Below, in pieces: positions 1 through 64,000 of a stretch of DNA of 64,000 nucleotides; position 1 is the first letter of the stretch; every line of letters begins with the position of its first letter. The notes under the pieces were generated by a model. That model was not told the origin of the DNA, did not search any database, and was given only the letters and a program-made list of their open reading frames with translations. The position numbers and the translations under genes are program-made. This DNA is from Sphaerochaeta sp. (GTDB taxonomy: Bacteria > Spirochaetota > Spirochaetia > Sphaerochaetales > Sphaerochaetaceae). Location: the NCBI GenBank assembly GCA_022482495.1, contig JAKVPA010000001.1, forward strand, positions 1 through 64,000. The letters are read 5' to 3'.

Positions 1-498
1 GATCAGCAGTGTCGGGTTGATGTACTTCTTCAGTACATCAGTGAATCTGCCTGCGTCTTTGGCCGATTTGAGGTCGATGAGCAGATCCGGCATTCTGACG
101 TACTTCACAGTGTAATAGTGTTTGCAGGCTTCCATTCCGAAGGCACAAGCCATGTAGGTCTTTCCACTGCCGGTCGCGCCGGTGATAAAGATGTTCCGGT
201 ACTCTGTGATGTACTCACAGGTCGCCAGCCGCTCAATGAGCGTTCTGTTCAGCTTGCGGTTGTGCCCATAATCGATATCGGCAATAGAAGCATCAGGCTG
301 CTCAAACTCGGCATTCCGAATCAGCCTCTTCAGCCGGTTGTTCTTGCGTGCAGTGTATTCAGTATCGACGAGCATTCCGAAACGGTCCTCAAAGGGGACC
401 TCCTTCATGGATGGGTCATCCTTCTGGACGCGGAATGCATCGGCCATAGGTGTCATATGCATCTCAATAAGCTTGTCAATCGTACTCTGGTTGGTCAT
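1..498 (-). CDS. istB: IstB-like ATPase, transposition helper (3' part outside window)
   Basis: This is the AAA+ ATPase helper of IS21 transposition, which assists the IstA transposase in target selection and strand transfer. The visible 166 residues show an N-terminal helical region and then a Walker A motif GATGSGKT at about residues 107-114. The Walker B and sensor regions lie beyond the window start; the family is usually about 250 residues. Translation starts at ATG 498, which overlaps the istA stop as ATGA. This coupling is normal for istA/istB. The reading frame is intact as far as it can be seen, so the element could be active. Confidence 0.9.
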   Translation of the reverse strand, partial: MTNQSTIDKLIEMHMTPMADAFRVQKDDPSMKEVPFEDRFGMLVDTEYTARKNNRLKRLIRNAEFEQPDASIADIDYGHNRKLNRTLIERLATCEYITEYRNIFITGATGSGKTYMACAFGMEACKHYYTVKYVRMPDLLIDLKSAKDAGRFTDVLKKYINPTLLI

Positions 499-2045
499 GA
501 TCTGTTACCTCCATAATGTCTGGCGCCGCGTGTGATGCCATACTGTGCAGAATCATCCGCCGGTTCCTCAGCTGTTGGCTCAGAAATGCTTTTGTCAGTA
601 GCCAGGATGTTCTTGATGCTCTTATAGCTGGGTGAATTTGAGTACTGTAGCGCCTTTGCACAGGCAGCTTCCAGCCTCTGCGGACTCTTTTTCTCCGCGA
701 GCTTCAAAAGACCCATGCAGGCTCTGTAAGACTGTTGTTCCACCCTGCCGGAGGTAAGAAGGCCGTCTACGACCTTGTATGTATTGATTCCGATTGTTTC
801 CGCCCATCTGCGGAAACGGTCGCCGTTCCATTCCAGATATTTCTGGTGATCCGGAGGCATATGTTCGAGGACGGTGGAATACTGCCCGGAACGTCCGTAA
901 AGACGCTTGTGGGAAGCGATCCGCCGGTGGTCCTTGAAAACTTCAATAGTTGTATCTGTTATCCGCACATCGACCTTATCTTTGATATACTGGTAAGGCA
1001 CAGAGTAGTACATCTTATCTACTGCGACGTGATAGTTGAACTGCACAGTGGCAGTGCGATGTTCAGCTAATTCAAAACGGGTAGCAGGTAACGCCGCCAG
1101 CAATGGCTTTTCTTCCTCAAGAAACAGGCTCAGCCGGCTGCCCTCTTTCTTTTCAAAGTTCGCCTCGTTGTATTTCTTGAGTTTCCTGCGAATTTCCTGA
1201 TTCAGTTCTGTCAGAGAGAAGAACTGCTCATTGCGTAAAGCTGCTGTGATCCATGTGGACACATGGCCGACGTTGCTTTCTGCATTCGGTTTATCCTTTG
1301 GAGTACGGACCCGCGCCGGGATAATAGCTGTGTTGTAATGCTGTGCCAGTTCCTGATAGGACTGGATTAATACCGGCTCATACTTGTCGCTCTGCTTCCG
1401 GTTCGTCGCTGTTGGAGCATTATCCGGAACCAGAATCGGCGTTACACCACCGAAAAACTCATACATGTGGACATGTGCTGTGATCCAGGCGCGTTCCTTC
1501 TCGTTGATGAAAGCTTCTACGAAGGCGTACTGACTGTAGGTCATTACGCCGACAAAGATCCACGCCTTTGTGATTTCGCCAGTGTACGGATCGATAATCT
1601 CGGCAGGATCTCCGGCCCAATCAACCTCGATCTGTTCGCCGGGCTTTCTGGGAAGGTGCATTGTGGCGTTCCGCTTCTGCTCGTTCTGCTGGATGTGATA
1701 ACAGAACTGGGAATACATGAGCGGATCATCGCCGGCAGTCTTGCAGTCCTCAAGGTATTCCGTCCAAAGGAGCTTTTTGTTGACGCCGTTGCGGAGCAGT
1801 TCCTTCCGGATGTAGTCATAATCCGGCATCCGTTTCGTGCTTGTCGACGATAGAGCCTTTGGGAACATCACCCGTTGAAGCTCAGCGTCGGTGTAACTTT
1901 CGTCCAACGGCCAGCTGAGAGATAACTCTTTAGCCCGGCGCCGGACATCAATGATGGTGTGTTGCGAGACCTGCAGACTGGCTGCAATTTCACGCAGTGT
2001 TAGCCCTAAGGCTGATAGCCTCAGGATTTCGCGATACTTGGTCAT
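495..2045 (-). CDS. istA: IS21-family transposase IstA
   Basis: This 516-residue DDE transposase cuts and joins the ends of the insertion sequence. An N-terminal helix-turn-helix (about residues 15-40, with REIAASLQVSQHT) probably binds the terminal repeats. The integrase core carries D142 in the EVDWAGD motif, D208 in VPDNAPT and E256 in PKDKPNAES, a plausible DDE triad. A basic C-terminal part follows. The ATG at 2045 is preceded by a strong Shine-Dalgarno (AAGGAGGG), part of which can be hidden in a hairpin (see 2056-2103). The gene is uninterrupted and overlaps istB by 4 bases. Confidence 0.93.
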   Translation of the reverse strand: MTKYREILRLSALGLTLREIAASLQVSQHTIIDVRRRAKELSLSWPLDESYTDAELQRVMFPKALSSTSTKRMPDYDYIRKELLRNGVNKKLLWTEYLEDCKTAGDDPLMYSQFCYHIQQNEQKRNATMHLPRKPGEQIEVDWAGDPAEIIDPYTGEITKAWIFVGVMTYSQYAFVEAFINEKERAWITAHVHMYEFFGGVTPILVPDNAPTATNRKQSDKYEPVLIQSYQELAQHYNTAIIPARVRTPKDKPNAESNVGHVSTWITAALRNEQFFSLTELNQEIRRKLKKYNEANFEKKEGSRLSLFLEEEKPLLAALPATRFELAEHRTATVQFNYHVAVDKMYYSVPYQYIKDKVDVRITDTTIEVFKDHRRIASHKRLYGRSGQYSTVLEHMPPDHQKYLEWNGDRFRRWAETIGINTYKVVDGLLTSGRVEQQSYRACMGLLKLAEKKSPQRLEAACAKALQYSNSPSYKSIKNILATDKSISEPTAEEPADDSAQYGITRGARHYGGNRS

Positions 2046-2055
2046 AAGTGACCCT

Positions 2056-2103
2056 CCTTATAATGAATTTGCATCTGGATTGATGCTTAAAATCATTATA
2101 AGG
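2056..2103 (-). promoter_or_regulatory. Hairpin covering the istA Shine-Dalgarno
   Basis: An 11-base perfect inverted repeat, CCTTATAATGA at 2056-2066 and its complement at 2093-2103, brackets 26 bases just upstream of istA. In the minus-strand RNA the downstream arm contains the first part of the AAGGAGG ribosome binding site, so folding would hide it. Inference: longer transcripts entering from outside would fold and be poorly translated, a known way in which insertion sequences limit transposase made from external transcription. Confidence 0.5.
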
Positions 2104-2180
2104 ATTGCTTCCCTTATGACCGGAATAATGCTTCCCAATTACCCGGAACCATGCTTCCCAAAGTCCGGACAGGTGCTATC
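2099..2180. repeat. Short iterons inside the IS21 end, about 23-base period
   Basis: The motif GCTTCCC starts at 2107, 2130 and 2153, exactly 23 bases apart. Two of the copies extend to a 19-base unit (2120-2138 and 2143-2161, beginning CCGGAA, two mismatches). A degenerate fourth copy begins with CCGGA at 2165. Regular helical-phase spacing beside the transposase gene suggests transposase binding sites. This is inference from position and from the repeated ends known in IS21. Confidence 0.5.
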
Positions 2181-2205
2181 GGGGAGCCCGTAATCTTCAG
2201 CCAAG

Positions 2206-2236
2206 GTTTTAGAGTAAGGTAATTCTTGATTGATGT
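2206..2236. repeat. 31-base direct repeat, copy 1, IS21 end
   Basis: A 31-base sequence beginning GTTTTAGAGTAAGG and ending TTGATTGATGT is repeated without mismatch at 2272-2302. The two copies are 66 bases apart, start to start. IS21-type elements carry several copies of their terminal repeat at each end, so this is read as the inner copy. Confidence 0.75.
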
Positions 2237-2271
2237 CGAACTCTCAATGTGGGGTAATTCAGTGCACATCT

Positions 2272-2302
2272 GTTTTAGAGTAAGGTAATTCTTGATTGAT
2301 GT
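2272..2302. repeat. 31-base direct repeat, copy 2, probable outer end of IS21
   Basis: Identical to 2206-2236. The similarity stops at 2302, after which the sequence runs into the tRNA-Gly terminator region. This copy is therefore the best guess for the outer end of the element; the true tip may be a few bases away. Confidence 0.7.
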
Positions 2303-2342
2303 TAATAGATGGACTAAAAAGGGTGACTTTGCGTGTGCTACC

Positions 2343-2370
2343 AAAAAGGCACTCCCCTGGGGAAGTGCCT
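2343..2370 (-). terminator. Rho-independent terminator after tRNA-Gly
   Basis: On the minus strand a GC-rich stem (GGCACTTCCCC pairing with GGGGAGTGCC) is followed by a run of five T. It lies 5 bases past the 3' end of tRNA-Gly. Confidence 0.88.
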
Positions 2371-2374
2371 GAAG

Positions 2375-2445
2375 AGCGCCCTACGGGAGTCGAACCCGCT
2401 TCTTAAGCTTGGAAGGCTTAGGTAATACCATTATACGAAAGGCGC
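2375..2445 (-). tRNA. tRNA-Gly (anticodon TCC)
   Basis: The 71-base cloverleaf has acceptor arms GCGCCTT and AGGGCGC that pair with one G-U wobble. The anticodon loop sits in AGCCTTCCAAGCT, giving TCC, and the T arm contains GGTTCGACTCC. CCA is not encoded. A terminator follows directly. The IS21 copy lies on its 3' side. Confidence 0.95.
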
Positions 2446-2516
2446 TTGATGTATTTGCACTCATACTTATAAAGAAAAACCGGGCTCCCGTCAAGGGGCG
2501 TTTTGCTGTCTTCCGG

Positions 2517-2546
2517 TTGACTACGGGGTTTATTCCCAAGTAGAGT
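2517..2546 (+). promoter_or_regulatory. Sigma-70-type promoter for the PUR-domain gene
   Basis: TTGACT at 2517-2522 and TAGAGT at 2541-2546 are separated by 18 bases, 22 bases before the start codon of the downstream gene. The gene also has a Shine-Dalgarno (AAGGAAGG) at 2556-2562. Confidence 0.55.
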
Positions 2547-2568
2547 GTTGCTGCAAGGAAGGATGTGT

Positions 2569-2928
2569 ATGGGACTACGTGGTGAAGTGTTTTCCTCGAA
2601 ACTGGTGAAAAATGACAGGACGTACTTCTTCAATGTGAAGGAGAACATCTATGGTGATATGTTCCTGAATATCGTGGAGAGCAAGGGAACCCCTGACGAG
2701 GGGCGTTTCATCCGGCAATCCGTCATCGTCTACCAGGAAGATCTGGGCGAGTTCGTCAAGGAACTGCAGAAAAGCATTGATTACATCAAAATGCATGATA
2801 CGGCAACCGGTCCGTATCCGTTGGAACGAAGACCGTTGGACAAAGACGGTTCGCCAAAACCCAGGCTTGTCGTCAAGGCGGTGCGCCGAGCGGATGAACC
2901 TCCGACAGAAGACAAGCAATCAGAATAG
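2569..2928 (+). CDS. PUR-domain nucleic-acid-binding protein (BpuR/DUF3276-like)
   Basis: This 119-residue protein resembles the PUR-alpha-like family of spirochaetes and Bacteroidetes. In Borrelia the BpuR member binds single-stranded DNA and RNA and acts as a regulator. The first 80 residues carry the family pattern: RGEVFSSKL, then [20 protein letters not shown], then a final helix. The last 35 residues are charged, proline-containing and probably disordered. The ATG at 2569 is chosen over two earlier in-frame starts because AAGGAAGG lies 6 bases upstream. The gene has its own promoter. Its last 9 bases overlap convergent rnhB. The specific target is unknown. Confidence 0.8.
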
Positions 2929-3546
2929 ATTCGTATCGCTCTGGTGATGCAGATGAAAGGACCTGCGGTGGATCGGGCAGAACCCGAATTCCCGCAGGTT
3001 TTTTTTATGGAGCGCCGTCGGATATCCTTTGTGGATGGCAAATCCGTACTGGGGCCATTTTTTGTCGGCATCGTCCATAAATCGGTCACGGGCTTCCTTG
3101 GCCAGAATGGAGGCGGCCATGATTGCCGGCTCCTTGGCGTCTCCTTTGACAATGGTGATCACCGGGCAGGGAAGCGGAGGTTTCCGGTTCCCGTCCACCA
3201 GGGCCAAGGTGACCTCTGCCTGCGTTGCGAGTTTTTGGTACGCCCTCTCCATGGCGAGAAATGTCGCCTGCAGGATGTTGATCCGGTCGATCTCCTCGTT
3301 GCTGGCCCATCCGATGGCCCAGAGGGCCTGTTCCTTGATGACGGTTTCCGCCTTTTGCCGTTGGAGGTGGGTAAGTTTCTTGGAATCGTTCAGGATTTGG
3401 ATGGGAAAGTGGGGAGGGAGGATCACCGCGGCGGCGCACACCGGACCGGCAAGCGGTCCCCGGCCCGCCTCATCGATGCCGCAGGTATGAAGCGGATCGT
3501 TGCTTTGGAGGGGGAAGAGTTCTTCCTGCTGATTCTTGCGTCCCAT
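2920..3546 (-). CDS. rnhB: Ribonuclease HII
   Basis: This 208-residue enzyme cuts the RNA strand of RNA-DNA hybrids and removes single ribonucleotides from DNA. The catalytic residues are visible: D25 and E26 in [15 protein letters not shown]118 in LVDGNRKP and D136 in KGDAKEP, with spacing as in known RNase HII. The [11 protein letters not shown] helix follows. Length is normal. There is no Shine-Dalgarno before ATG 3546. A promoter-like sequence ends 9 bases upstream, so the mRNA may have almost no leader. The gene faces smc head to head and overlaps the PUR-domain gene at its 3' end by 9 bases. Confidence 0.95.
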
Positions 3547-3565
3547 AAAAGAAACGGTATATACT
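3536..3565 (+). promoter_or_regulatory. Possible smc promoter overlapping the rnhB promoter
   Basis: TTGCGT at 3536-3541 and TATACT at 3560-3565, 18 bases apart, lie 28 bases before the smc start. Its -10 overlaps the -10 of the opposing rnhB promoter (3556-3561), so the two could not be occupied together. Confidence 0.4.
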
Positions 3566-3583
3566 TGCGCTATCGTGCGTCAA
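3556..3583 (-). promoter_or_regulatory. Promoter for rnhB, short or no leader
   Basis: On the minus strand TTGACG (3583-3578) and TATACC (3561-3556) are separated by 16 bases. The -10 ends 9 bases before the rnhB ATG, leaving room for only a very short leader. The bases between, GTTTCTTTT, contain no Shine-Dalgarno. Confidence 0.5.
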
Positions 3584-3593
3584 GGATGGTGGA

Positions 3594-6518
3594 ATGTTTC
3601 TCAAGTGTCTTGATCTCCAAGGATTCAAATCGTTTGCCGACAAAACGCATCTTGACTTCACCGATGGGATCACCAGTTTGCTTGGGCCCAACGGGTGCGG
3701 CAAGAGCAACATCGTTGACGCCATCAAATGGGTGTTGGGGGAGCAGTCCACCAAAACCCTCCGTGCCGGACGCATGGAGGATGTGATCTTCAACGGAACG
3801 GACAAACGCAAGCCGCTTCCGTTCGCAGAAGTGGCGCTTACCATCAACAACGAAAACCATGAGCTTCCCAACGACGCGACGGAGATCGAGATCAAGCGGA
3901 GGATTTTCCGTGACGGGAATTCCAACGAGTATTTCATCAACCGCCAGCAGTGCAAACTCTCCGACATCCGGGCTTTGTTCTTTGACACGGGAGTCGGAAA
4001 AAGCGCGTATTCCATTCTGGAACAAGGAAAGATCGACCAGATCCTGACCAAATCCCCGGAAGAACGCCGGTCGATCTTCGAGGAAGCCGCCGGTATTTCA
4101 AGATTCAAGGCGGAAAGCATCGAGGCGGAACGAAAACTGGAGAAGGCCAACGAGAACATCGCCCAGGTCGAGTCGATCCTGAAGGACACCAAACGGACCT
4201 ATGAAACCCGCAAGACCCAGGCGGAGAAAGCCATCAAGGCACGGGCTCTGAAGGCGGAACAGTTCAGCCTGGAAGTGGACATCAGCCTGGGAACGGTGCA
4301 GTCCTATCTGAAGCTGAAGGATTCGTACCATGAGGAATTGAACAAACTGCAGCTCCAGTTCCAACAGATGCAGGACAAGACCAAACAGGATGCTGAAACG
4401 ATGAACGCACTGCAGGATGAAATGAAATCCCATGCGGGAAAACGGGTAGCCATCCAGATCCAGATGAAAGGTATCGAAGAGGCGCAGAAGGGCAGGGACG
4501 AGAAACTTGACCTGCTCACCCAACGCTTTCGGGAATTCTGCCGGCAGAAGGACCAAAGCCTGCAGAAAGCCGATGAATACAAGGAAAAGATTGACCGGGA
4601 CACGGAAGTCCTGGACGACAAGAAAGACGCCCTCCAGGATGTGGAGGACAAGCTGTCCACCATCGACGAGGATATCCGCAAAAACATCGAGGCGCTGGAT
4701 AAAACCAAACAGACCATCGCTGATATCGAAAGCAAGATTACAGAGGAAGAGCGAAACGGACTGAAGCTCAACGAACAGCTTGAGGCGTTGCAACGGGAAG
4801 TAGGAGAGCTGACCGATGTCATCGTGGTGCAATTGGACGCCAAGCTGAAGGAATCGGGATACCGGACGGACGAGAAGATCAAGGCGCGGGATGCGTTCGT
4901 CCAGAAACTTGCCGCCATCAAAAAATCGGTGGATGAACGCTCTGCGTTCCTTTCCCGCCTGGGTGGAGCCGACCTTTCGTTCCAGACGCTCGCCTCCCAG
5001 GAGCAGACGTTCCAGAAGAATCTGCTTGCCGCGTTGCAGGATGCCTCTTCGTTGTTTGACCAGTATGTCTCCCATGAACCGACGTTCCTGGATGATCTGG
5101 TGGCCCCGGAAGGGATCATCACCAAAAAGCACCAGTTGGATGGCAACATCGAGCAGATGCGTCGCCAGATCGGAGACGGCAGGGACAAGATGAGCCAGTT
5201 GCAGCAAGAGCAACAGCGTCTTTCCCAGTCCGTCGTTTCGTTCCAGGAAGCCATCAACCAGCAGAACTACTCCAAGATCGCCTTGCAGGGACAAAAAAAC
5301 ACCCTCACCGAGATGATCAACCAGATGGGCAAGACCATCATGGAGGAGCAGTACTACTACGATGACCTGATCAACGCCAGCAAGAACGCCGAGAACAGCA
5401 TTTATGACACGCAGGACAGCATCCGGTCGGTGGAAGAAGCGTACAAGACTGCCAAGGAAGAGATGGAGGATCTGAACGTCCGGCTGGAAGAGGAAGTGTC
5501 CGCCGTGGAAAAGGTGCAGAAATCGATCCGGGATATGCAGGAAGCACAGTCTGAGTCAGCCCACGCCCTGCAGGATGTTTTCCAGAAACAGTCTGATCTG
5601 AAAGGCCGGATCGCCGGGACGGATGACGCACTGAACGGTGTCTACACCTCCTTCTTCACAACGTATGGGAAGAGTCTGAAGGAATACGAGAACCGGTTGG
5701 GGCAGACGATCGAGGAATATGCCGTGTTACAGAACCGGCTCACCTCGGTGAAAAAAGAACTGGAGGGACTGGGGAACATCAACCAGATGGCCGAGGATGA
5801 GTTCAACGAAGTGAAGAGCCAGTATGACTTCCTCTCCTCCCAGCTTGCCGACCTGAACAAGGCGAAAGCGGATCTCGTCGGGGTCGTGCAGGACATCAAG
5901 ACACGAAGCGCCGACTTGTTCAATGAGACGTACAAACAGATATCCGCCAATTTCCAGGATATGTTCCGCCGTCTGTTCGGTGGTGGACGAGCGGAACTGA
6001 AACTGGTGCCGCCGGAGCAAAAGCCAGGAAAGGAAGGAGAGGAGCAGGAAGAAGAGAAGCCTCTCTCCGAAGCGGAGCAGAAACTGAAGGAAGCGGATGA
6101 TATCCTGGAAAGCGGCATTGACATCTTCGCCCAGCCTCCTGGGAAAAAACTGGTGTCGTTGTCCCTGCTCTCCGGTGGGGAGCGGTCGATGACCGCCGTG
6201 GCGCTGTTGTTCGCCACCTACATCGTCAAGCCTTCCCCGTTCTGCATTCTGGATGAGATCGACGCGGCGTTGGATGACCGGAACATCGGCAACTTCCTCA
6301 CCGTGCTGCAGGGCTTCGCCCAGACCAGCCAGTTCATCATCATCACCCACAACAAGCACACCGTCCTGGGCTCGTCCTCCATGCTGGGCGTCACCCAGAT
6401 CGAGGCAGGAGTGTCCACCACGGTCAGCTACCGTCTGGCGAAGGAAGCGGGAAAGCCGGTGATTCTGGACGACAACTCCAACAAGGTCGATTTCACCGAT
6501 GATGGAGTGCGGAAATAA
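3594..6518 (+). CDS. smc: Chromosome segregation ATPase SMC, short, no recognisable canonical hinge
   Basis: SMC dimers organise and segregate the chromosome with ScpA/ScpB. The N-terminal head has Walker A GPNGCGKSN at about residues 31-39. The C-terminal head has the LSGGE signature near 859 and Walker B CILDEIDAALDD near 884-894. Between them are long charged heptad-rich coiled coils. At 974 residues it is about 200 shorter than typical bacterial SMC (my recollection of the family). The centre (about 400-560) is still mostly helical and I cannot find the glycine-rich hinge fold. AAGGA lies 7 bases before ATG 3594. The identity is firm; the hinge reading is inference. Confidence 0.95.
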   Translation: MFLKCLDLQGFKSFADKTHLDFTDGITSLLGPNGCGKSNIVDAIKWVLGEQSTKTLRAGRMEDVIFNGTDKRKPLPFAEVALTINNENHELPNDATEIEIKRRIFRDGNSNEYFINRQQCKLSDIRALFFDTGVGKSAYSILEQGKIDQILTKSPEERRSIFEEAAGISRFKAESIEAERKLEKANENIAQVESILKDTKRTYETRKTQAEKAIKARALKAEQFSLEVDISLGTVQSYLKLKDSYHEELNKLQLQFQQMQDKTKQDAETMNALQDEMKSHAGKRVAIQIQMKGIEEAQKGRDEKLDLLTQRFREFCRQKDQSLQKADEYKEKIDRDTEVLDDKKDALQDVEDKLSTIDEDIRKNIEALDKTKQTIADIESKITEEERNGLKLNEQLEALQREVGELTDVIVVQLDAKLKESGYRTDEKIKARDAFVQKLAAIKKSVDERSAFLSRLGGADLSFQTLASQEQTFQKNLLAALQDASSLFDQYVSHEPTFLDDLVAPEGIITKKHQLDGNIEQMRRQIGDGRDKMSQLQQEQQRLSQSVVSFQEAINQQNYSKIALQGQKNTLTEMINQMGKTIMEEQYYYDDLINASKNAENSIYDTQDSIRSVEEAYKTAKEEMEDLNVRLEEEVSAVEKVQKSIRDMQEAQSESAHALQDVFQKQSDLKGRIAGTDDALNGVYTSFFTTYGKSLKEYENRLGQTIEEYAVLQNRLTSVKKELEGLGNINQMAEDEFNEVKSQYDFLSSQLADLNKAKADLVGVVQDIKTRSADLFNETYKQISANFQDMFRRLFGGGRAELKLVPPEQKPGKEGEEQEEEKPLSEAEQKLKEADDILESGIDIFAQPPGKKLVSLSLLSGGERSMTAVALLFATYIVKPSPFCILDEIDAALDDRNIGNFLTVLQGFAQTSQFIIITHNKHTVLGSSSMLGVTQIEAGVSTTVSYRLAKEAGKPVILDDNSNKVDFTDDGVRK

Positions 6519-6527
6519 TGCGTAACC

Positions 6528-6557
6528 TTGACACCACAATACGGTCTACGGTATAAG
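6528..6557 (+). promoter_or_regulatory. Strong promoter for the ffh-rplS operon
   Basis: A consensus TTGACA at 6528-6533 and TATAAG at 6552-6557, separated by 18 bases, lie 20 bases upstream of the ffh start, in the 59-base gap after smc. Confidence 0.75.
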
Positions 6558-6577
6558 TCAACAGGATAGGAAGAGGT

Positions 6578-7933
6578 ATGTTCGAAGCCATTAGTGAAAC
6601 ATTTTCCGGCATTCTCCGCTCCATGGCGGGGAAATCAAAGATCACGGAGAAGAACGTCGAGGACGCGGTAGAAGAGATCAAAGTGGCGTTGCTTGACGCC
6701 GATGTCAACCTTCACGTGGTACGCCGGTTCATCAATGGCACCCTTGAGGAAGCGAAAGGGGAGAAAGTCCTTAAGGCGGTCAATCCTGGCCAGCAGTTCG
6801 TCAAGATCGTCTACGACAAGATGGTCGCACTGCTTTCCGATCCCCAGGGACAGGACCTGCTTTTGAAAGGACCGGATACCACCACCGTCATTCTGATGAT
6901 GGGGCTCCAGGGGTCCGGAAAAACCACCACGGCTGCCAAACTCGGCTATCGCCTGAGAAAACAGGGGCGGCGCGTGTTGCTCGCAGCCTGTGACTTGGTC
7001 CGTCCGGCTGCCATGCTGCAATTGCAGGTGCTTGGCGAAAAGGCGGAAGTCCCGGTCTATGTGGAGCAGGGGGCGAAAGATCCCGCCGCCGTCGCTTCGG
7101 CGGCACTGCGAAAGGCAAAGAAAGAACAGTACGATGTCCTGATCGTCGACACCAGCGGACGGATGTACCTGGATGAGGCGTTGATGGAAGAATTGGCCCG
7201 CATCAAGGATGCCGTCAAGCCGGATGAGACATTGTTCGTCGCTGACGCGATGACCGGTCAGGATGCGGTGAACATCGCCAAGGAATTCGAGGCGAAGATC
7301 GGCATCTCCGGCGTCGTGTTGACCAAGTTCGACAGCGACACCCGGGGCGGCGCGGCGATGTCGCTTCGCGCCGTGGTGGGAAAGCCGATCAAATTCATCG
7401 GTTCCGGTGAGAAGCTGGAGGATATCCAGCCGTTCTATCCGGAGCGTATGGCCAGCCGGATCCTCGGCATGGGAGATGTCGTCTCCCTGGTGGAGAAGGC
7501 GCAGGAGACGGTCAGTCAGGAAGAGGCGATGAAGCTTCAGGCGAAGATGGCGAAGAACACCTTCGACCTGCAGGATTACCTTGACCAGCTTGACTCGATG
7601 AACAAGATGGGGACGATGGAGCAGATCATCGATATGATTCCTGGTGCCAAAGGGCAGATTTCGGCGGATGACATTGACACCCGCCAGTTCGCCCAGCAGA
7701 AGGCGATCATCCGGTCGATGACCCGCATGGAACGGGAGAATTTCCGAGTCATCGGCCCGGACCGCCGCAAGCGGATCGCAAAAGGAAGCGGGACGACCGT
7801 TTCCGATGTGAACCGTCTGCTGAAACAATTCGAGAAAACGCGGCTTACCATGCATAAGTTCGCGAAAAATAAGAAATACCAAGCTGCCATGCTGAAACAG
7901 ATGGGTATGATGAATAATCCACAAGAGAGGTAG
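6578..7933 (+). CDS. ffh: Signal recognition particle GTPase Ffh
   Basis: Ffh binds SRP RNA and nascent signal sequences and docks with FtsY (also in this window, at 42800) for membrane targeting. The 451 residues show the N domain (1-95) and the G domain with Walker A GLQGSGKTTTAAK near 109-121. DTSGR is near 191, where the family usually has DTAGR. TKFDSDTRGG is near 249. The methionine-rich M domain ends with the RNA-binding stretch RMERENFRVIGPDRRKR. The start follows AGGAAGAGG. It opens a cluster of translation genes; rpsP follows after 13 bases. Confidence 0.97.
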   Translation: MFEAISETFSGILRSMAGKSKITEKNVEDAVEEIKVALLDADVNLHVVRRFINGTLEEAKGEKVLKAVNPGQQFVKIVYDKMVALLSDPQGQDLLLKGPDTTTVILMMGLQGSGKTTTAAKLGYRLRKQGRRVLLAACDLVRPAAMLQLQVLGEKAEVPVYVEQGAKDPAAVASAALRKAKKEQYDVLIVDTSGRMYLDEALMEELARIKDAVKPDETLFVADAMTGQDAVNIAKEFEAKIGISGVVLTKFDSDTRGGAAMSLRAVVGKPIKFIGSGEKLEDIQPFYPERMASRILGMGDVVSLVEKAQETVSQEEAMKLQAKMAKNTFDLQDYLDQLDSMNKMGTMEQIIDMIPGAKGQISADDIDTRQFAQQKAIIRSMTRMERENFRVIGPDRRKRIAKGSGTTVSDVNRLLKQFEKTRLTMHKFAKNKKYQAAMLKQMGMMNNPQER

Positions 7934-7946
7934 GAGGAGTACAAAC

Positions 7947-8216
7947 ATGAGTACAAGCATGAGATTGACACGGATGGGAACCCAAAAGAAAGCGGAATAC
8001 CGCATCGTCGTGATGGACAGCCATTCACCGACCAACAGCAGCACGTTGGACGTGATCGGCCATTATCATCCGAGGGCTGAGGAAGACAAGCAGATCGTCC
8101 TTGACGCCGAAAAGGCCAAGGCGTGGTTGCTCAAAGGCGCCCAGCCTTCCGCGACGGTGAAGACGATCCTCAACAAGAGCGGCATCCAGATCAGCAGAAA
8201 ACCGGCCCAGGACTGA
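7947..8216 (+). CDS. rpsP: 30S ribosomal protein bS16
   Basis: This 89-residue small-subunit protein helps early 16S rRNA folding. The N-terminus [21 protein letters not shown] and then [19 protein letters not shown] follow the bS16 pattern (RL-x-R-x-G-x-KK-x-x-Y-x-IVV-x-DSxSPR). The start codon follows AGGAGG by 8 bases. The gene sits between ffh and khpA-rimM-trmD-rplS, the conserved bacterial order. Confidence 0.96.
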
Positions 8217-8233
8217 GTTTTCAGGAGCTCGTC

Positions 8234-8467
8234 GTGGAAAAAGATCTTGTTGAATTTATTGTAAAGAGTCTCGTCGATCATCCGGACCAGGTGAATGTCA
8301 ACGTCGTGGAGGGGGAGAAATCCACCATCCTCGAGCTGAAAGTCGCCGATGAGGATGTCGGCAAGGTGATCGGCAAGCAAGGCCGCATCGCGAAGGCGAT
8401 CAGGACAATCCTGTCCGCTTCCGCGACCAAGGGCGGCAAACGCGCCGTGCTCGAGATTCTTGACTGA
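8234..8467 (+). CDS. khpA: KH-domain RNA-binding protein KhpA
   Basis: A 77-residue single KH domain, one of the small KhpA (YlqC) proteins that bind RNA and, in Gram-positives, work with KhpB. The GxxG loop is GKQG at residues 47-50 within [16 protein letters not shown]. The start is GTG 8234, with AGGAG 6 bases upstream. The longer frame beginning at 8123 would run far into rpsP and lacks a ribosome binding site. The stop overlaps the rimM start (TGATG). Its place between rpsP and rimM is the usual one. Confidence 0.92.
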
Positions 8468-8979
8468 TGGAAACTGGGGATCTGCTTGCCACAGCCACCA
8501 TTGGTGCCCCGTTTGGGATCAATGGAGAGCTGAAGGTCTATCCGAACAATGAGCGTCATGACTACCTGAAGCAATTGAAGGTGGTCACGGTGCAGTTGTC
8601 TGGTGGATCGGTCCGGCAGGTTGAGATCATCGCGTTCAGGGTGGTGGGAGGACAGCTTTTGTGCCAGTTCCGCGGGTATGAAACCCCGGAGAAGGCGCGT
8701 GAGCTGTCCCGTGCCATCCTGCTGGTTCCCAGAGATCAGGCGTATCCGTTGAAGAAAGGCGAAGTGTATGTCGCCGATCTGATCGGTTGCAACCTGGTGT
8801 ATCAAGGGGAAACACTGGCCACCGTGGTCGCGACGGTGGACGGACCGCAGGCTCTGTTGCTGGAAGCCGAGGGGAAGGATGGCAAACGTCATCTGGTCCC
8901 GTACCTGCCGGTGTTCGTCGGACCGACGGACATCCAGGCGAAAACCATCCAGCTTCGCGTCGATTGGATTCTGGGATGA
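8467..8979 (+). CDS. rimM: 16S rRNA processing protein RimM
   Basis: RimM binds uS19 and helps mature the head of the 30S subunit. The 170 residues begin with the family motif IGAPFGINGELKVYPN. The N-terminal barrel is followed by a PRC-like C-terminal domain (VYVADLIGCNLVYQGE, then GKRHLVPYLPVFV). Length is normal. The start codon shares bases with the khpA stop and the stop shares bases with the trmD start (ATGA), so translation is likely coupled across the three genes. Confidence 0.94.
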   Translation: METGDLLATATIGAPFGINGELKVYPNNERHDYLKQLKVVTVQLSGGSVRQVEIIAFRVVGGQLLCQFRGYETPEKARELSRAILLVPRDQAYPLKKGEVYVADLIGCNLVYQGETLATVVATVDGPQALLLEAEGKDGKRHLVPYLPVFVGPTDIQAKTIQLRVDWILG

Positions 8980-9746
8980 ACATCACCGTAGTGACATTGT
9001 TTCCCGAGATGGTGGAGCCGTTCTTCACCAATTCCATCATGAAGCGCGCCGTGGAAGCGGGTTTGATCACCTACCGGGTGGTCAACTTCCGTGATTGGGC
9101 GGAAGATCGCCACAAAAGCTGTGACGATGTTCCGTTCGGCGGTGGAGCCGGGATGGTGGTGAAGTGCGGCCCGTTGGATCGGGCGCTTGGGGACTTGGAC
9201 GCCCATCACAAACGGGTGGTCTTCGCCACGCCAAGCGGGAAGAAGTTCACCCAGGCGTACGCCAAGGATCTGAGCAAGGAACAGGATCTCCTGTTCATTT
9301 GCGGGCATTACGAAGGAATTGACCAACGGATCATCGACACGTGGGTCGATGACGAGATTTCCATCGGGGACTATGTGATTTCCAGCGGGGAAGTCGCAAC
9401 CTTGGTGTTGATCGACGCCATCTACCGGCTGGTGGATGGGGTGATCGCTCCCGAGTCTCTCCAGGAGGAAAGCTTCTGTGGAGGACTGTTGGAATACCCC
9501 CAGTACACACGACCGGAAACCTATTGTGCAAAAGAGGTTCCTGCGGTATTATTGAGCGGTCATCACGCCAACATTTGCCAGTGGCGTGTGATGCAACGAC
9601 TGGAGAAAACGAAAAAAAATCGGCCGGAATTACTTGAGACGGCGGCACTTGATGTAGACTCCAGATCCACGTTGAATGATTTGTTTGGATATAGTGCGAA
9701 AGGGACAAACGAAGATGGACGAAGTGAAGGAAGAAGTGAAGACTGA
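8976..9746 (+). CDS. trmD: tRNA (guanine-37-N1) methyltransferase TrmD
   Basis: TrmD methylates G37 next to the anticodon with S-adenosylmethionine and prevents frameshifting. It is a 256-residue SPOUT enzyme. [10 protein letters not shown] is at about 53-62. The knotted cofactor site comprises [11 protein letters not shown] (108-118) and [13 protein letters not shown] (127-139). The ATG at 8976 overlaps the rimM stop as ATGA; a longer reading from 8787 would lie inside rimM and is rejected. The last 32 bases overlap the start of rplS. Confidence 0.97.
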
Positions 9747-10221
9747 ACAAGTCAATCCTCAGGAAGTGAAAGCTGAGGACGTGAAAGCGGAAGCGCCGAA
9801 GGCGGAAGAGAAGCAGGAACCGGTAGCGGCGAAAGCCGCGGCACCGAAGAAAGCCGCCGTGCCGAAAGACGTCATCAAGGCGATCGAATCGGAACAGATC
9901 AAGGAAAATGCCGAGAACTTCAGCGTAGGTGATACGGTGAAGGTTTATTTCAAGATCATTGAAGGTGCCACGGAGCGTGTCCAGGTGTTCGAAGGCCTGG
10001 TCATCTGCAAGAAGAACAGCGGACTGCGCAAATCGTTCACCGTACGGAAGAACTCCTATGGTGTCGGTGTGGAACGTATCTTCCCGATGCATTCCCCGCG
10101 TATCGAGAAGGTCGAGATTGTGCGCCATGGCCGTGTCAGAAGAGCCAAGCTGTACTACGTGCGCGGCAAGGTCGGCAAGAGCGCCAAGATCAAGGAACTG
10201 TTCGTCAAGAAAGAGGCCTGA
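9715..10221 (+). CDS. rplS: 50S ribosomal protein bL19 with a long charged N-terminal extension
   Basis: bL19 lies at the subunit interface of the ribosome. The family part begins near residue 55 ([20 protein letters not shown]) and continues through [15 protein letters not shown], the [20 protein letters not shown] stretch and [12 protein letters not shown]. It is preceded by about 50 residues rich in Glu, Lys and Ala (repeated [16 protein letters not shown]), absent from ordinary bL19 of 115-120 residues. Start ATG 9715 is chosen from AGGGA 10 bases upstream. It lies inside the end of trmD, so even the extension is read in a second frame there. A terminator follows. Confidence 0.92.
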
Positions 10222-10232
10222 TGTTCGATATC

Positions 10233-10271
10233 AACAATCCCCGTGGGCCTTGGTCCAATGGGGATTGTTTT
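10233..10271 (+). terminator. Rho-independent terminator after rplS
   Basis: AACAATCCCC and GGGGATTGTT form a 10-base stem with a 17-base loop, followed by T residues. It lies 11 bases after the rplS stop and ends the ffh-rplS operon. Confidence 0.75.
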
Positions 10272-10290
10272 GTATCGGAAGGAGGAAGGG

Positions 10291-10740
10291 ATGGAAGCGA
10301 ATCGGAGCGGAAAGGGAAAACGAGGGAAAAAGGGGAAGCCTGATTCCCACAAGGAAAACCACCGCACGCCCAGCGCGCGGGAGTTGCTCCTGCCCAAGAA
10401 ACATCCGGTACGCCACAGTAATCTTCCCATCCCTGAACCCCGAATGATCAAGGAACCGCTTCCTGTCTGTCCTCTTTGCGGCAAACAGGTGGAGAACATC
10501 GCAGAGGCGATCACTGCTCCGGATGGATCGTACTGCCACTTCGACTGTGTCATCACGCAGTTGACCGAGCAGGAAAAGCCGAAAGAAAACCAGATGATCA
10601 GCTACGTGGGCAGCGGTAACTTCGCCGTCGTGGAGAAGGGTACCGACGGAAAATTCACCATCGTCAAGAAGTTCGAATACGAGAAGCGTGAAGCGTTCGA
10701 CGCAATGAAAAAGTATGTGGAGGCATCAAAAATCGGATGA
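10291..10740 (+). CDS. Hypothetical protein with a CxxC...HxxC metal-binding motif
   Basis: I do not recognise this 149-residue protein. The first 45 residues are strongly basic (GKGKRGKKGKPDSHKENH). Then come CPLCGK near residue 61 and YCHFDC near residue 83, a likely zinc site. A C-terminal part follows (SYVGSGNFAVVEKGTDGKF) that looks like a small beta structure. Start ATG 10291 is preceded by GGAGGAAGGG. The gene follows the rplS terminator and overlaps coaD by 4 bases, so it is probably the first gene of a small operon with coaD and acpP. An RNA-binding or ribosome-linked role is possible from the basic tail and zinc motif, but unproven. Confidence 0.75.
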   Translation: MEANRSGKGKRGKKGKPDSHKENHRTPSARELLLPKKHPVRHSNLPIPEPRMIKEPLPVCPLCGKQVENIAEAITAPDGSYCHFDCVITQLTEQEKPKENQMISYVGSGNFAVVEKGTDGKFTIVKKFEYEKREAFDAMKKYVEASKIG

Positions 10741-11237
10741 GTGACAACCATATCGCCATGCTTCCCGGATCGTTTGATCCCCCAACGTACGGACACATTG
10801 ACATTATCGAGCGGAGCGCCGCGTTGTATGACAAGCTGTACGTCGTCGTGGCGGACAACATTGAGAAGAAATACCTGTTCACTGCGGAAGAGCGGAAAGC
10901 GATGCTGGAAGAGATTCTTGCAGGATACCCGAACGTCCAGGTGGAGACGTACCGCGGCCTGGTGGTGGAGTTCGCCCGAAGCCATCAGATCGGTGTGATG
11001 ATCCGTGGAGTGCGTGCCTTGGTCGATTTCGGATATGAGTTTGAGCTGGCCATGACCAACAAGCAGATCAACCCGGATCTGGAAGTGTTGTTCATGCCGA
11101 CCAGCCCCAAATACTTTCTTCTGCGTTCCTCCGGCATCAAGGAGATGGCCAGCTTCGGCGCGGATGTCTCCAAACTGGTGCCCAAAGTAGTGGCGCAACA
11201 GCTGAAGAAGCGGATAAAGGTGATTGGAAATGAGTGA
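10737..11237 (+). CDS. coaD: Phosphopantetheine adenylyltransferase CoaD
   Basis: CoaD makes dephospho-CoA from phosphopantetheine and ATP, the fourth step of CoA synthesis. The 166 residues show the nucleotidyltransferase motif GSFDPPTYGHIDII (T/HxGH at 17-20), then MIRGVRALVDFGYEFELAMTN and LRSSGIKEMASFG. Length is normal. It overlaps the gene before it (ATGA) and the acpP after it by 8 bases. CoA is the donor of the phosphopantetheine arm of acyl carrier protein, so the pairing with acpP makes biochemical sense. Confidence 0.96.
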   Translation: MSDNHIAMLPGSFDPPTYGHIDIIERSAALYDKLYVVVADNIEKKYLFTAEERKAMLEEILAGYPNVQVETYRGLVVEFARSHQIGVMIRGVRALVDFGYEFELAMTNKQINPDLEVLFMPTSPKYFLLRSSGIKEMASFGADVSKLVPKVVAQQLKKRIKVIGNE

Positions 11238-11472
11238 AGAAGAGATTTTGGACAAGATCCGCCCGATCATCGCCGAGAAGCTGTCGATTCCTGCCGATAA
11301 GATCACGATGGACGCGTCGTTCATCAAGGATCTCGGGGCGGACAGCCTGACGGCCTTCGAGATGATCTGGGCGATCGAGGACGCCATCGGCGTCGAAGTT
11401 CCCGATGAAACATTGATGGACATCCACACGGTGCATGACGCCGTTCGTGAGATTTCCCGGCAGTTGGCATAG
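11230..11472 (+). CDS. acpP: Acyl carrier protein, first copy, next to coaD
   Basis: An 80-residue four-helix carrier protein. S39 in GADSLTAFEM is the expected site for the 4'-phosphopantetheine arm. The start is ATG 11230, overlapping coaD by 8 bases; a TTG two codons earlier is less likely. The second carrier protein at 11739 is clearly different in sequence, so the two probably serve different acyl pathways or one is specialised. This copy lacks fatty-acid genes beside it. Confidence 0.93.
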   Translation: MSEEEILDKIRPIIAEKLSIPADKITMDASFIKDLGADSLTAFEMIWAIEDAIGVEVPDETLMDIHTVHDAVREISRQLA

Positions 11473-11475
11473 TTG

Positions 11476-11504
11476 TTGACTCACCGTGCCAAAACCGTTA
11501 TTCT
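11476..11504 (+). promoter_or_regulatory. Promoter for rpmF-acpP-rnc
   Basis: TTGACT at 11476-11481 and TATTCT at 11499-11504, exactly 17 bases apart, lie 34 bases before the rpmF start, which has a Shine-Dalgarno (AGAGAGG). Confidence 0.8.
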
Positions 11505-11538
11505 AGTGTAGTTTCCTAATTCAAGAGAGGTACATATC

Positions 11539-11724
11539 ATGGCAACACCCAAATATAAGACGTCGAAATCCAAAGCAGCCAGCCGCAAGGCGGCCAACAT
11601 GAAACTTGCCAGCCCGACGCTGACCAAATGCAGCACCTGCGGGAACCTGATCCTTCCTCATCGCGTATGCCCGAAGTGCGGGTTCTATCGTGGTGTGCAG
11701 GTGATCGAGCAGAGCGAGAAATAA
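11539..11724 (+). CDS. rpmF: 50S ribosomal protein bL32
   Basis: This 61-residue large-subunit protein begins MATPKYKTSKSKAASRK, typical of bL32. It carries a zinc ribbon with C31, C34, C44 and C47 (CSTCGN, CPKCGF). The order rpmF then acpP then rnc is common in bacteria and links ribosome, lipid and RNA processing. It has its own strong promoter. Confidence 0.97.
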   Translation: MATPKYKTSKSKAASRKAANMKLASPTLTKCSTCGNLILPHRVCPKCGFYRGVQVIEQSEK

Positions 11725-11738
11725 GAGGAGTTTGGTGC

Positions 11739-11990
11739 ATGACTACGATGACAAAAGACGAACTGTTCAAGAAGGTACAGGCTTTGATTGCCGAGAAGTT
11801 TGATCTGGATCCGTCCAAAGTAACGATGGAATCCAATTTCCGCAAGGATTTTGAGGCGGACAGTCTTGATACCTATGAATTGGTCTATGCGATCGAGCAG
11901 GACTTCGGCGTGACGATTCCTGACGAGAAGGCCAATGAGTTTGAGACGGTGAAGGATGCCGTCGATTATCTCGAAACCCAAATCGCGTAA
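11739..11990 (+). CDS. acpP: Acyl carrier protein, second copy, between rpmF and rnc
   Basis: An 83-residue carrier protein with the attachment serine S42 in EADSLDTYELVY. AGAGGAG lies 8 bases before ATG 11739. The acidic helix-2 region fits the main fatty-acid carrier protein, and the rpmF-acpP-rnc context is the standard one. This copy is therefore the more likely housekeeping AcpP. Only one base separates its stop from the rnc start. Confidence 0.95.
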   Translation: MTTMTKDELFKKVQALIAEKFDLDPSKVTMESNFRKDFEADSLDTYELVYAIEQDFGVTIPDEKANEFETVKDAVDYLETQIA

Positions 11991-11991
11991 C

Positions 11992-12744
11992 ATGTCAGAT
12001 TTTGACGCGCAAGCTCCCGTTGTCTCCGATACGAGAAAATGGGAGCTTTTGAATTTTAAGAAGGAATCAGGGATTCCCATTGAGGATCTCAGCCTGTTGA
12101 ACCTTGCCTTCACCCATCGGTCCTACGCAAATGAGACGACGGATGAGATCGGCAACAACGAACGGCTGGAGTTTCTTGGCGACAGCATCCTTGGCATGGT
12201 GGTGGCCGATTGGCTTTTCCGTAACATGCCGAAGAAACACGAGGGCGATTTCTCGAAGATCAAGAGCATCGCCGTCAGTGAGGACAGTCTGGATGTCGTC
12301 GCGAAGAAACTGCATCTTGGCACCTACCTTTTGATGGGCAAGGGGGAAGAGCGCTCCGGAGGAAGGGAGAAGAAGGCGTTGCTCGCCGATTGTGTCGAGG
12401 CGCTGTTCGCCGCCTGCTATCTGGACCAGGGTTTCATCCCCACCAGGGATTTCATCCTCTCCTGCATGGTGCCCCAGATTGAGGACGTGGTGCGCAACAA
12501 CTACCACCACGATTTCAAGACCAGCCTGCAGGAGTACTGCCAGCATCGCTACAAGAAGACGCCGGTGTACACGTTGGTGGACAAGAAAGGTCCGGAGCAC
12601 GATTTCACCTTTTTTGTGACGGTCAACGTCCACGGACAGGTATTCGGTCCGGCCCAGGGTTCGACGAAGAAACAGGCGGAGCAGAACGCGGCGAAACTGG
12701 CTTACGATGGCTTGGATGTCGCTTCGTTCGAAGCTTCCAAGTGA
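11992..12744 (+). CDS. rnc: Ribonuclease III
   Basis: RNase III cuts double-stranded RNA, including rRNA precursors. The 250 residues hold the endonuclease domain with the signature ERLEFLGDSIL at 57-67 and a downstream acidic helix ADCVEALFAACYLD. A double-stranded-RNA-binding domain occupies about 170-245 (GSTKKQAEQNAAKLAYDGL). ATG 11992 follows the acpP stop by 1 base without its own clear ribosome binding site, so coupling is likely. The last 43 bases overlap the end of convergent cca, an unusual antisense overlap for a double-strand-specific RNase. Confidence 0.96.
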   Translation: MSDFDAQAPVVSDTRKWELLNFKKESGIPIEDLSLLNLAFTHRSYANETTDEIGNNERLEFLGDSILGMVVADWLFRNMPKKHEGDFSKIKSIAVSEDSLDVVAKKLHLGTYLLMGKGEERSGGREKKALLADCVEALFAACYLDQGFIPTRDFILSCMVPQIEDVVRNNYHHDFKTSLQEYCQHRYKKTPVYTLVDKKGPEHDFTFFVTVNVHGQVFGPAQGSTKKQAEQNAAKLAYDGLDVASFEASK

Positions 12745-14105
12745 GCTGACGCCAGAGCGATGAGCCGATCCCGCTCGTTCTGGGCGGGATCTTCCATCAC
12801 ACAGGAAAGCAGATATTCCAGCATCTCTTTGACACCAGGCCCTTTGGGAACACCAAGGGCCATCACGTCGTTGCCGTTGATCTTCAGGTCTTTCAGTGAG
12901 AGTGCGTCCCCTTGTTCCAGAATGGATTGGATTCGTTGTTCCAGGCTCTGGATGGAACGGTAGGCGGCAAGCTGGATCGTCTGGTTTTCCGCTTCCCCCT
13001 GGTCGGTCATCGTGGCGATGACGTCACAGATACGGAGACGGAACAGGTCGTCAAGGTGGTCTTTGCCCACCCGGACGATGAAGCGCCGGACGGCAGCGTC
13101 ACTCCACTCGGGAGTGTAGGTGAACATGTGCTGGGAAACCAGGTGGGAGACGGTATCCACCTCTTCGTTGGATGCTTTGAGGTTTCTCAGAATGGTACGG
13201 GTGATCTCGGCGCCGACCAGATCATGACGGTGATAGGTATTGCCGTCCGGATGGTATTCCACCGTCCTGCATTTGCCGATGTCGTGCAGCAGCGCCGCTT
13301 CCCGGACATACTGGCTGTAGCCATGGTCCGCGGCGATCTGGCAGGTATGGATGCAATGTGCAAGCACGGTGTCGTGGTGCTGTCCGTTCTGCTGGATGCC
13401 CCGCCCATTTGCCAGGTCAGGAAGCAGGACATCCAGGACACCGCTCTGGTCGGCCAGGGCAAGCCCTTTGGCGGGGTGAGGGCTGCATAGCATCTTGGTC
13501 AATTCGTCATGGATCCGTTCCTCTGAGACGTGGGAGAGGTTTTCCTTCAGTTCCCCCATCGCCTTGAAGGTTTCCGGCTCAATGGTGAAATCAAGTTTCG
13601 CCGCGAAGCGAAGGGCGCGAAGGATTCTCAAGGCGTCTTCCTGGAACCGTTTGCGCGGTTCCCCGATGGCCCTGATCACCCCGTCCTTCAGGTCTTCCCT
13701 GCCATGGTACAGGTCGATGATCTGGCCGCTGATGCAGTCCGCGGCAAACGCGTTGATGGTGAAGTCCCTGCGGGAGAGGTCTTCGGCAAGATCCGGGACG
13801 AACGTGACGGAGGAGGGGTGGCGCATATCCAGGTAGGCGCCTTCCGTCCGGAACGTGGTCACCTCGTACTTCTGGCCATGGAACAACACGGTGACCGTGC
13901 CATGTTCGATTCCGGTGGGGATCACCCGGCGGAACAGGCGCTGCACCTCCTGGGGTATTGCGTCGGTGGTGAAATCATAATCATGGTTTGGCACGCCAAG
14001 AAGCGCGTCGCGGATCGAACCTCCGACGACGTACAGATGGTGTCCGTGTTCCTGGAACACCTTTCCGAATTCCTTGACTTCTTCAGGTAACGGAAACGAT
14101 TTCAT
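12702..14105 (-). CDS. cca: CCA-adding tRNA nucleotidyltransferase with HD domain
   Basis: The enzyme adds or repairs the CCA end of tRNAs. None of the tRNA genes in this window encodes CCA, so it is needed. The 467 residues show the polymerase head GGSIRDALLG (28-37) with the metal-binding pair D42/D44 (DYDFTT). RRDFTINAFA and EDALRILRALRFAA follow. A C-terminal HD phosphohydrolase domain has HHDTVLAHCIH near 242 and LLHDIGKCRT near 270. A second family member (pcnB) is at 31144; this one is assigned as the CCA enzyme by its HD domain and sequence order. Confidence 0.9.
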   Translation of the reverse strand: MKSFPLPEEVKEFGKVFQEHGHHLYVVGGSIRDALLGVPNHDYDFTTDAIPQEVQRLFRRVIPTGIEHGTVTVLFHGQKYEVTTFRTEGAYLDMRHPSSVTFVPDLAEDLSRRDFTINAFAADCISGQIIDLYHGREDLKDGVIRAIGEPRKRFQEDALRILRALRFAAKLDFTIEPETFKAMGELKENLSHVSEERIHDELTKMLCSPHPAKGLALADQSGVLDVLLPDLANGRGIQQNGQHHDTVLAHCIHTCQIAADHGYSQYVREAALLHDIGKCRTVEYHPDGNTYHRHDLVGAEITRTILRNLKASNEEVDTVSHLVSQHMFTYTPEWSDAAVRRFIVRVGKDHLDDLFRLRICDVIATMTDQGEAENQTIQLAAYRSIQSLEQRIQSILEQGDALSLKDLKINGNDVMALGVPKGPGVKEMLEYLLSCVMEDPAQNERDRLIALASAHLEASNEATSKPS

Positions 14106-14242
14106 ACCCGCTATCCTAGCAGATTGGGCGCCGTTTGTCCCCTATGCAAGAAAGGCCGTTTATTGTATATTGGGAAGTATCTCACCCGTGAGGTCTGTAT
14201 CTTTTCGTTGATGCGCAAACAGTTGGTTTGCAAGGAGTTTAT

Positions 14243-17200
14243 ATGTTTCATCCGGTAACTACCAAGGTTGATTTCCCAGCGATGGAGGAGGGGACGCTCG
14301 CGTTCTGGAAAGAGCACGAAATCTTCCATAAATCCATCGAGCAGCGTCCTATTGACAACGAGTTCGTCTTCTACGACGGTCCTCCGTTCGCAACTGGTCT
14401 TCCCCATTTCGGACACTTCGTCCCGGGAACGATCAAGGACGCCATTCCTCGGTACCAGACGATGAAAGGCAAGCGGGTCCAGCGTGGCTGGGGGTGGGAC
14501 TGCCATGGCGTTCCCGTCGAGTACGAGATGGAAAAGACCCTGGGCATCGGCGGGTACACCCAGGTGATGCAATATGGCGTGGCCAAATTCAACGACCAAT
14601 GCCGTTCCATCGTGCTCCGCTATACGGAGGAATGGAAGAAGACGGTGACCCGTATGGGCCGCTGGGTCGATTTTGATCATGGGTACCGCACGATGGATCC
14701 CACCTACATGGAATCCATCTGGTGGGTGTTCAAGACGCTGTACGAGAAAGGGTACATCTACGAAGGATACAACATCCTTCCGTATTCCCCGGGACTTGCC
14801 TGTCCGCTTTCCAACTTCGAGGTGGCCTTGGGTGGATACCAGGATGTGGTGGACCAGGCGGTGACGGTGCGCTTCGCCGTGGATGGCAAGAAGAACACCT
14901 ACTTCCTGGCATGGACAACCACGCCGTGGACGCTTCCCAGCAACCTGGCCCTCTGTTTCGGACCGGATATCGACTACGTCGAGGTGGAGGACGCCTCCGA
15001 CCACAACCACTACATTCTGGGCAAAGCGCGGCTCGGCGCCTACTACACCAAGCCGGAGCAGTATCGGGTCGTCGAGGAGCACAAAGGGTCGTACTACAAG
15101 GGTATGACCTATGAGCCGTTGTTCCCATACTTCAAGGACTTGAAGAAGCAGGGCGCGTTTACCTGCGTGCTGGGCGATTACGTCACAACGACGGATGGCT
15201 GCGGCATCGTCCATACGGCAAGCGGTTTCGGCGAGGATGACTACAACGTGCTGAAAGACACCGGAATCCCGGTCGTCTGCCCGGTGGACATGGAGTGCAA
15301 GTTCACCGATGAGGTACCCGATTACAAAGGCCGCTTCGTCAAGGACTGCGACAAGGACATCATCAACCGGCTGCGCAACGAAGGCAAGCTGGTCAAGCGG
15401 GAGAACTACCTGCACGCCTATCCGTTCTGCTATCGTACCCACACGCCGTTGATCTACCGCGCGATGAGCTGCTGGTTCGTCAATGTGCAGAAGATCAAGA
15501 AGAGCATGCTGGAGTGCAACGAGCAGATCAACTGGATTCCGGCGCACATCAAGGAAGGACGGTTCGGCAAGTGGCTGGAAGGCGCTCGTGACTGGGCCAT
15601 CAGCCGCAACCGGTTCTGGGGCAACCCGATCCCCATCTGGAAAAGCGACAGCGGCAAGTATCTGGAAGTGATCGGCTCGATCGCCGATCTGGAAGCCAAG
15701 TGTGGAAAGAAGGTGCCTGACCTGCACAAGCAGTATGTGGACGAACTGACCTGGAAGGCTCCGGACGGTTCGACGATGCGGCGCATTCCGGATGTCCTGG
15801 ACTGCTGGTTCGAGTCCGGCTCGATGCCGTACGCCCAGCTGCACTATCCGTTTGAGAACAAGGAATACTTCGAGAAGCACTTCCCGGCTGATTTCATCAA
15901 CGAAGGATTGGACCAGACCCGTGGTTGGTTCTATTCGTTGACCGTCATCGCCGCGGGCCTGTTCGATTCCCCGGCGTTCCGCAACTGTGTGGTCAGCGGC
16001 CTGGTGCTTGCCGCCGACGGCAAGAAGATGTCCAAGAGCCTGCACAACTTCAGCGACCCGGTGAAGGTGATCAACACCTATGGCGCCGACGCGTTGCGCT
16101 TCGATCTGATGAACTCCGCCGTGGTGCACGCTGACGAGGTGAACTACAGTGACAAAGGGGTGGAGGAGGTCCTGAAGACGCTGTTGATCCCCCTGTGGAA
16201 CGCCTACACGTTCTTCGTCACCTATGCCAACATCGATGGCTACCAGCCCGGTGAGACGAAGTTCGAGGATCTGAAGAATCCGCTTGACCGGTGGATCATC
16301 AGCATGAGTGAGGAGCTCACTGATGCCTGCACCAAGGCGTTTGACGCCTACGACATCCAGGCGGTCTGCTCCCAGTTCATCCCGTTCATCGACAACCTGA
16401 ACAACTGGTACATCCGGCGCAGCCGCAGACGGTTCTGGAAGAGTGACAACGACCAGGACAAGAAGCAGGCGTACGACACGCTGTACCGTGTGCTGATGAC
16501 CTTCTGCAAGGTGACCTGCCCGATCATCCCGTTCGTCACTGAGGAAATCTACCAGAACCTGAAGACGGATGACATGCCGGAATCGATTCATCTGTGCAGT
16601 TATCCGTTGTATGACGCCGCCCAGCGTGATCCGCTGTTGGAGGAAGAGATGGCGTTGACCCAGAAAGCGATTGCGCTGGGCCGCACGTTGCGCGCCTCCC
16701 ACAACCTGAAGATCCGCCAGCCGCTGGCAACCATGTATCTGGTCGACCGCAAGGAAGACGAACGGAATATCCTCAAGGGCATGGAGGACATCATCGCCGA
16801 GGAGCTGAACGTCAAGCAGGTGAAACTGCAGGGCGATGAGACCGGCCTGGTCTCCTATGGCGCCAAGGCGAACTTCAAGGTGCTGGGCAAGTTGCTAGGC
16901 AAACATATGAAGGAAGTGGCGGGAAGGATCGAGGGGCTGTCCAGTGAGGCGATCGGAGAAATCCTGGATGGCAAGGCGCTTCACATCGACTATGAAGGCG
17001 GTTCGTTGGATCTGACCAAGGACGAGATCATCGTGCAGCGCTCCGAAGCCGAAGGGGTGAAGGTGCTCAATGAAGGAACGGTGACCGTCGGATTCGACAC
17101 CAAGCTGACCGAGTCCTTGATGGAGGAAGGTGTGGCGCGGGAGATCATCCACGCCGTGCAGAACCTCCGCAAGGAAAATGGGTTTGACGTGGCGGACCGC

Positions 17201-17368
17201 ATCAACATGAAGTATGATGGTACTCCGCTGGTGGACAAGGTGTTCGCCGATTTTGGGGACTACATCAAGGGTGAGACCCTCTGCCAGAACGTGGAGAAAG
17301 CCAACCTGACCTGCAGTGCCATCGAATGCGGTGAGAACCAGGTGAAATTCCAGTTGAGCAAGGCATGA
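14243..17368 (+). CDS. ileS: Isoleucyl-tRNA synthetase, eukaryal-like type
   Basis: This 1041-residue class I synthetase charges tRNA-Ile. HFGH (55-58) is the HIGH motif and KKMSKSLHNF lies near 593. The central editing domain contains the AWTTTPWTLPSN stretch. Length and sequence style (YDGPPFATGLPHFGHFVPG, then WDCHGVPVE) are those of the eukaryal-like type known from spirochaetes and chlamydiae and tied to natural mupirocin tolerance in this family. The start is ATG 14243 with AAGGAG 5 bases upstream; a TTG five codons earlier is rejected. The upstream 137 bases show no T-box. It overlaps the next gene by 4 bases. Confidence 0.95.
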   Translation: MFHPVTTKVDFPAMEEGTLAFWKEHEIFHKSIEQRPIDNEFVFYDGPPFATGLPHFGHFVPGTIKDAIPRYQTMKGKRVQRGWGWDCHGVPVEYEMEKTLGIGGYTQVMQYGVAKFNDQCRSIVLRYTEEWKKTVTRMGRWVDFDHGYRTMDPTYMESIWWVFKTLYEKGYIYEGYNILPYSPGLACPLSNFEVALGGYQDVVDQAVTVRFAVDGKKNTYFLAWTTTPWTLPSNLALCFGPDIDYVEVEDASDHNHYILGKARLGAYYTKPEQYRVVEEHKGSYYKGMTYEPLFPYFKDLKKQGAFTCVLGDYVTTTDGCGIVHTASGFGEDDYNVLKDTGIPVVCPVDMECKFTDEVPDYKGRFVKDCDKDIINRLRNEGKLVKRENYLHAYPFCYRTHTPLIYRAMSCWFVNVQKIKKSMLECNEQINWIPAHIKEGRFGKWLEGARDWAISRNRFWGNPIPIWKSDSGKYLEVIGSIADLEAKCGKKVPDLHKQYVDELTWKAPDGSTMRRIPDVLDCWFESGSMPYAQLHYPFENKEYFEKHFPADFINEGLDQTRGWFYSLTVIAAGLFDSPAFRNCVVSGLVLAADGKKMSKSLHNFSDPVKVINTYGADALRFDLMNSAVVHADEVNYSDKGVEEVLKTLLIPLWNAYTFFVTYANIDGYQPGETKFEDLKNPLDRWIISMSEELTDACTKAFDAYDIQAVCSQFIPFIDNLNNWYIRRSRRRFWKSDNDQDKKQAYDTLYRVLMTFCKVTCPIIPFVTEEIYQNLKTDDMPESIHLCSYPLYDAAQRDPLLEEEMALTQKAIALGRTLRASHNLKIRQPLATMYLVDRKEDERNILKGMEDIIAEELNVKQVKLQGDETGLVSYGAKANFKVLGKLLGKHMKEVAGRIEGLSSEAIGEILDGKALHIDYEGGSLDLTKDEIIVQRSEAEGVKVLNEGTVTVGFDTKLTESLMEEGVAREIIHAVQNLRKENGFDVADRINMKYDGTPLVDKVFADFGDYIKGETLCQNVEKANLTCSAIECGENQVKFQLSKA

Positions 17369-18204
17369 GACGGAACCTTCTCCTGTACAGCGCGATCGCC
17401 TGCATCATCCTCTCCGGCTGCGCCACCACCCGCAGGGTGGGTGGCGGGTTGGTCGGACCGATGCAGAACATCGCCCGCACGGGAGATGTCCTGGTCACCA
17501 TCGATACGAAGCGTGAGCCGGATCTCGCCCTCCGCCTGTTGGGAAGCGAAGAGCTTGCAAAGCGGAGCACGCGGATCAGCGCGGCCATCACCCCAGAAGG
17601 GGAAGGGCCGCTCACGCTTTCTTCCGGTGAGGTAACCGCGGTGATCGAAGGGGATTTCCCCTCGTTCCTGCTTTCCGTGGCCATGCGTTCCGATCCTTCC
17701 TTTTCCAAAGAGAAGGATCATTATGCCAAAGGGGAGGTGAACATCGGTTCCCTTTCGTCCCGGGTGGTGATGTATACCAACGGAAATTGGGATGAGAAGA
17801 AACAGCTGTTCGCTGAACCGGTGACGATGGATGACGTGACGGCGGGACGTCTTTCCCAGGCGTCCATCGCGCTGTATGCCGTCCACCCGACGACGTTCTT
17901 TGATCTTGGACTGGAAATCCCCCAGACGGTGTATCCGGCCATCGAGAAACTGATGGTGACCATTGATGATGACCATGTGGCGACGATCGCCATCACGGCG
18001 GTTGACGAGCAGAAGGCTGCGACGTTGTCCAAACTGCTCCGGAGCGCCTATGTGGCGAAACTTCGCAGGGATGGGGAGAAGTTTTCCCTGGAGAACGTCC
18101 GGAACATGTTTACCCTTGAGGGGAATTTGCTTACTATGAGTGATATGAAGATCCTGGATTCCCAGTTCTCCGGCATGCTGGAAGAACTGGGGTCTTTGGT
18201 ATAG
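17365..18204 (+). CDS. Hypothetical lipoprotein, translationally coupled to ileS
   Basis: I do not recognise the family. The 279 residues begin with a signal peptide and a lipobox LSGC, giving acylation at C19, so the protein is anchored on the outer side of a membrane. The mature part is mixed alpha/beta with repeated VTIDTKRE and MVTIDDDHVATIAI strands. No catalytic motif is seen. The ATG overlaps the ileS stop as ATGA. A cell-envelope protein coupled to a tRNA synthetase is odd but is probably an accident of packing. Confidence 0.8.
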   Translation: MRRNLLLYSAIACIILSGCATTRRVGGGLVGPMQNIARTGDVLVTIDTKREPDLALRLLGSEELAKRSTRISAAITPEGEGPLTLSSGEVTAVIEGDFPSFLLSVAMRSDPSFSKEKDHYAKGEVNIGSLSSRVVMYTNGNWDEKKQLFAEPVTMDDVTAGRLSQASIALYAVHPTTFFDLGLEIPQTVYPAIEKLMVTIDDDHVATIAITAVDEQKAATLSKLLRSAYVAKLRRDGEKFSLENVRNMFTLEGNLLTMSDMKILDSQFSGMLEELGSLV

Positions 18205-18214
18205 GAGAGAAACC

Positions 18215-18445
18215 ATGCCGTATTACGAATATGAGTGCGACGCTTGTCATGAGACGTTCACACTGGAACAATCGCTGATGCATCATGACGCTCCGGAGAC
18301 CTGTCCGAAATGCGGTGCCGAGCACACGGTGCGCCGTGTCTTCACCCCGTCTTCGGTGATCTTCAAAGGCAGTGGATTCTACTGCACCGATCACAACAAA
18401 GGGCAGGGCGCCTGTCAGCAGTGCGCCGCCCAAAAAGGGAATTGA
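18215..18445 (+). CDS. FmdB-family zinc-ribbon protein
   Basis: A 76-residue small regulator-like protein of the FmdB/putative zinc-ribbon family. It starts MPYYEYECDACHETFTLEQ and has paired cysteines in CDAC and CPKC, followed by VRRVFTPSSVIFKGSGFY, the typical ending of the core. An extra cysteine pair (CQQC) lies near the C-terminus. AGGAGAG precedes the ATG. The role of the family is not established. It lies directly before trpS. Confidence 0.88.
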   Translation: MPYYEYECDACHETFTLEQSLMHHDAPETCPKCGAEHTVRRVFTPSSVIFKGSGFYCTDHNKGQGACQQCAAQKGN

Positions 18446-18446
18446 G

Positions 18447-19436
18447 ATGGAGGGGAAGAAACGCATCCTCACGGGGGATCGTCCCACCGGACGACTCCAC
18501 CTGGGGCATTACGTAGGATCCTTGAAGAGCAGGGTGGAACTGCAGGATCAATATGATACCTGGATCGAGATCGCGGACGTCCAGGCGCTCACCACCCATT
18601 TCGAGCATCCTGAGTTGATCAACCAGAGCATCTACGAAGTGGCGATGGACAATCTTTCCGTCGGGCTTGATCCCCAGAAAGTGACCATTCTGCAGCAGAG
18701 CCAGGTGCCCAGCATTGCGGAGCTTACCATCTTCTATTCGATGATCGTCAGTTGCAACCAACTCAGCCATAATCCGACGATCAAGACGGAAGCGAAGAAC
18801 TACGGGTATTCCGATCTTTCCTATGGATTCCTCGGGTATCCGGTCAGCCAGGCTGCGGACATCACGTTCTGCAACGCGTCGCTGGTGCCGGTCGGGGAAG
18901 ACCAGATCCCCCACATTGAGCTTGCCCGGAAGATCGTCCGGAAGTTCAATGAGCTGTATGGGACGCGCATCATCGAGCCGGAATACCGTATTTCCTCCAT
19001 CGGACGGTTGTCCGGTCTGGATGGGAACGCCAAGATGGGAAAGAGCCTTGGCAACGCCATCTATCTTTCCGATCCTCCGGAAACAATTTGGGAGAAAGTG
19101 CGCAACGCCGTCACCGATCCCGCCCGCATCACGGTGAAGATTCCGGGACATCCGGACATCTGCAACGTGTACAAGTATCATACCGTCTTCAACAAGGAAG
19201 AGGCGCCGAACATCTGCGAGATGTGCAAGAACGCCCAGATCGGGTGCGTCGCCTGCAAGAAGCGGCTGAATGAAGTGCTGAACACGATGCTGGATCCGAT
19301 CCGTGAGAAGCGCCACTACTACGAGGCGCACAAGGATGAGGTGAAGGAGTTGATCGCTTCCGGCACCAAACGTGCCAACGAGGTGGGAAACGCCAACATC
19401 GCCGACATCAAGGAACACATGCACGTCATGCTGTGA
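18447..19436 (+). CDS. trpS: Tryptophanyl-tRNA synthetase with a [4Fe-4S]-type cysteine motif
   Basis: The enzyme charges tRNA-Trp. The 329 residues contain HLGH (18-21) and a KMSKS variant AKMGKS near 195-200. Downstream, cysteines occur as C239-x20-C260-x6-C267-x2-C270, with another at C257. This almost matches the C-x22-C-x6-C-x2-C iron-sulfur motif described in Thermotoga maritima TrpRS, at nearly the same residue numbers. An oxygen-sensitive cluster near the tRNA-binding side is therefore likely. ATG 18447 is chosen for AAAGGGA 6 bases upstream. A terminator follows the gene. Confidence 0.93.
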   Translation: MEGKKRILTGDRPTGRLHLGHYVGSLKSRVELQDQYDTWIEIADVQALTTHFEHPELINQSIYEVAMDNLSVGLDPQKVTILQQSQVPSIAELTIFYSMIVSCNQLSHNPTIKTEAKNYGYSDLSYGFLGYPVSQAADITFCNASLVPVGEDQIPHIELARKIVRKFNELYGTRIIEPEYRISSIGRLSGLDGNAKMGKSLGNAIYLSDPPETIWEKVRNAVTDPARITVKIPGHPDICNVYKYHTVFNKEEAPNICEMCKNAQIGCVACKKRLNEVLNTMLDPIREKRHYYEAHKDEVKELIASGTKRANEVGNANIADIKEHMHVML

Positions 19437-19463
19437 CGGTCGTTGTTTCCCAGTTTGCTTTTG

Positions 19464-19492
19464 CCTTCCTCCTGAGTGGGGAAGGTTTTTTT
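19464..19492 (+). terminator. Rho-independent terminator after trpS
   Basis: CCTTCC pairs with GGAAGG across a short loop, followed by seven T. The T run overlaps the stop codon of the convergent gene. GGAAGG, the T run and AACCTTCC also form a second hairpin, so the site may act in both directions. Confidence 0.75.
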
Positions 19493-20763
19493 AACCTTCC
19501 TTGGCTTTGGATTCCGCCGCTTCTTCTTTCATCAGGTTTTCCTGGGCGATGGCCAGCATCAGCTTGATGCGGTTCTCCTGGTTGACGTGGCTGGCCGACG
19601 GATCGTAGTCGATCGGCACGATGTTGGCCTGGGGCACCCGCTCGCGCACCGCGTGGAACATCCCTTTGGCGCAGATATGGTTGGGCAGGCACCCGAACGG
19701 CTGGGCGCAGATGATGTTGGAGAAGCCCATGTGGACCAGTCCAAGCATCTCGGCGGTGAGCAGCCATCCTTCACCCATCTTGACGCCAAAGTCGATCAAG
19801 CCTTCGTCGTACGCCTTGGTCATCCGGTACGGCTCGGGAGCGTTGAACCCGCCTTGCTTCATCGCCCTGAGTTCCATCGCCTCGATCATGAAGGCCACAT
19901 GGTTTGCGAAGTTGTTCAGGATGGATGCCCAGAACAGATGGCCGTAGTAATGACGGTCAAGCTGGGCGTTGTCGATGCCGTAGTACAGGAAATCCATCAA
20001 CGGCGGGATCATCACCTCGCATCCTTGGTCTTCCAGAAACTTCTGCAGTCCGTTGTTCCCCAGGGCAGGAGTACTTCATGTAGATTTCCCCGACGATCCC
20101 CACTTTGATCTTCCGTTCCTTCTTCACCGGGATGGCGGCGAACTCATGGACGATTTTCTCAAAGTTATGCCGCATCGCCCACCCAATGTACCCATGGTTC
20201 TTGGCGAACTTGTCCCCGATGATCTTGATCCATTTCTCCACCAGGGCGTCGGTCTGTCCCTTGGTGGTCTCGTACGGCCGGACCTGGTTGCTGACCATCA
20301 TCAACAGGTCACCGTAGACGAATCCGCAGTAGGCGTGGAGAATCATGATCGGGGTGAGTTTGAAGCCTGGGTTCTCATCCATGCCCTTGAGGTTCAGGCT
20401 GATCACCGGAATATAGTCCATCTTGCATTCGTGCAGCGCTTTTTTCAGCAGGAACAGGTAGTTGCTGGCCCGGCATCCTCCGCCGGTCTGGGTGATCACC
20501 AGCGCAACCTTGTGGGTGTCGTACTTTCCGCTCAACAAGGCGTCGATGAACTGTCCGATGACCAGCTGGGCGGGGTAGCAGATGTCGTTATGGACGTACC
20601 GCATCCCTTCCCGGATGACGTTCGGTCCCCGATTGGTCAACAGTTCGGCCTGATAGCCATGATTGACGAATACTTTCATGATCAGGGAGAAATGGATCGG
20701 CAGCATGTCGGGGATCAACAGGACATGGTCTTTCTTCATCTCTTTGGTGAATGGCGCGCTCAT
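19491..20763 (-). pseudogene. HgdB-like activase-associated protein, broken by one frameshift
   Basis: Two overlapping frames together form one protein of about 423 residues. The first reads MSAPFTKEMKKDHVLLIPDM and ends correctly at VGIVGEIYMKY; the second continues from LGNNGLQKFLEDQG and MIPPLMDFLYYGID to the end. The gene length of 1273 bases is one base more than a multiple of three, consistent with a single extra base near 20062-20070 (TCCTGCCCTGGGG). The family is related to 2-hydroxyacyl-CoA dehydratase subunits and often is fused to, or follows, large activases. It overlaps the activase gene as ATGA. This could be a true mutation or a sequence error. Confidence 0.75.
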
Positions 20764-23687
20764 GCGTTTTCCTTTTCCTCCACGGCGGCGAGCAGGCTGC
20801 GGATCCGGATGCGGACCGCACCGAGGTTGGTGATCTCGTCGATCTTGATCTGCGTGTAGATCCGGTCTTTCTGTTTGAGAATGGCTCGAATCTCATCCGA
20901 TGTGACGGCGTCCAGTCCGCATCCGAAACTGACCAGTTGCACCACGTGCATGTCCGGTTGGTCCAATGTGTACCGCGCGGCGTCATACATCCGGGCGTGG
21001 TACGTCCATTGGTTCAGTACGGTGCGCTTCTCCTTTCCCACCAAAGGGGAGAGACTGTCGCCGGAGATGACGGCGCAACCGCACTGCAGCATCAACCGGT
21101 CAATGCCATGGTTGACTTCCGGATCGTTGTGGTACGGACGGCCCACCAGCACGATGATCGGCATATGGCGGGACCTGGCTTCCTGGATAATGGCCTGTGA
21201 TTGTTCGCGAACCGCCGTCATGTAATCATCATACGCCTGGTACGCTTTCTCACTTGCCATCTTGATCTCGCTTTTCCGGAACTTGCCCAGTTGTTTCAGC
21301 ACTTCCTCCATCCGTTTGGGGAAGAACGCCCGGTCGGAGAGGGAAACGTACGGACTGAACAGGTTGATCCTCCCGTCCTGGACGGCGGGGATGTTGTGCT
21401 TCAACACCTCAGGGTAGTAGGCGACCACCGGACAGTTGAAATGGTTGTCTCCTTTTCCCTCGTCGATGTTGTAGCTGGAACACGGGTAGAAGATCGTCGA
21501 GACTCCTTCGTTGTACAAGGAGAGGACATGGCCATGGAGCAGTTTCGCCGGATAGCAGATCGTATCGGACGAAATGGTGGATTGGCCCAAAAGATAGGTG
21601 GAACGGGTCGACTGGGGGGAAACGACCACTTCATATCCAAGAGAGGTGAAGAACGTGTACCAGAAGGGGAGGTTCTCCCAGAAGTTCAGCCCCATGGGAA
21701 GCCCGATTTTTCCTCGTGGGCCGGCAAGGGGTTTGAACCGCACCATGTATTCCTGTTTGAATGCCGTGATGTCCAGAGTGGAAGGATTGGAGATGAACTT
21801 TGCAGGGTTGACGATCCGCTCGCACTTGTTGCCGCTGATCATCTTCCGTCCATGGTCGAACATGTTGATCGTCAGCTGGCAGTGGTTGGTGCATCCCTTG
21901 CACTGCACCGTCTTGGTGCTGTGGGTGAAGGTGGTCAGTTGCTGAAGGTCCAGCATGGTCCGTTCCCGTGGCGCTTTGGCGTGCTGGCGCATGGCGTACA
22001 GGGCGCAGCCATAAGCGCCCATCAAGCCGGCCTGGTCGACACGGACCACCTGGGTCTGCAGCTCGTTCTCAAACGCCCGGAGTACGGCGTCATTGAGGAA
22101 CGTTCCTCCCTGGACGACGATGTGGCGTCCCAACGTGGTGGCGTCGGTGGAACGGATCACCTTGTACAAGGCGTTCTTCACCACGCTGATGGCAAGTCCT
22201 GCGAAGATGTCAGCCACCGAGGCGCCGTCTTTCTGGGCCTGCTTCACCTGGCTGTTCATGAATACCGTGCACCGTGACCCCAGGTCGACCGGCCGCTTGG
22301 CCGTCAACGCCAAGGCAGCCGCCTGGGCGGGGGTGTAGCCGAGCGCCTGGCTGAAGGTCTGCAGGAAACTTCCACAACCCGAGGAGCAGGCTTCGTTGAG
22401 GAAGATGTCGTCCACCACACCGTCGCGGATCTTGAAGCACTTGATGTCCTGCCCGCCGATGTCGATGATGAAGTCAACGTCCGGCATGAACGTCCGCGCG
22501 CTGATGAAATGGGCGATCGTCTCGACGATGGAATACTCCAGGTCGAACGCGTTTTTGATCAACGCCTCACCGTAACCGGTGGAACACCCTTTCTGCAGGT
22601 GGACGTTGGGGTAGGTGGCCTGGACATCACTGAGAAACGCCCTGACCGCTTCCACCGGGTTGCCGTTGTTGTTCTCGTATCGGCTGTACAGCAGGTTTCC
22701 CTTGGTATCGATGACGCATCCCTTGATCGTCGTCGAACCGGAGTCGATGCCGACGAACGCGTCCCCTTGGTAGGTTTCGATCGGGGCGGTGGGAAGTTTC
22801 GCCTTTGCATGACGGTCCAAAAACCGTTTGCGGTCTTCTTCGTCCTTGAACAGCGGCTGAAGGCTTACGTACGACCCTTTGTTGGTGTATTCCTTCAGGT
22901 CTTTCTCAAGCATCTCGTAGGTGACGTTTTTGCCACCCGGGGCAAGCGCCGTTCCCAACGCAACGTAGTACAGGGAGTTCTCTGGGCAGAGCCCGGTGAC
23001 TCCCAGCGTCTCGTCGAAACAGCGCCGCAGGGTGGGAAGGAACGTCAGCGGCCCTCCCAGATAGACGACGTTGCCGGCGATCGGCCGGCCTTGGGCAAGC
23101 CCGGTGATCGTCTGGTTGACCACCGATTGGAATACGGAAAGGATGATGTCGCTTTTCTCAGCCCCTTGGTTGATCAACGGCTGGACGTCGCTTTTTGCGA
23201 ACACCCCGCATCTGCTTGCGATGGTGTAGGTCTGCTTGGCTTGTTTGGCAAGCTGGTCCAGCTGGTCGTCCTTGACGTTCAGAAGCGATGCCATCTGGTC
23301 GATGAAGCTCCCCGTGCCACCGGCGCAGGTACCGTTCATCCTCACTTCCAGGTTTCCTTTGAGAAACAGGATCTTGGCGTCCTCTCCGCCAAGCTCAATG
23401 ACCACGTCACTGCCGGGCAGGTAGGCAAGAATCGCCGTACGGGTGGCGTACACCTCCTGGACGAACGGCATGGAAAGGTTCTGTGCCATACCCATGCCGG
23501 CCGAGCCGGAAACGGAGAACGTGAAAAGACCGTCCGGCAGATACGGTTTCAGCTGGGAGAGCAGGGACAGGGCCGTTTCCGGAATCTGGGAATAGTGCCG
23601 TTGGTACTGTTTGAACACCAGATTCCCCGCATCGTCCAGCAGGACGCATTTCATCGTGGTGGAACCTACATCAAGTCCGAGTCTCAC
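20760..23687 (-). CDS. Large BadF/HgdC-type activase with two ATPase domains
   Basis: This 975-residue member of the 2-hydroxyacyl-CoA dehydratase activator family couples ATP hydrolysis to low-potential electron transfer in its known relatives. Domain 1 has LDVGSTTMK near the start, TCAGGTGSF and SRCGVFAKSD. Domain 2 repeats these as GIDSGSTTIK, ACSSGCGSF and SRCTVFMNSQ; the cysteines are the expected [4Fe-4S] ligands. A C-terminal third (from QCKGCTNHCQL) matches DUF2229-type regions. The start is GTG 23687, overlapping the thiI stop (GTGA); the longer frame is rejected. No dehydratase subunits are nearby, so the true partner is unknown. Confidence 0.85.
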   Translation of the reverse strand: MRLGLDVGSTTMKCVLLDDAGNLVFKQYQRHYSQIPETALSLLSQLKPYLPDGLFTFSVSGSAGMGMAQNLSMPFVQEVYATRTAILAYLPGSDVVIELGGEDAKILFLKGNLEVRMNGTCAGGTGSFIDQMASLLNVKDDQLDQLAKQAKQTYTIASRCGVFAKSDVQPLINQGAEKSDIILSVFQSVVNQTITGLAQGRPIAGNVVYLGGPLTFLPTLRRCFDETLGVTGLCPENSLYYVALGTALAPGGKNVTYEMLEKDLKEYTNKGSYVSLQPLFKDEEDRKRFLDRHAKAKLPTAPIETYQGDAFVGIDSGSTTIKGCVIDTKGNLLYSRYENNNGNPVEAVRAFLSDVQATYPNVHLQKGCSTGYGEALIKNAFDLEYSIVETIAHFISARTFMPDVDFIIDIGGQDIKCFKIRDGVVDDIFLNEACSSGCGSFLQTFSQALGYTPAQAAALALTAKRPVDLGSRCTVFMNSQVKQAQKDGASVADIFAGLAISVVKNALYKVIRSTDATTLGRHIVVQGGTFLNDAVLRAFENELQTQVVRVDQAGLMGAYGCALYAMRQHAKAPRERTMLDLQQLTTFTHSTKTVQCKGCTNHCQLTINMFDHGRKMISGNKCERIVNPAKFISNPSTLDITAFKQEYMVRFKPLAGPRGKIGLPMGLNFWENLPFWYTFFTSLGYEVVVSPQSTRSTYLLGQSTISSDTICYPAKLLHGHVLSLYNEGVSTIFYPCSSYNIDEGKGDNHFNCPVVAYYPEVLKHNIPAVQDGRINLFSPYVSLSDRAFFPKRMEEVLKQLGKFRKSEIKMASEKAYQAYDDYMTAVREQSQAIIQEARSRHMPIIVLVGRPYHNDPEVNHGIDRLMLQCGCAVISGDSLSPLVGKEKRTVLNQWTYHARMYDAARYTLDQPDMHVVQLVSFGCGLDAVTSDEIRAILKQKDRIYTQIKIDEITNLGAVRIRIRSLLAAVEEKENA

Positions 23688-24889
23688 GTTTCGCTTCTCC
23701 CTACTTCTTGTCCATGGACATCGAAGTCGATCCACGTTGTTTCGCTGACCGCCTTGTCCAGCAATGGTTCAATCTCCATGGCGTGGTAATGCTCCGCCAT
23801 GACCTGTTTGTCCGGCCGTACCAAGGGGTGCCGTGGCGAGAAGATCACGCAACAGTCCTCATAGGGGAGAATGGAAGTCTGGTAGGTGCCGATTTTCTCA
23901 GCAAGGCCCATGATTTCCTGTTTGTCCATGCCCACAAGCGGTCGAAGCACCAGTCGTTGGCTCATGCTGTCCGACCATGCCATCGATTCCAGCGTCTGGC
24001 TTGCCACCTGGGAGAGCGCCTCCCCGGTGACGATGGCAAGCGCCCCTGCTTTGTCGGCGAGCCGGTTGGCCACCTGCATCATGGCCCCGCGGAACATCAG
24101 GGTATGCTCGTCTTCCGGACTGTGATCCTTGATCCACAGCTGGGGTTCGGTGAACGGCACCACCCACAGGCGCATGCCCATGTTGTACGGGGCGAGCAGG
24201 CTGGCGAGCTTCTTCACTTTGCCAAGCGCTTCCTCACTGGTGTACGGATAGGCGTGGAAGTAGATCGCCTCGGTTTTCAAGCCGCGGCCTGCCATCTTGT
24301 AACAGGCAACCGGACTGTCGATCCCTCCGGAGAGAAGCAACATCGCCTTGCCTGCCGTGGTGCAGGGGAGTCCCGAAGGACCGGGTTGCGGACTGGTGTA
24401 CAGGTACGCTTCGTCACGGATCTCGCAGTACAGCACCATCTCGGGATCCTTCACCGATACCTTCATGGCGGGATAGGTTTCCAGCACCACGCCTCCCAGG
24501 TCGCAGTCGATCTGGTAGCTGGTCAGCGGAAACTGTTTGTCACTTCTCCTGCTTTCCACCTTGAACGTCCCCTTTCCGGAGGAGAACGGTGGCTGGGTGA
24601 TCAATTCCCTGGCCTTGTTCCGGATGGCATCCATCTCCTTGGGGCAGCGGACGCACTGGGAGTAACCCACCACGCCGAAGGTGGTGCGGAACGCCATGTC
24701 GATGATTTCCCGAGGGCAATCGTCACTGATGTCGAAGTACAACCGGCCTTTCTGCTTGTGTTCTTCGCTGTGGTACGGTTTGAGCTTGGCCTTGATGTTC
24801 TGCTTCAACCGTCGTTCAAAGAACCCACGGTTCAACCCTTTCAGGGAAATCTCGCCCAATCGGACGAGATACAGTGTGGAATTTCCCAT
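23684..24889 (-). CDS. thiI: tRNA 4-thiouridine synthase ThiI
   Basis: ThiI puts sulfur on U8 of tRNA and in some species supplies sulfur for thiamine. The 401 residues have an N-terminal ferredoxin-like and THUMP region and a PP-loop ATPase site SGGIDSP (187-193). The C-terminal AANH region contains GEALSQVASQT. There is no C-terminal rhodanese domain, as in many bacteria that use a dedicated desulfurase. The start is ATG 24889, which follows AAGGGG and lies 1 base after the iscS stop. The direct link to a cysteine desulfurase gene supports tRNA thiolation. Confidence 0.95.
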   Translation of the reverse strand: MGNSTLYLVRLGEISLKGLNRGFFERRLKQNIKAKLKPYHSEEHKQKGRLYFDISDDCPREIIDMAFRTTFGVVGYSQCVRCPKEMDAIRNKARELITQPPFSSGKGTFKVESRRSDKQFPLTSYQIDCDLGGVVLETYPAMKVSVKDPEMVLYCEIRDEAYLYTSPQPGPSGLPCTTAGKAMLLLSGGIDSPVACYKMAGRGLKTEAIYFHAYPYTSEEALGKVKKLASLLAPYNMGMRLWVVPFTEPQLWIKDHSPEDEHTLMFRGAMMQVANRLADKAGALAIVTGEALSQVASQTLESMAWSDSMSQRLVLRPLVGMDKQEIMGLAEKIGTYQTSILPYEDCCVIFSPRHPLVRPDKQVMAEHYHAMEIEPLLDKAVSETTWIDFDVHGQEVGRSET

Positions 24890-24890
24890 A

Positions 24891-26030
24891 TCAACCCCTT
24901 CCCAACAGGTGACGGATCGTCTGGCACAAAAGCATGACTTCCTGTTCCGTCGTTTGGTATCCCAGCGAGATGCGGATCGAACCACGCGCCTGGGCGGGGC
25001 TGAAACGCATCGCCGTTATGACGCTCTCCTGTTTCCCCTGGGCGTTGTTGGAACAGGCGGAGCCAGCGGAAACACAGAAGTCCGCGTCGTACAGCATCCG
25101 GGTGAACACCTCGCTGGGGTAGGTGTCCGTCGTGATGTTCAGGATCCAGGGAGAAGATCCTTTCGTTGGTGTCAGGAACTGGACGACACCGTCCAGCTCG
25201 ATTCGGATCATGTGGTTCAAGTGAACCGCTTGTTCGTAATGGGCGTCCAGCGAGGAAAGCGCGTCCTGGACGGCCACCGTCATCGCGGCGATGCCCGGCG
25301 TGTTTTCCGTCCCCGGCCTGAGCGCCGCTTCCTGCTCTCCTCCACGGGAAAGTCCGATGACCGCCGGGTCGGTGTTGTACAGAAGCCCGACGCCTTTTGG
25401 GCCTTGGAGCTTGTGTGCGGAGAACGCAGCGCTGTCCACCCCAAGATCGGTCAGGCGGAACGGGATTTTCCCCAGCGCCTGGGTTGCGTCGGTGTGGACA
25501 TGAATCTTTCTGCCGCCATGCGTGGCTTGATAGTCCTTGCAGATCTGGACGATTTCCTTCACCGGCTGGATCGTTCCGGTGACGTTGTTGACCAGCATGA
25601 TGGCGACCATACGGGTCTGTGGCGTGAGGAGCGACGCGATGGTGTCGGGATCGACGAATCCTTCCGGAGCGTCCACCAGACTTACGTTCCATCCTTTTTC
25701 TTTCAGAAGGCGCACATACCCTTTGACGGCGTTGTGCTCGATGGACGGGATGATCACATGGCCAGGCTGGGGACTCCATAGAAGACTTTGCAGTACGATG
25801 GCGTTGGACTCAGTGGAGCAGGCGGTGAAGAAAAGCTGGTTCGCGGAAACCCCGAGAAGTGAGGCCAGCGTCGCTCGGTTCCCTTCCAACAGGGCGCGTG
25901 CCTCACGACCGGCCTTGTGCCGGGATGACGGGTTTCCCCAATCTTCGTTGCTTGCCTCAATATATGCATGCAATGCGCGATCACTGATTTTGGTCGTCGC
26001 GGCATTGTCGAAATACCAAACCTGTTTCAT
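24891..26030 (-). CDS. Cysteine desulfurase (NifS/IscS family)
   Basis: A PLP enzyme that takes sulfur from cysteine as a persulfide for Fe-S clusters and tRNA thiolation. The 379 residues show YFDNAATT at 6-13, the PLP lysine K207 in SAHKLQGPKG and the active cysteine C326 in SAGSACSNNA. The start is ATG 26030; the longer frame from 26084 has no support. It heads the operon thiI-activase-HgdB-like, so it may feed both thiolation and the iron-sulfur activase. NifS-like versus IscS cannot be settled from the sequence alone. Confidence 0.93.
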   Translation of the reverse strand: MKQVWYFDNAATTKISDRALHAYIEASNEDWGNPSSRHKAGREARALLEGNRATLASLLGVSANQLFFTACSTESNAIVLQSLLWSPQPGHVIIPSIEHNAVKGYVRLLKEKGWNVSLVDAPEGFVDPDTIASLLTPQTRMVAIMLVNNVTGTIQPVKEIVQICKDYQATHGGRKIHVHTDATQALGKIPFRLTDLGVDSAAFSAHKLQGPKGVGLLYNTDPAVIGLSRGGEQEAALRPGTENTPGIAAMTVAVQDALSSLDAHYEQAVHLNHMIRIELDGVVQFLTPTKGSSPWILNITTDTYPSEVFTRMLYDADFCVSAGSACSNNAQGKQESVITAMRFSPAQARGSIRISLGYQTTEQEVMLLCQTIRHLLGRG

Positions 26031-26085
26031 CTCAAGCCATAATGTATCTACTTTTCCCCCCTGAGGGAAGTGGTATGGAACCATC

Positions 26086-26114
26086 TTGTAACAGTGGACG
26101 GAAACTGGTAAAAA
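26086..26114 (+). promoter_or_regulatory. Promoter abutting the aroB start, possible leaderless transcript
   Basis: TTGTAA at 26086-26091 and TAAAAA at 26109-26114 are 17 bases apart. The -10-like hexamer ends 6 bases before the aroB ATG, so RNA would begin at or next to the start codon. The intervening bases GAAACC hold no Shine-Dalgarno. Confidence 0.45.
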
Positions 26115-26120
26115 GAAACC

Positions 26121-27182
26121 ATGGAAACCCTTCTGAAAAGCACGCTTGCCGCAGGCCGGACGACCAACGTACTGCTCTCTTCCGGCTTGAAGGATCTTGC
26201 ATCCTATCTCAGTGGGTATGGGAGGAACGTGATGTGGGTGTTCGACACCAATACGTCGAACCTGTTCAAGCAGCTTCCAACCAACAATATCGTGCTGGAA
26301 AACGGAGAAGAGAACAAGAATCTGAAATCATTGCTTCGCATTCTTTCCACGGCGAGTGACAACGGCATGGCCCGTGATTCACGCTTCATCGGTTTTGGAG
26401 GGGGAGTTGTCTGTGATCTGACGGCGCTTGCCGCATCGCTGTACATGCGCGGTTGCCATCTGACGTTGGTGCCCACCACGTTGCTGTGCATGTGTGACGC
26501 AAGCCTTGGAGGCAAGACGGCCATCGACTATGGAGGGACGAAAAACCTGATCGGCACGTTCAATCCCGCCGACGAGGTCCTTGTGTGCGTCGATACGCTT
26601 CGCACGCTTTCCGACCATGAGTTCCTCAACGGGTTGGGGGAGGTGATCAAGCACGCGTTCCTCTCTCCGGACGAAGAACTGTACAAGTTCCTGATTGTCC
26701 ATCACCGGGAGATCATGCAACGGGATGTCCCGACGCTTGACCAGCTTGTCACCCTTTCCTTGAACGTGAAAAACTGGTATCTGGAACAGGATCCGTTGGA
26801 AACCAAGGGGATCCGCAGCATGCTGAACCTGGGGCACACCTTCGGCCACGCGTTGGAATCGCTCAGCCATTTCTCCGGCATGAGCCACGGACAGGCTGTC
26901 GCCTGGGGTACCTGCCGTGCGGCGGAAGCCGCGCTGGAGCTGCACCTGGGGGATGAGACCTATCTGAACGGCATCATCAAACTGTTCCGTGATTACGGAT
27001 TCCCGGTGGATTACCGCATCGGACGCGGGGATTGGATCGAATACGCGGAGCACCTGTCCCACGACAAGAAAAAGCTGGGCGGCGCGGTGCAGTTCATCAT
27101 CCCGCTGTCCCAAGGAAACCTCAAGTTGATGCCCCTTGAGGTCCCGTTGGTCCAGAAACTGGTCATCGCAAAACCGTACTAA
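26121..27182 (+). CDS. aroB: 3-dehydroquinate synthase
   Basis: Second enzyme of the shikimate pathway, converting DAHP to 3-dehydroquinate with NAD and a divalent metal. The 353 residues show GFGGGVVCDLTALAASLYMRG, then PTTLLCMCDASLGGKTAIDYGGTKN. The metal ligands are in NGLGEVIKHAF and in NLGHTFGHALE. Length is normal. No Shine-Dalgarno precedes the ATG (see the promoter at 26086). The stop overlaps the stop of hrpA on the other strand. A chorismate mutase (52102) elsewhere in the window serves the same aromatic route. Confidence 0.95.
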   Translation: METLLKSTLAAGRTTNVLLSSGLKDLASYLSGYGRNVMWVFDTNTSNLFKQLPTNNIVLENGEENKNLKSLLRILSTASDNGMARDSRFIGFGGGVVCDLTALAASLYMRGCHLTLVPTTLLCMCDASLGGKTAIDYGGTKNLIGTFNPADEVLVCVDTLRTLSDHEFLNGLGEVIKHAFLSPDEELYKFLIVHHREIMQRDVPTLDQLVTLSLNVKNWYLEQDPLETKGIRSMLNLGHTFGHALESLSHFSGMSHGQAVAWGTCRAAEAALELHLGDETYLNGIIKLFRDYGFPVDYRIGRGDWIEYAEHLSHDKKKLGGAVQFIIPLSQGNLKLMPLEVPLVQKLVIAKPY

Positions 27183-29698
27183 TCGGCTTTCTTCAGCAGT
27201 TTTGCGTAGATCCGTTTCGCTTCCCGCTCATCATCCGTCTTTCCCGCGGTTTCCAGGTCTTCGACCAGTTGCCCCAGCGTGAAGAGGGTATCATCCAACG
27301 CGTCGAAGAAATTGCGGTTGGATGTGAAGCGGAACGTGTTGTTGTTCCCGTCCAGCGAAATGAACGCCAAGGTTTTGCGATCCTTCTTGGATTTGACGAA
27401 GCACATCAGGCTGTCCAGTTTCTCAACAAGCGCTTTGCTTTCCTCCAACGTGAACGTTCCGGTGGGGGGCGCGTCGTAGATCGGGGCGTCGGTCCGCAGC
27501 TTTCCCGCCAAATCGATGATGGAGAAGAACTTGTCTCCCTGATGGATCCGGTATCCTCCATACAGTACCACGGCATTGAAGTTCCGTGGGCGTTTGGGAG
27601 CGCGGTCGTTGGCTGTTTTCAGCGCCGCCAGATCTTCGTAGGGGATCAAGGCGCACACCTTGCCTTTGCGACCTCCCTGAGGAGCTTCGGTGGGATAGGT
27701 GTGGTGATACACCTGTACCATCTGGCCGGCCTGCTGGTTGTCCCGATAGCTTCCTTCCACCGGCGCGTGCGCCTTGTCGACGGACCGTTCCTCCTGGTTG
27801 TTCTTCCGGACGGCGAACGAACGGGTAAGCTGGGCGTACAAGCCGGGCTTGATCTCATCCAGCCATTCTTTCTGCAACGGGCTGACCGACCGGGCGTACA
27901 TTCGGCTGGTCTGGACGATCTCGCCGGCGATGATGAACTGGGGAAGCGTGCGGAAATAATCGGAACCAGGATGAATGAAGATCTGGTTGGCCGTAAGCGA
28001 CTGGTAGGCATTCCGTTCGGAACGAACGCAGATGTACTGCAACAGTCCGCTTGCGATGCAGATCAAAAACTCTTTGGGATTTCCGCCATGGGACAACGGG
28101 AACCCTATTTCGCCACAGATGTCCCCCAATTGTTCGGTGATGTGGACGATCTCCTGCATGCTCTGGAAATCCAGGTAGTAGGTCTTGCAGAACTTTTGCT
28201 TTTTCTCCTGGGTTTCGTTCTTCACGTACTGTTCGTACACATGCAGGTAGGTGACGAAGTCACCGTACGTCTTGTCTGCGAACGAGCGCTGGGCGGCGCG
28301 GGCCAGATCCTCTTCACCGGGAGGGAACAAAAACGGTGTCTTTGAGGAGAGGAACGCCACGGCGACCAGCACCTGCTGCAGCACATCGGGGTAGTGGAGA
28401 AGCGACTCGACGATCACCCGTGACTGACGGGGCAGCAACGGGAATTTGCACATCAGTTCCCCGGTTTTGGTCAGATGGCGGTCCTGGTCAATGGCGCCGA
28501 TGAACCGGAGCGTCTCTTCGGCGCTCTGGATGGCGGAAAGCTTCGGCTTGGTGATGAACGGAAAATGTTCGTAATCATAAATGCCGAGGTCACTCATCCT
28601 CAGCACCACTTCGGACAGGTCGGTGCGGAGGATTTCCTCCGTGCTGTAGGAGAATCGGGACAGGAAATCCTTCTCTCCGTACAGGCGGTAACAGACACCT
28701 GGCCGGGTCCTTCCCGCTCTTCCCTTGCGCTGCTCTGCGGAGGATTTGGAGATGGGCAGGGCCACCAGACTGCTGGTGAAGTTCCTCTGGTTGTAGAAGT
28801 TGATCTTCGCCACGCCGCAGTCGATGACGGTGGTGATGCCATCGATCGTCACGCTGGTTTCGGCGATGTTGGTCGAGACGACCACCTTGGTCTTGCCTTT
28901 CGGCGTCGGAGTGAACACCGATTCCTGTTCTTCCTTGGAAAGACGGGCGTACAGCGGATAGATGACAAGATCCTCGTTGGGATCATCCATGTACAGGGCG
29001 TTGACCGTCTTGGTGATGTCGAACTCCCCGGGAAGGAAGATCAAAATATCGCCGTTCTTCTTTCGCTGGCGTACGATGGAGAGGATGGAAGGGATCAGGC
29101 TGTCGATGTCCGAGGCTCCCTTCATGTCCTTGTAGATCACCTGTACCGGGTATACCTGGCTGGTGATGGAGATGATCGGGCAGGAATCAAAGAACTCGGA
29201 GAACTTCTTCGTGTTGATCGTCGCCGATGAGATGATCACCCGGAACGATGGCCGTTGCTGGATGATGCCTTTGAGCATGCCGAGGATGAAATCGATGTTC
29301 AGCGACCGCTCGTGGGCCTCGTCCACCACCATGACGCCGTACTGGGTAAGGAGGGGATCGGTCTTCAGTTCCATCAGAAGGATTCCGTCCGTCATGATCT
29401 TGATGCGGGTTTGGGGGGACGTGGTGTCCGTAAACCGCATTTTGTAGCCGCAGTACTGCCCGTTCTGGTCCCCCAGCTGTTTCTTGATGAAATCGCAGAC
29501 GGACAGCGTCGCGATCCTTCGCGGTTGGGTGATGCCGATCACCCCGGTCTCCGCGTACCCCGCTTCCTTGAGAATCAAGGGCAGTTGGGTTGTCTTACCC
29601 GAACCGGTCGGGCTTTCCACGACGATCACCTGGTGCGTTTTCAATGCGTCCAGGATGTCCTGGCGATGCTGCCAGACGGGCAGGCTTTTGAAATCCAT
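27179..29698 (-). CDS. hrpA: DEAH-box RNA helicase HrpA
   Basis: An ATP-dependent RNA helicase; in Borrelia HrpA affects global gene expression and in E. coli it acts on mRNA and stalled ribosomes. The 839 residues have Walker A SPTGSGKTTQ (29-38), VVDEAHERS near 124, SSATIN and motif VI QRKGRAGRTRPG. The helicase-associated domains follow, then a family-specific C-terminal part. The start is ATG 29698, with GGAAG 8 bases upstream. It lies 4 bases after hisS, and its end shares stop-codon bases with aroB. Confidence 0.93.
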   Translation of the reverse strand: MDFKSLPVWQHRQDILDALKTHQVIVVESPTGSGKTTQLPLILKEAGYAETGVIGITQPRRIATLSVCDFIKKQLGDQNGQYCGYKMRFTDTTSPQTRIKIMTDGILLMELKTDPLLTQYGVMVVDEAHERSLNIDFILGMLKGIIQQRPSFRVIISSATINTKKFSEFFDSCPIISITSQVYPVQVIYKDMKGASDIDSLIPSILSIVRQRKKNGDILIFLPGEFDITKTVNALYMDDPNEDLVIYPLYARLSKEEQESVFTPTPKGKTKVVVSTNIAETSVTIDGITTVIDCGVAKINFYNQRNFTSSLVALPISKSSAEQRKGRAGRTRPGVCYRLYGEKDFLSRFSYSTEEILRTDLSEVVLRMSDLGIYDYEHFPFITKPKLSAIQSAEETLRFIGAIDQDRHLTKTGELMCKFPLLPRQSRVIVESLLHYPDVLQQVLVAVAFLSSKTPFLFPPGEEDLARAAQRSFADKTYGDFVTYLHVYEQYVKNETQEKKQKFCKTYYLDFQSMQEIVHITEQLGDICGEIGFPLSHGGNPKEFLICIASGLLQYICVRSERNAYQSLTANQIFIHPGSDYFRTLPQFIIAGEIVQTSRMYARSVSPLQKEWLDEIKPGLYAQLTRSFAVRKNNQEERSVDKAHAPVEGSYRDNQQAGQMVQVYHHTYPTEAPQGGRKGKVCALIPYEDLAALKTANDRAPKRPRNFNAVVLYGGYRIHQGDKFFSIIDLAGKLRTDAPIYDAPPTGTFTLEESKALVEKLDSLMCFVKSKKDRKTLAFISLDGNNNTFRFTSNRNFFDALDDTLFTLGQLVEDLETAGKTDDEREAKRIYAKLLKKAD

Positions 29699-29702
29699 CA
29701 AA

Positions 29703-31031
29703 TCAACTTCCTTTACGGATCGTCTCGATCGCTTCCTCGAGACTGATCATTTGTTTGTTTTCACGGTCGAGCAGGTTTTTCAGCGTCACCTTGTCCGCGT
29801 CATGCTCGTTGGAGCCGCAGATCAAGGCGTACGGAATGCGCTGCTGTTCGGCGTATTTGAATTGGGCGCCGATCTTCTTGTTTTCCAGAAGGTATTCATC
29901 CACCCGCAGTCCCGCGTTCCGCATGGCCCGGGCAAGCTGATGATACCACGGACGAAGGTTCTCATCCATGGCGAAGATGATCACATCCGCCGCAGAAGAG
30001 GCGGACAGCAGCGGGCTTTTCAGTTCGGTCAGCGCGGCGATCAGGCGGTCAAGCCCGATGGACGAACCGACACCGGGCAGTTCCTGCTTGGTGTACAGCG
30101 AAGCGAGGTTGTTGTACCGTCCGCCGGAACAGACCGAACCGAACTGGTCCATTCCATCCAGGAACGTTTCATAGACGATGCCGGTGTAGTAGTCCAGGCC
30201 ACGGGTGATGGAAGGATCATAGACGAAGTGGCCGGCAATGCCGTCATCAGCCAGATAGGAATAAATCTTTTCCATCCGCGCCGTGTGGGTCTGCTCTCCG
30301 CCGGCAAGCTGGGAGAGTCGTGCCAACGTCTGGGGGAAGCTTTCAGCTTCTTCCGGTTTGGTGATGAACTGCATGATGGCCTGGGCCTTTGCCTGGTCTT
30401 TGGTCAGTGCGGCAAGTTCCGCCTTGGTCTCCTCAGCTCCGATTTTCCGCAGTTTGTCCACCGTCCGGAGGATTTCAGTCGTCTGACTTTCCACGCCGAT
30501 ATGTTGGAGGAATGCGTTGAACAACCCCCGGTGTGCGACATGGAACGTATAGCCGGGAATTCCCAGCATGGCGAAGGAAGAATCCATCATGGAAAGGATT
30601 TCAAAATCCGCCTCGGCGTTGTCCACGCCGACGATGTCGAAATCACATTGGGTGAATTCCCGGAATCTTCCTTTCTGGGGATTCTCGCCGCGCCACACTT
30701 TGTCGATATGAAATCGTTTGAACGGAAGGGGAAGCTCCGCCAGATGGGCCGCCATGAACCGGGCGAACGGGACGGTCAGGTCAAAGCGCATCGCCACATC
30801 ACGTTCCCCGTTGTCCTTGAACCGGAAAATCTGCTTGTCCGTCTCTCCGCCGCCTTTGCCAAGCAGCACATCGGTGTATTCCAGCACCGGAGTGTCGATC
30901 GGGACGAACCCATAGGTGGAGAAATTCCGTTCCAGTTTCGCGATGATCGCTTTTTTTCCGATTTCCGTTTCCGGCATTGAATCCCGGAAACCTTTCAGTA
31001 TTTTGGGCTCTATGATGTTCCCGCTTCCCAC
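29703..31031 (-). CDS. hisS: Histidyl-tRNA synthetase
   Basis: A class II synthetase charging tRNA-His. The 442 residues contain motif 2 (FKRFHIDKVWRGENPQKGR, then REFTQCDFDIVG), the histidine motif RGLDYYTGIVYE and motif 3 in PGVGSSIGLDRLIAAL. A C-terminal anticodon-binding domain follows. The start is GTG 31031 with AGGAG 9 bases upstream. A promoter is visible at 31078-31107. It forms a two-gene unit with hrpA. Confidence 0.96.
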   Translation of the reverse strand: MGSGNIIEPKILKGFRDSMPETEIGKKAIIAKLERNFSTYGFVPIDTPVLEYTDVLLGKGGGETDKQIFRFKDNGERDVAMRFDLTVPFARFMAAHLAELPLPFKRFHIDKVWRGENPQKGRFREFTQCDFDIVGVDNAEADFEILSMMDSSFAMLGIPGYTFHVAHRGLFNAFLQHIGVESQTTEILRTVDKLRKIGAEETKAELAALTKDQAKAQAIMQFITKPEEAESFPQTLARLSQLAGGEQTHTARMEKIYSYLADDGIAGHFVYDPSITRGLDYYTGIVYETFLDGMDQFGSVCSGGRYNNLASLYTKQELPGVGSSIGLDRLIAALTELKSPLLSASSAADVIIFAMDENLRPWYHQLARAMRNAGLRVDEYLLENKKIGAQFKYAEQQRIPYALICGSNEHDADKVTLKNLLDRENKQMISLEEAIETIRKGS

Positions 31032-31077
31032 GGTGGTACGCTCCTGTTGTATTTTTATTCTGATTCGTGTACAAATA

Positions 31078-31107
31078 ATTCTATAACAGACGTAACGTCG
31101 ACTGCAA
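31078..31107 (-). promoter_or_regulatory. Promoter for hisS-hrpA
   Basis: On the minus strand TTGCAG (31107-31102) and TAGAAT (31083-31078) are 18 bases apart, about 47 bases before the hisS GTG, inside the 112-base gap between hisS and pcnB. Confidence 0.45.
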
Positions 31108-31143
31108 TACTGCAGTTTTCAATCTTTATCATTTGAGTGACAT

Positions 31144-32365
31144 ATGCTGGTCAGATATAAACAGGATGAAAAGGGTAGAAGCGTAGCCTTCGCCAATATT
31201 TACACGCCGAACGAACACCACATCAATCCGGCGCTGGTCGACAGGGATGCGGCGTGGGCGGTGCGCAAGCTCCAGCAAAGCGGAGCGGAAGCGTACTTGG
31301 TCGGAGGCGCGGTGAGGGACCTGTTGCTTGGCCTGATCCCCAAGGATTTCGACATCACCACCAGCGCGTCCCCCCGGCAGATCCAGCGGCTTTTTTACAA
31401 CGCCCGGATCATCGGCCGGCGATTCAAGCTGGTCCATCTGATCTTCGGCGAGAAGATCATCGAGTGCTCTACGTTCCGTTCCGGCGAAGAGGCGGAGGAT
31501 GGGTCGAACAATGTGTTCGGTTCGGTGGACCAGGATGCCAAACGGCGGGATTTCACCATCAATTCGCTGTACTACAACCCCACCAATGGACAACTGTTGG
31601 ATTTCAACCACGCCATGGAGGATTTCAAAAAGCGCAGGATCCGATCGATCATCCCGTTGGATGATTCGTTCACCGAAGATCCCGTGCGGATGATCCGTGC
31701 CGTGAAGTATTCGGTTACTACTGGATTCCGTCTGCAGTGGGACGTACGTCGCGCCATACACCGCTACAGCGGAGAACTTGCCCGTACCTCTACTTCCCGC
31801 CTGACGGAGGAAGTGAACAAGATTCTGGCCAGTGGCCGGTGCACGGACATATTCCTCGCCCTTGAGAAGTACAACCTGCTGGTCTACATGCTTCCCTGTT
31901 TCAGCGTCTACTGTAAGTTTGAGAAGGAAAAGCAGAGTCTCAGGGAGCTTGACCGTCTGGTGGGACTTGCCAAACAAGGCAAAGGTCCGGAGGTCAGCCT
32001 TGCCGACCAGATCCGGTATCTCGTCGCCCCTTTGATCGTCTACCAGGATGAGAACCAGAGTGGTTCTGACCGGTTCCATGAGACATACCGGCAGATCAAA
32101 GTGTTGCTCAGCCCGATGACGCCTCCCAACTACGAGATTGAGAAGGCAAGCGCCCAACTGCTCTCCGACCATGGATTCAAAGTGCCCCGTACCTACGGAG
32201 GCAGACAGAAGCGCGCCCCGAACCTCTCTCCCCCGCAGAACATCAGCACGGGGAAGAGGAGAGGGGAGAAGAAGACGCTCTGGCGCTCCGCATGGGAAAG
32301 CTCCGGCCCCCGTTGTTGTGCAGAGCCAGGTGGCGCGGACCAGCGCCGAAGCGCACGATCTGTGA
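31144..32365 (+). CDS. pcnB: Poly(A) polymerase PcnB-like, tail frameshifted
   Basis: A nucleotidyltransferase of the PcnB branch, which adds 3' A tails that promote RNA decay. GGAVRDLLLG (54-63), the metal pair D68/D70 (KDFDITT), RRDFTINSLYYNP and EDPVRMIRAVKYS are present; there is no HD domain. The frame as read runs to 32460 into the opposite gene. Shifting one base between about 32225 and 32280 gives a basic tail (RRRRSGAPHGKAPAPVVV) ending with TGA at 32363-32365, exactly abutting the stop of the convergent gene. The length 1222 is one over a multiple of three. About 406 residues are intended. No clear ribosome binding site precedes the ATG. Confidence 0.82.
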
Positions 32366-33231
32366 TCAGCCCCACTCCTCGATTTCGATGGAGACGGACG
32401 CGACGAAAATCGAACTGTATTTTTCCAGACTGTCCGCGATGTATTCCTGAAGTTCGGTGATGGACGTGGAGATTTGGTGCTGGACCGGCATGCGGAGCTG
32501 GACGTTCAGCACATAGCCTTCCTGGCTTAACTGGGCCGTCACTCCCTTGACCTGGATCTGGCTGTCGAATTCCGACAGACACTGTGCGACCATCTGTTTC
32601 AACGCTGCGTCACTAATCTGCACTTTCGCGTACTTGCTGAACTCCGGGCGCACAATGGTCTTTTCGTATCCTTCATTCTTGAAATGGAACAATCCGTTTT
32701 TCTTGCGGAAAAAGACCCGCAGTGAGTCGTAGACGATCTGCGGATAGGTGCGGGTCACCTCGATGGTGGGCACCGGGAATAACGTGTTTGCCTTCCGTAT
32801 AGCGGCTGCGCATCGCCGCCTCGATCTCTTCCTTGGTGGCGATGTCCTCGATGTGGATGATTTTTTCCGGTTGGGGGAAGCCCAAGCCGTTCGGCGATCT
32901 TGTAGGCCATCTTCTCGCTGGTGGCGATGATCAACAGGCGATGATACTTCTGTTTGTTCAGCGCCGCCACCACCTTGGGCAGCGGTGCTCGTCGTCATCA
33001 AATACCGCGGTGCGCACGGCCTGCGAGCATGCTTTCCGCGCGTTTTGCCGAGCGTCCGGCGAGAATCCGGTCCCCTTTGATGAGCAGACCGTCATCGATG
33101 ATCAACTGACAATGGTATTTTTCCGCGATGATCTTGGATCGGAAACTTTTTCCGGTTCCGCTTTTTCCCACCAATGCAATCGATTTTGGCGCTTTAATCT
33201 TCCAGAAAGCATATCTGAAAACCCTGTTCAT
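32366..33231 (-). pseudogene. P-loop ATPase with Asp23-like tail, four frameshifts
   Basis: Fragments in three frames join into one protein of about 287 residues. MNRVFRYAFWKIKAPKSIAL and Walker A GKSGTGKS (22-29) come first, then KQKYHRLLIIATSEKMAYKI, EKIIHIEDIATKEEIEAAM and GKHVIPVPTIEVTRTY. A C-terminal 100 residues resemble Asp23/Gls24-type envelope proteins. Breaks fall near 33018-33021 (extra base), 32982-32986 (missing), 32873-32877 (extra, in a run of five G) and 32773-32777 (extra). The net of two extra bases agrees with the length 866. I know this domain order only as an uncharacterised conserved family. True decay and local sequence error are both possible. Confidence 0.65.
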
Positions 33232-33291
33232 TGCAGTTCATTGTGTCATTCAGGCTTGAAAATGACAAGATGTGAAGATGATCGGAAAACC

Positions 33292-33320
33292 TTGCAACAA
33301 GGGAAGGGACTCGATACAAT
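33292..33320 (+). promoter_or_regulatory. Upstream promoter of the rnf operon
   Basis: TTGCAA at 33292-33297 and TACAAT at 33315-33320 are exactly 17 bases apart, in the 203-base gap before rnfC. Confidence 0.6.
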
Positions 33321-33341
33321 ACCAACAAACCCTTTGGCGTA

Positions 33342-33370
33342 TTGTGAAATTGGTTTGTGTGCGATACGAT
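33342..33370 (+). promoter_or_regulatory. Downstream promoter of the rnf operon
   Basis: TTGTGA at 33342-33347 and TACGAT at 33365-33370, again 17 bases apart and shifted by exactly 50 bases from the upstream promoter. The leader to rnfC is about 58 bases and ends with AAGGAG. Confidence 0.55.
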
Positions 33371-33434
33371 AAAGGGAAGTTTTGTGTGGGAGTGTGCCTG
33401 GCTTTCCGTCAGGTCATGAAGGAGTCTTTTTTCC

Positions 33435-34742
33435 ATGAGAACACCTACGTTCAGCAAAGGTGGCGTGCATCCCAAGGACATGAAGCAGATCAGCAAGGAC
33501 AAGCCGATCGAACCGCTTCCTATGCCTGCCGAGTTGCTCGTCTCCTTGTCCCAGCATCTTGGCGCGCCGGCAAAAGCCACCAAGGCCAAAGGTGACACCG
33601 TCACCCGCGGGGAAAAGATCGGGGTCGCCGCTGGCTTCATCAGCGCCGATGTGCATAGTCCGGTAAGCGGGAAGATCACCGATATCCGGCCTGTCGTGCT
33701 GTCCAGTGGCGTCGTCTGTGACGCGTATGTGATCCAACCGGATCCCCAACAACCGGACTGGCCGACCGAGCGGCATGACTGGAGGGCACAGACTCCGGAG
33801 GAACTGCTTGGTGAAGTAAAGGATTACGGAATCGTCGGGATGGGAGGGGCTACGTTCCCAACCCACGTGAAGCTTTCCATTCCCAAAGACAAGAGCGTCG
33901 ACGCCCTTGTGGTCAACGGGGTGGAATGCGAACCGTACCTAACCGCAGATTACCGCTTGGCGCTGGAACAGGGGAAAGAGGTGCTTGAGGGCGCTCAGAT
34001 CGCCGCAAAGATCACCCGCGCGAAACGCATCATCGTCGGCGTCGAGGCCAACAAGCCGGATGTCGTCGCGAGCCTGAAAGAAATCGTCGCCAACAACAAC
34101 CTGCCCATTGAGGTGGTCATGTTGAAGATGAAGTACCCCCAAGGTGATGAAAAACAGCTGCTCAAGTCGTTGATCAACCGGGAAATTCCTTCCGGGAAAC
34201 TCCCGTTGGACGTGGGTGCCGTGGTATGTAACATGGGTACCTGCAAGGCGATGTTCGATGCCATCGTGCTGCACAAGCCGCTGGTGGAACGGATCATCAC
34301 CATCACCGGGGAATGCATCAAGGAGCCGAAAAACATCCTGGCTCCCATCGGAACGAAGATCAGTGATCTGCTGGCGTTCTGCGGAGGGTTCTCCACCCAG
34401 CCGGACAAGATGATCTGCGGAGGCCCGATGATGGGGTTCGCGTTCAGCAATCTGGACACCCCGATCTGCAAGGGTTCCAGCGGTATCGTGGCGCTTCCCA
34501 AACAGAAGCAATACCGGCAGACGCCGTGTCTGAACTGTGGAAAATGTGTCGCTTCCTGCCCGATAGGACTGGAGCCGGCCAGACTGTACCGGTATATCAC
34601 CCATGGTGATTATGCCCTTGCCATGGCAAACAGCCTGATGGACTGCAAGGAGTGCGGATGCTGCGCCTACAGTTGTCCCGCGCAACTGCCGTTGGTGCAG
34701 GCATTCAAGACCGGCAAGAAACTGGGGAGGAAAAAGAAATGA
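33435..34742 (+). CDS. rnfC: Rnf complex subunit RnfC
   Basis: RnfC is the peripheral iron-sulfur subunit that accepts electrons at the NAD side of the ferredoxin:NAD oxidoreductase. The 435 residues have an N-terminal RnfC barrel (HSPVSGKITDI) and a flavin/NADH-binding Rossmann-like domain (GIVGMGGATFPTHVK, VNGVECEPYLTAD). Two ferredoxin motifs follow: CLNCGKCVASCP near 366 and CKECGCCAYSCP near 405. Length is normal. It starts a six-gene operon with 4-base overlaps, rnfCDGEAB, the common order. Confidence 0.96.
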   Translation: MRTPTFSKGGVHPKDMKQISKDKPIEPLPMPAELLVSLSQHLGAPAKATKAKGDTVTRGEKIGVAAGFISADVHSPVSGKITDIRPVVLSSGVVCDAYVIQPDPQQPDWPTERHDWRAQTPEELLGEVKDYGIVGMGGATFPTHVKLSIPKDKSVDALVVNGVECEPYLTADYRLALEQGKEVLEGAQIAAKITRAKRIIVGVEANKPDVVASLKEIVANNNLPIEVVMLKMKYPQGDEKQLLKSLINREIPSGKLPLDVGAVVCNMGTCKAMFDAIVLHKPLVERIITITGECIKEPKNILAPIGTKISDLLAFCGGFSTQPDKMICGGPMMGFAFSNLDTPICKGSSGIVALPKQKQYRQTPCLNCGKCVASCPIGLEPARLYRYITHGDYALAMANSLMDCKECGCCAYSCPAQLPLVQAFKTGKKLGRKKK

Positions 34743-35857
34743 TGCAGAATCCTACGCTGACGGTTTCCACGTCTCCGCATGTCCATGCGAAGTGTGATAC
34801 CGCCACCATCATGTGGATGGTAAGCGCCGCTCTGGCGCCCAGCGCGCTCTGGGGTGTCTATGCCTTTGGCGTGCGGGCTCTGGTGGTGCTTCTTGTCTCC
34901 ATCGCGTCCTCGATGCTCGCCGAACTCCTGGTCAACCTGAAGAAACATGAGCATACGTTGTGGGATGGTTCGGCGTTCGTCACCGGACTGTTGGTCGGAA
35001 TGAACATGAGCCCGATCGTCCCGTTGTTCATACCGATCATCGCCAGTTTCTTCGCCATTCTGGTCGTCAAATGGACGTTTGGCGGACTTGGCGCCAACTG
35101 GGCCAATCCAGCTCTGGGCGGACGGGTGTTCGTGTTCTTCAGCTTCACCAGCCAGATGAGCACGTTTGTATTACCCAATTCGTTGCAGAAAGTGCTGGAT
35201 CATATGAGTGATACCGTCTCAGGAGCGTCCAAACTGGTGGACACCCTCTCTTCCGCCACGCCGCTTTCCTATCTGAAAGCGCATATCACCCAGAATGCGG
35301 GTAGCATCGCCACGTTGGGGGATGGCAGTTATCCGGTCACCGATTTCGCAAAGCAGATCGGAACGGCGCTGCACATCAACCCGTACGCTGTCGATTCCTT
35401 CTTCGGGAACGTCGGAGGATGCATCGGTGAGGTTTCCACCATCCTGCTGATCGCAGGCGGCATCTTCCTGTTGTGCACCAAGGTGATCACCTGGCATATC
35501 CCGGTATCCTACCTTGCGTCCACCGCGTTGTTCACCTGGATGTTCGGAGGGATCCCCACCGGACAGGGAATGTTCCACGGCGAAATCTTCCTGCCGTTGG
35601 TGTCCGGCGGCCTGATGCTCGGCGCCATCTTCATGGCGACCGACTACGTGACCAGCCCGATCACCCACAAAGGACAGTTGCTGTTTGGCTTGGGATGCGG
35701 GTTCTTCACCTTCCTGTTCCGGACCTTCGGTTCCATGTCCGAAGCGGTTTCCGTCGCCATCCTGTTCATGAACATTTTGACACCGACCATTGACCGGTAC
35801 ATCACCAACAGAAAATTTGGTGAGGTGGTCAAGACTTCCAAGGAGGCGGCGAAATGA
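34739..35857 (+). CDS. rnfD: Rnf complex subunit RnfD
   Basis: A 372-residue integral membrane subunit with about eight or more hydrophobic segments. In the family it carries covalently bound FMN. The stretch DTLSSATPLSYLKA, near residue 178, is the expected FMN-threonine region (S-A-T-P-L). The start is ATG 34739, overlapping rnfC as ATGA, with GGAGG 8 bases upstream; the longer frame inside rnfC is rejected. Confidence 0.94.
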   Translation: MMQNPTLTVSTSPHVHAKCDTATIMWMVSAALAPSALWGVYAFGVRALVVLLVSIASSMLAELLVNLKKHEHTLWDGSAFVTGLLVGMNMSPIVPLFIPIIASFFAILVVKWTFGGLGANWANPALGGRVFVFFSFTSQMSTFVLPNSLQKVLDHMSDTVSGASKLVDTLSSATPLSYLKAHITQNAGSIATLGDGSYPVTDFAKQIGTALHINPYAVDSFFGNVGGCIGEVSTILLIAGGIFLLCTKVITWHIPVSYLASTALFTWMFGGIPTGQGMFHGEIFLPLVSGGLMLGAIFMATDYVTSPITHKGQLLFGLGCGFFTFLFRTFGSMSEAVSVAILFMNILTPTIDRYITNRKFGEVVKTSKEAAK

Positions 35858-36414
35858 CCAAGAACGCACGTTACACGTTGATTCTGTTCAGCATTTGCGC
35901 CGTCTGCGCATTGGTGCTTGCCGTTGCGAACAGCATCTTCAGCCCGATCATCGCCCGGCACCAGCAGGAAGCGACCCAAGCGGCGCTTTCCCCACTGGCG
36001 GGCGGATACACCGTAGGCGCATACACCACGGTGGAAGGGAATGAGACGGTAAGCGGTGAATACCTGCTTACTGATGGCAAGAACACCATCGGATATATTC
36101 TTAGCCTGAACGGACAAGGCTATGGTGGCGCGTTCACCATGCTTGCTTCCTATCGTACCTCCGGCGAGATCATCGCGGCCAAGATGATGACCAACAATGA
36201 GACGCCGGGAGTAGGGAAGAAGAGTGAGGAAGACTGGTATATGACGAAATTTGTCGGCACCGGTACGACAAGCAAGCCGGTTCCGACATCCAAGAGCTCG
36301 CTGTCCAAGGAGGACAGTGATGCGGTCAGCGGCGCGTCCGTCACCTTCCGAGGGGTCAGCACGACGCTTGCCAAAGGAGCGGCCTATGTCCAGGCCAAAG
36401 GAAGCGCAACATGA
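35854..36414 (+). CDS. rnfG: Rnf complex subunit RnfG
   Basis: A 186-residue subunit with one N-terminal membrane segment (residues 9-28) and an outer domain that binds FMN covalently. The flavinylation signature is present as SDAVSGASVTF near 150-160, where the threonine is the likely attachment site. PGVGKKSEEDWYM also fits the family. ATGA overlaps join it to rnfD and rnfE. Confidence 0.93.
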   Translation: MTKNARYTLILFSICAVCALVLAVANSIFSPIIARHQQEATQAALSPLAGGYTVGAYTTVEGNETVSGEYLLTDGKNTIGYILSLNGQGYGGAFTMLASYRTSGEIIAAKMMTNNETPGVGKKSEEDWYMTKFVGTGTTSKPVPTSKSSLSKEDSDAVSGASVTFRGVSTTLAKGAAYVQAKGSAT

Positions 36415-37124
36415 GTGAACAAGAACTTTCCTGTCATACGATGAATATGGAAATGCCGATGGATCAGGGAAACGGCACAGAGGCAAAAGGGAAGGCGGGC
36501 AAAATCAAGGAATTCACCAAAGGATTCCTGAAAGAGAACCCGACGTTCATCATCGTGCTCGGTCTCTGCCCGACGCTTTCCGTCTCCACACAGGTTTCCA
36601 ATGGTTTGGGAATGGGACTTGCGGCGACGTTCGTCCTGTTCTTCTCCAACGTCATCATCAGCAGTTTGCGGAAGGTGATTCCTGACAGCATCCATATTCC
36701 CGCCTACATCGTGATCATCAGCACGTTGGTGACGTTGATCCAGATGTACCTGCAGGCGTACATGCCGGCGCTGGATGAAGCTCTCGGTGTGTATCTTCCG
36801 TTGATCGTTGTCAACTGCATCATTTTGGGACGCGCCGAAGCGTTCGCCAAGTACAATACCGTAGAGGACAGCGCACTGGACGGACTTGGGATGGGGCTTG
36901 GACTTACGATGAACCTGGTGTTGATCAGCTTGATCCGTGAGGTTCTTGGCCATGGCACCATCACGCTGTTCGCCACGAAGAATTGGGATGGCGTGATCCA
37001 TGTTCCTTTGTTCGGAAAATATCCGGTGTCAGTCATGGTGGCTTCCGCCGGCGCATTGCTTCTGATGGGATATCTGATGCCGTTGTTCAAAGCGCTTGTT
37101 GACAAGGTGGAGGCGAAGAAATGA
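36411..37124 (+). CDS. rnfE: Rnf complex subunit RnfE
   Basis: A membrane subunit of the RnfA/RnfE pair that helps form the ion and electron path. The core from about residue 35 (FLKENPTFIIVLGLCPTLSV) contains the conserved membrane cysteine of LGLCP and a second in VVNCIILGRAEAF. There are six membrane segments. The 237-residue length includes an extra hydrophilic N-terminal stretch of about 30 residues (from the MSEQELSCHTMNMEM start) not usual for the family. Confidence 0.94.
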   Translation: MSEQELSCHTMNMEMPMDQGNGTEAKGKAGKIKEFTKGFLKENPTFIIVLGLCPTLSVSTQVSNGLGMGLAATFVLFFSNVIISSLRKVIPDSIHIPAYIVIISTLVTLIQMYLQAYMPALDEALGVYLPLIVVNCIILGRAEAFAKYNTVEDSALDGLGMGLGLTMNLVLISLIREVLGHGTITLFATKNWDGVIHVPLFGKYPVSVMVASAGALLLMGYLMPLFKALVDKVEAKK

Positions 37125-37723
37125 CCATTCTTGCGATTCTGATTTTCTACATTTTCATCAATAACTGGATTTTGGTGAAGTTCCTCGGCCTCTGCCCGTT
37201 CATCGGTGTTTCCAAAAACAGCGAGAACGCGTTGGGCATGGGAATGGCGCTGACGTTCGTTACGGCAATCACCTCCGTGCTCACATGGGCAGTGTACCAC
37301 GGTCTGCTCGTTCCGTTCCATCTGGAATACCTGGAGACACTGGCCTTCATCCTGGTGATCGCCTCGACGGTGCAGTTCGTCGAGATGGTCATCCGGAAGA
37401 TCAGCCCTCCGCTGTACAAAGCGCTTGGGATTTACCTGCCGTTGATCACCACCAACTGTGTGGTTCTGGGTATCGCTTTGATCAACATTGACCAGAAGTT
37501 CAACGCGTTGGAGAGTTTCTTCGCAGGGTTGGCTTCCGGGCTTGGCTTCACTCTTGCCATCATCCTGATGAGCAACATCCGTGAGCGGCTGGACTACAAA
37601 CCGGTTCCTGGTTCGTTCCGTGGCATGCCGATCGCCTTTATCTCCGCCGGTCTGATGGCTTTGGCGTTCAAAGGGTTCGACGCGTCGATGCTGACCAACC
37701 TGCACCTGCCGGCGCTTTCCTGA
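37121..37723 (+). CDS. rnfA: Rnf complex subunit RnfA
   Basis: A 200-residue membrane subunit paralogous to RnfE, with six hydrophobic segments. The two conserved membrane cysteines lie in LGLCPFIGVSKN and ITTNCVVLGIALIN; in the family these pairs are thought to bind an iron-sulfur centre within the membrane. It overlaps rnfE by 4 bases; rnfB follows after 12 bases with GAGGAG. Confidence 0.95.
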   Translation: MTILAILIFYIFINNWILVKFLGLCPFIGVSKNSENALGMGMALTFVTAITSVLTWAVYHGLLVPFHLEYLETLAFILVIASTVQFVEMVIRKISPPLYKALGIYLPLITTNCVVLGIALINIDQKFNALESFFAGLASGLGFTLAIILMSNIRERLDYKPVPGSFRGMPIAFISAGLMALAFKGFDASMLTNLHLPALS

Positions 37724-37735
37724 GGAGGAGATGAA

Positions 37736-38536
37736 ATGGCTATTGTCAGTGCGGTAATTGTCGTCGCCGGTCTCGGCGCGTTGTTTGGATATCTTCTTTC
37801 CTGGGCGGAGAAAAAACTTGCCATCCAGAAGAACGAGAAGGAAGTGCAGCTGGAAGCGGTCATGCCCGGCGCAAACTGTGGTGGATGTGGCTTTGCCGGA
37901 TGCAACGCCTATGCCGACGCCGTGGCGCGAGGCGAGGCGGAGATCGGCCTGTGCATTCCTGGTGGCGCGGCAACGGCCGCCAAGATGGCGGAGATCATGG
38001 GCACCAACGCTCCGGTGGAAGGGGATAATCGCCGAAAGGTCGCCCATGTGTTCTGCAAAGGGGACTGCAACGTCACCGGCAAGGAATACCTGTACAAGGG
38101 ATTGGATGACTGCAACAGCGCAGCTCTTCTGTTTGGCGGTGACAACCAATGTAAGAGTGGATGCCTCCATCTGGGTTCCTGCATCAAGGTGTGTCCCGTT
38201 GGGGCCATCTCCAAAAACAAGGAAGGACACATCGTGGTGGATGAGGCCAAATGCATTTCCTGCGAGAAGTGTGTGAAGGTATGTCCGACCGGTGTCATCC
38301 GGATGCTGTATGAAGACAGTGAGTATGTGGTGGATTGCTCCAACCATGAGACGGGAGCGGTGGTCAGGAAAAAGTGTTCCGTCGGATGCATCGGGTGCAA
38401 GATCTGCCAGGTGAAATTCCCGGAATCCGGGTTCACCGTGGACAACTTCCTTTCTTCTTTCGACCAGACCAAACCTCATGCGCAGGCGGAAGACGCAAAG
38501 AACGCTTGTCCGGTGAAGGTCATTTCCAAACGGTAA
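37736..38536 (+). CDS. rnfB: Rnf complex subunit RnfB
   Basis: RnfB is the entry point for electrons from ferredoxin. The 266 residues contain an N-terminal membrane anchor and a 4Fe-4S motif CGGCGFAGC near 49-57. A cysteine-rich middle follows, then two ferredoxin clusters (CLHLGSCIKVCP near 142-153, CISCEKCVKVCP near 173-184). The end has further cysteines (CSVGCIGCKICQ). Length is typical of the short form. It closes the rnf operon; a GH57-like gene follows after 6 bases. Confidence 0.95.
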   Translation: MAIVSAVIVVAGLGALFGYLLSWAEKKLAIQKNEKEVQLEAVMPGANCGGCGFAGCNAYADAVARGEAEIGLCIPGGAATAAKMAEIMGTNAPVEGDNRRKVAHVFCKGDCNVTGKEYLYKGLDDCNSAALLFGGDNQCKSGCLHLGSCIKVCPVGAISKNKEGHIVVDEAKCISCEKCVKVCPTGVIRMLYEDSEYVVDCSNHETGAVVRKKCSVGCIGCKICQVKFPESGFTVDNFLSSFDQTKPHAQAEDAKNACPVKVISKR

Positions 38537-38542
38537 TCCTGC

Positions 38543-40366
38543 ATGCCGTTTGTCATCGGTGGATATACTGAGCTTGGTTTCGGCACCCCGCAACGTTCGT
38601 TCGACGGGGTGCTTGATTCCATATTGAAACCGATCCTTACCTTGTTGTATCACCGCAAAGACGCATGCTTTTCGTTGGCGTTGAGCGGTGCGATGATCGA
38701 ATGGCTGGAAGCGTACCACCCGGAAGTGAACATGTTGATCAGCGATCTGGTGAAGAAAAACCAGCTTTGCATGATCGGCGGCGCCTATTACCAGGGGATA
38801 CTTTCGTTGCTTTCCTCCAAAGACAGGGGAGGGCAGATCGAGAAGTCAACGACGATGATCCGTCTCACCTATGGGCAGCGTATCGACACCATGTTCTGCT
38901 ATTCCCAGGTGTTTTCCCCATACGTGCTTCATACCACGTCGTTGTGCGGGATCCGCAATCTGGTGATCAGCGGAAGCGGCGCTTCCACGGATACCCCAAT
39001 CGCACCGTTCGTCATGCGGGAACAGGACAAGATGATGCACATCTTCCCGATCGATGACCGGGTATCGACGTTGACCTGGCAACTTTCCGAAGGGACGTTG
39101 ACCTCCGTGGCATATCTGAAGGAAATGGAGACGTTGGTGCCGACCCTCTCCCAGACGGTGTTGTTCCTCAATCTGGACCAATTGGCAAAAGCGGCGCTTT
39201 CGCCGGAGACGACGCAAAAGCTCTGTGACCTGCTGTTCTCCCGTCCCACCTCCCTGCTCTCCTCGTTCGAGCCCGTGGAGGAAAAAGGATACCAATGCGA
39301 CGGATGGTACGGGCACGACGCGGTGAAGGTTGGGGAAGGCTGTTTCAACCAGCTGTTCGTCAAGGATCAGGCGCTTTCCTATCTGTACAACCGGTATTCC
39401 ACGTTGTTGGAGATCGCCAAGGCACGGAGGAAGTCCCGGGACGTGAAAAAACAGATGGAAAAGCTTCTCCTCTGCTGTGGGGCGGGCAATCCGTTTGTCA
39501 TGGACGCGGACGCCTCCGCGCTTCGTCCTTCCGTCCGGCAGTGGTGTTATCACAAGCTTACCGAAGCGCAACTGTTGCTCGATCCCAAACTTCCCCAGCG
39601 ATATGATTTTGATCGTGACGGCATCGAGGAATACGCCTATCAAGGCAAGAACTTCCTGGCCGTCCTTACGCCGCTCGGTGGAGCGGTTTCCGAACTGGTT
39701 CATCTCGCCACACTGACGAACTATGCCGGTGCTGGTGTGCCGCTCCTGGAATTTGGTTCCAGCGACGCCATTCATTCCGGATCCACTGGTGAGATGCTTC
39801 GTCTGTTCACCGATCTGTTCTTCTCCGATCCTGCCACGGCAAGCATCGCTCAGCACGCCGTGCGTCTCCGGTACGCGGTGGATGACACCCTTGGCCCCAA
39901 AGGGGAATTTTCCATGGTGGGGGTCCAGGGCACGTTGACGTATGCGAAAAAGTTCAAATTCCGGCAGAATACCGTGCTGGTGGACGTTTCGTTGTCCAAC
40001 ACCGGAGTCACCCCATGCAACGGATGGTATGGCATGGCGTTTCCTCTGTCCGTGGTTCCTCCCAAAGAGGCTGATTCCGTCACCTGTTCCGTCACCGATA
40101 TGGAGCACAAGTCCCGCTCATGCCTTGAGCGGAAGATGATCCAGAGCGGCATCCGATCCGCGCGCCTTTTGGTGGGATCCACCGTCACGCTGTTCTCTGC
40201 GACTCCCTGTACGTTGGTCAAAGAGGATCATACCATCACCACGAAGACCGTCCAGCATGAAGAAACCATTCTGATGGACGTCCTGTTGCTTCCCTGTTTC
40301 CCGGTGGATCTTCCTCCGGGCGCGACCTGTTCCTTCACTCTGGGGCTCAGGGTGGAGAAGAAGTGA
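38543..40366 (+). CDS. Glycoside hydrolase family 57-like protein, catalytic residues apparently lost
   Basis: The 607 residues follow the GH57 plan of alpha-amylase/4-alpha-glucanotransferase. GGYTELGFGTPQRSFDGVL comes first, then SGAMIEWLEAYHP, LCMIGGAYYQGILSLLSSKD and a C-terminal beta-rich half. In active members the next block reads like WLTERVWEP with the nucleophile Glu. Here it is FCYSQVFSPYV, with no Glu. I also see no DDGEKFG-like acid/base block. It may be a non-catalytic glycan-binding or regulatory protein, or use a different site. It follows rnfB by 6 bases and probably is read with the rnf operon. Confidence 0.75.
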   Translation: MPFVIGGYTELGFGTPQRSFDGVLDSILKPILTLLYHRKDACFSLALSGAMIEWLEAYHPEVNMLISDLVKKNQLCMIGGAYYQGILSLLSSKDRGGQIEKSTTMIRLTYGQRIDTMFCYSQVFSPYVLHTTSLCGIRNLVISGSGASTDTPIAPFVMREQDKMMHIFPIDDRVSTLTWQLSEGTLTSVAYLKEMETLVPTLSQTVLFLNLDQLAKAALSPETTQKLCDLLFSRPTSLLSSFEPVEEKGYQCDGWYGHDAVKVGEGCFNQLFVKDQALSYLYNRYSTLLEIAKARRKSRDVKKQMEKLLLCCGAGNPFVMDADASALRPSVRQWCYHKLTEAQLLLDPKLPQRYDFDRDGIEEYAYQGKNFLAVLTPLGGAVSELVHLATLTNYAGAGVPLLEFGSSDAIHSGSTGEMLRLFTDLFFSDPATASIAQHAVRLRYAVDDTLGPKGEFSMVGVQGTLTYAKKFKFRQNTVLVDVSLSNTGVTPCNGWYGMAFPLSVVPPKEADSVTCSVTDMEHKSRSCLERKMIQSGIRSARLLVGSTVTLFSATPCTLVKEDHTITTKTVQHEETILMDVLLLPCFPVDLPPGATCSFTLGLRVEKK

Positions 40367-40395
40367 TTGCACGTTTGTCCAATCCTTCGTATCAT
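40367..40395 (+). promoter_or_regulatory. Promoter for the prfB operon
   Basis: TTGCAC at 40367-40372 and TATCAT at 40390-40395 are exactly 17 bases apart, 40 bases before the prfB start, which has AGAGG upstream. Confidence 0.7.
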
Positions 40396-40435
40396 ACAGA
40401 CATCAACCAAACAAAAAGACGAAAGAGGTAAGTAT

Positions 40436-41555
40436 ATGTTCCTGCAGAATAAAGCCATGTTCGAAACGATCAAAGAAGAAGCCCACAACGAATGGAGGCG
40501 TCTTTGAGGACGCCCACGTATTGGACAAGATCACCCAGATGGAGGCGTCGACCAACGTCCCGCATTTCTGGGACGACCAGAACGCGGCGAACAAGACGTT
40601 CGCCCAGATCGCTGATCTGAAGGAATCCTACTATCCGTGGAAGGAACTGGTGGAGAAAGTCGACGAAACCGCCGAGTTGATCGACCTGTACGCAACCGAA
40701 CCGGATGATCCCGCCGTACAGGGGGAAGTGGACAAGACGATCGTTGAGCTGAACGAGGAATTCGAAAAACTCAAACTGAAAACCCTTCTGTCCGAGAAGT
40801 TTGACAAAAACAACTGCTTCCTTTCCATTCATGCAGGAGCCGGTGGCACGGAGGCGTGCGACTGGGCTTCCATGCTGGAGAGGATGTATCTCCGCTACTG
40901 CGAACGCAATGGGTTCAAGGCGGAAGTGCTGGATGAACAGGAAGATGAGGAAGGAGGCGGAATCCGCAGCTGCACCATCAAGGTCAGCGGGGAATACGCG
41001 TTCGGATATCTGAAAGGGGAGGCTGGCGTCCATCGTCTGGTACGGATCTCTCCGTTCGATGCCGCAAAGCGTCGCCACACATCCTTCACGTCGGTGTATG
41101 CCTCTCCTGAGATCGATGACGACGTGACGATCGAACTGAAACCGGAAGATTACCGCTTGGATACCTATCGGGCTGGTGGCCATGGCGGACAAAACGTCAA
41201 CAAGGTTTCCAGTGCGGTGCGCATCACCCACTTCGCCACCGGCATCGTCGTCCAATGCCAGAACGAACGAAGCCAGTTGATGAACAAGGCGATGGCGTTC
41301 AAGATGCTGCGTTCCCGTCTGTATGATTATTATGAGGCGAAGCGTCAGGAAGAGCACGCGAAGAACGCGATCGTGAAAAAAGACATCGCCTGGGGAAGCC
41401 AGATCCGTAGCTATGTTTTCCAGCCGTACCAGATGGTCAAAGACCATCGCACCGGCTTTGAGACGGGCAACATCCAGTCAGTGATGGATGGGGACATCGA
41501 ACCGTTCATCGAAAGCTATCTGTCCTGGAGAAAGGACCAGGAGGCGGCGCCTTGA
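40436..41555 (+). CDS. prfB: Peptide chain release factor 2, made by programmed +1 frameshift
   Basis: RF2 ends translation at UGA and UAA. The first 23 codons from ATG 40436 end with CTT TGA (stop at 40505-40507). Moving one base forward continues as EDAHVLDKITQ to 41555, giving 372 residues. The SPF anticodon-like motif (RISPFDAAKRR) and GGQ (AGGHGGQNVN) are present. The frameshift signal is at 40494-40507. The gene begins an operon with a PEGA protein, ftsY, a secreted protein and an ABC export set; its stop shares bases with the next start. Confidence 0.96.
40494..40507 (+). promoter_or_regulatory. Programmed +1 frameshift site of prfB
   Basis: GGAGG, three bases, CTT and TGA occur in the same arrangement as in the known bacterial RF2 signal (internal Shine-Dalgarno, 3-base gap, slippery CUU, UGA). 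When RF2 is scarce, ribosomes pause at UGA and slip forward. The base after UGA is G rather than the C of E. coli. Confidence 0.92.
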
Positions 41556-42790
41556 GGCGAAGGAGTTTGGTCGTCTGCGCGATTCTGTGCGCCTGTCAAC
41601 TGCTCGGCGCAGTAGACTATCAGATCGCGCTGGTGAATCTTGGTGACCAAACAGCTTCGTTTTTCCCCGTATTTGCCTCCCTCGCCCAAACGGTGCTTAC
41701 CGGCCAAAAAGGTCCGGAAGACCAAGACTATCGCAATCTTCTGGCCCGACAGTCGACAGAGCAAGTCCAATGGGAAGCGGTGAAAACCGCCTATGCTTCT
41801 GAAAACGTGTGGGAAGATGCGAACAAGCAACAGGATTCCACGCCACCAGCGCAGGAAAGCCGTCCCATCGTGGTTCAGGAAGTGGATGCGGATGAAGCGG
41901 CCAAAGCGATTTTCAGAGCAGGGGAGTACCGTTGGTTTTGTGACGCCTATGGGTATGACCGGATTCTTTTCGCATCCCAGCAAGCGATCGGAGACCATCT
42001 TCGGTTGGTCATCACATCGTACCGGCGCGCCACCGATACAACCTCCACCTTGTTCGACGGCCTTTCCTTCCAGGATGATTTCCAGGATGTGAAAGGAACG
42101 ATCGCCTTGTCGATGGTCAAGGAAGTCCTCGGGTTTCCCGCCGGCGTGCTTGTGTTCAATGATCGGCCTGTCTCCTCGCTTTTCGTGTCCTTGGATGGAG
42201 GACCCCAGCACACCGCAGGCGAGTTGATGGTGGTTCCTCCCGGCTCCCACCAGATAACGATTTCCGCCTACGGCTATCAGGAGAAGAACGTGACGGTGCA
42301 GGTGGACGAAGGTGCGGTGGTGACGGTGGACGCGTCACTCACCCAGCTGGTCGTTCCTGCAATCTCCCTGGTGTCGTTGGACGGAAATGTCCAATGGTTC
42401 GTCAATGGGGAGCCAAGCGGCACCTCATCTTCTCTTTTACTTACCGACAGCCAGCTTCCGCTTCTGTTGGTCGCGCGCAAGGATGGATACCTGGCATCTG
42501 CCCGGCAGCTTTCCCATCCGGAACGCCTTCTCTCCTTTGAGCTCAAACCTTCCTGGTGGGGGGATGAGAAGCTTCTTTCCGGCCGGCAGAAGGCATTTTA
42601 CCAAAGCTTTGTCGCGTTGGTCTGTTCGGTAGGCCTTACGTTGATGTATCCTACTTTGTATGGGGCGTATGGAAACGGTTCGGCGTTGCCGGAAGGGTTG
42701 CATGTCGCCTTGGAAGGGGCCAGTGCCATCGCGGGATTGATGCTTCTTCGTACCGCAATCGTGTATACTGGTGGAATACTTGCGTTTTGA
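41552..42790 (+). CDS. Secreted or membrane PEGA-domain protein
   Basis: A 412-residue protein of unknown function. It has an N-terminal signal segment (VVCAILCACQLLGAVD) and a long mixed domain. A PEGA-like beta domain lies near 215-255 (VPPGSHQITISAYGYQEKNVTV), a surface module seen in many spirochaete proteins. Two hydrophobic segments lie close to the C-terminus. The start is TTG 41552: AGGAGG lies 7 bases upstream and TTGA overlaps the prfB stop. It may be an envelope protein displayed to the periplasm. Confidence 0.78.
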   Translation: MRRRSLVVCAILCACQLLGAVDYQIALVNLGDQTASFFPVFASLAQTVLTGQKGPEDQDYRNLLARQSTEQVQWEAVKTAYASENVWEDANKQQDSTPPAQESRPIVVQEVDADEAAKAIFRAGEYRWFCDAYGYDRILFASQQAIGDHLRLVITSYRRATDTTSTLFDGLSFQDDFQDVKGTIALSMVKEVLGFPAGVLVFNDRPVSSLFVSLDGGPQHTAGELMVVPPGSHQITISAYGYQEKNVTVQVDEGAVVTVDASLTQLVVPAISLVSLDGNVQWFVNGEPSGTSSSLLLTDSQLPLLLVARKDGYLASARQLSHPERLLSFELKPSWWGDEKLLSGRQKAFYQSFVALVCSVGLTLMYPTLYGAYGNGSALPEGLHVALEGASAIAGLMLLRTAIVYTGGILAF

Positions 42791-42799
42791 GGGGTAAGG

Positions 42800-43672
42800 A
42801 TGTTCAAGCAATTTGGAGCGAAACTCAAAGCGTTGTTCGGCATCAAGGTGCTGGATGACAGCTATTATGACAATTTGGAAGATCTCCTGATCGAAGGGGA
42901 TCTCGGCCCGAAGATGGCGGCCATGGTCACCGACGCCGTCAGGAAGGAAGCCAAAAGCGAAAAGCCCAAGACACAGGAAGAACTGCAGCAGCTGGTCAAG
43001 AAGCTGCTGGAGACGAAGATCGATGCGTATCATCCGGTGGTCGACCCCGACAAACCAACGGTGTTCCTGATGCTGGGCGTCAACGGGGTGGGCAAGACGA
43101 CCACCATCGCGAAACTCGCCCGGTTCTACGGCAATGCTGGATATGACGTGACGCTCTGCGCCGCCGACACGTTCCGCGCCGCCGCCATCGACCAGCTGGA
43201 GATCCATGCCGAGAGGCTTGGGATCCGGTGCATCAAACAGACCAACGGAACCGATCCCGGCGCGGTGGTGTTTGATGCCATATCCAGCGCCCAAAGCAGG
43301 GGAAAGGGGTTGGTGCTGGTGGATACGGCGGGACGAATGCACACCAAGGAGAATCTGGTGCGGGAGTTGGCCAAGATCGACAAGGTGGTCCGGGCCAAAG
43401 GCATTGATGATGACCACTACAAACGTTTTCTGGTCATCGACAGCACCACCGGCCAGAATGGGGTGAGCCAGGCGGAGTTGTTCAACCAGGCGGTCGTCAT
43501 CAACGCTCTGGTGCTTTCCAAGTACGATTCCCTCGCAAAGGGGGGCGCGTTGGTGCAGATCGGAGACAAACTGCACATTCCCATCGCGTTCGTTGGTACC
43601 GGGGAAGGGTACGATGACATTCATCCCTTCGACAAAGAGGAGTTCCTCAACACGTTGGTGGGATTGGAGTAA
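42800..43672 (+). CDS. ftsY: SRP receptor FtsY, short form
   Basis: FtsY receives the Ffh-ribosome complex at the membrane. The 290 residues contain only the NG core: Walker A GVNGVGKTTTIAKLA (93-107), the ADTFRAAAIDQLE stretch, DTAGRM and SKYDSLAKGG, where many have TKLDGTAKGG. The acidic A domain of E. coli FtsY is missing, so membrane contact must depend on the basic N-terminal helix (FKQFGAKLKALF). It sits between two exported-protein genes. Confidence 0.95.
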   Translation: MFKQFGAKLKALFGIKVLDDSYYDNLEDLLIEGDLGPKMAAMVTDAVRKEAKSEKPKTQEELQQLVKKLLETKIDAYHPVVDPDKPTVFLMLGVNGVGKTTTIAKLARFYGNAGYDVTLCAADTFRAAAIDQLEIHAERLGIRCIKQTNGTDPGAVVFDAISSAQSRGKGLVLVDTAGRMHTKENLVRELAKIDKVVRAKGIDDDHYKRFLVIDSTTGQNGVSQAELFNQAVVINALVLSKYDSLAKGGALVQIGDKLHIPIAFVGTGEGYDDIHPFDKEEFLNTLVGLE

Positions 43673-43675
43673 CCG

Positions 43676-44611
43676 ATGCGTCTCCTCCCGCTGATGATCC
43701 TTCTGCTCCCCTCATTGGTGGTCGCCAATCCGATCCACCGTTCCAATGCGCTGGGGCAGGATCTTGGCGAGATTTCGGAAGGAGAAACGACGGAATGGTC
43801 CCTTTCGGACGGAACGCTGTACCACAATGGCGAGGCTGTCCAGGAAATATCCCATACGGATGGCGTGGTGACGATCAAGGATCTGGATGGCGATGGCCTT
43901 TGGAGACGGGAATACCAGGACAGCCGTCTGGTCCGCGAGGAACAGGATGGTGTGGTGTACGTCTATCGGTATGACGGGGAAGGGCGGCTCGCTTCCGTAG
44001 CCGCCACCAAAGGTGATGACCATTCCTTGACTCTTTTCGCCTACAATCGTGCCGATGGAACGCTTTCGGCTGTCATTCAGTCGGGGAAAGGGGTGTTTTT
44101 CCCCACTGCCAGCCAGGTTACCGTTACGGATGGGGCGGGTACGGAACAGTTCCAGCGATTTGGTAATGGATATGGCTTGCGTCTTTCCCGTACTACGGAA
44201 GGGGATGGGAATGACACGTTCTCCGTAACGGTTGATGAGGAAGGCAATACCGTCTACCAGCGCACGGACGGCGACGCCGTCACGTTGGAAACGTATGACC
44301 AACAAGGCGATTTGGTCCACCGGGTGATGATGGTGGGTGACGAGAAGCGTTCCGATGAAACGTATGTATATCAGGATGGGGACGTGGTGCGTTCCGTCGC
44401 GCAACAGGAAAATGGAACCATTACGATCAACGAATATGAAAATGGTACCCTCGTCTCGTCGGTGATCTGCCAGGACGGTGCCATTCAGAAAGAAATCCGG
44501 TATTCCCAGGGAATCCGCAGCGAAGAGACGGTGTACAGTGAGGGCAAACCGTATGCCGTGATAACCTATCGGCAGGATGGGAAAAGCGTGGGAGGCGTCC
44601 GGTATCTGTGA
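43676..44611 (+). CDS. Secreted repeat protein of unknown function
   Basis: The 311 residues begin with a signal peptide (LLPLMILLLPSLVVANP). The rest is built of short beta-rich repeats of the YD/MORN-like style: VYVYRYDGEGRLASV, TVYQRTDGDAVTLETYDQQGDL, YVYQDGDVVRSVAQQENGTI and YSEGKPYAVITYRQDGK. Such proteins usually are surface or periplasmic. It starts 3 bases after ftsY and its stop shares bases with the GTG start of the following permease, suggesting it could be an accessory of that transporter. No lipobox is seen. Confidence 0.72.
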   Translation: MRLLPLMILLLPSLVVANPIHRSNALGQDLGEISEGETTEWSLSDGTLYHNGEAVQEISHTDGVVTIKDLDGDGLWRREYQDSRLVREEQDGVVYVYRYDGEGRLASVAATKGDDHSLTLFAYNRADGTLSAVIQSGKGVFFPTASQVTVTDGAGTEQFQRFGNGYGLRLSRTTEGDGNDTFSVTVDEEGNTVYQRTDGDAVTLETYDQQGDLVHRVMMVGDEKRSDETYVYQDGDVVRSVAQQENGTITINEYENGTLVSSVICQDGAIQKEIRYSQGIRSEETVYSEGKPYAVITYRQDGKSVGGVRYL

Positions 44612-45729
44612 ACACAGTACGGTGGATTGCACGACGCTATGGCTTCTCCCGAGAAAACCGCCACCGCGGAGAGAGCATTCGGATCATGCTCTCGTTGATG
44701 TTCTGCATTGCCGCGATGAGCGTGTCGCTTGCCTTCATGTCCCGGATCGCAACGGACCGGATGGACACGCTCCGTGCCTATACTTCCTATGATCTCTCCA
44801 TCAACGCGCAAAGTCAGGAACAAGCGGAATCGTTTGCAAGAACAATCGGAAACAACGCGTTCGTCTATGCGGTGATGCCTGCCTTGTTTGAAGGTAATCC
44901 GGTAACTCTGCGGTTTCTCTCTCCGGAGAGTCCTGCGTTTTCCCGAATCTCGTTGCTCACGGGGAGTGCAGGAGTGTGCGTGCCGTACACGTTCGGTCTG
45001 CGGCCCAAGGATATGTTCACCATCACCACGCTGCAGCGGGGAAGACAAGCCCGGGTGGTGCCCAAGCAGGAAGCGATTCAGGTGGATGGGGTGTTCGTCA
45101 CGTCCGACAGCCAGTTCAACCAACAGACCGTGGTGATGCCGCTCTCCGATGCATCACGGTACACACCTTCGTATCGTGTTGGGTTGTATGCCAACGGAAC
45201 GGTGGAGGCGGAGAAACGGCGTATCGCCTCAATGCTTCCGGACGGTACGGAGATCATGACCTACAAGGAAAGCAACAGCGCGCTGTATGGGGCGCTCCAT
45301 CTGGAGCAGACGGTGATCCGATTGCTGTTTTCCGTGCTTCTGGTCGCTGTGGTGCTTTCCGTCCGCCGGAGCACCCGGGATCTGATCGGATGCAAACGGA
45401 AGGAGATCGGGATGCTGAGGACGTTGGGACTCCGGGACAACCAGGTGATCTCCCTGTTTCTTTGGGAGGCGCTCTGGGTCAGTTTCCTGGGTATCGTATT
45501 GGGGTGGGCGTTGTCCCTGCTGTTGGTTTTTCTTGCTCCGTATCTGCTCCGAACGATAACCCTTGGCGTGTACCTGTTCGCTACGGACATGCGTTTGACG
45601 TTGCCTGTCGGTCCGATGGCGATCATTTCTCTTGGAGTGATGGCTGGAGTCTTGCTGTTTACGTTTGCGGGAACCAGGCGCATGCTCTCATTGCAAATCA
45701 TGGAGATGGTGTCCGATGAAAGATTCTGA
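44608..45729 (+). CDS. ABC transporter permease, FtsX/LolC-like, first of two
   Basis: A 373-residue permease of the MacB/LolCE type. It has one N-terminal membrane segment (about 26-45), a large outer domain and three more membrane segments at the C-terminus (about 232-250, 288-310, 340-362). IGMLRTLGLRDNQVISLFLWEA is the usual cytoplasmic coupling helix. It starts at GTG 44608, overlapping the previous stop (GTGA). With the ATPase and second permease that follow it resembles a LolCDE lipoprotein exporter. Lipoprotein release is an inference; peptide or signal transport is possible. Confidence 0.82.
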   Translation: MNTVRWIARRYGFSRENRHRGESIRIMLSLMFCIAAMSVSLAFMSRIATDRMDTLRAYTSYDLSINAQSQEQAESFARTIGNNAFVYAVMPALFEGNPVTLRFLSPESPAFSRISLLTGSAGVCVPYTFGLRPKDMFTITTLQRGRQARVVPKQEAIQVDGVFVTSDSQFNQQTVVMPLSDASRYTPSYRVGLYANGTVEAEKRRIASMLPDGTEIMTYKESNSALYGALHLEQTVIRLLFSVLLVAVVLSVRRSTRDLIGCKRKEIGMLRTLGLRDNQVISLFLWEALWVSFLGIVLGWALSLLLVFLAPYLLRTITLGVYLFATDMRLTLPVGPMAIISLGVMAGVLLFTFAGTRRMLSLQIMEMVSDERF

Positions 45730-46405
45730 ACTGCTGTTTGAGGCGCATGGGGTGTCCAAGTCGTTTCCCGAAGGGGATGGGGGATCGTTGTCCGTGCTTT
45801 CCGATGTGGATCTGGTGATTCACCGTGGGGAGAGCGTCGCCATTGTGGGGAACAGCGGATGCGGCAAATCCACGTTTCTTGAGGTGTGCGCGTCGCTGTT
45901 GCGCCCGGATGCCGGTACCATCCGTTTTGATGGCAATGACCTCGGAACGATGGATGACGCGGCCCTGAGCGCGCTTCGCAACCAACGGATGGGGTTCGTA
46001 TTCCAGAACAGTCTGCTTCTTGGCGATTTCACCGCGTTGGAGAACGTGATGATCCCCTGTATGATCGGAGGGATGGACGGGAAGGATGCGAGGAAGAAGG
46101 CGGAGGAACTGCTTCGTCAGGTCGGGTTGTCGGATCGTTTCCACCATCGAAACGACACGCTCTCCGGTGGGGAACGGCAACGGGTCGCCGTCGCCCGTGC
46201 GTTGGCGCAGGATCCGATGATGGTGTTCGCCGACGAACCAACCGGTTCCCTTGATGAGACCAACGCACGCATGGTGGAGGACCTGTTGTTGTCTCTGGTG
46301 AAGGAACATGGGGCGTCGCTGGTTCTTGCCACGCACAACCTTGGTTTCGCCAAACGGTGCAACCGCGTGCTGCACCTTCATGACAGGAAGCTGTACGATG
46401 CGTGA
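45716..46405 (+). CDS. ABC transporter ATPase, LolD/MacB-like
   Basis: A 229-residue ATP-binding subunit with Walker A GNSGCGKST (45-53), the Q loop in FVFQNSLLL, the signature LSGGERQRVAVARAL near 141 and Walker B MVFADEPTGSLDE. The FADEPTGSLD form is typical of the LolD/MacB/FtsE group that energises FtsX-like permeases. The start is ATG 45716, overlapping the first permease by 14 bases; it overlaps the second permease by 8. Two different permeases with one ATPase is the LolCDE pattern. Confidence 0.9.
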   Translation: MKDSELLFEAHGVSKSFPEGDGGSLSVLSDVDLVIHRGESVAIVGNSGCGKSTFLEVCASLLRPDAGTIRFDGNDLGTMDDAALSALRNQRMGFVFQNSLLLGDFTALENVMIPCMIGGMDGKDARKKAEELLRQVGLSDRFHHRNDTLSGGERQRVAVARALAQDPMMVFADEPTGSLDETNARMVEDLLLSLVKEHGASLVLATHNLGFAKRCNRVLHLHDRKLYDA

Positions 46406-47510
46406 AACGCTCTTTGGCATGTTGCAGAAGCCGATCCGAAAAGATCCCCACCTGCGGGATCATGCCATTCTGCTTGCCATCATCGCGCTCTTGTTGTCGT
46501 TCTGCTTGATCTTCGTGCATTCCATGGCCCAGGGCATCGCGGACACCTATGCGCTTCTGGGAAGCGGGCACCTTTCCGTCTCAGGATCCTACGAAGGACC
46601 GGACGCTTATCCGGTGCGATCGGGTAACGCGTTGCTTTACGGCTCGGATGTCACCGCTCCCGTGATGGTCAAAGGCGTTTCCGCTGAGTATTTCACCGCC
46701 AACCGTAAGACCGCTCTTCATGTTTCTGACCTGGATTTGAACGCATCCGGAAAACCGTGGGTGATCATCTCGGAACGCATCGCCCGCACGCTTTCCGTCT
46801 CCGTGGGGGATTCCGTGTTGCTGGTGCTCTCCCAGGATGATCAGTTCCGTCCGGTGCTTGGGGTGGTGTCGGCCATCTACGACAGCGGATATGCGGAACT
46901 GGATGATCTGCTGGTGTTTTGCCCCATCTCCGTGATGGAAGCGGCGGGGTATCCCCTTGCAACAGAGCTGTTGGTGACAGGGGATGTCTCCTCTGAAGAA
47001 CAACGGCTCCGCAAACAGGGATACTTCGTCACGGCGTGGTACGAAGCCCGTTCCGACTTGGCGGAGAACCTGCAGACTAGCCAGAATGTCGTGACGGGGG
47101 TGTTCCTTGCCATCGCCATGCTGGCCGCCTTTTTCGTCAGTGAGTTCTCCGCTTCGATGGTGACCGACCGGAAGACGGAGATCGCCACGCTGAAGCTGTT
47201 GGGGATGCGTGATCGTTCCGTACGACGTCTGTTCCTTGTGGCGGTGTTCCGCCTTTCCTTGTGGTCGCTTGCCTTGGGGACGGTGCTGGGTGGGATGCTG
47301 GCGTACGTCCTGCAGCCAGTCTTCCGGTTGCTTGGCAAAAGCGGGATTCCCGCGCTTTCCTATTATCTTCTCGATTTTCCCATCCTTATTCCCTGGGGAC
47401 GCATTGTGATCGTTCTTGTCGTCCTGCTGCTCCTCAGCATGGCGAGCGCATCGCTTGCCCTCAGACGGATACGGTCCATCCAGCCGGTATCGTTGGTCCA
47501 AGGATGGTAG
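46398..47510 (+). CDS. ABC transporter permease, FtsX/LolE-like, second of two
   Basis: A 370-residue permease, distinct from the first. It has one N-terminal membrane segment (about 23-45), an outer domain and three C-terminal segments. The coupling motif IATLKLLGMRDRSVRRLFL and the final SLALRRIRSIQPVSLVQGW match the family ending. The start is ATG 46398 with AGGAAG 8 bases upstream; the longer frame in the ATPase gene is rejected. It probably pairs with the 44608 permease as a heterodimer. Confidence 0.87.
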   Translation: MRETLFGMLQKPIRKDPHLRDHAILLAIIALLLSFCLIFVHSMAQGIADTYALLGSGHLSVSGSYEGPDAYPVRSGNALLYGSDVTAPVMVKGVSAEYFTANRKTALHVSDLDLNASGKPWVIISERIARTLSVSVGDSVLLVLSQDDQFRPVLGVVSAIYDSGYAELDDLLVFCPISVMEAAGYPLATELLVTGDVSSEEQRLRKQGYFVTAWYEARSDLAENLQTSQNVVTGVFLAIAMLAAFFVSEFSASMVTDRKTEIATLKLLGMRDRSVRRLFLVAVFRLSLWSLALGTVLGGMLAYVLQPVFRLLGKSGIPALSYYLLDFPILIPWGRIVIVLVVLLLLSMASASLALRRIRSIQPVSLVQGW

Positions 47511-47511
47511 G

Positions 47512-47540
47512 TTTTCTAGGAACGGTATTGTTGCTATACT
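47512..47540 (+). promoter_or_regulatory. Promoter abutting rnz, possible leaderless transcript
   Basis: TATACT at 47535-47540 ends 6 bases (TTGACC) before the rnz ATG; a weak -35 TTTTCT lies 17 bases upstream of it. No Shine-Dalgarno is present. RNA would begin at or next to the A of ATG. Confidence 0.45.
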
Positions 47541-47546
47541 TTGACC

Positions 47547-48470
47547 ATGAATTTTGAAGTATTCGCCTTGGGAACCAGTGGCATGATGCCGCTTCCCAAT
47601 AGATTCCTTACCAGCGCCATGGTGCGTCGTGATGGTGACCTTTTCTTGTTTGACTGCGGGGAAGGCACTCAGGTTTCCCTGAAGATGCTCAACCTTCATT
47701 GGAAGAAGATCGATACGATTTTCATCAGCCATATGCACGCTGATCATGTGACGGGGCTTCCCGGCATTTTGATGCTCTCCAGCCAGGTGGACCGTACCGA
47801 GCCGTTGACCATCTACGGACCGGCGAAACTGGCTGAGTTTGTCGATGCGTCCCGGAAGATCCTGGACATGTACATCAACTATGAGATCATCGTCAAGCCG
47901 GTGGAGGAGGGCGTGATCGTCGACAATCCGCTGTACACCGTCACGGCATTCGCATTGGATCATACCAAGCCTTGCTTCGGATACGTGTTCGAAGAAAAGC
48001 AACGACCTGGTGAGTTTCATCCGGAAAAAGCCGCAGAGCTGGGAATTCCCATGGGACCGATGTGGGGCAAACTCCAGAAAGGGGAGAGCGTCACCACAAA
48101 CGACGGGAAGGTGATCACCCCTGAGATGGTGATGGGCTCTCCTCGGAGTGGGCGGAAGTTCAGTTATGTGACCGATACCTTGTATCTTCCCAAGATCGCT
48201 ACGTTTGTCGAAAACAGTGATTTGCTTCTCTGCGAAGGGATGTTCACCGGGGACATGGAAGATGCCGCGAAAGAAAAGAAGCACATGACAGCCACCCAGG
48301 CAGGGATGATCGCCCGGGACGCTCATGTCAAAAAAATGGGGCTGATCCATTACAGCCCCCGGTATAGTGATTCCCAGTTGAAATATCTTGCTGACGACGC
48401 GAGGAAAATATTCCCCAAAACCGTCCTTACCCGCGACCGGATGTGTTTCCCGATCGCGTTGAAGGATTAG
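47547..48470 (+). CDS. rnz: Ribonuclease Z
   Basis: A metallo-beta-lactamase-fold enzyme that trims the 3' end of tRNA precursors. This fits the absence of encoded CCA in the tRNAs here. The 307 residues show GTSGMMPLPNRFLTS, then the metal motif SHMHADHVTGLPG near 61-73. ALDHTKPCFGYVFEEK, SYVTDTL and LIHYSPRY follow. Start ATG 47547 lacks a ribosome binding site; a TTG two codons earlier is less likely. It shares its stop region (TTAG) with the convergent gene. Confidence 0.93.
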   Translation: MNFEVFALGTSGMMPLPNRFLTSAMVRRDGDLFLFDCGEGTQVSLKMLNLHWKKIDTIFISHMHADHVTGLPGILMLSSQVDRTEPLTIYGPAKLAEFVDASRKILDMYINYEIIVKPVEEGVIVDNPLYTVTAFALDHTKPCFGYVFEEKQRPGEFHPEKAAELGIPMGPMWGKLQKGESVTTNDGKVITPEMVMGSPRSGRKFSYVTDTLYLPKIATFVENSDLLLCEGMFTGDMEDAAKEKKHMTATQAGMIARDAHVKKMGLIHYSPRYSDSQLKYLADDARKIFPKTVLTRDRMCFPIALKD

Positions 48471-49279
48471 GAGGAGCCGCTGGCCACCTGCGCTTCATGC
48501 ACCAGGATTTCCGTATCCAACACTCTGCCGTTTCGTGAGGCGAATCCTTTCGTCCAGGTGGCGGAAGGATTTTCCTGGGTGATCTCCTGTTCGATCGGTT
48601 TGATCAACTCTTCCGTTTCCGCTTGGTTGTAGAACGGGAAGATGAACGCCTCCGTGCCGTCTCCGAGATCAAACGGGAACGAAGCTTTGTCCAGCAGGAC
48701 GGACAGTTTGCTGACTACCTGGTTGTGGCTCTCCTCAGGGGCTTTGACCAGCATCAACGTCAAATCGTAATCCAGATCCTGGGCACTCTTCAATTCGTTT
48801 TCCAGAATGGTGTCAAACGTAGCGTCGATCGTTTCGGTCTCTGGCACTCCCACGGGAGTGGCGATGGAGGATTGGGAAACCTGTACCACAGGGGAAACAG
48901 CCTCCGTCTGCACAGGTGATGCGGCGACAACAGGGGGAACGACAGGCATCTGCTGGGCTGGATTGGCTTTTCCGGCTCCCGGCTGGTCATCTTTCGGTTC
49001 TCGGTACAATGCTTTGTCATAGGCGTTTGGGGGAAGTTTGTCCACTTCATCCGCATAGTCTTCATCCCGGCGGCTGGCTACCATCGTACCGATCTGGATC
49101 ATTACCAGTCCGATCACCAACGGGAACACCTTGACGGCGACATTGTAGATCTGCTCGCGGCTGATCTGATACTTGGGGATCAAATACATGCCGAACAAGG
49201 TTGCCACCGCACCAAGAATGATGATGGTAAGCACCAGACTTCCCACAATCTGTCTGCCGTAGTGTTTGGATTCCGCCAT
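48467..49279 (-). CDS. Membrane protein with a degenerate GGDEF-like domain
   Basis: The 270 residues start with two membrane segments (about 13-35 and 50-68). A proline-rich linker follows (VVPPVVAASP, PVVQVSQSSIATPVG). The C-terminal domain from about 165 (FDTILENELKSAQDLDYDLTLMLV) looks like a nucleotidyl-cyclase fold. The position of the GGDEF loop reads GDGTEAFIFPF, so diguanylate cyclase activity is unlikely. It may sense or scaffold. Start ATG 49279 is chosen for GGGGG 6 bases upstream. The function is unknown and the fold is inference. Confidence 0.6.
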   Translation of the reverse strand: MAESKHYGRQIVGSLVLTIIILGAVATLFGMYLIPKYQISREQIYNVAVKVFPLVIGLVMIQIGTMVASRRDEDYADEVDKLPPNAYDKALYREPKDDQPGAGKANPAQQMPVVPPVVAASPVQTEAVSPVVQVSQSSIATPVGVPETETIDATFDTILENELKSAQDLDYDLTLMLVKAPEESHNQVVSKLSVLLDKASFPFDLGDGTEAFIFPFYNQAETEELIKPIEQEITQENPSATWTKGFASRNGRVLDTEILVHEAQVASGSS

Positions 49280-49311
49280 ACTCGCCCCCGTATGTACATC
49301 GTTTTTATTTG

Positions 49312-49340
49312 TTATTACAGTGATATTATATAAGTATGGT
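49312..49340 (+). promoter_or_regulatory. Weak promoter abutting the FtsB-like gene
   Basis: TTATTA at 49312-49317, 17 bases, then TATGGT at 49335-49340, ending 6 bases before ATG 49347. The geometry matches the rnz, mazG and aroB starts, but the hexamers are weak in this AT-rich gap. Confidence 0.3.
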
Positions 49341-49346
49341 TTCCGT

Positions 49347-49787
49347 ATGACAAGAAAGAACCTTGCGATATTCATCATAACCTTCGTTGTTTCGTTGGTC
49401 TTGCTGTACGTTTGCGTCGGTGAACGTGGAATTTTCTATATGCGGGCCATGCAGAAGCGTGCAAACGAGCTGTCCTACCGGAAAGCGGAACTGCAGGCAC
49501 AGGTGGATGCGTTGGAAGAACAAAGCAGGCAGCTTTCCCAAGGGGAAGGGCTGAAGGACGCGGCTTACCGGCTGGGATATCGTACGGAAGGCGAACAGGT
49601 ATATGTTTTCAAAGGGGAGGAGCATGCGGCCAAATCCACCACAGCGGAACCAGATGTACCGGAGGAAATCACCTATTTCCATCTTCCGCTGTGGGCTTTG
49701 TCGCTGATGGCTCTGTTCATTTCCTGTTGCATTGTGCTACTGTATGCAAAACATACACAGGCAGGAGATCGTAAGCAAAATGGCTGA
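49347..49787 (+). CDS. FtsB/DivIC-like septum protein with an extra C-terminal membrane segment
   Basis: The 146 residues begin with a membrane helix (about 6-24). A coiled coil follows (YRKAELQAQVDALEEQSRQL), then AAYRLGYRTEGEQVYVF, the usual close of FtsB/DivIC proteins, which join FtsL and FtsQ at the division site. After a short linker comes a second membrane helix (about 113-134, LPLWALSLMALFISCCIVLLY), which ordinary FtsB lacks. The ATG has no ribosome binding site. It overlaps tsaC by 8 bases. Assignment rests on layout more than on conserved residues. Confidence 0.65.
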   Translation: MTRKNLAIFIITFVVSLVLLYVCVGERGIFYMRAMQKRANELSYRKAELQAQVDALEEQSRQLSQGEGLKDAAYRLGYRTEGEQVYVFKGEEHAAKSTTAEPDVPEEITYFHLPLWALSLMALFISCCIVLLYAKHTQAGDRKQNG

Positions 49788-50352
49788 TGAAGGAGATGTA
49801 TTGTATCGTCAGAATCCCGACACCTTGGATATCGTGGTGGAACGACTGAAGCGGGATGAGGTGATGGTGCTTCCATGTGACACGATTTATGGACTTTGCG
49901 CCAAAGTGGGGCCGGCGAAAGAAAAGCTGTACGCATTGAAATACCGTGATGAACGAAAACCGTTCCTTCTGCTGGCGACATTGGATCAGGCAAAAGAAAT
50001 CTGTGATGTTCCCAAGGACATCGAGGCGTGCTGGCCTTGTCCGCTCACGGCGATCATGCACAACAAGAATGGGGAAGGAACGACGGCGATCCGTGTACCC
50101 TCTGATCCTTTTCTGCAAAAGGTTCTGGAAAAACTGGGAAGCCCGATCTATTCCACCTCGGTCAATCTTTCCGGCTACGCATCGATGACTTCCATCACCG
50201 ACATCATCTTCACCTTCAAAGACAAAGTGCCGACGTTTGTCGTCGGTGATGAAAAACAAGGCACCGTGCCTTCCACATTGATCGACTGCACCGTACATCC
50301 CTACCGGATCATCCGGCAAGGATCGTACAATGCAAGCGCGTTGACTATCTGA
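49780..50352 (+). CDS. Sua5/YciO/YrdC-family protein, probable threonylcarbamoyl-AMP synthase
   Basis: The 190 residues carry the YrdC fold. DEVMVLPCDTIYGLCAKVGPAKEKLYALKYRDERKPFLLL matches the nucleotide and threonine-binding region, and RVPSDPFLQKVLEKLGSPIYSTSVNLSG matches the SxSANxSG block. Members make threonylcarbamoyl-AMP for t6A37 of tRNA. The usual KxR-rich motif is present in altered form, so the YciO branch is also possible. Start ATG 49780 follows AGGAG by 12 bases. The end overlaps the convergent DUF1015 gene by 8 bases. Confidence 0.82.
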   Translation: MADEGDVLYRQNPDTLDIVVERLKRDEVMVLPCDTIYGLCAKVGPAKEKLYALKYRDERKPFLLLATLDQAKEICDVPKDIEACWPCPLTAIMHNKNGEGTTAIRVPSDPFLQKVLEKLGSPIYSTSVNLSGYASMTSITDIIFTFKDKVPTFVVGDEKQGTVPSTLIDCTVHPYRIIRQGSYNASALTI

Positions 50353-51655
50353 TCTTCCTGGCTTCCATATAGAATCGTTTCTCCGCAGCGTCTCCCATGG
50401 AGAATGTTTTCCTTGGGAGGGCTTTGTCTTTGATGATGGTGGCGAAGAAGGTCTGCTTGGATACGTCAGGGAGCAGAATGCCGGCGTTGCCGGGAAGTTT
50501 TCCTTTTGCTTCCACCACATCCGTTCCATGGACATAATCCACTTCGGCTTTGCCCTGGCGGGTCAATCCGTCGATGACGTTCTGGATCGTCCCGGCGGCG
50601 ATGGACGCCGAAGGTTCGGTCAGCGTGATTACCTTCCAGCCATCCTGATCAAGATACCCGAACTTCTGGGCACCTGGCTGGTTGATCGCTTTGATCGTCT
50701 CCTGCAGATTCTCCGATTTTCTGACTTCCATCTGCCGCGCGTTTTCCGCGATGGCTCCGAACACATCGCCCCATGTGGTGTGGAACAGCAGACGATGGAT
50801 CGGTTCAAACACCAGACCGGGGTCATGGATGTTCTCCAGCTCAACCAACGCGAACCGAGCAGGATGATCAGCCTGTTCGGCGGAAGGCAGGGTCTTCTTC
50901 AAATCTTCCCAGCAGCTCTTCGCCGTGGCCAGACTGTGGTTTCCGTCCCCCATGGCGTACAGCAACGGATTCGCCGGATCCAGGGCGTCGTACAGCCCTT
51001 CCAGCGCGGAAGCAATGGCGGTAAGTTCTTTTTTCTGGTCGATCTTCCATGCGGTGACATGTCCTCCGTGTTCCATCAGATCGGTGTCGTACACCAGGGG
51101 AAGACGGGAGTTTGCCTCAGCCAGCGGTTCGATGACGGTACGTTTGGGGTCATCCAGCAGCACCATGATGTGTGGGACTTCCAACAAGGCGTTCTTGCGG
51201 ATCTCCTTGCGGGGGGGGATACGGGAGAGAATGGTACCCTCGGTGGCCCGTACCAGGCTTTTGGACTCCGGACTGTAATCGTAGCATTCCAGATCCAACG
51301 CGACCAACAGGCCCCATCTGCCTCTCCCTGCCTCTGTTTTCCGATGAACCAGGAAGAAGCTGTCTGGATAGGTGTCGAAAATGTTCTGTTCCAGATATTG
51401 GCGCATCGTTTGGTTGATCTCCTCGATGCGCTGTTGTTTGTCCGCTTCGTTCAGATATACTTCCGGGTAAATCAAGCGAAGCGTCGAAGGGTCGTTTCCG
51501 ACGTGTTGTTCGACCCGTTTCCAATACTCCGGTTCCGAAGTGTATTGGTCACAGGCGACCACCGCCCATTTCTTCAAGTCAATGCCGTGATGGGGGACAA
51601 GAATGTCCGCCGTACGAATGCCGAGTTTTGCCAAACGCTGGGTGATTTCCTGCAT
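50345..51655 (-). CDS. DUF1015-family protein
   Basis: A 436-residue member of a conserved bacterial family of unclear biochemistry (DUF1015, ParB/sulfiredoxin-like fold in some descriptions). Recognisable parts are VVACDQYTSEPEYWKRVE, SRIPPRKEIRKNALLEVPHIMVL and the hallmark YAMGDGNHSLATAKSCWE. The start is ATG 51655 with AAAGGAG upstream. The much longer frame reported from 52060 runs through the opposite gene and is not used. Transcribed alone. Confidence 0.85.
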   Translation of the reverse strand: MQEITQRLAKLGIRTADILVPHHGIDLKKWAVVACDQYTSEPEYWKRVEQHVGNDPSTLRLIYPEVYLNEADKQQRIEEINQTMRQYLEQNIFDTYPDSFFLVHRKTEAGRGRWGLLVALDLECYDYSPESKSLVRATEGTILSRIPPRKEIRKNALLEVPHIMVLLDDPKRTVIEPLAEANSRLPLVYDTDLMEHGGHVTAWKIDQKKELTAIASALEGLYDALDPANPLLYAMGDGNHSLATAKSCWEDLKKTLPSAEQADHPARFALVELENIHDPGLVFEPIHRLLFHTTWGDVFGAIAENARQMEVRKSENLQETIKAINQPGAQKFGYLDQDGWKVITLTEPSASIAAGTIQNVIDGLTRQGKAEVDYVHGTDVVEAKGKLPGNAGILLPDVSKQTFFATIIKDKALPRKTFSMGDAAEKRFYMEARKIR

Positions 51656-51748
51656 GTACCGCTCCTTTCTCCATTCTATGGCCTTTTTGCCTTGAGGGCA
51701 ACGGTAACCGTTCTTGCCTGAGGGCGCCGGTGATGATAGGATGGGAGC

Positions 51749-52093
51749 ATGCTTCGGACACAACGGCTCCTTGCCTTTGTCGGCAGGATCCAGAACTACT
51801 GTCTCTTGTTGCTCTGCTTCTTCCTGCTGGCATACCTGGCCTGCGGTTTTTTTGCCGTCCCCGAAGATTTGATCCGTTTGCTGGTCATCTGCGCGGATGT
51901 GGTCTGTTGGACGATCTATTTCCTTTCTGTCTGGATTTTCTCGCTGTCCTTGGTGGTCTGGGGGACGACCCGGGTATTCCCCACACGGTTTTTTATACTG
52001 ATGCTGGTCCGTACGGCGGTTGCGTTCGGCCTGACGTTGCTCAGAGATTTGATCGAGCACGTGGTACAGGAAGGTATCCTTATTTCATGGTAG
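51749..52093 (+). CDS. Small membrane protein, unknown
   Basis: A 114-residue protein with three hydrophobic segments (about 17-38, 43-68, 84-100), starting at ATG 51749 with GGGAG just upstream. I do not recognise a family. It lies 8 bases before aroH and is probably co-transcribed with it. A transporter subunit or membrane stabiliser are guesses only. Confidence 0.7.
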   Translation: MLRTQRLLAFVGRIQNYCLLLLCFFLLAYLACGFFAVPEDLIRLLVICADVVCWTIYFLSVWIFSLSLVVWGTTRVFPTRFFILMLVRTAVAFGLTLLRDLIEHVVQEGILISW

Positions 52094-52101
52094 GAGGGAT
52101 C

Positions 52102-52491
52102 ATGGGTATCACTGCGGTGCGTGGAGCCATCTGCGTCAAGGAAGACGCCATCGTTTCCATTGAAGAAGCTGTGGCTAAACTATGGAAAGCGATCATCACG
52201 GAAAATCATTTGGAAGAAACGGATATTGCGTTCGTACTGTTCACCCAGACGGGGGATCTGAAAAGCAGGAATCCGGCCGGCGCGTTGCGAAAGGGTGGGT
52301 GGTGCAAAGAATTGCCGTTGTTCTGCATGCAGGAACCGGAAATTACGGGAATGATGCCGCGTGTCATCCGGTTGCTGGTGGTGCTGAAGGAAGAGACCCG
52401 CTGTCTGGTGCCGGTCTATCTGGATGGGGCGGAGCGCCTCAGGCCGGATCTACGTCAGAACGGCGTAGCGTCCGAAACAAACGTCAGGTGA
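52102..52491 (+). CDS. aroH: Chorismate mutase, AroH class
   Basis: Converts chorismate to prephenate for tyrosine and phenylalanine. The 129 residues align along their length with the monofunctional AroH fold: ITAVRGAICVKEDAIVSI, the IITENHLEETDIAFVLFTQTGDL block, CMQEPEITGMMPRVIRLLV, and VYLDGAERLRPDL. Arg in RGA and the CMQE block are active-site elements. AGGAGGG precedes ATG 52102. The last 37 bases overlap the end of the convergent lipoprotein gene. Confidence 0.92.
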   Translation: MGITAVRGAICVKEDAIVSIEEAVAKLWKAIITENHLEETDIAFVLFTQTGDLKSRNPAGALRKGGWCKELPLFCMQEPEITGMMPRVIRLLVVLKEETRCLVPVYLDGAERLRPDLRQNGVASETNVR

Positions 52492-53210
52492 TAGCCTCGT
52501 TCTTTTGCAAATGAGATGATCTTTCTGTCAGGGAGACCGTATTCTATCACGTACACGTCCAAGCCGTGCTTCTTGCTCAGCGCGAGGAATTCCGAAAGAT
52601 ACGCTTGATCGGTTTCACTTCTTCTGGCGAACATCCGGGTGGTGAAGAGTCCTTCCTGATTGACGCCGTTGACAAATCCTGATCCCTGTTCGGAAAGCGC
52701 CCGGGTGAGAAAGACATCACCGTTGTTGATGATGATTGGTTTGCCCAGGGTTTTCAGCGTGTCGAGCATCTGCACAAACGCCTGATACACGCCTTCATAT
52801 CTTCGGAACGTGTATTCGTCACATCCGTCGATGAACAGTACGTCCACACCTTTCGCGACAAGACGTTTCGCACGTTCAAGACAGTATTCCTGCCAGCTGG
52901 GATCAGAGACCTGCAACCACATCACCTGACGGTCAGGGTCATAGCCGAGCGGAGTGCCTGGATACGATTCGCCGTTCTCATGGACCGATGCGATGTCCAG
53001 ATAGCCATAGACGAACGTGGAACGCTTCTGGATTTCAGCAATGTCTTCTGCCGTCAGAAGCGTGGGGTCGACCACCACCAGGCTCTTTCCCTGAGCGAGG
53101 GTGATGATGTCATGGGAGTTTGATCTGGAGACGACTGCGTACCCGGAATCCGTCGTCATGCATCCTGAGAACAGAAGCGCGCAAAGCACCACAACTGATA
53201 CGTACCGCAT
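52455..53210 (-). CDS. Lipoprotein related to glycoside hydrolase family 114 (TM1410-like)
   Basis: The 251 residues have a signal peptide with lipobox FSGC (C17). The mature domain follows the endo-alpha-1,4-polygalactosaminidase-like barrel: STFVYGYLDIASVHENGESY, VMWLQVSDPSWQEYCLERA, KGVDVLFIDGCDEY and KPIIINNGDVFL. The acidic residues of FIDGCDE and the glutamate near the end (VIEYGLPD) could be catalytic. Its substrate would be an amino-sugar polysaccharide such as a biofilm or envelope polymer. It is outward facing. AAAGGATG lies before the ATG. Confidence 0.75.
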   Translation of the reverse strand: MRYVSVVVLCALLFSGCMTTDSGYAVVSRSNSHDIITLAQGKSLVVVDPTLLTAEDIAEIQKRSTFVYGYLDIASVHENGESYPGTPLGYDPDRQVMWLQVSDPSWQEYCLERAKRLVAKGVDVLFIDGCDEYTFRRYEGVYQAFVQMLDTLKTLGKPIIINNGDVFLTRALSEQGSGFVNGVNQEGLFTTRMFARRSETDQAYLSEFLALSKKHGLDVYVIEYGLPDRKIISFAKERGYHLTFVSDATPF

Positions 53211-53395
53211 TGGGCATCCTTTGATTCAGAATGCAAAACATTGTCGTGTTTGTCTATGGGAGATAATCAAAAAGAGAGAAATCTGGAGGGGTGAAGAGGA
53301 ACTAACCGAAATATTGGTCACACTTTTAGTCACACTTTCATGTTTTTGAAAATATTATTTACTTGTATTATAAGGAATTACCAAGTAAAAACGAG
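53211..53395. other. AT-rich gap on the 3' side of tRNA-Thr, possible integration scar
   Basis: The 185 bases are clearly richer in A and T than their surroundings. Two copies of GTCACACTTTTA-like sequence start at 53317 and 53329, 12 bases apart. The 3' ends of tRNA genes are common integration sites. No integrase fragment or second copy of the tRNA end is visible in the window, so this is only a hint. Confidence 0.25.
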
Positions 53396-53467
53396 AGCCG
53401 ACGGTCGGAATTGAACCAACAACCACCTGATTACAAGTCAGGAGCTCTACCATTGAGCCACGTCGGC
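53396..53467 (-). tRNA. tRNA-Thr (anticodon TGT)
   Basis: The 72-base cloverleaf has acceptor arms GCCGACG and CGTCGGC. The anticodon arm CCTGA-CTTGTAA-TCAGG reads TGT, and the T arm holds GGTTCAATTCC. CCA is not encoded. Confidence 0.94.
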
Positions 53468-53560
53468 TTGAGGCGTTCTGAATTCGCCTTGCTAGGGTAA
53501 TGCAAAACAATGATGAATTTCAAGGGGTGTCACGATGAATCGCTTTCTCTGTGAATGCGC

Positions 53561-53590
53561 TTGACGAAATATGGTGAAATGGGGTACTTT
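53561..53590 (+). promoter_or_regulatory. Promoter for tRNA-Tyr
   Basis: TTGACG at 53561-53566 and TACTTT at 53585-53590 are 18 bases apart and end 20 bases before the tRNA. No other promoter is evident before ykgJ-dnaG-rpoD, so read-through from here may also drive that operon. Confidence 0.5.
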
Positions 53591-53610
53591 CTAAGACGTC
53601 TTGAAAATCT

Positions 53611-53692
53611 GGAGAGGTTCCCGAGTGGTCAAAGGGGACAGACTGTAAATCTGCTGCTTATAGCTTCGAAGGTCCGAATCCTTCCCTCTCCA
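53611..53692 (+). tRNA. tRNA-Tyr (anticodon GTA)
   Basis: The 82-base tRNA has acceptor arms GGAGAGG and CCTCTCC and the anticodon loop CTGTAAA (GTA). A long variable arm is expected for this tRNA type in bacteria, and the T arm contains GGTCCGAATCC. CCA is not encoded. Confidence 0.95.
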
Positions 53693-53696
53693 TCCG

Positions 53697-53723
53697 AGCC
53701 TCTTCGTGGAAGAGGCTTTTTTT
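53697..53723 (+). terminator. Terminator of tRNA-Tyr that contains the ykgJ-like ribosome binding site
   Basis: AGCCTCTTC, loop GTG, and GAAGAGGCT form a 9-base stem followed by seven T. The T run ends directly before ATG 53724, and GAAGAGG in the 3' arm is placed as its Shine-Dalgarno. Confidence 0.85.
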
Positions 53724-54164
53724 ATGGGGTGCTTTTACCAACGGGGCGTACGTTTCACCTGTACGGGATGCAGGTATTGTTGTGCGGGGGAGCCGGGGTT
53801 TGTGTTTCTGACCGTTGAGGATGTCGATCGGCTTGCCGGTCGCTTTCATCTTTCTCGTGAGGTGTTCCTCCAACGGTACTGCAGGACCACACAATCCAGC
53901 GGTTTTTTCTATTCTCTTTTGGAAAAATCGGATAATGCATGTATATTTCTTACAGAGAAGGGATGCGGCGTCTATGAAGACCGGCCACTCCAATGCAGAA
54001 CCTATCCGTTCTGGATTCGGATCATGGAGAATAAAGAGAGCTGGGATGACGAGGCGCGCCGGTGTCCGGGGATGGGACATGGGGAACTGCATCCCAAAGA
54101 GGAAATCGAGGCGTGCCTCACTGCCTTGCAGCACGCCGTGCCGATGATCAAAGGGGAGGAGTAA
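53724..54164 (+). CDS. YkgJ-family cysteine-cluster protein
   Basis: The 146 residues carry the cysteine set of the YkgJ/UPF0153 family: FTCTGCRYCCAGEPG near the start, CIFLTEKGCGVYEDRPLQCRTYPFW in the middle and CPGMGHGE near the end. The cysteines are likely iron or zinc ligands; function is unproven. The start is ATG 53724; a GTG at 53706 would lie in the terminator loop. It stands between tRNA-Tyr and dnaG, and its ribosome binding site is part of the terminator stem. dnaG starts 7 bases after its stop. Confidence 0.85.
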   Translation: MGCFYQRGVRFTCTGCRYCCAGEPGFVFLTVEDVDRLAGRFHLSREVFLQRYCRTTQSSGFFYSLLEKSDNACIFLTEKGCGVYEDRPLQCRTYPFWIRIMENKESWDDEARRCPGMGHGELHPKEEIEACLTALQHAVPMIKGEE

Positions 54165-54171
54165 GGAAAAG

Positions 54172-55978
54172 GTGCCGAAGTATTCACCAGCGTTTCTCCA
54201 GTCCATCAAGGACAAACTGCTTGTCAGTGATGTGATGGGCAGGTACTCCAAACTTGTGCGCAGGGGAAACGATTATTGGTGCAATTGCCCGATCCACGGG
54301 GAAAAGACCCCTTCGCTGGTCATCCATGACGACAAGGGAACCTGGCACTGTTTCGGATGTGGGAAAGGCGGAAACATCTTCACCATCGTCCAGGAGATGG
54401 AAAAATGCTCGTTCATCCAGGCGGTGGAGATGCTCGCCCAGCAGGCTGGTCTGCAGCTTGAGGAGATGAGCCCGGAGGAGCGGGAACGCAGTGATATGCG
54501 CGAAGCTCTGTTCGAACTGTACGACCGCATCAGCAAGACGTACCACTATTTTCTCACTACGGATCCCGGTGGGGAGAAGGCGAGGGCGTATCTCCGTGAG
54601 CGGGACGTGAAACGGGAGATGTGGGAGAAATTCAATCTGGGATACGCTCCGGCGTCCTGGGATCTGTACGGATTCCTGCACAAGAAGTCGTACAGTGACG
54701 AACTGCTCAAGGCATCCGGTCTGTTTTCCCGAGATCGCTTCCCCCATGGGATCTTTTGGGATCGTCTGATGTTCCCGGTACGTACCTGGCAGGGGCGTAC
54801 CGTTGCCTTCAGTGGTCGTGATTTGACCGGGGAGAGCAAGTCAAAGTACATCAACACGCCGGAGACGCCGATCTACAGCAAGAAGCACAATCTGTTTGGC
54901 ATCTACGAATCGTTGGACTCGTTGAAAAAGCCTGATGCCTCGGCGATCATCTGCGAGGGGAATTTCGACGTGGTTGCGTTCCACCAGGCCGGTCTCGCCC
55001 CAGCGATGGCGCCCCTCGGAACGGCATTCACCGAAGAGCAGGCAAAACTGCTCAAACGGTACGTACGCAAAGTGACGCTTCTGTTCGACAGTGACAAAGC
55101 GGGGCAGAACGCAACCATCAAGGCACTGGCATTGGCACAGGCCCAGGAGCTGGAAAACAACGTCGCCGTCCTCACTTCCGGCAAGGATGCCTCGGAAGTG
55201 GTGCAGAATCATGGGGAAGAAGCGTTGCAGAACGAAGTAAACGATACGGAAAGAGGGTTTTCCTATCTTGTACAGAATGCGGTAACTCATTATGATATAA
55301 CTTCGTCTGATGGTAAATATGCCATTTTCCAGGAAGTGAAACCGTACCTTGACGCCACAACATCAAGTATTGTGCGGAATGATTTGATCAAACAACTTGC
55401 GGAGGTGCTTGAAGTTTCACAGACAGCTATCCTTGAGGATTTTTACAAAGGCAGACGTACCGAGGTCCAGCGCCCCGTCGTCAGGCAAGAGCAACAACCA
55501 ATCAAACCTCTTGACCCCTATCGCCTGAACATCGACCTGAGGACCATGCTGTATGTGGTGAATAATCGTTCATTGTTTAAGGAAGTGAGGTCCAGTCTCC
55601 AGTTCGAAGACCTCGAGGACAGGGAAGCCAAAGCGCTGTACCAGCTCCTTGAGGATGCGACACGAGAAGGGACGTTGGAGCAAAGCGACGAGTATTTTCT
55701 GCAGAAAATCCAGGACGCTCAGCTTTCCAGTGATGTCGCCGCATCATTCTCATTGGATGAATACCGGCGCAACGCAGCGAATGTGCTGAATGAAGCGATC
55801 ATACGGATTACCATACGGAACCTGCAGAAGCAACTGGAAGATTACCGGCATTTGCTGGAACTGGGCGGAGCTTCGGATGATCAGGATGAGGTCATCGCGT
55901 CATATATGATGATCAATGACCGCATCAACGCGTTACAGCAGAAATTGCTGCAGCCGGAAGGAAGAGGGTTGAATCAGG

Positions 55979-55986
<8 letters not shown>
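54172..55986 (+). CDS. dnaG: DNA primase
   Basis: Synthesises RNA primers for replication. The 604 residues have an N-terminal zinc domain with C39, H42, C60 and C63 ([19 protein letters not shown]). The RNA polymerase domain includes a TOPRIM fold: [14 protein letters not shown] near 262 (commonly EGYMDV) and [13 protein letters not shown] near 302. A C-terminal helicase-binding part follows. The start is GTG 54172 with AAGGA 4-5 bases upstream. It overlaps rpoD by 8 bases, the macromolecular synthesis arrangement in which primase and the main sigma factor share a transcript. Confidence 0.96.
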
Positions 55987-58075
<2,089 letters not shown>

Positions 58076-58091
58076 TCAGCAGGAGAAAATG

Positions 58092-58931
58092 ATGGAAGAG
58101 AAGAAAGTGTTTGAGAAACTCACCAAGTTGCAGGACTGCCTGATGCAGAAATTCACGTTGGAGGAAGAGATTGAAAAGCTTCCGAAAGACTTGAAGATCA
58201 AGCAGGATCTCTTGGCGAAGATCACCAAAGAATATACCGATGAGACCGACAAGGACAAAGCGGCGAAAGACGAGCTGAAGAGCCTCCGGTACGATTATGA
58301 CATGACGGTCAGTGCCCGGGAAGCCAGCGAAAAGAAAATGGAATCCATCAGCACCCAACGTGAGTTCGAGGCGATGGAGAAGGAAATCAACGACGCTGGC
58401 GCCAAGGAGCAGGATCTGCTCAAGCAGGTGCATGCCAAGGAACAGCAGGTGCAGGAACTTGATGCCCAGCTTGCCGAAAAAGAATCCCTTCTGAAACTGC
58501 AGCAAACCGAAGTGGAATCGGAATCCAACAAGATTGACAGTCTGACCAAGGAAAAGCAGCAGCAACTGGCTTCGGTGGAAGCTCAATGCAAGGCGTTCAT
58601 TGATGAGGACATCAACATTGACCTGTACAACAAATTCGCCAACATTGTGAAGAACAAGCATGGCAAAGGCATTGTACCGATCCATGGATTGGTCTGCCAG
58701 GGATGCCACATCATGTTGCCGATCCAGTTCGTCAATGATGTGCGTCTCGCCAAGAAGATTGAGTTCTGTCCGTATTGCTCCCGCATTCTGTACTATGAAG
58801 AAGTGGAAGGTGGAGAAGAGCAGTTCAAGAAACCGGTGAAGGATGATGAGGAGTCTGCCCCTGAGGAAGAAGAGGGTGGCGCCGAACTTTCCGATTTCAC
58901 CAGCGACGACGAATTCAACGATATTGTGTGA
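58092..58931 (+). CDS. Coiled-coil zinc-ribbon protein (CT398/CdsZ-like)
   Basis: The 279 residues form a long coiled-coil hairpin (about 5-180) and then a C4 zinc ribbon (GLVCQGCHIML, CPYCSRILYYE), followed by an acidic tail. Chlamydial CT398/CdsZ has the same layout and binds the sigma-54 factor and type III secretion parts. Here the partner is unknown, though the gene directly follows rpoD. The start is ATG 58092, 6 bases from AGGAG; the ATG at 58089 would be too close. Confidence 0.85.
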   Translation: MEEKKVFEKLTKLQDCLMQKFTLEEEIEKLPKDLKIKQDLLAKITKEYTDETDKDKAAKDELKSLRYDYDMTVSAREASEKKMESISTQREFEAMEKEINDAGAKEQDLLKQVHAKEQQVQELDAQLAEKESLLKLQQTEVESESNKIDSLTKEKQQQLASVEAQCKAFIDEDINIDLYNKFANIVKNKHGKGIVPIHGLVCQGCHIMLPIQFVNDVRLAKKIEFCPYCSRILYYEEVEGGEEQFKKPVKDDEESAPEEEEGGAELSDFTSDDEFNDIV

Positions 58932-58937
58932 TGTTTT

Positions 58938-59266
58938 CCGGTAGGACAGATGATCGCAGGATGCAATACTCCTGAGGAAAGTCCGGGCTCCATAGGACAT
59001 GACGCCGGTTAACGGCCGGCAGCGGTAACGCTCGAGATAGCGCAACAGAAAGCAAACCGCCCGCAAGGGTAAGGGTGAAATGGTGGGGTAAGAGCCCACC
59101 GCGTGTCTGGTAACAGGCATGGCATGGCAAGCCTCGTCAGGAGCAAGACCAAATATGCAGTCTGGGCTGTCCGTCTATAGGCTGCGGGTAGGTCGCTTGA
59201 GGTGTTGGGTAACCAACATCCTGGATAGATGATCATTGATACAGAACCCGGCTTATTGCCTACCGG
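58938..59266 (+). ncRNA. rnpB: RNase P RNA, bacterial class A
   Basis: The catalytic RNA that removes 5' leaders from tRNA precursors. GAGGAAAGTCCGGGCTCC starts at about 58974, ACAGAAAGCAAACCGCC follows near 59045, and GTAAGAGCCCACCG near 59089. The 3' block AGATGATCATTG-ATACAGAACCCGGCTTA is near 59225-59256. P1 closes perfectly, CCGGTAGG (58938-58945) with CCTACCGG (59259-59266), and a run of eight T follows, so P1 is also the terminator stem. It lies 6 bases after the zinc-ribbon gene. Confidence 0.95.
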
Positions 59267-59295
59267 AATTTTTTTTGAAGGAACGAGGGACGAAG

Positions 59296-60024
59296 ATGAT
59301 GGGGAGACGATCGCTTGTGCTGTTGCTCGCTCTCCTCATTGTTCTCCCTCTTGCAGCTTCCCCATCATGGGAGCGCTTCTCTGCCGAAGAGACCATCACC
59401 GTGGCCAAGGGGCAGAAGCGGATCAACGCAGAGCGCCTGTGGTGGGAAAGCACTGCGTATGAGAAGCTGGGAAAAACAGAACAGGCATATCTTGCCTTGC
59501 ATCTGTATCTTGCCATGACACCCTCGAAAGACCCACGGCACAATGAAGCTTCGCTCAAATTGGCAGCATTGGCATTCCAGACCAAACGGTACGCGATGAC
59601 ACTCTCTTTGCTTGACCAAGCGACAGAAGTGGATGAAACACTCGCCCGGTACGGCTACCAAGCGGCATTGGCCTTGGGGCGGACGGAAAAAGCGCAACAG
59701 TTGTTTTCAACCTATCTCAAAGGGACCGTCTCTCCGGTGGAATACCTCTCCATGCTGCATGGAGGAAACGCACCGGTTTCGGATGTTCTCTCCCAGATGG
59801 ACGGTTGGAACGCTAATGACGTCCTCAAGGTGTTGTTGTTCTACCAAAATGATGAACTGGCCGAATCGGATGCCGCCTTGTTGTTGGAAAAAGGACAATC
59901 CATTGAAGGGACCGCCAAAGACCAAACGACGGTGTACCAATTGCTGCAACGCTTCGCCAACCAGGCGGGGCAACGTGTACTTGCCCGCAAGTACCAGACA
60001 CTTTCCGGAGGAAATGGGAAATGA
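59296..60024 (+). CDS. Exported TPR-like protein
   Basis: A 242-residue protein with a signal peptide (SLVLLLALLIVLPLAASP). It then has helical repeats of the tetratricopeptide kind: AERLWWESTAYEKLGKTEQAYLALHLYL, EASLKLAALAFQTKRYAMTLSLLDQ and YGYQAALALGRTEKAQQLFSTYL. It is probably a periplasmic scaffold. ATG 59296 is used, with AGGGA 5 bases upstream; the earlier frame runs into rnpB. The stop overlaps the radical SAM start (ATGA). Confidence 0.8.
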   Translation: MMGRRSLVLLLALLIVLPLAASPSWERFSAEETITVAKGQKRINAERLWWESTAYEKLGKTEQAYLALHLYLAMTPSKDPRHNEASLKLAALAFQTKRYAMTLSLLDQATEVDETLARYGYQAALALGRTEKAQQLFSTYLKGTVSPVEYLSMLHGGNAPVSDVLSQMDGWNANDVLKVLLFYQNDELAESDAALLLEKGQSIEGTAKDQTTVYQLLQRFANQAGQRVLARKYQTLSGGNGK

Positions 60025-62447
60025 ATATCTTGGATCAATTGCGTCATGACTTGCTTACCGTGGAGAATCCCGCCCGTTACTGCGGTGGTGAATTCCATTA
60101 TGGAAGAAAAGATCCTTCGACCTGCACGGTACATGCCGCCATCTGTTTCCCCGATCTGTATGAGATCGGCATGAGCAACCACGCCGTGCGCATCCTGTAT
60201 GACCTGGCCAATCGGACGGAAGGCGTGTATTGTGACCGGGTCTTCGCCGTTGCGAAAGACTTCGAGGATCTGCTCAGGAACAAGAAACTTCCATTGTATA
60301 CGCTGGACGAGGGTCGTCCTCTGAAGGATTTGGATTTCCTGGGGATTTCCATCGGGTACGAACTGTGCATGACCAACATCCTGCAGGTTTTGGACTTGGG
60401 AGGTATTCCCCTCCATACGGAAGACCGTAACGACGGCGATCCCATCGTCATTGCGGGCGGACCGGCGTCAACCAATCCATTGCCATTCTCACGCTTTGTG
60501 GATTTCACCTTCATCGGGGAAGCGGAGAACGGCTTGGCCGATGTCCTTTCCGTCATCAGGGAAGGGAAGGAGAAAGGGAAGCATCGGGAGGAGATCATCC
60601 AGGAGCTGAAGGAGATGGATTTCCTCTGGTATCCTGGGAAGTGTCTGGCACGGCGGAGTTTCGACCAGAGCTTTGCTGATGGCGATGACCATACATTCCA
60701 CTATTTTGTCGTCCCAAACTTCAAAGTCGCCCAGGACAACGGTATTGTGGAGATCATGCGTGGCTGTCCCAATGGATGCCGTTTCTGTCATGCCGGCCAG
60801 TATTACAAGCCGTATCGTCAAAAGAGCCAGAAAGCCATCATGAAGCAGACAGACCAGATCGTCCATGATCTTGGGTTCCGGGAGATCACGCTGAGTTCCC
60901 TGTCCAGCGGGGATTATCCTCACATCAAGGAGTTGATCAAAAACCTCAACACCACCTACAAACGTGATCATATTTCTTTTTCTCTCCCCAGCCTGAAAGT
61001 CAGCACGTTCAACCTGGATGTGTTGGAACAGCTTTCCGAAGTGCGGAAGAGCGGTTTGACCTTCGCCATTGAAACGCCATTGAAGGAATGGCAGCAATCC
61101 GTCAACAAGATCGTCGATCCCCAGCAGATCATCGAGATCATCCGGGAAGCGCAGCATCGGGGATGGAGGTTGGCGAAATTCTACTTCATGGTAGGGCTTC
61201 CGTTTGTCGAACGAGAGGTGGAGAACCAGGCGATCGTCGACTATCTTGGCCAGATCTACGACGCCACCCACATCAATATGAACATCAATGTCGGGACGTT
61301 CATCCCCAAGCCGCATACTCCGTACCAATGGGCGAAACAACTCACCCAGGAGGAATCCTACACCCAATTGTCCGCGTTGAAGCGGGCGATCAACGATCGG
61401 GTGAGGGGATGCAAGGTAAGTTACCATGAGCCGTATACCGGATATCTGGAAGGAATGGTAAGCCGTGGTGATGAACGATTCGCCACCGTCATCGAAAAGG
61501 CCTACCAGAACGGATGCAGGCTGGATGCCTGGGATGAGCACCTGAACAAGGAAGGGTGGGACAAAGCAGTTGCAGAAGCGGGGTATGATCCTTCGGAATT
61601 CCTGTATCGGGAACATGACATCAACGAACCGCTTCCCTGGGATTCCATATCCCTGAGAGTGGGAAAAACCTACCTGAAGAATGAATGGAACCGGGCAAAG
61701 GAACGCCTGCTCACCACACGGTGCCTACCGGAATGTGATCACCCCTGTGGAGTATGCACCAACGCCTTCAAGGTAGTGGATGAACAGGAAGAAGAGATTC
61801 CTTTGGTGCAACCGAACAACACGCCGGATGACCCGATGGTACAGGTGGTGATCCAATACCGAAGGGAAGGAAGATCCCTGTTGATCAGCCACATCAACGC
61901 CATGCGCAACTGGGAGATGAGTTTCCAACGTTCCGGACTTCGGATGGATTTCTCCCAGGGCTTCAACCCCAAACCGAGGATGGAATTCGTCAATCCGCTC
62001 TCCTTGGGAGTAATCGGGGAAGGGGAGGTGGTCTTGTGTGATCTGTTGCTTCCGCCAGGTATTACCGAAAAAGACGTACAAGAACGCTTGCAGGCTTCGT
62101 TGACGGAAGGGTATACCATTACGGGCGTCCTGTTCCTTCCCCATGATCCCACAGGAAAGAAACAGACGTTGGCTCCGTACATGAAGGGCTCGTTGTATCG
62201 GATCGATACACGGGGAAACAAAGAGTATGACCAGATCCTGGGAACCAGAAAGGAAGTTACCAAAACCGGTGAACACCAGTATGAGATCCAGACGGCAGGG
62301 GAGACCAACCTGGTCAAATCCTTGTTCGGTCCGGATGCTGACAAATTCAAAATCGCCAGTGATATCCAGATGACGCGTGTCAGGATATACGCCGGTGATT
62401 TGGAACATGACTATCTTTCATTCTTCCGGGAGAAGTTCAAGCTTTAG
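60021..62447 (+). CDS. Radical SAM protein with DUF2344 C-terminal domain
   Basis: The 808 residues belong to the TIGR03960-type radical SAM family. The N-terminal third resembles a B12-binding fold (AICFPDLYEIGMSNHAVRIL, VIAGGPASTNPLPF). The core has the cluster motif CPNGCRFC (C-x3-C-x2-C, near 248-255) followed by AGQYYKPYR. The last 200 residues, from QVVIQYRREGRSLLISHINAM, match DUF2344 (TIGR03936), elsewhere a separate gene. Cysteines CLPECDHPCGVC near 570 may hold a second cluster. The reaction is unknown; links to ribosome or tRNA modification are suggested for relatives. It shares TTAG with the convergent mazG. Confidence 0.88.
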   Translation: MNILDQLRHDLLTVENPARYCGGEFHYGRKDPSTCTVHAAICFPDLYEIGMSNHAVRILYDLANRTEGVYCDRVFAVAKDFEDLLRNKKLPLYTLDEGRPLKDLDFLGISIGYELCMTNILQVLDLGGIPLHTEDRNDGDPIVIAGGPASTNPLPFSRFVDFTFIGEAENGLADVLSVIREGKEKGKHREEIIQELKEMDFLWYPGKCLARRSFDQSFADGDDHTFHYFVVPNFKVAQDNGIVEIMRGCPNGCRFCHAGQYYKPYRQKSQKAIMKQTDQIVHDLGFREITLSSLSSGDYPHIKELIKNLNTTYKRDHISFSLPSLKVSTFNLDVLEQLSEVRKSGLTFAIETPLKEWQQSVNKIVDPQQIIEIIREAQHRGWRLAKFYFMVGLPFVEREVENQAIVDYLGQIYDATHINMNINVGTFIPKPHTPYQWAKQLTQEESYTQLSALKRAINDRVRGCKVSYHEPYTGYLEGMVSRGDERFATVIEKAYQNGCRLDAWDEHLNKEGWDKAVAEAGYDPSEFLYREHDINEPLPWDSISLRVGKTYLKNEWNRAKERLLTTRCLPECDHPCGVCTNAFKVVDEQEEEIPLVQPNNTPDDPMVQVVIQYRREGRSLLISHINAMRNWEMSFQRSGLRMDFSQGFNPKPRMEFVNPLSLGVIGEGEVVLCDLLLPPGITEKDVQERLQASLTEGYTITGVLFLPHDPTGKKQTLAPYMKGSLYRIDTRGNKEYDQILGTRKEVTKTGEHQYEIQTAGETNLVKSLFGPDADKFKIASDIQMTRVRIYAGDLEHDYLSFFREKFKL

Positions 62448-63298
62448 TACGTGGTTGGCTCTTGATGGTGTTTGCCTTTTGTCTCAACTGATTTGACTTT
62501 GTCCCACAGATCGTTTTCCTCATTGACGTGTTCTTTGTCCAGAGGAATATTGTCTTTGGCTGCAAGCTTGACCACCTCGTTGAATCGACGTTCGAACTTG
62601 TCATTGGCACGGTGCAGGGCAGTGGAGGCGTCAACCCCCAAGTGCCGTGCAAGATTTACAACGGCAAACAGCAAATCACCGACTTCCAATTCCACTTCAT
62701 CCTGGACACGATCCAATGCGGTGTCCGCTTCGATGACCTCATCCAGTTCTTCACACACTTTATCGATGATGCCTTGTTTTTCCGACCAATCGAATCCTAC
62801 TTTGACGGCTTGTTTTGAGATTTCCTTGCAACGTTCCAGCGGAGGCATGGAGTCGGGGACACGGGAGAAAAAGTTGTCGGGATTCGGTTTCTTGCCTTCC
62901 ACTTCAATCTTGATCTTGTTCCAGTTCTCCAAGACTTCCGTGGTGTCTTTCACCTTGACGGAACCGAACACATGGGGATGTCTGCGGTACAGTTTCTCAC
63001 TGATGTCGTTGACCGATTTCACGATGTCGAAATCGGGCTTTTCAGCGTGCATCTCCATCAGGAGAACCACGTTGAACAACACGTCACCCAGTTCTTCAGA
63101 TTGTTCCTTCAGGTCGTTTTTGTACAGAGCGTCCTGATATTCATATACCTCGTCATGCATGTTGCTTGCGATGGTTTTGACGGTTTGTTTCCGGTCCCAC
63201 GGACAGCCTTCAGGGCTACGGAGCATTCTGGCCATATCATACAATTGCATCAACGCCTCAGAGAGGGTTGCTTTCGGTTCATACACATAGTTGATCAT
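62444..63298 (-). CDS. mazG: Nucleoside triphosphate pyrophosphohydrolase MazG
   Basis: MazG removes damaged or excess nucleoside triphosphates and in E. coli can dampen the stringent response. The 284 residues contain two MazG domains. The first has CPWDRKQTVKTIASNM and the EExxE-type motif DEVYEYQDA, then EELGDVLFNVVL. The second has EELDEVIEADTAL and EVGDLLFAVVNLARH. There is no Shine-Dalgarno before ATG 63298; a TATACT ends 6 bases upstream (see 63305). Confidence 0.94.
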   Translation of the reverse strand: MINYVYEPKATLSEALMQLYDMARMLRSPEGCPWDRKQTVKTIASNMHDEVYEYQDALYKNDLKEQSEELGDVLFNVVLLMEMHAEKPDFDIVKSVNDISEKLYRRHPHVFGSVKVKDTTEVLENWNKIKIEVEGKKPNPDNFFSRVPDSMPPLERCKEISKQAVKVGFDWSEKQGIIDKVCEELDEVIEADTALDRVQDEVELEVGDLLFAVVNLARHLGVDASTALHRANDKFERRFNEVVKLAAKDNIPLDKEHVNEENDLWDKVKSVETKGKHHQEPTTY

Positions 63299-63304
63299 AC
63301 CACG

Positions 63305-63333
63305 AGTATACCAACTTTCCCCGCACCTGTTCC
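63305..63333 (-). promoter_or_regulatory. Promoter abutting mazG, possible leaderless transcript
   Basis: On the minus strand TATACT (63310-63305) ends 6 bases (CGTGGT) before the mazG ATG. A weak -35 GGAACA lies 17 bases further upstream. The geometry is the same as at rnz. Confidence 0.45.
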
Positions 63334-63392
63334 ACAGAAAGGGAAATGCTCATTGCTAGTTTACAGAATATATATTATATACATTAATAATA

Positions 63393-64000
63393 TTATGTTG
63401 ATTGATTCAGTTTGATATATCCAAGGTATTTCAGCGAACTCCAAAAGATATTGTTGAACGATGTCCCCGATGAGTCATAATCGGGGGAAATGCAAAAGGC
63501 TGCATATATATAAATTATGGGATCACTTGATACTGCCGAAAAATCGTCAGTAAAGGATGTAACATTATGAAACGTAAGATTATTATCTTTATAACGGTAC
63601 AAGTTAGCACCAACAGAAAGCTGAGAAGTATAAGAAGAAGAATCGAATGAAAGCGAAAAAAAACCTGATGACTTATCATAAGTGAGCTTTGCATCGGTTA
63701 ATTCTGCAAAGAGACCAGAATTTGATGCCAACATATATTGTTGAGCTCTGAAATCTTGTCCATCTGCGCCTCTAAAAGCATATAACGTTCGTTGTTTTCC
63801 GTTTAATGTAAAAGAAACCACCTCATTTGAGGTGATAGGTCTTCCTTGTGTGATCGTTGGAATATACTTATTTGCAAACGCTGATTCTACCGTCGATCCA
63901 GAAGAGAAACTATTAATTTCATCGGCACTTATTCGCCAATCGTATAAAAAAACATCACTGCAGGACCAACGCCTGCATAGTCTTCATAGTTAGAAGTGGT
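63393..64000 (-). pseudogene. Concanavalin/LamG-like lectin-domain protein, 3' part only, frameshifted
   Basis: Only the C-terminal end is in the window. From the edge one frame reads NYEDYAGVGPAVMFF and stops; after one missing base in a run of seven A (63946-63952) the other frame continues LYDWRISADEINSF and on to YIKLNQST at the stop (63393). LYD-x-RISADEI is typical of laminin-G/concanavalin-like surface modules. The remainder is rich in Ser, Tyr and Asn and poorly conserved. The stretch is much richer in A and T than the rest of the window, suggesting transfer. The break may be a homopolymer read error. Confidence 0.55.

Follow-up and report, generated by a model that had tools for sequence, protein, structure and literature searches.

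A tRNA-Tyr gene as the probable head of the dnaG-rpoD operon in Sphaerochaeta, with an ordinary terminator that overlaps the first Shine-Dalgarno sequence

The locus lies in a window of 64,000 nucleotides from Sphaerochaeta sp. (assembly GCA_022482495.1, contig JAKVPA010000001.1, positions 1 to 64,000), whose draft genome comprises 2.25 Mb in 14 contigs; all features of the row described here are on the forward strand. The row begins with a tRNA-Tyr gene (anticodon gta; 53610-53695) detected by ARAGORN and matched by Rfam at 53611-53692, in which the CCA end is not encoded; a 211-base query against the draft genome found no second copy of the tRNA-Tyr region. Next come an intrinsic terminator (53696-53723) and a ykgJ-like gene (53724-54164), identified by its open frame, its alignment and a match to the CxxCxxCC domain PF03692, whose protein has its nearest named relatives in records of uncultured Spirochaetaceae, Sphaerochaetaceae and Spirochaetales. 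They are followed by dnaG (54172-55986; GTG start, own Shine-Dalgarno (SD) sequence aaggggaggagtaaggaaaagGTG), rpoD (55979-58075; own SD ggaaggaagagggttgaatcaggATG), which overlaps the end of dnaG, a zinc-ribbon gene (PF02591; 58089-58931) and the class A RNase P RNA found by Rfam (58938-59270), which starts 7 bases past the zinc-ribbon gene and ends the row. The initial annotation's view that this operon leads to dnaG and rpoD is thus borne out, and their direct succession is that of a macromolecular synthesis operon, with tRNA-Tyr and the PF03692 gene in place of the rpsU that comes first in the E. coli form. A tRNA, a terminator and housekeeping genes on one strand also make this a tRNA-headed layout of the metY type. 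A tRNA-Thr gene (53395-53467) adjoins tRNA-Tyr in divergent orientation; in the 30 loci compared, tRNA-Thr is upstream on the strand of tRNA-Tyr in 19, divergent in 6 and absent in 5.

A candidate promoter for tRNA-Tyr, TTGACG-18-TACTTT (53561-53590, forward strand), is weak when taken alone and not outstanding, since 0.105 of shuffled sequences reach its score under single-base shuffling, a lenient control that was also used for the spacers and hairpins below. Promoter-like sites (p<=0.05) occur within 75 bases before tRNA-Tyr at 49 of 75 family loci.

The terminator consists of a 5ˊ arm AGCCTCTTC (53697-53705), a GTG loop (53706-53708) and a 3ˊ arm GAAGAGGCT (53709-53717), which form nine Watson-Crick pairs with an extra G-T pair at 53696/53718; a run of seven T residues (53717-53723) ends directly at the ATG (53724-53726) of the ykgJ-like gene. 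A terminator scan of positions 52000-60000 gave 15 sites, where shuffles lead one to expect 6.9, and put this one at the top, with the most pairs. The RNA fold of 53696-53740 has an energy of -16.7 kcal/mol (z -2.7), equalled by 2 of 200 shuffles; when the folded piece is lengthened to 89 bases to take in the tRNA end, the minimum-energy structure still contains the hairpin, but as a whole it is not unusual (z -1.1). In 2000 single-base shuffles, the hairpin-plus-T-run score of the 28-base spacer was never reached. The hairpin is beyond chance.

For comparison, 32 of the 44 other tRNA matches in the window's genome were used, with 10 inner cluster genes and 2 contig-end pieces omitted. At nine of the 32 tRNA ends no hairpin passed the limit, in at least one case (L241) because the loop exceeded the length allowed by the search. 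Against the 23 other tRNA terminators, that of tRNA-Tyr scores 33.4 (median 33.2) and has a T run of 7 versus 5, with a less stable stem (-14.1 versus a median of -17.4 kcal/mol). It looks ordinary for this genome. A weakened attenuator was considered and rejected on the ordinary score and T run, even though the stem is less stable than the median; given its median score and longer T run, the terminator may allow very little read-through. At the tRNA-Thr (L219) and tRNA-Trp (L234) ends of the same genome a coding-looking start follows directly, with no hairpin over the limit, and the genes there are presumably rpmG and secE.

The 3ˊ arm contains GAAGAGG (53709-53715, forward strand), the only SD candidate before the ATG at 53724. 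The 16S rRNA 3ˊ end is GGATCACCTCCTTTCT, terminating in CACCTCCTTTCT, and GAGG (53712-53715) therefore pairs with it, leaving 8 bases to the ATG, so that the 3ˊ arm probably serves as the SD of the ykgJ-like gene. That ATG coincides with the aligned start of relatives, and the in-frame GTG in the loop (53706) was rejected as a start codon, having no SD upstream. Sequence, terminator scan, fold and 16S end together uphold what had been noticed earlier, namely a perfect 9-base stem, GAAGAGG as the sole SD and an ATG right after the T run; the alignment does not point to a different start codon, named then as an observation that would speak against the idea. An ensemble fold from the tRNA end predicts mean unpaired probabilities of 0.01 for the SD and 0.79 for the start codon. 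For SDs lying outside the hairpin in 68 relatives the predicted median is 0.34 and the lowest value 0.04, and by these predictions low SD access is not unique to the overlap. The overlap of terminator and SD gives the impression of two ordinary signals pressed together locally, not of a proven switch.

The order of tRNA-Tyr and the ykgJ-like gene is widespread. The ykgJ-like protein was found in 119 of 139 family genomes, which yielded 116 loci after omission of G063 (partial), G089 (contig end) and G132 (split). A tRNA-Tyr gene lies on the same strand at most 300 bases upstream in 92 of the 112 testable loci, 20 have no tRNA there, and four more loci are contig ends; six of the 92 had no automatic start codon and were read by hand (L188, L195, L198, L200, L202 and L205). 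Removal of duplicates left 79 distinct spacers, of which 78 have a hairpin score above the 95% limit of their shuffles. The order is also found outside the family: in a wider set of 92 distinct loci that includes other families, tRNA-Tyr is directly upstream on the same strand in 68, is not in 22, and 2 are contig ends; a hairpin with a T run is present in 65 of the 68, a count made without shuffle control. In this wider set dnaG follows the ykgJ-like gene directly in 62 of the 90 loci with at least 600 bases downstream; 8 of the remaining 28 have dnaG further along. Three of the 28 were inspected by eye: L100 has MBL-like and mltG-like frames after ykgJ, L082 an mltG-like frame and then dnaG, and L095 an MBL-like frame, the names coming from reading of the frames, not from a domain search. 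In the third species of the genus (G001), searches with the ykgJ-like protein, DnaG and the tRNA-Tyr region all found nothing, which is taken as an assembly gap.

Seven loci with a distant tRNA-Tyr (L059, L066, L068, L092, L078, L079 and L051) have, by eye, another hairpin after the tRNA; the tRNA is on the other strand in L078 and L079, and in L059 (1566-2772) tRNA-Tyr and the ykgJ-like gene are separated by a frame on the reverse strand. Since tRNA-Tyr is separated from the operon in some relatives, co-transcription is not obligatory.

Conservation in relatives, which the initial annotation had suggested as a check, thus holds for the gene order and fails for the SD overlap: 66 of the 79 distinct spacers, including that of the sister species (L002), carry an SD outside the hairpin at -3.5 kcal/mol or better; the 13 without one are L001, L128, L142, L158, L175, L177, L179, L191, L193, L199, L201, L206 and L207. 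The script placed the SD only in the hairpin in seven of the 79 (L001, L158, L175, L177, L193, L201 and L207), from which L177 and L207 were removed by hand for a downstream start with its own SD; such a start is also present in L142 and L191. An overlap with normal spacing remains only in the window (L001), L158 (same spacer as L073) and L175 (same spacer as L086). In L193, L201, L188, L195, L198, L200 and L206 there is no SD outside the hairpin, and either the arm lies a long way from the ATG or translation would have to start at a TTG; the L199 locus is incomplete, and L202 offers no SD that could be used. Apart from the window, all loci of the overlap type or without an outside SD that were read by hand belong to one genus (g16). 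The sister L002 shares the stem core CTCTTC/GAAGAGGC and has a separate GGTGG, its gap being 48 bases versus 28 in the window. A protein tree gives six changes for 11 labelled rows, which may be too many given that L198 was left unlabelled with a spacer identical to that of L195; the tree comes from a short alignment, in which the L001-L002 pairing is poorly supported (91/39). In the clade of L175, L149 and L155 (support 100/99) GGAGGCTTTTC is kept before the ATG, with tRNA-Tyr 668 or 2355 bases off in two members (L059 and L066 in the wider set), and in L149 the 5ˊ arm that would pair with it has ceased to be its neighbour. Retention of GGAGGCTTTTC without a nearby tRNA-Tyr is the best sign that such an arm may work as an SD. 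On these sequence comparisons, the SD overlap is not the conserved part of the layout.

We propose that tRNA-Tyr heads the dnaG-rpoD operon through read-through of an ordinary terminator and that the SD overlap reflects compaction and not a dedicated switch, a reading we consider probable. RNA polymerase would start at the tRNA-Tyr promoter, and most complexes would stop at the terminator while a minority continue into ykgJ-dnaG-rpoD, giving operon RNA at a low level linked to the tRNA. Once the tRNA 3ˊ end, whose CCA is not encoded, has been trimmed, the remaining mRNA would start a few bases upstream of the hairpin. The sequence shows that the window's lineage lacks the stretch found in relatives between the T run and the start codon, and the 3ˊ arm would therefore remain to serve the first gene as its SD. 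The hairpin can directly limit only the ykgJ-like gene, and should lower translation of that protein alone, since dnaG and rpoD have their own SDs. Judged from gene order, read-through from the tRNA-Tyr promoter would be the best-supported source of operon RNA. It is a more tentative idea, which we hold to be possible though somewhat doubtful, that in these spirochaetes leakage past the tRNA-Tyr terminator determines how much primase and main sigma factor is made, tRNA synthesis and the replication/transcription machinery sharing one promoter, with the hairpin also throttling the first gene in the overlap lineages.

The chief competitor places the operon promoter inside the ykgJ-like gene, at 53919-53947 or further on, so that the terminator insulates and the ykgJ-like gene is hardly expressed. 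The spacer has nothing notable to offer as a promoter, 0.955 of shuffles scoring as well as the window's and one of 79 family spacers containing a promoter-like site; to this extent the initial annotation's statement that no separate promoter is seen stands, but a 9-of-12 match, TTGGAA-17-TATATT, does lie within the ykgJ-like gene (53919-53947, forward strand). Its presence in the sister L002, the ordinary terminator and the internal promoters of dnaG-rpoD in E. coli all count for such a promoter. The site is not kept in the family. It arises from codons for the conserved SLLEK...CIFL stretch; of 109 distinct family proteins, 8 have a 9-of-12 site at this position, and ATA, the codon on which the site depends, shows no enrichment (21 of 87 Ile codons there, 257 of 789 overall). 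As a conserved element the ykgJ-internal promoter was rejected on this rarity and codon choice; a promoter inside the window's own ykgJ-like gene or dnaG is possible, and as the main source of operon RNA we regard it as rather unlikely. L010 favours read-through: there tRNA-Tyr is on the opposite strand, about 420 bases upstream, and the ykgJ-like gene has TTGACA-18-CATAAT before it. Against read-through, promoter-like sites at p<=0.05 were found in only 2 (L010 and L155) of the 20 loci without a tRNA within 300 bases, so either the promoter argument fails there or the scan is too weak. In L116, of the same genus (g19) as L010, TTTACA-17-TATAAT overlaps the terminator before the ykgJ-like gene.

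A dedicated double gate, in which one hairpin stops transcription and hides the SD until a signal opens both and so ties primase and sigma factor to tRNA-Tyr synthesis, would suit the very low predicted accessibility of the SD. It would also suit the lean of SD-like cores to the 3ˊ arm in family tRNA-Tyr terminators (57 of 78, versus 24 of 78 for the 5ˊ arm), a lean absent from the other tRNA terminators of the window's genome (7 versus 6 of 23). Yet the great majority of spacers have their SD outside the hairpin, dnaG and rpoD have SDs of their own, and Rfam at gathering scores finds no riboswitch or T-box in the window, its matches being three tRNAs and the RNase P RNA only. Nor is there any sign that the tRNA 3ˊ end pairs with the 3ˊ arm as an antiterminator, a candidate rejected because pairing with a species' own 3ˊ arm is no better than with permuted arms (-9.17 versus a mean of -9.22 kcal/mol). 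We judge the double gate improbable. Of the earlier proposal that expression is tied to tRNA-Tyr, what survives is the first gene standing behind tRNA-Tyr with no promoter seen between them; control of the operon by opening of the stem is not supported, given the separate SDs of dnaG and rpoD, the unconserved overlap and the ordinary terminator. An assembly or sequence error that removed a spacer and created a spurious overlap could be read from the 20 more bases that the sister L002 has here and from the draft state of the genome in 14 contigs, but the frame and aligned start are intact and L158 and L175 have the same compact layout, which makes such an error highly improbable.

The layout that read-through would serve combines elements of known systems with another tRNA and another first gene. 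In E. coli, as described in PMC6511841, the metY - t1/t2 - rimP - nusA - infB operon is a housekeeping operon headed by a tRNA gene, with terminators between the tRNA and the first protein gene, a tRNA cut from a longer RNA and a promoter, P2, at the 3ˊ side of metY; the operon is repressed by NusA according to PMC2965389. The window resembles the operon of PMC6511841 in its tRNA head, subsequent terminator and housekeeping genes, and differs in that no P2-type promoter was found at the same place and in the tRNA and genes concerned. In the E. coli rpsU - T1 - dnaG - rpoD operon a conserved intrinsic terminator before dnaG-rpoD is described as partly controlling rpoD RNA (PMC7863352). An intrinsic terminator ahead of dnaG-rpoD is common to both, whereas the window has tRNA-Tyr and not rpsU at its head, a ykgJ-like gene between terminator and dnaG, and a terminator that touches the start of that gene. 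The rimP-leader of PMC2965389 has a terminator 4-130 bases from the gene start that may encompass the ribosome-binding site, the wording of the source being ambiguous; the window is similar in having a terminator close to the gene start that may include this site, and unlike it in that the GGGc...gCCC stem motif is absent from AGCCTCTTC/GAAGAGGCT and that the rimP-leader, as defined in that source, does not involve a tRNA. Word searches of the open-access literature found no paper on tRNA-Tyr before dnaG-rpoD in spirochaetes, and the words dnaG and rpoD are absent from the main text of PMC10319736 on Borrelia RNA ends.

If read-through is the main source of operon RNA, expression of a single tRNA gene would supply a bacterial family with its main sigma factor as a side product. 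Growth-related RNA synthesis would thereby be coupled in a simple way to the machinery of transcription and replication, and the lineages with the overlap may serve as natural variants for testing the effect on translation of a terminator hairpin containing an SD.
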